Positions 1 to 6,808 of a DNA stretch of 6,808 nucleotides are shown here, piece by piece. The notes under the pieces are model-generated. The model was given only the letters and a program-made list of their open reading frames with translations, was not told the origin of the DNA and ran no database searches. Numbering within the stretch: the first letter of the stretch is position 1; every line of letters starts with the position of its first letter. A program made the position numbers and the translations under genes. This DNA comes from a bacterium (GTDB lineage Bacteria > ARS69): positions 1 through 6,808 of the forward strand of contig JALGZR010000165.1 in NCBI GenBank assembly GCA_025774805.1. The letters run 5' to 3'.

Positions 1-1
1 T

Positions 2-361
2 GTGCCCAGACCCCCGGCTCTCCAGCCGGAGATGGCGGGCCTGGTCAACGAGTGGCGCAACCGGACGGTCGAGACGCTCGGCCAGGTCGCACCCGACGAC
101 CCGAAGACGGACGCGCTCATGGCGACGGTCGACGCGCTGGCCGATTGGGCGGTGCTGGCGCCCGAGAACGATCCGATGCTGCCGCAGTTCGTGGCGGTCC
201 TCCAGAGCCCCGAGATGCTCCAGACCATGGCCCAGCGCCCCTTCGAGGTCGTGGAGGAGCTGGCGGCCATGGTCTCTGCCGGCGAGAGCTTCGAGAGCCT
301 GGTGGAGCGTCTGACGCTGCGCTTCCAGCCCGAGCTCGCCCAGCAGGTCGCGGACCAGGAG
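2..361 (+). other. N-terminal helical region of the polyvalent protein, unassigned
   Basis: Residues 1-120 are rich in Ala, Leu, Glu and Met and read as several amphipathic helices, with no signal peptide or membrane segment. I do not recognise a family. The codons end almost only in G or C, like the C-terminal half. The region may be an N-terminal remnant of a longer protein if the gene begins upstream, or a leader needed for packaging or assembly; neither is shown by the sequence. Confidence 0.5.
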
Positions 362-3300
362 CGCGCGGAGGCGGAGGCGCCGGAGCCGGCCGAACCAGGA
401 GAAACTCCGGAGCCACTTGGGGAACTTGAGGCCCGCGTGCGGGCCATGATCGGCGATGAGGCACTCGCCGGCATCCGTCAGGAGAATCGAACAGATGAGG
501 CGTACCGGGCTGTCCTGGTTGAGCTGGAGCAGAAGCTCGCCGAGATCGAAGCCCCGCTCTCAGTTGAAGTTCCCGAGGGCAATGAGTTTGAAGTCTTCCA
601 CGGGCGGGGCAGAGGCGAGAAGGCTGAGGTTTACGCCGAGGGTGTTGAGGGGCCGATCCTTGGTCCTGGGAAGTACTACGCATTCTCCGAGCGTGAGGCG
701 CAGGCCTACGGTCCAGAGGTCACACGGGAGACCGTCACGGTTGAAAACCCGCTCAGAATCACGAGCGACCAGGAGTTGCTGAAGATCGTCGGGCGCGACC
801 TAGACATCCTGTCGATCGAGGGCCAGGGCGAGGCAGGCCGCCAACTGCGGGCCTACGCCGAGAAGCACGGGCACGACGCCATCGTCATCGAGGCTCCATG
901 GGGCCGCGATATGAACGCTGCGGGAGAGTCGCACAAGAGGATCCGGTCGATGTTCGGTGGGAGCCAGCTTGTCGTGCTCCGGGAGGCCGGCGAAGAGGAG
1001 GCGCCCACACTTCAGCAGCGGCTAGAGGAGTACCGGGAAGCCACGGCCAAGATGACCCGCAAGGAGCTGGAGAAGGAAGCGAAGTCGCTGGGACTCGGCG
1101 GGCTGTCCAAGCACACGAAGAACACGCTGCGCGAGCTGGTCATCCGCACGGCGGAGATCCGGGCGAGGCAGGTTGAGGAGGCCCGCGAGAAGGCGGAGAA
1201 GGCCCCTGCGCTCCTTGACGCGCTCGACAAGCTCTCCGACGAGGAGATCCTGGCGAAGGGCCTAAAGTATCTCAGGGACACCTTTGACGACATCGACGCC
1301 TTCTCTGGCGAGGAGGAGGCCTTCGACGAGGACCTAGGCCGGCGGATGCTCGCGATGCGCGACCGGCTCGACCGCCTCGAAGAGAAGGCCGAAGGCGTCG
1401 GCGAGGAGCCCCCAAAGGACGTACCAAAGGAGCCAGAGAAAGGCGCAGCTAAGGTACGGGAGGAGGAGATCCTCAAGGAGGCCAGCGTCAAGAAGCTGGG
1501 CTACAGCGTTCTACCTTGGCGAATCGTCACATCCGAGGGCAAGGAGTTGTCGAGCCCGTCCGGGGAACCCCTGGGTTGGAGGTTGAAGAGGGAGGCGACA
1601 GCAGCCCTTGAGCGCATGCGGGCCGGAGACCGAAGTGACATCGAGGAGGCTGAGGAACGCCACGCGGCGGCTGTGGCCCGCAGCAAGGAGATCCACGAGC
1701 CGAAGTACAAGAAGGCGGAGGCGCCCCCGGAGATCCCCGCGTTCGAGCCGACCGAGCCGCTTCCTGGCAGCCAGGAGTTCCGGAAGCTCGAGCAGCGGCG
1801 CGAGCAGCTGAGTACCGAGATTTCCGGCTGGCGGGAGAAGCTCGAGAAGAAGAAGGCCAGCCTCCGGCGGAGCAGGAAGCCGCAGACCCTTGCGGATCTC
1901 CGGCGGAACATCGCGGCCATCGAGAAGCAGATGGAGCCGCTCGAGAAGGAACAGGCCAAGATCCGCGAGCGGATCTCCAAGGCCTACACGGAGCAACGCG
2001 CGACAGACGAGCACCCCATCAACCGGATTCGGGCGCTCGTCGAGCTCGGCCGGATGTCCTTCGAGGACGCGATCAAGGTCTCCGAGGGGTGGCTCCGCGA
2101 GCACCTGGCCGGGGAAGGTCTCTCGCCCCAGGACGCCGCGATCTTCGCCTCGAAGCTCGCGCAACCACTGGTCTCTCTCACCGGGACCACGGACGAAGAT
2201 CAGATCGCACGATGGGTCAAGAGCACCGCCCTGGAACTCGCAGCCCGTGAGATCACGGAACCGCTGCATGCAGTCCCGCGCGAACTCTTCAAGACGCCGG
2301 AAGTCGGCGGGAAAGTCGACAAGATCAAGGCCCTTAGCCGACGCGACGACCTATCGCTCGGCGAGTTGCTCGACCAGGCGATCGCCCTCGGGGAGGAGAT
2401 CAACGCGTACCTCGCCAAGGAGCGGAGGCTCGTCAAGGCCGAGGAGAAGCGCCAAGAGGAGCTGGAGGCCAGCGCCGCCAAGCGGGCGCGTGAGCTGGAA
2501 GAGGAGATCGCGAAGGGCGGGCACCTTATCACGTCCGCGTCACGGACCCTCCGTGATGCCCTAGTCCGCTTGGTCGAACAGCGCGACGCGCGCTACCTGG
2601 AGGAGTGGCAGGCCGAGGGCGGCTTTGCTCCCATGCTGTCGAAGCCCCAGGAGAAGGCCATGGTCAAGGCCGGCTACCTGAAGGCCGGCGAGAGGGGCCT
2701 CGCGCTGACGCCCGAGGGGCTGGAGGCCTCGAAGAAGATCCGCGAGGTCCTCGACCTGCTCCAGCACGAGTCGATCGAGTTCCGGCAGCCGGTCAAGCCC
2801 AAGGGGCTCGCAGACCCGGCCAAGGTCCGTTCCGACGTCGAGATCGGGGGCAAGCTCGAGAAGGTCGCCAACGCCTTCACGGCCCGGGAGGCGACCCGCT
2901 ACGCGATGAACGCCCCGTACTGGGCCGAGGGGGAGGTCGTCGGCACGGACGGGCGGACGCTCATCGTCATCCCCACCAAGCACTCCCGCGACCCGGGCGT
3001 CTACGTCGCCGGCACCGGGGAGAAGATCGAGGCTGTCTACCCGGACTACCGCGCGGTCCTCCACCACACCAACCAGATCGGTGTGCTCACGTCCGCCGCG
3101 ATCTACGAGGCCGGCGTCCGGCCGCCTGACCTCAAGCCCGAGGAGAAGACCTCCCTGGTGAAGATCGGGGACAACTTCTTCGACGCGGGCCTGATCGAGC
3201 GGGCAGGCCGCGCCCTGCTGGACCTGGGGATCCAGGCTGTCCATGCCTACCAGAAGGACTCGAACTCGCCGCTCGAGCTCTACGAGGCCGGCGCCACGAA

Positions 3301-6300
3301 ATCGGTCAAGATCGCGGTCATGGGCCTGACGCCCGGCGCGGGCGCTGGGTTGCTGTATTCGACGCTCCCGATTTCCGAGACAGTCCCGAAGAAGGCCCGC
3401 CGGAAGAAGAAGAAGGCGCCGGAGGGCATGCCGGGCGAGGCTCCCCCTGGCGGCCCAGGGGCCATCGGGACGCCCTCGATCTTCCGTGGGCTCCCCGCCG
3501 GCGAGAGGAAGGCCCCGGGCAGGGTCACGAAGGACGACATCTGGGAGCGGCTGACGGAGCTCTCAGGGGCCACGATCCGGCAGGGCCGCGCCCGGTTCAA
3601 GGCCGGCACGGTCGGCTGGTACCGCGACTGGAACCACGTCATCCGCATGAGGGAGTCCCGGCCGCTGGCGGTCATGGCCCACGAGAAGCTCCTCGGCAAG
3701 GAGCGCGCGACGGGGGCCGACCTGCCTCCGGCCGTGCGCTCGGAGCTGAGCGATCTCGGGTTCACCCTCTACGGCGACGAGGAGCCCGCCAACGGCTACG
3801 TGGCCGAGGGCTTCGCGGAGTTCGTGGCCCGCTACCTGATGGCGTCCTGGTGGAACGGCGAGGACATGGCGACCGTCACGCCGGCCACCTACCGCTGGTT
3901 CTTCGATACCGTGCTGGCCGGGCACCCGACCGAGGCCGGCTTCCATCAGGTGAGGGGGATGTACGACCTCTTCTACCTCCAGGGGTCGCTGGGGCGTGTC
4001 GACGCCTCCATCGCCTGGGACGACGAGACGGCCTCGCTGGCGCGGTTCCTCGGGGCCCTGCGCAACGCCGGCCACCGGCTCCGGAAGGCGGGCGAGGACG
4101 ACCTCCAGGACTGGATGATGGTCGACCGCGCGCGCGCCGAGCAGCTGGGGCGCTCGCTCGAGTTCCACGAGTCCCTCCACGCCCAGGCCCTCAGCCTCCA
4201 GGCCACGGCCGAGTCCATCGCCAAGAGCTTCCTGCTCGATCACACCGTCAACCTGAAGGGCGAGATCACCGGGAAGTCCCTCAAGGAGGCCCTGAAGCCG
4301 ATCGGGGACCGGGAGCGCGAGTGGTGGGTCTTCATGAAGGCCCTGCGCGACCTCACGCTCGTCCAGACCGTGCAGAACGACCGGGCCGAGTACGCCGAGA
4401 GGATCGCCGAGAGCAACGAGCGCGAGCGGCAGATGGCCGCCACGGATCCGGACTACGAGGCCAAGATCATCCGCGAACCGACGGATGAGGAGCTCGTCCG
4501 GAAGTTCCCGGAGATTGATACCGGCATCAGCCACGGCGACGCCCGCTGGGTCGTGGAGCAGCTCGACAACGCGACCTTCCGCGAGGCGGCGATCGAGTAC
4601 ACGGCCTTCATGGACCGGGTGCTCGACTTCCTCGTGGACTCCGGCGTCATGACGATGCGGGCCAAGGAGCGCCTCCGGGAGCGCCACCCGATCTACCTGC
4701 CCCTCAACCGGGTCTTCGACGACGCGGAGCGCGTCTGGGTCCGGAAGGCCCGCAAGCGGGGCGGCCTGGGCGGACGGCCGATCAAGAAGATTTCCGGCTC
4801 GACGCGGCTCAGCCGCGACCCCCTGACCCTCACGATCCAGCAGGTCCACAACTCGCTGAATGCCGCCCAGAAGGCGCGATTCGCCCGGGAGATCGTCAAG
4901 GTCGCCGAGAAGGAGGACATGGGCTGGCTGGCCGAGAAGGTCACGAAGCCGATGCGCCTCATCGAGGCCCGGCTCTCGGCCTTCAAGGAGCAGCTGGAGG
5001 CGGCCGGGCTCGAGATGGACGGGACGGACCTGGACTACGTGCTCAGCCTTTGGACGAACACGCATTCCGAGTTCGCGGGCCGCCCGATCGTGGCGATCGT
5101 CCGCAGGGGGGAAACCGAGTACTGGGAGATCAAGGACCCGGACCTCTACACGACCCTGATGGAGCTCGACAAGAACGTCAGCGCCGTCGGCATTCGGCTC
5201 CTGGCGGTTCCCGGAACGCTCGTCCGGATGGGCGCCGTCCAGCTCTCGCTGCCGTTCGCGATCAAGAACGCCCTGATGCGCGACCCGGCGCTGGCCCCCG
5301 TGTTCTCGAGCACCTTCTTCCCGGGAGTCGGGGGCTTCTACGAGGCGCTGGTCTCCGCTCTGGCGGACGCCAGGAACGCGCCCGTCGTCAAGGGGATCAT
5401 CGACCGGATCCCGGCGAAGCTCCGGAAGTTCGGCGCCAAGGTCGGCAAGCGAGCCGAAACGGCCGCTCAGATGAGGGCCGCCGGCGGGGAGTTCGTCACC
5501 TTCGCCCAGCAGGTCCGCGTCGGCACCACGCGGGTCTGGCGGGAGCGGCTCTCCCCCGTGAGCCACAAGGAGCGGCTCCTCGAGATCGGCCGGAACCCGC
5601 TCCTGGCCGTGGCCCGCCTGCCCGGCGTCCTCTGGAAGGGCGTGGCGATCATGCAGGAAGCCATCGGGCGCACCGAGCTCTGGGTCCGCAACCCGGAGTT
5701 CGAGGCCCGCCTGGCGGAGGGCAAGGAGAAGTACGGCGACACGGAGATGGCCGTCCGGTACGCCCTCTACCACGCCAAGGACGTGATGAACAACTACTCC
5801 AGGGCCGGCGTCATTGCCCGGTCGCTGGGGCCGATGTACCCCTTCTTCACCGCCCGGATCGCCGGCGCCAGCAAGGAGCTGAGGGTCTTCGCCCTGTTGC
5901 GAGACATCGGCGGCAAGAGAACGAGGCGCTGGCCGGCGGCGGTCATGCGCGCGATCGCCGGCCTGACGCTGCCGAGCCTGATGCTCTGGTGGCTGTTCAA
6001 GGACGAGGAGTGGTACCAGGAGATCGAGGAGTGGATGCGCCGGGGGTTCTGGGTCTTCTCGTTCGACGGCGGGGAGACCATCTGGAAGATCCCCAAGCCC
6101 TGGACGCTGGCCGAGGTCTTCTCCAACAAGCTCGAGATGCTTCTGCTGGAGCAGGAAGAGAGCCTCCTCGGGGAGGCCGGCGAGATCGCCCGGCAGCTCT
6201 CGCCCGTCTCCAACATCATGGGCACCATTCCGATCCTGCTTCGGCCGGCGGTGGAGGCGGCCACCTACACGCGCGGCTTCGGCTCGGAGTCCTTCTTCTC

Positions 6301-6805
6301 GCCCCGGCGGACGATCAGCCCCTTCGAGCTCCGGAACAAGGAGCCCCAGGACATCGCGCGGCCCTGGACGAGCGGCTTCGCGAAGTGGGTCGCGTCCTGG
6401 CTGCCCGGCGACTGGAGCCCCATCCAGATCGACGCCATGGTCTACGGCTACACGGGAGGCCTCGGAACCCAGCTGCTCCGGGTTCCGGACGTGCTCCTCG
6501 AGAAGGCCGAGGGTGTCCGGAAGGTCCAGCCGGCCGACTGGCCGATCCTGGGGACGTTCGTCAAGAGGGAGAGCCCCACGGCATCGAGGACTGTCCGCGA
6601 GATGTGGGACGACCTGGAGCGGCTGAGGCGCAAGCGTGGCAGCGGGACGCTGACGCCGCTCGAGACCCTCCGGCTGCCGGCGCTCGAGAAGGCCTCGAAA
6701 GCTATCTCGGAGATCCTCGATCGGTGGGAACAGGGGATGTACCCGCGCGAGCTCGCCGCGCAGCTGGTCCTGCTCCAGGCCCGGATGGCCCAGGTTATCA
6801 AGTAG
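2..6805 (+). CDS. Giant multidomain phage/mobile-element polyvalent protein (ART, SAP-like, clamp-like, zincin-like and LPD38-like regions)
   Basis: A 2267-residue protein fills the window and ends at TAG 6803-6805. The domains in order are: helical N-terminus, ADP-ribosyltransferase-like (194-327), SAP/Rho-N-like (351-389), GEPLGW module (499-540), coiled coil (590-665), winged-helix-like (865-915), DnaN-like (945-1112), degenerate zincin (1174-1340) and a long helical C-terminal half with LPD38-type motifs. This string of unrelated effector and DNA-handling domains, with no signal peptide, is characteristic of polyvalent proteins of phages and conjugative elements, which are thought to enter the recipient with the DNA. 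The GTG at base 2 is the first possible start in the window, but only one base precedes it. The true start may lie upstream, and no ribosome-binding site can be judged. An in-frame ATG at 32-34 has GGAG directly abutting it, too close for a normal site. The reading frame is very secure; the exact biological role is not known. Confidence 0.93.
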   Translation: MPRPPALQPEMAGLVNEWRNRTVETLGQVAPDDPKTDALMATVDALADWAVLAPENDPMLPQFVAVLQSPEMLQTMAQRPFEVVEELAAMVSAGESFESLVERLTLRFQPELAQQVADQERAEAEAPEPAEPGETPEPLGELEARVRAMIGDEALAGIRQENRTDEAYRAVLVELEQKLAEIEAPLSVEVPEGNEFEVFHGRGRGEKAEVYAEGVEGPILGPGKYYAFSEREAQAYGPEVTRETVTVENPLRITSDQELLKIVGRDLDILSIEGQGEAGRQLRAYAEKHGHDAIVIEAPWGRDMNAAGESHKRIRSMFGGSQLVVLREAGEEEAPTLQQRLEEYREATAKMTRKELEKEAKSLGLGGLSKHTKNTLRELVIRTAEIRARQVEEAREKAEKAPALLDALDKLSDEEILAKGLKYLRDTFDDIDAFSGEEEAFDEDLGRRMLAMRDRLDRLEEKAEGVGEEPPKDVPKEPEKGAAKVREEEILKEASVKKLGYSVLPWRIVTSEGKELSSPSGEPLGWRLKREATAALERMRAGDRSDIEEAEERHAAAVARSKEIHEPKYKKAEAPPEIPAFEPTEPLPGSQEFRKLEQRREQLSTEISGWREKLEKKKASLRRSRKPQTLADLRRNIAAIEKQMEPLEKEQAKIRERISKAYTEQRATDEHPINRIRALVELGRMSFEDAIKVSEGWLREHLAGEGLSPQDAAIFASKLAQPLVSLTGTTDEDQIARWVKSTALELAAREITEPLHAVPRELFKTPEVGGKVDKIKALSRRDDLSLGELLDQAIALGEEINAYLAKERRLVKAEEKRQEELEASAAKRARELEEEIAKGGHLITSASRTLRDALVRLVEQRDARYLEEWQAEGGFAPMLSKPQEKAMVKAGYLKAGERGLALTPEGLEASKKIREVLDLLQHESIEFRQPVKPKGLADPAKVRSDVEIGGKLEKVANAFTAREATRYAMNAPYWAEGEVVGTDGRTLIVIPTKHSRDPGVYVAGTGEKIEAVYPDYRAVLHHTNQIGVLTSAAIYEAGVRPPDLKPEEKTSLVKIGDNFFDAGLIERAGRALLDLGIQAVHAYQKDSNSPLELYEAGATKSVKIAVMGLTPGAGAGLLYSTLPISETVPKKARRKKKKAPEGMPGEAPPGGPGAIGTPSIFRGLPAGERKAPGRVTKDDIWERLTELSGATIRQGRARFKAGTVGWYRDWNHVIRMRESRPLAVMAHEKLLGKERATGADLPPAVRSELSDLGFTLYGDEEPANGYVAEGFAEFVARYLMASWWNGEDMATVTPATYRWFFDTVLAGHPTEAGFHQVRGMYDLFYLQGSLGRVDASIAWDDETASLARFLGALRNAGHRLRKAGEDDLQDWMMVDRARAEQLGRSLEFHESLHAQALSLQATAESIAKSFLLDHTVNLKGEITGKSLKEALKPIGDREREWWVFMKALRDLTLVQTVQNDRAEYAERIAESNERERQMAATDPDYEAKIIREPTDEELVRKFPEIDTGISHGDARWVVEQLDNATFREAAIEYTAFMDRVLDFLVDSGVMTMRAKERLRERHPIYLPLNRVFDDAERVWVRKARKRGGLGGRPIKKISGSTRLSRDPLTLTIQQVHNSLNAAQKARFAREIVKVAEKEDMGWLAEKVTKPMRLIEARLSAFKEQLEAAGLEMDGTDLDYVLSLWTNTHSEFAGRPIVAIVRRGETEYWEIKDPDLYTTLMELDKNVSAVGIRLLAVPGTLVRMGAVQLSLPFAIKNALMRDPALAPVFSSTFFPGVGGFYEALVSALADARNAPVVKGIIDRIPAKLRKFGAKVGKRAETAAQMRAAGGEFVTFAQQVRVGTTRVWRERLSPVSHKERLLEIGRNPLLAVARLPGVLWKGVAIMQEAIGRTELWVRNPEFEARLAEGKEKYGDTEMAVRYALYHAKDVMNNYSRAGVIARSLGPMYPFFTARIAGASKELRVFALLRDIGGKRTRRWPAAVMRAIAGLTLPSLMLWWLFKDEEWYQEIEEWMRRGFWVFSFDGGETIWKIPKPWTLAEVFSNKLEMLLLEQEESLLGEAGEIARQLSPVSNIMGTIPILLRPAVEAATYTRGFGSESFFSPRRTISPFELRNKEPQDIARPWTSGFAKWVASWLPGDWSPIQIDAMVYGYTGGLGTQLLRVPDVLLEKAEGVRKVQPADWPILGTFVKRESPTASRTVREMWDDLERLRRKRGSGTLTPLETLRLPALEKASKAISEILDRWEQGMYPRELAAQLVLLQARMAQVIK
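359..424 (+). other. Glu/Pro-rich interdomain linker
   Basis: Residues about 120-141 are dominated by Glu, Ala and Pro, with repeated EP/PE pairs. This is typical of a flexible acidic linker. It separates the N-terminal helices from the helix leading into the ADP-ribosyltransferase-like domain. Confidence 0.6.
581..982 (+). other. ADP-ribosyltransferase-like domain (polyvalent-protein ART type)
   Basis: Residues 194-327 show the order of motifs expected of a short ADP-ribosyltransferase fold. A strand ending VFHGRG carries H200. GPGKYYAF (222-228) carries Y225 and Y226, in the place of the 'G-x-Y-F-(T/A)' tyrosine motif. ENPLRI follows, then GHDAIVI (290-296) and a last strand SQLVVL (321-326). 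This matches the H-Y-E-like arrangement of ARTs in polyvalent proteins, which would transfer ADP-ribose from NAD+ to a target, probably a host protein. The residue on the last strand, where many relatives carry Glu, is Gln322, so catalytic activity is uncertain. Codon use here is less G/C-ending than in most of the gene (30 of 103 codons from residue 160 to 262 end in A or T), which suggests a transferred module. The fold call is fairly secure; activity and target are unknown. Confidence 0.72.
1052..1168 (+). other. SAP/Rho-N-like helix-extended-loop-helix module
   Basis: Residues 351-389 start MTRKELEKEAKSLGL and continue through a Gly/Ser/Lys turn (GGLSKHTKN) into a second helix, LRELVIR. 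Helix, extended loop with a basic patch, then helix is the layout of SAP, HeH and Rho N-terminal domains, which bind nucleic acids. The likely role is tethering the protein to DNA (or RNA). The motif is short, so similarity could be convergent. Confidence 0.55.
1169..1495 (+). other. Charged helical spacer, probably partly coiled coil
   Basis: Residues 390-498 are almost entirely Glu, Lys, Arg, Ala and Leu, with heptad-like spacing of Leu and Met (for example RRMLAMRDRLDRLEEK). A Pro/Lys/Glu stretch (residues about 461-478) breaks the helix. No family is recognised. It links the SAP-like module to the GEPLGW module. Confidence 0.5.
1496..1621 (+). other. Small GEPLGW-containing module, unidentified
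   Basis: Residues 499-540 look like a compact two- or three-strand unit (SVLPWRIVTSEGKEL), followed by a turn PSGEPLGW (519-526) and a helix starting RLKREATAALERM. Trp506, Gly525 and Trp526 give it a well-packed look, and the boundaries on both sides are charged helical linkers. I do not recognise the family. Its shape, strands then a helix with basic residues, could suit nucleic-acid or protein binding, but that is only a guess. The surrounding codons (residues 482-557) show 19 of 76 ending in A or T, against about 4% in the zincin region, so it may have its own history. Confidence 0.45.
1769..1996 (+). other. Coiled-coil segment
   Basis: Residues 590-665 contain long Glu/Lys/Arg/Gln runs with Leu or Ile at heptad-like spacing (FRKLEQRREQLSTEI, then IAAIEKQMEPLEKEQAKI). 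One Lys/Arg/Pro break near residues 645-650 divides two helices, giving a possible antiparallel hairpin. It follows a Pro/Glu-rich linker (residues about 572-588). Such a segment would give reach or oligomerisation. Confidence 0.65.
1997..2593 (+). other. Helical region, unassigned
   Basis: Residues 666-864 are helical by composition. They include INRIRALVELGRMSFEDAI, a Ser/Leu/Thr-rich stretch, and a final highly charged helix (residues about 806-838) of Glu, Lys and Arg. No catalytic motif or known fold is visible. It connects the coiled coil to the winged-helix-like segment. Confidence 0.4.
2594..2746 (+). other. Winged-helix-like segment
   Basis: Residues 865-915 read as helix, helix, then a short hairpin: KPQEKAMVKAGYLKAG followed by GLALTPEGLEASKKI. 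The pattern 'aGyL...gLaLTpeGl' closely resembles the recognition helix, wing and following helix of winged helix-turn-helix proteins, where the wing is often followed by 'LT..G'. It sits directly before the clamp-like domain, so it may form a DNA-binding arm for it. The similarity is short and could also reflect a non-DNA-binding winged helix. Confidence 0.5.
2834..3337 (+). other. DNA sliding clamp (DnaN)-like domain, compact form
   Basis: Residues 945-1112 follow the motif order of bacterial DNA polymerase III beta. RYAMNAPYWAEGEVV leads into TDGRTLIVIP (982-991), like 'ATDGHRLA' in DnaN. VYPDYRAVL (1012-1020) matches the highly conserved 'FPDYRRVLP'. A strand-helix FFDAGLIERAGRALLDLG, the SPLEL strand (1089-1093) and a last strand IAVMGLTP (1104-1111) match the end of DnaN, which has 'SPL...' and '..VMPM'. 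At about 168 residues it is roughly half of the usual 366-370, so it looks like an abridged clamp. A ring, a clamp fragment that binds polymerase partners, or a decoy of the host clamp are all possible. Resemblance is recognised by eye; the family assignment is probable, the function inferred. Confidence 0.65.
3386..3520 (+). other. Basic patch followed by Gly/Pro-rich linker
   Basis: Residues 1129-1138 are PKKARRKKKK. About 30 residues rich in Gly, Pro and Glu follow, up to about 1173. This is a disordered linker between the clamp-like and zincin-like domains. The basic run could contact DNA. Confidence 0.7.
3521..4021 (+). other. Degenerate zincin metallopeptidase-like domain
   Basis: Residues 1174-1340 match the layout of the metallopeptidase domain common in polyvalent proteins. 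An early helix and strands are followed by VMAHEKLLGKE (1224-1234) at the active-site helix. Then comes the conserved motif YVAEGFAEFVARYL (1266-1279), whose glutamates (E1269, E1273) include the expected third metal ligand. A trailing helix ends LQGSLGRV. In active members the first motif is HExxH, usually followed by a short helix before the 'KLL' equivalent. Here H1227 and E1228 are present but the second His is missing and KLL follows at once, so the site looks inactivated by a short in-frame loss. Probable role: formerly protein-cleaving, now structural or scaffold. Confidence 0.6.
4022..5206 (+). other. Helical middle region leading to the LPD38-like part
   Basis: Residues 1341-1735 are mainly helical. 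Recognisable marks are an intact HESLH (1389-1393), RERHPIYLPLNR (1559-1570), a basic Gly-rich turn followed by KKISGSTRLSRDPL (1595-1608), and a strand-rich segment with YWEIKDPDLYTTLMEL. The order 'HPIYLPL', 'GS.R...DP', 'IKDPDLY' is typical of large phage proteins that carry the LPD38-type C-terminus. Enzymatic activity is not indicated. Confidence 0.5.
5207..6151 (+). other. LPD38-like region with one hydrophobic, possibly membrane-inserting segment
   Basis: Residues 1736-2050 carry FAIKNALMRDP (1752-1762, an F-x3-N-x3-RD motif), a helix with YALYHAKDVMNNYS, and MYPFFTARIAGASKE (1945-1959). A hydrophobic run AIAGLTLPSLMLWWLF (1984-1999) follows, then an aromatic WYQEIEEWMRRGFWVF stretch and WKIPKPWTLAEVF (2028-2040). 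The same succession occurs in polyvalent and large phage proteins assigned to LPD38. The hydrophobic and Trp-rich segment could insert in a membrane during delivery of DNA, or pack in the virion. Family assignment is from memory of the motif order and is moderately secure. Confidence 0.6.
6152..6802 (+). other. C-terminal tail of the polyvalent protein
   Basis: Residues 2051-2267 continue from the LPD38-like region. They include a hydrophobic loop with SNIMGTIPILLRPAVEAA, a Pro/Arg-rich turn, WASWLPGDWSPIQID, a Gly/Tyr-rich YGYTGGLG, and a final pair of charged helices starting near TASRTVREMWDDLERL. The closing part, 'LTPLE...LPALEKA', is helical and likely packs as a hairpin. It ends at the TAG three bases before the window end, so nothing can be said of a downstream gene or terminator. 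Confidence 0.5.
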
Positions 6806-6808
6806 GCC

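Follow-up and report, generated by a model that had tools for sequence, protein, structure and literature searches.

A probable shortened DnaN-type clamp module within a phage LPD38 polyvalent protein

In bacteria, the sliding clamp is a hub where one peptide pocket serves the polymerases, ligase, mismatch repair, and the control of replication. The locus described here raises the question whether parts of such a clamp have been built into a very large phage protein and, if so, what they might do there. The window analysed is an entire contig of 6,808 nucleotides, and all features discussed below are located on its forward (+) strand.

The open frame and its polyvalent protein

The sole content of the contig is an open frame of 2267 codons (positions 2..6805), which fills the whole window, has probably lost its 5' end, and encodes a phage-type polyvalent protein. 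An LPD38 domain is recognized at aa 2002-2182 (6005..6547; Pfam PF18857, E 7.1e-21), and comparison with relatives delimits a C-terminal core common to other phage polyvalent proteins at aa 1500-2215 (4499..6646); a profile of this core contains no stretch conserved enough to scan collections with. The relatives of the frame's product are very large phage proteins, encoded in phage genomes amid virion genes, and LPD38 has been described solely from phage-type polyvalent proteins (PMC5512222). With LPD38 and the clamp-like module considered below, disparate domains are combined within one very large polypeptide, as is characteristic of polyvalent proteins.

Clamp descent of an internal module

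The original prediction had placed a sliding clamp (DnaN)-like domain inside this polyvalent protein, at positions 2834..3337, and this interval does translate to aa 945-1112 and contains all four motifs that had been named (TDGRTLIVIP, VYPDYRAVL, SPLEL, and VMGLTP). As a test against chance, the single sequence of aa 930-1115 was compared by hhalign with alignments made from other clamps. Against 75 full-length viral clamps it reaches a score of 43.3 (P = 2.1e-6, probability 89%), the best of 100 shuffles scoring 21.5. Against a bacterial DnaN alignment the score is 38.1, compared with 21.6 for the best of 200 shuffles and 13.0 for the reversed sequence. Windows of the open frame that lie clear of the module have DnaN scores of 18.3 or less, none of them above background, and ten related polyvalent proteins, compared with the viral clamps, do not exceed 22.9 and give no clamp signal. 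Two segments, aa 945-1000 with TDG and aa 1000-1045 with YPDY, each beat every shuffle when taken alone, the former against four profiles, and both stand in clamp order. In the C-terminal segment, which carries SPLEL and VMGLTP, the match is not significant by sequence, 35 of 200 shuffles being equally good. The proposed DnaN order of the four motifs is therefore confirmed statistically for TDGRTL and YPDY, whose segments beat all shuffles, but not for the other two, although these do occur in the right order and are compatible with an AlphaFold model that was itself made with a clamp alignment.

One might argue that the region is an unrelated α/β domain with chance motif matches. Neither Pfam nor NCBIfam yields a clamp match for the module, plain HMMER scores are low, and a single-sequence search of the PDB finds no clamp. 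Its two PHROG matches are weak (E 0.005 and 0.026), and although both are to DnaN-like families, other pieces of the same open frame also reach PHROG E-values of 0.005. However, an unrelated domain would hardly give profile scores that beat shuffles, the reversed sequence, other windows of the frame, and ten related proteins, nor would two independent segments be expected to match in order, and this explanation seems very improbable.

The AlphaFold model of the module made with the viral clamp alignment has a pLDDT of 70.7, matches beta clamps with a Z of 15.7, and superposes on residues 126-366 of the E. coli clamp; its listed PDB matches are all beta clamps, the VIA-align list holding beta clamps only and being silent on other families. 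When the model is made from the single sequence, without relatives, pLDDT falls to 33. The fold of the C-terminal part of the module is a prediction of the former model. Homology of the module to sliding clamps (DnaN), taken by itself, is very probable from the profile comparisons. Judged by these comparisons, and by the model for the second half of domain 3, the module derives from domains 2 and 3 of a clamp, which bears out the view of a DnaN-like domain embedded in a polyvalent protein, here one of the LPD38 type.

Retained and lost parts of the clamp

The first half of clamp domain 2 occupies aa 945-988 (2834..2965) and includes RYAMN (aa 966-970, 2897-2911) as well as TDGRTL (aa 982-987, 2945..2962), which by alignment corresponds to TDGHRL (172-177) of E. 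coli, a loop of the partner-binding pocket (residue list in PMC11139829). It is followed by IPTK (aa 990-993, 2969..2980), the equivalent of E. coli VPRK (195-198), downstream of which little is left of the second half of domain 2. YPDYRAV (aa 1013-1019, 3038..3058) corresponds to the pocket strand FPDYRRV (241-247) of E. coli, and TDG and YPDY are 31 residues apart. An initial alignment that included 11 other clamps and one hhalign comparison had put the FPDY equivalent near aa 1039-1044 (VRPPDL) and were overruled by larger sets, whichever of the MAFFT modes was applied, and by hhalign comparison with full-length clamps, which select YPDY. The region of domain-3 helix 1 is found at aa 1028-1050 (3083..3151), the hhalign alignment extending to aa 1055, and a putative second half of domain 3 with VKIGDN, a helix, SPLEL, and VMGL at aa 1052-1109 (3155..3328), where the model made with the clamp alignment has a pLDDT of 77-85. 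How the second half of the module lines up with the clamp is uncertain.

The module shares with the bacterial beta clamp DnaN (PF00712, PF02767, PF02768) the order of domain-2 first half, IPTK, FPDY, and domain-3 helix, together with the TDG, PDY, and VM residues. In contrast to DnaN, which has three domains per subunit, it is embedded in a very large protein and can be aligned to domains 2 and 3 alone, and to these in part: domain 1 is absent, as are some strands of domain 3 and the greater part of the second half of domain 2. The segments lining the partner pocket are retained. With pocket residues taken as subsites I and II of PMC11139829, in E. coli numbering, R152, T172, G174, L177, P242, V247, and M362 of subsite I are kept, L155, H175, R176, R246, and V360 of subsite I are changed, and in subsite II P363, M364, and R365 are changed. 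The pocket conserved in DnaN proper, comprising both subsites, is thus not preserved, and H175, R176, and P363, replaced in the module as R365 is, are each found unchanged in 60 of 61 viral clamps. With H175, R176, R246, V360, P363, and R365 replaced, the module may no longer have the chemistry that is usual for the pocket.

This loss of near-invariant pocket residues, the deletion of large pieces, and the fact that no close relative shows conservation of the module are what one would expect of a decayed or repurposed clamp fold, i.e., a module of clamp descent that does not bind clamp motifs and serves as a spacer or contact surface, perhaps for another part of the polyvalent protein. In contrast, the frame is intact, GC content by codon position is that of ordinary coding sequence across the module, and the motif residues at the pocket rim (TDG, L, PDY, V, and M) have been kept over a great distance. 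Such a decayed fold is a real possibility, standing somewhat below an even chance.

As had been predicted, the module has about half the length of a clamp. Half length is not new, since half-length DnaN-like proteins are common as stand-alone phage proteins and make up PHROG 3007 with at least 388 loci, a family mislabelled as RusA (‘RusA-like Holliday junction resolvase’). According to a passage in the Sam46 paper, which cites its reference 62, clamps of the PolIII-beta type are the commonest among phages, and half-length phage clamps may well have been described already in the source behind that reference. Members of PHROG 3007 such as BcepC6B gp31 and Escherichia phage rolling gp39 resemble the module in being viral, in their size of 170-230 aa, about the module's length, in their origin from domains 2 and 3, and in retaining the pocket-lining segments. 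They differ in being separate genes that match DnaN strongly (single-sequence E-values as low as 1e-16), in having domain 2 entire but no first half of domain 3, whereas the module has domain-3 helix 1, in a TDG-to-FPDY spacing of about 60 residues or more, compared with 31, and in retaining DGRFPDWRRV and mostly MPxR. The module matches the PHROG 3007 profile with an E of 0.0052 over just 42 of 190 positions, whereas a true member reaches 7.8e-55, and it shows neither a full-length profile match nor the layout of the family, in which the second half of domain 3 comes after an entire domain 2. The idea of a co-linear half-clamp like those of PHROG 3007 was rejected for the module, the two having undergone different deletions.

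The stand-alone half-length clamps adjoin genes for DNA polymerase, polymerase exonuclease, or primase, and shortened clamps may for this reason be functional, which would favour a working processivity clamp that forms its own ring of several copies or a mixed ring with host or phage subunits. However, a clamp ring requires six clamp domains (PMC9690074), and the module, without domain 1 and with domains 2 and 3 trimmed, offers little over one domain's worth and is anchored within a polypeptide exceeding 2200 residues. The ring of its own that had been suggested for the module is therefore not supported, and rings of either kind, set aside for having too few domains, are improbable.

Recurrence and possible role of the fusion

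A tblastn search of 50,697 phage records at E-values up to 10 gives matches confined to four records, three of which are labelled DNA polymerase or DNA polymerase beta subunit. Relatives of the module were found neither by pattern scans of viral_contigs and genome_contigs, which detect close relatives only, nor by tblastn in plasmids, nor in the genomes searched, which form overlapping sets; weak genome matches obtained with the segment alone, in G133 and on C171, concern a peptidase-like protein and an apparent GlmS and are ascribed to chance. The predicted structure of UniProt A0A6J7W9M3, a ‘Large polyvalent protein-associated domain-containing protein’ from an uncultured Caudovirales phage, has a region that matches the model of the module (TM 0.67, E 1.7e-7, 18% identity). 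Because this other large LPD-annotated phage protein, compared by predicted structure only, has a matching region, the fusion of clamp and polyvalent protein may recur.

LPD38 and the C-terminal core are shared with known LPD38 phage polyvalent proteins (Iyer et al., 2017; PMC5512222), from which the present protein differs by its clamp module; such a signal is lacking in the ten relatives, and the words clamp, DnaN, PCNA, sliding, and processivity are absent from the text of that survey (PMC5512222). The statement that a clamp had not been described as a module of polyvalent proteins holds for this defining survey, and what is new is the fusion of a clamp module to an LPD38 polyvalent protein.

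Our favoured reading combines a shortened DnaN-type clamp module in a phage LPD38 polyvalent protein with a mechanism of docking or competition, and as a combined proposal it is tentative, standing not far below an even chance. Going by LPD38 and the gene order of the relatives, the polyvalent protein would be injected, so that phage DNA and protein would enter the cell together. The module would work as a monomer presenting a clamp-like peptide pocket, and this pocket might dock clamp-binding proteins of host or phage, such as polymerases, ligase, and proteins of mismatch repair or initiation control, next to the entering DNA. Alternatively, the module might compete with the host clamp for these proteins; peptide binding and its consequence, docking or decoy, are conjectural. 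The wider proposal of a recurrent class of injected polyvalent proteins, whose monomeric clamp-mimic binds the clamp motifs in replication and repair proteins of the host as the DNA enters and recruits these proteins to phage DNA or takes them from the host clamp, is rather unlikely at present.

Incidentally, the analysis brings to light a large family of phage clamps of half length that had been concealed by a RusA-like label. If the proposed reading is true, a mimic of a replication hub would join the domains known from polyvalent proteins, and a phage could address the clamp hub of its host ahead of any phage gene expression.

Homology of the embedded module to sliding clamps

The segment comprising residues 945-1112 of the open frame (nucleotides 2834-3337 of the window) is very probably homologous to DnaN-type sliding clamps (DNA polymerase III beta), a relationship that we consider well supported. 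As a single sequence, residues 930-1115 score 38.1 against a bacterial DnaN profile (best of 200 shuffled versions 21.6; reversed sequence 13.0) and 43.3 against 75 viral clamps (P = 2.1e-6; best of 100 shuffles 21.5), and windows of the frame not overlapping the clamp-like region reach profile scores of at most 18.3. The same frame carries LPD38, a Pfam domain (PF18857) of large phage polyvalent proteins, and the original prediction of a clamp-like domain inside a polyvalent protein was largely right. It had named four clamp motifs, of which TDG and YPDY are confirmed, since residues 945-1000 and 1000-1045, tested apart, each exceed every shuffle with all profiles tried, whereas SPLEL and VMGLTP are unconfirmed by sequence, because residues 1040-1115 do not score above all shuffles against clamp profiles.

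Curated family models give no clamp match in the frame. A PHROG search of residues 945-1112 yields only two matches, families 3007 (E 0.005) and 6615 (E 0.026), E-values of a size that chance also produces elsewhere in this frame; none of eight other pieces tested matched a clamp family. Both families match dnaN-sized frames: 6615, whose label is "DNA polymerase", does so in 35 of 60 genomes, and 3007, which carries the label "RusA-like Holliday junction resolvase", in 50 of 60 and in 276 of 386; E. coli and other controls also give such matches for both.

Module anatomy and half-length phage clamps

Alignment with viral clamps and E. coli DnaN assigns the first part of the module to strand 1, helix 1, RYAMN and the TDG loop of clamp domain 2, followed by IPTK. 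Between IPTK and YPDYRAV a deletion takes out the greater part of domain 2's second half, the TDG-to-YPDY distance being 31 residues vs about 70 in E. coli DnaN. The YPDYRAV strand and helix 1 of domain 3 follow, and the last part starts with VKIGDN, which by eye resembles the IGFN opening the second half of domain 3. AlphaFold models the module with a mean pLDDT of 70.7 when 61 viral clamps are in the alignment and of 33 without them; with the clamp alignment, a C-terminal strand-helix-three-strand unit reaches 77-85 over most of its length. A likeness of the model to PDB beta clamps is seen in all top 50 Foldseek matches (best E 7.6e-8) and in VIA-align comparisons with a pneumococcal clamp (Z 15.7, rmsd 3.1, 172 residues) and residues 127-366 of the E. 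coli clamp (Z 15.3), but these matches are supporting rather than independent, because the clamp alignment steers the model.

Clamps of half length are in themselves nothing new. Gp31 of Burkholderia phage BcepC6B, which adjoins DNA polymerase, and a 170-residue "DNA polymerase III beta subunit" of Escherichia phage rolling consist of DnaN domain 2 and the second half of domain 3, and searching IMG/VR with a profile of ten half-length clamps brings up at least 388 relatives. These stand-alone phage clamps are trimmed differently from the module. Frames at the fetched loci have 172-275 residues, with the exception of one of 380 and a few clamps of full length; none of the relatives at these loci sits within a frame of polyvalent size. 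Genes nearby encode, among others, DNA polymerase, a polymerase exonuclease subunit, primase and anti-restriction proteins; on two viral contigs (L108:8006-8875 and L114:8419-8913), anti-restriction families are matched by the gene directly upstream of the half-length clamp. PHROG 3007 is itself a half-length DnaN-like clamp family despite its RusA label (member E 7.8e-55), matching dnaN in most genomes; examples occur at loci L056:4070-4585 (BcepC6B gp31), L065:2992-3510 and L062-L160. For BcepC6B gp31 (L062:2854-3513), the start seems to be annotated too far downstream: the frame is open further upstream, and this extension supplies the N-terminal portion of clamp domain 2 that is otherwise lacking (...DIRYYLNG).

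The polyvalent protein and its phage relatives

A single open frame of 2267 codons occupies the complete 6808-base contig, part of a 5.1 Mb assembly of 284 contigs. As no stop precedes the first bases, the true N-terminus is probably missing. LPD38 lies at residues 2002-2182, within a C-terminal core (about residues 1170-2215) that shares 20-25% identity with very large proteins of Vibrio, Shewanella, Pelagibacter, Escherichia and Bacillus phages, whose annotated neighbours include capsid, tail, stabilization and internal virion proteins. LPD38 is reported to be confined to phage-type polyvalent proteins (PMC5512222), and together with the phage relatives of the core this makes a phage or prophage origin of the contig most likely.

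GC at third codon positions is about 0.77-0.86 in residues 1-840 (nucleotides 2-2521) vs 0.90-0.98 in the rest (2522-6805), as if the protein were a two-block mosaic with the clamp module in the second block. By eye, residues 197-303 (nucleotides about 590-910; FEVFHGRGRG...GPGKYYAFSEREAQAYG...) resemble an ADP-ribosyltransferase-type domain, for which Pfam gives no match, and roughly residues 1200-1283 (nucleotides about 3600-3850) contain what looks like a zincin-type peptidase motif (AHEKLLG ... EGFAEFVARYL) missing the second histidine. Another assembly, G061, holds two distinct LPD38 polyvalent proteins on separate contigs, C69 (L052) and C572 (L053), with frames of 1206 and 1470 residues.

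Window-by-window scanning of ten relatives of the core, including LPD38 proteins, detected no clamp signal (maximum 22.9 vs 43.3 for the module), and sequence searches found no module relatives in the phage, viral and genome collections searched. With E up to 10, tblastn against phages returned hits in only four records, all from Staphylococcus phages, and the annotation of three reads DNA polymerase or its beta subunit. In a viral predicted-structure library, however, the second-best match to the module model is A0A6J7W9M3 (E 1.7e-7, TM 0.67), a "Large polyvalent protein-associated domain-containing protein" of an uncultured Caudovirales phage (1394-residue model), whose 18% identity to the module is the highest among the 50 matches listed. 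Judged from these models, it is probably a second example of the combination and a strong lead, though short of proof, for a recurrence of clamp modules in polyvalent proteins. Clamps are not named in the text of the survey defining polyvalent proteins (PMC5512222), and no report of such a fusion was found in the open literature searched, subscription papers being outside its scope. The frame is a new combination of known parts.

Partner pocket and possible function

In clamps, the partner pocket comprises the TDGHRL loop of domain 2 together with R152 and L155, as well as the FPDY strand and the C-terminal tail (PMC11139829). The module keeps R152, T172, G174, L177, P242, V247 and M362; L155, H175, R176, R246, V360, P363, M364 and R365 are replaced, including three residues (H175, R176, P363) each conserved in 60 of 61 viral clamps. 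A ring seems unlikely, since it requires six domains (PMC9690074) and domain 1 is missing. Retention of the pocket-forming segments fits a partner-docking or decoy unit, a plausible role as read from sequence, and with the changes in the pocket the module may bind the usual QLxLF motif, a different ligand, or no ligand at all. If the polyvalent protein is injected into the host, the module might bind clamp partners there and thereby affect them.
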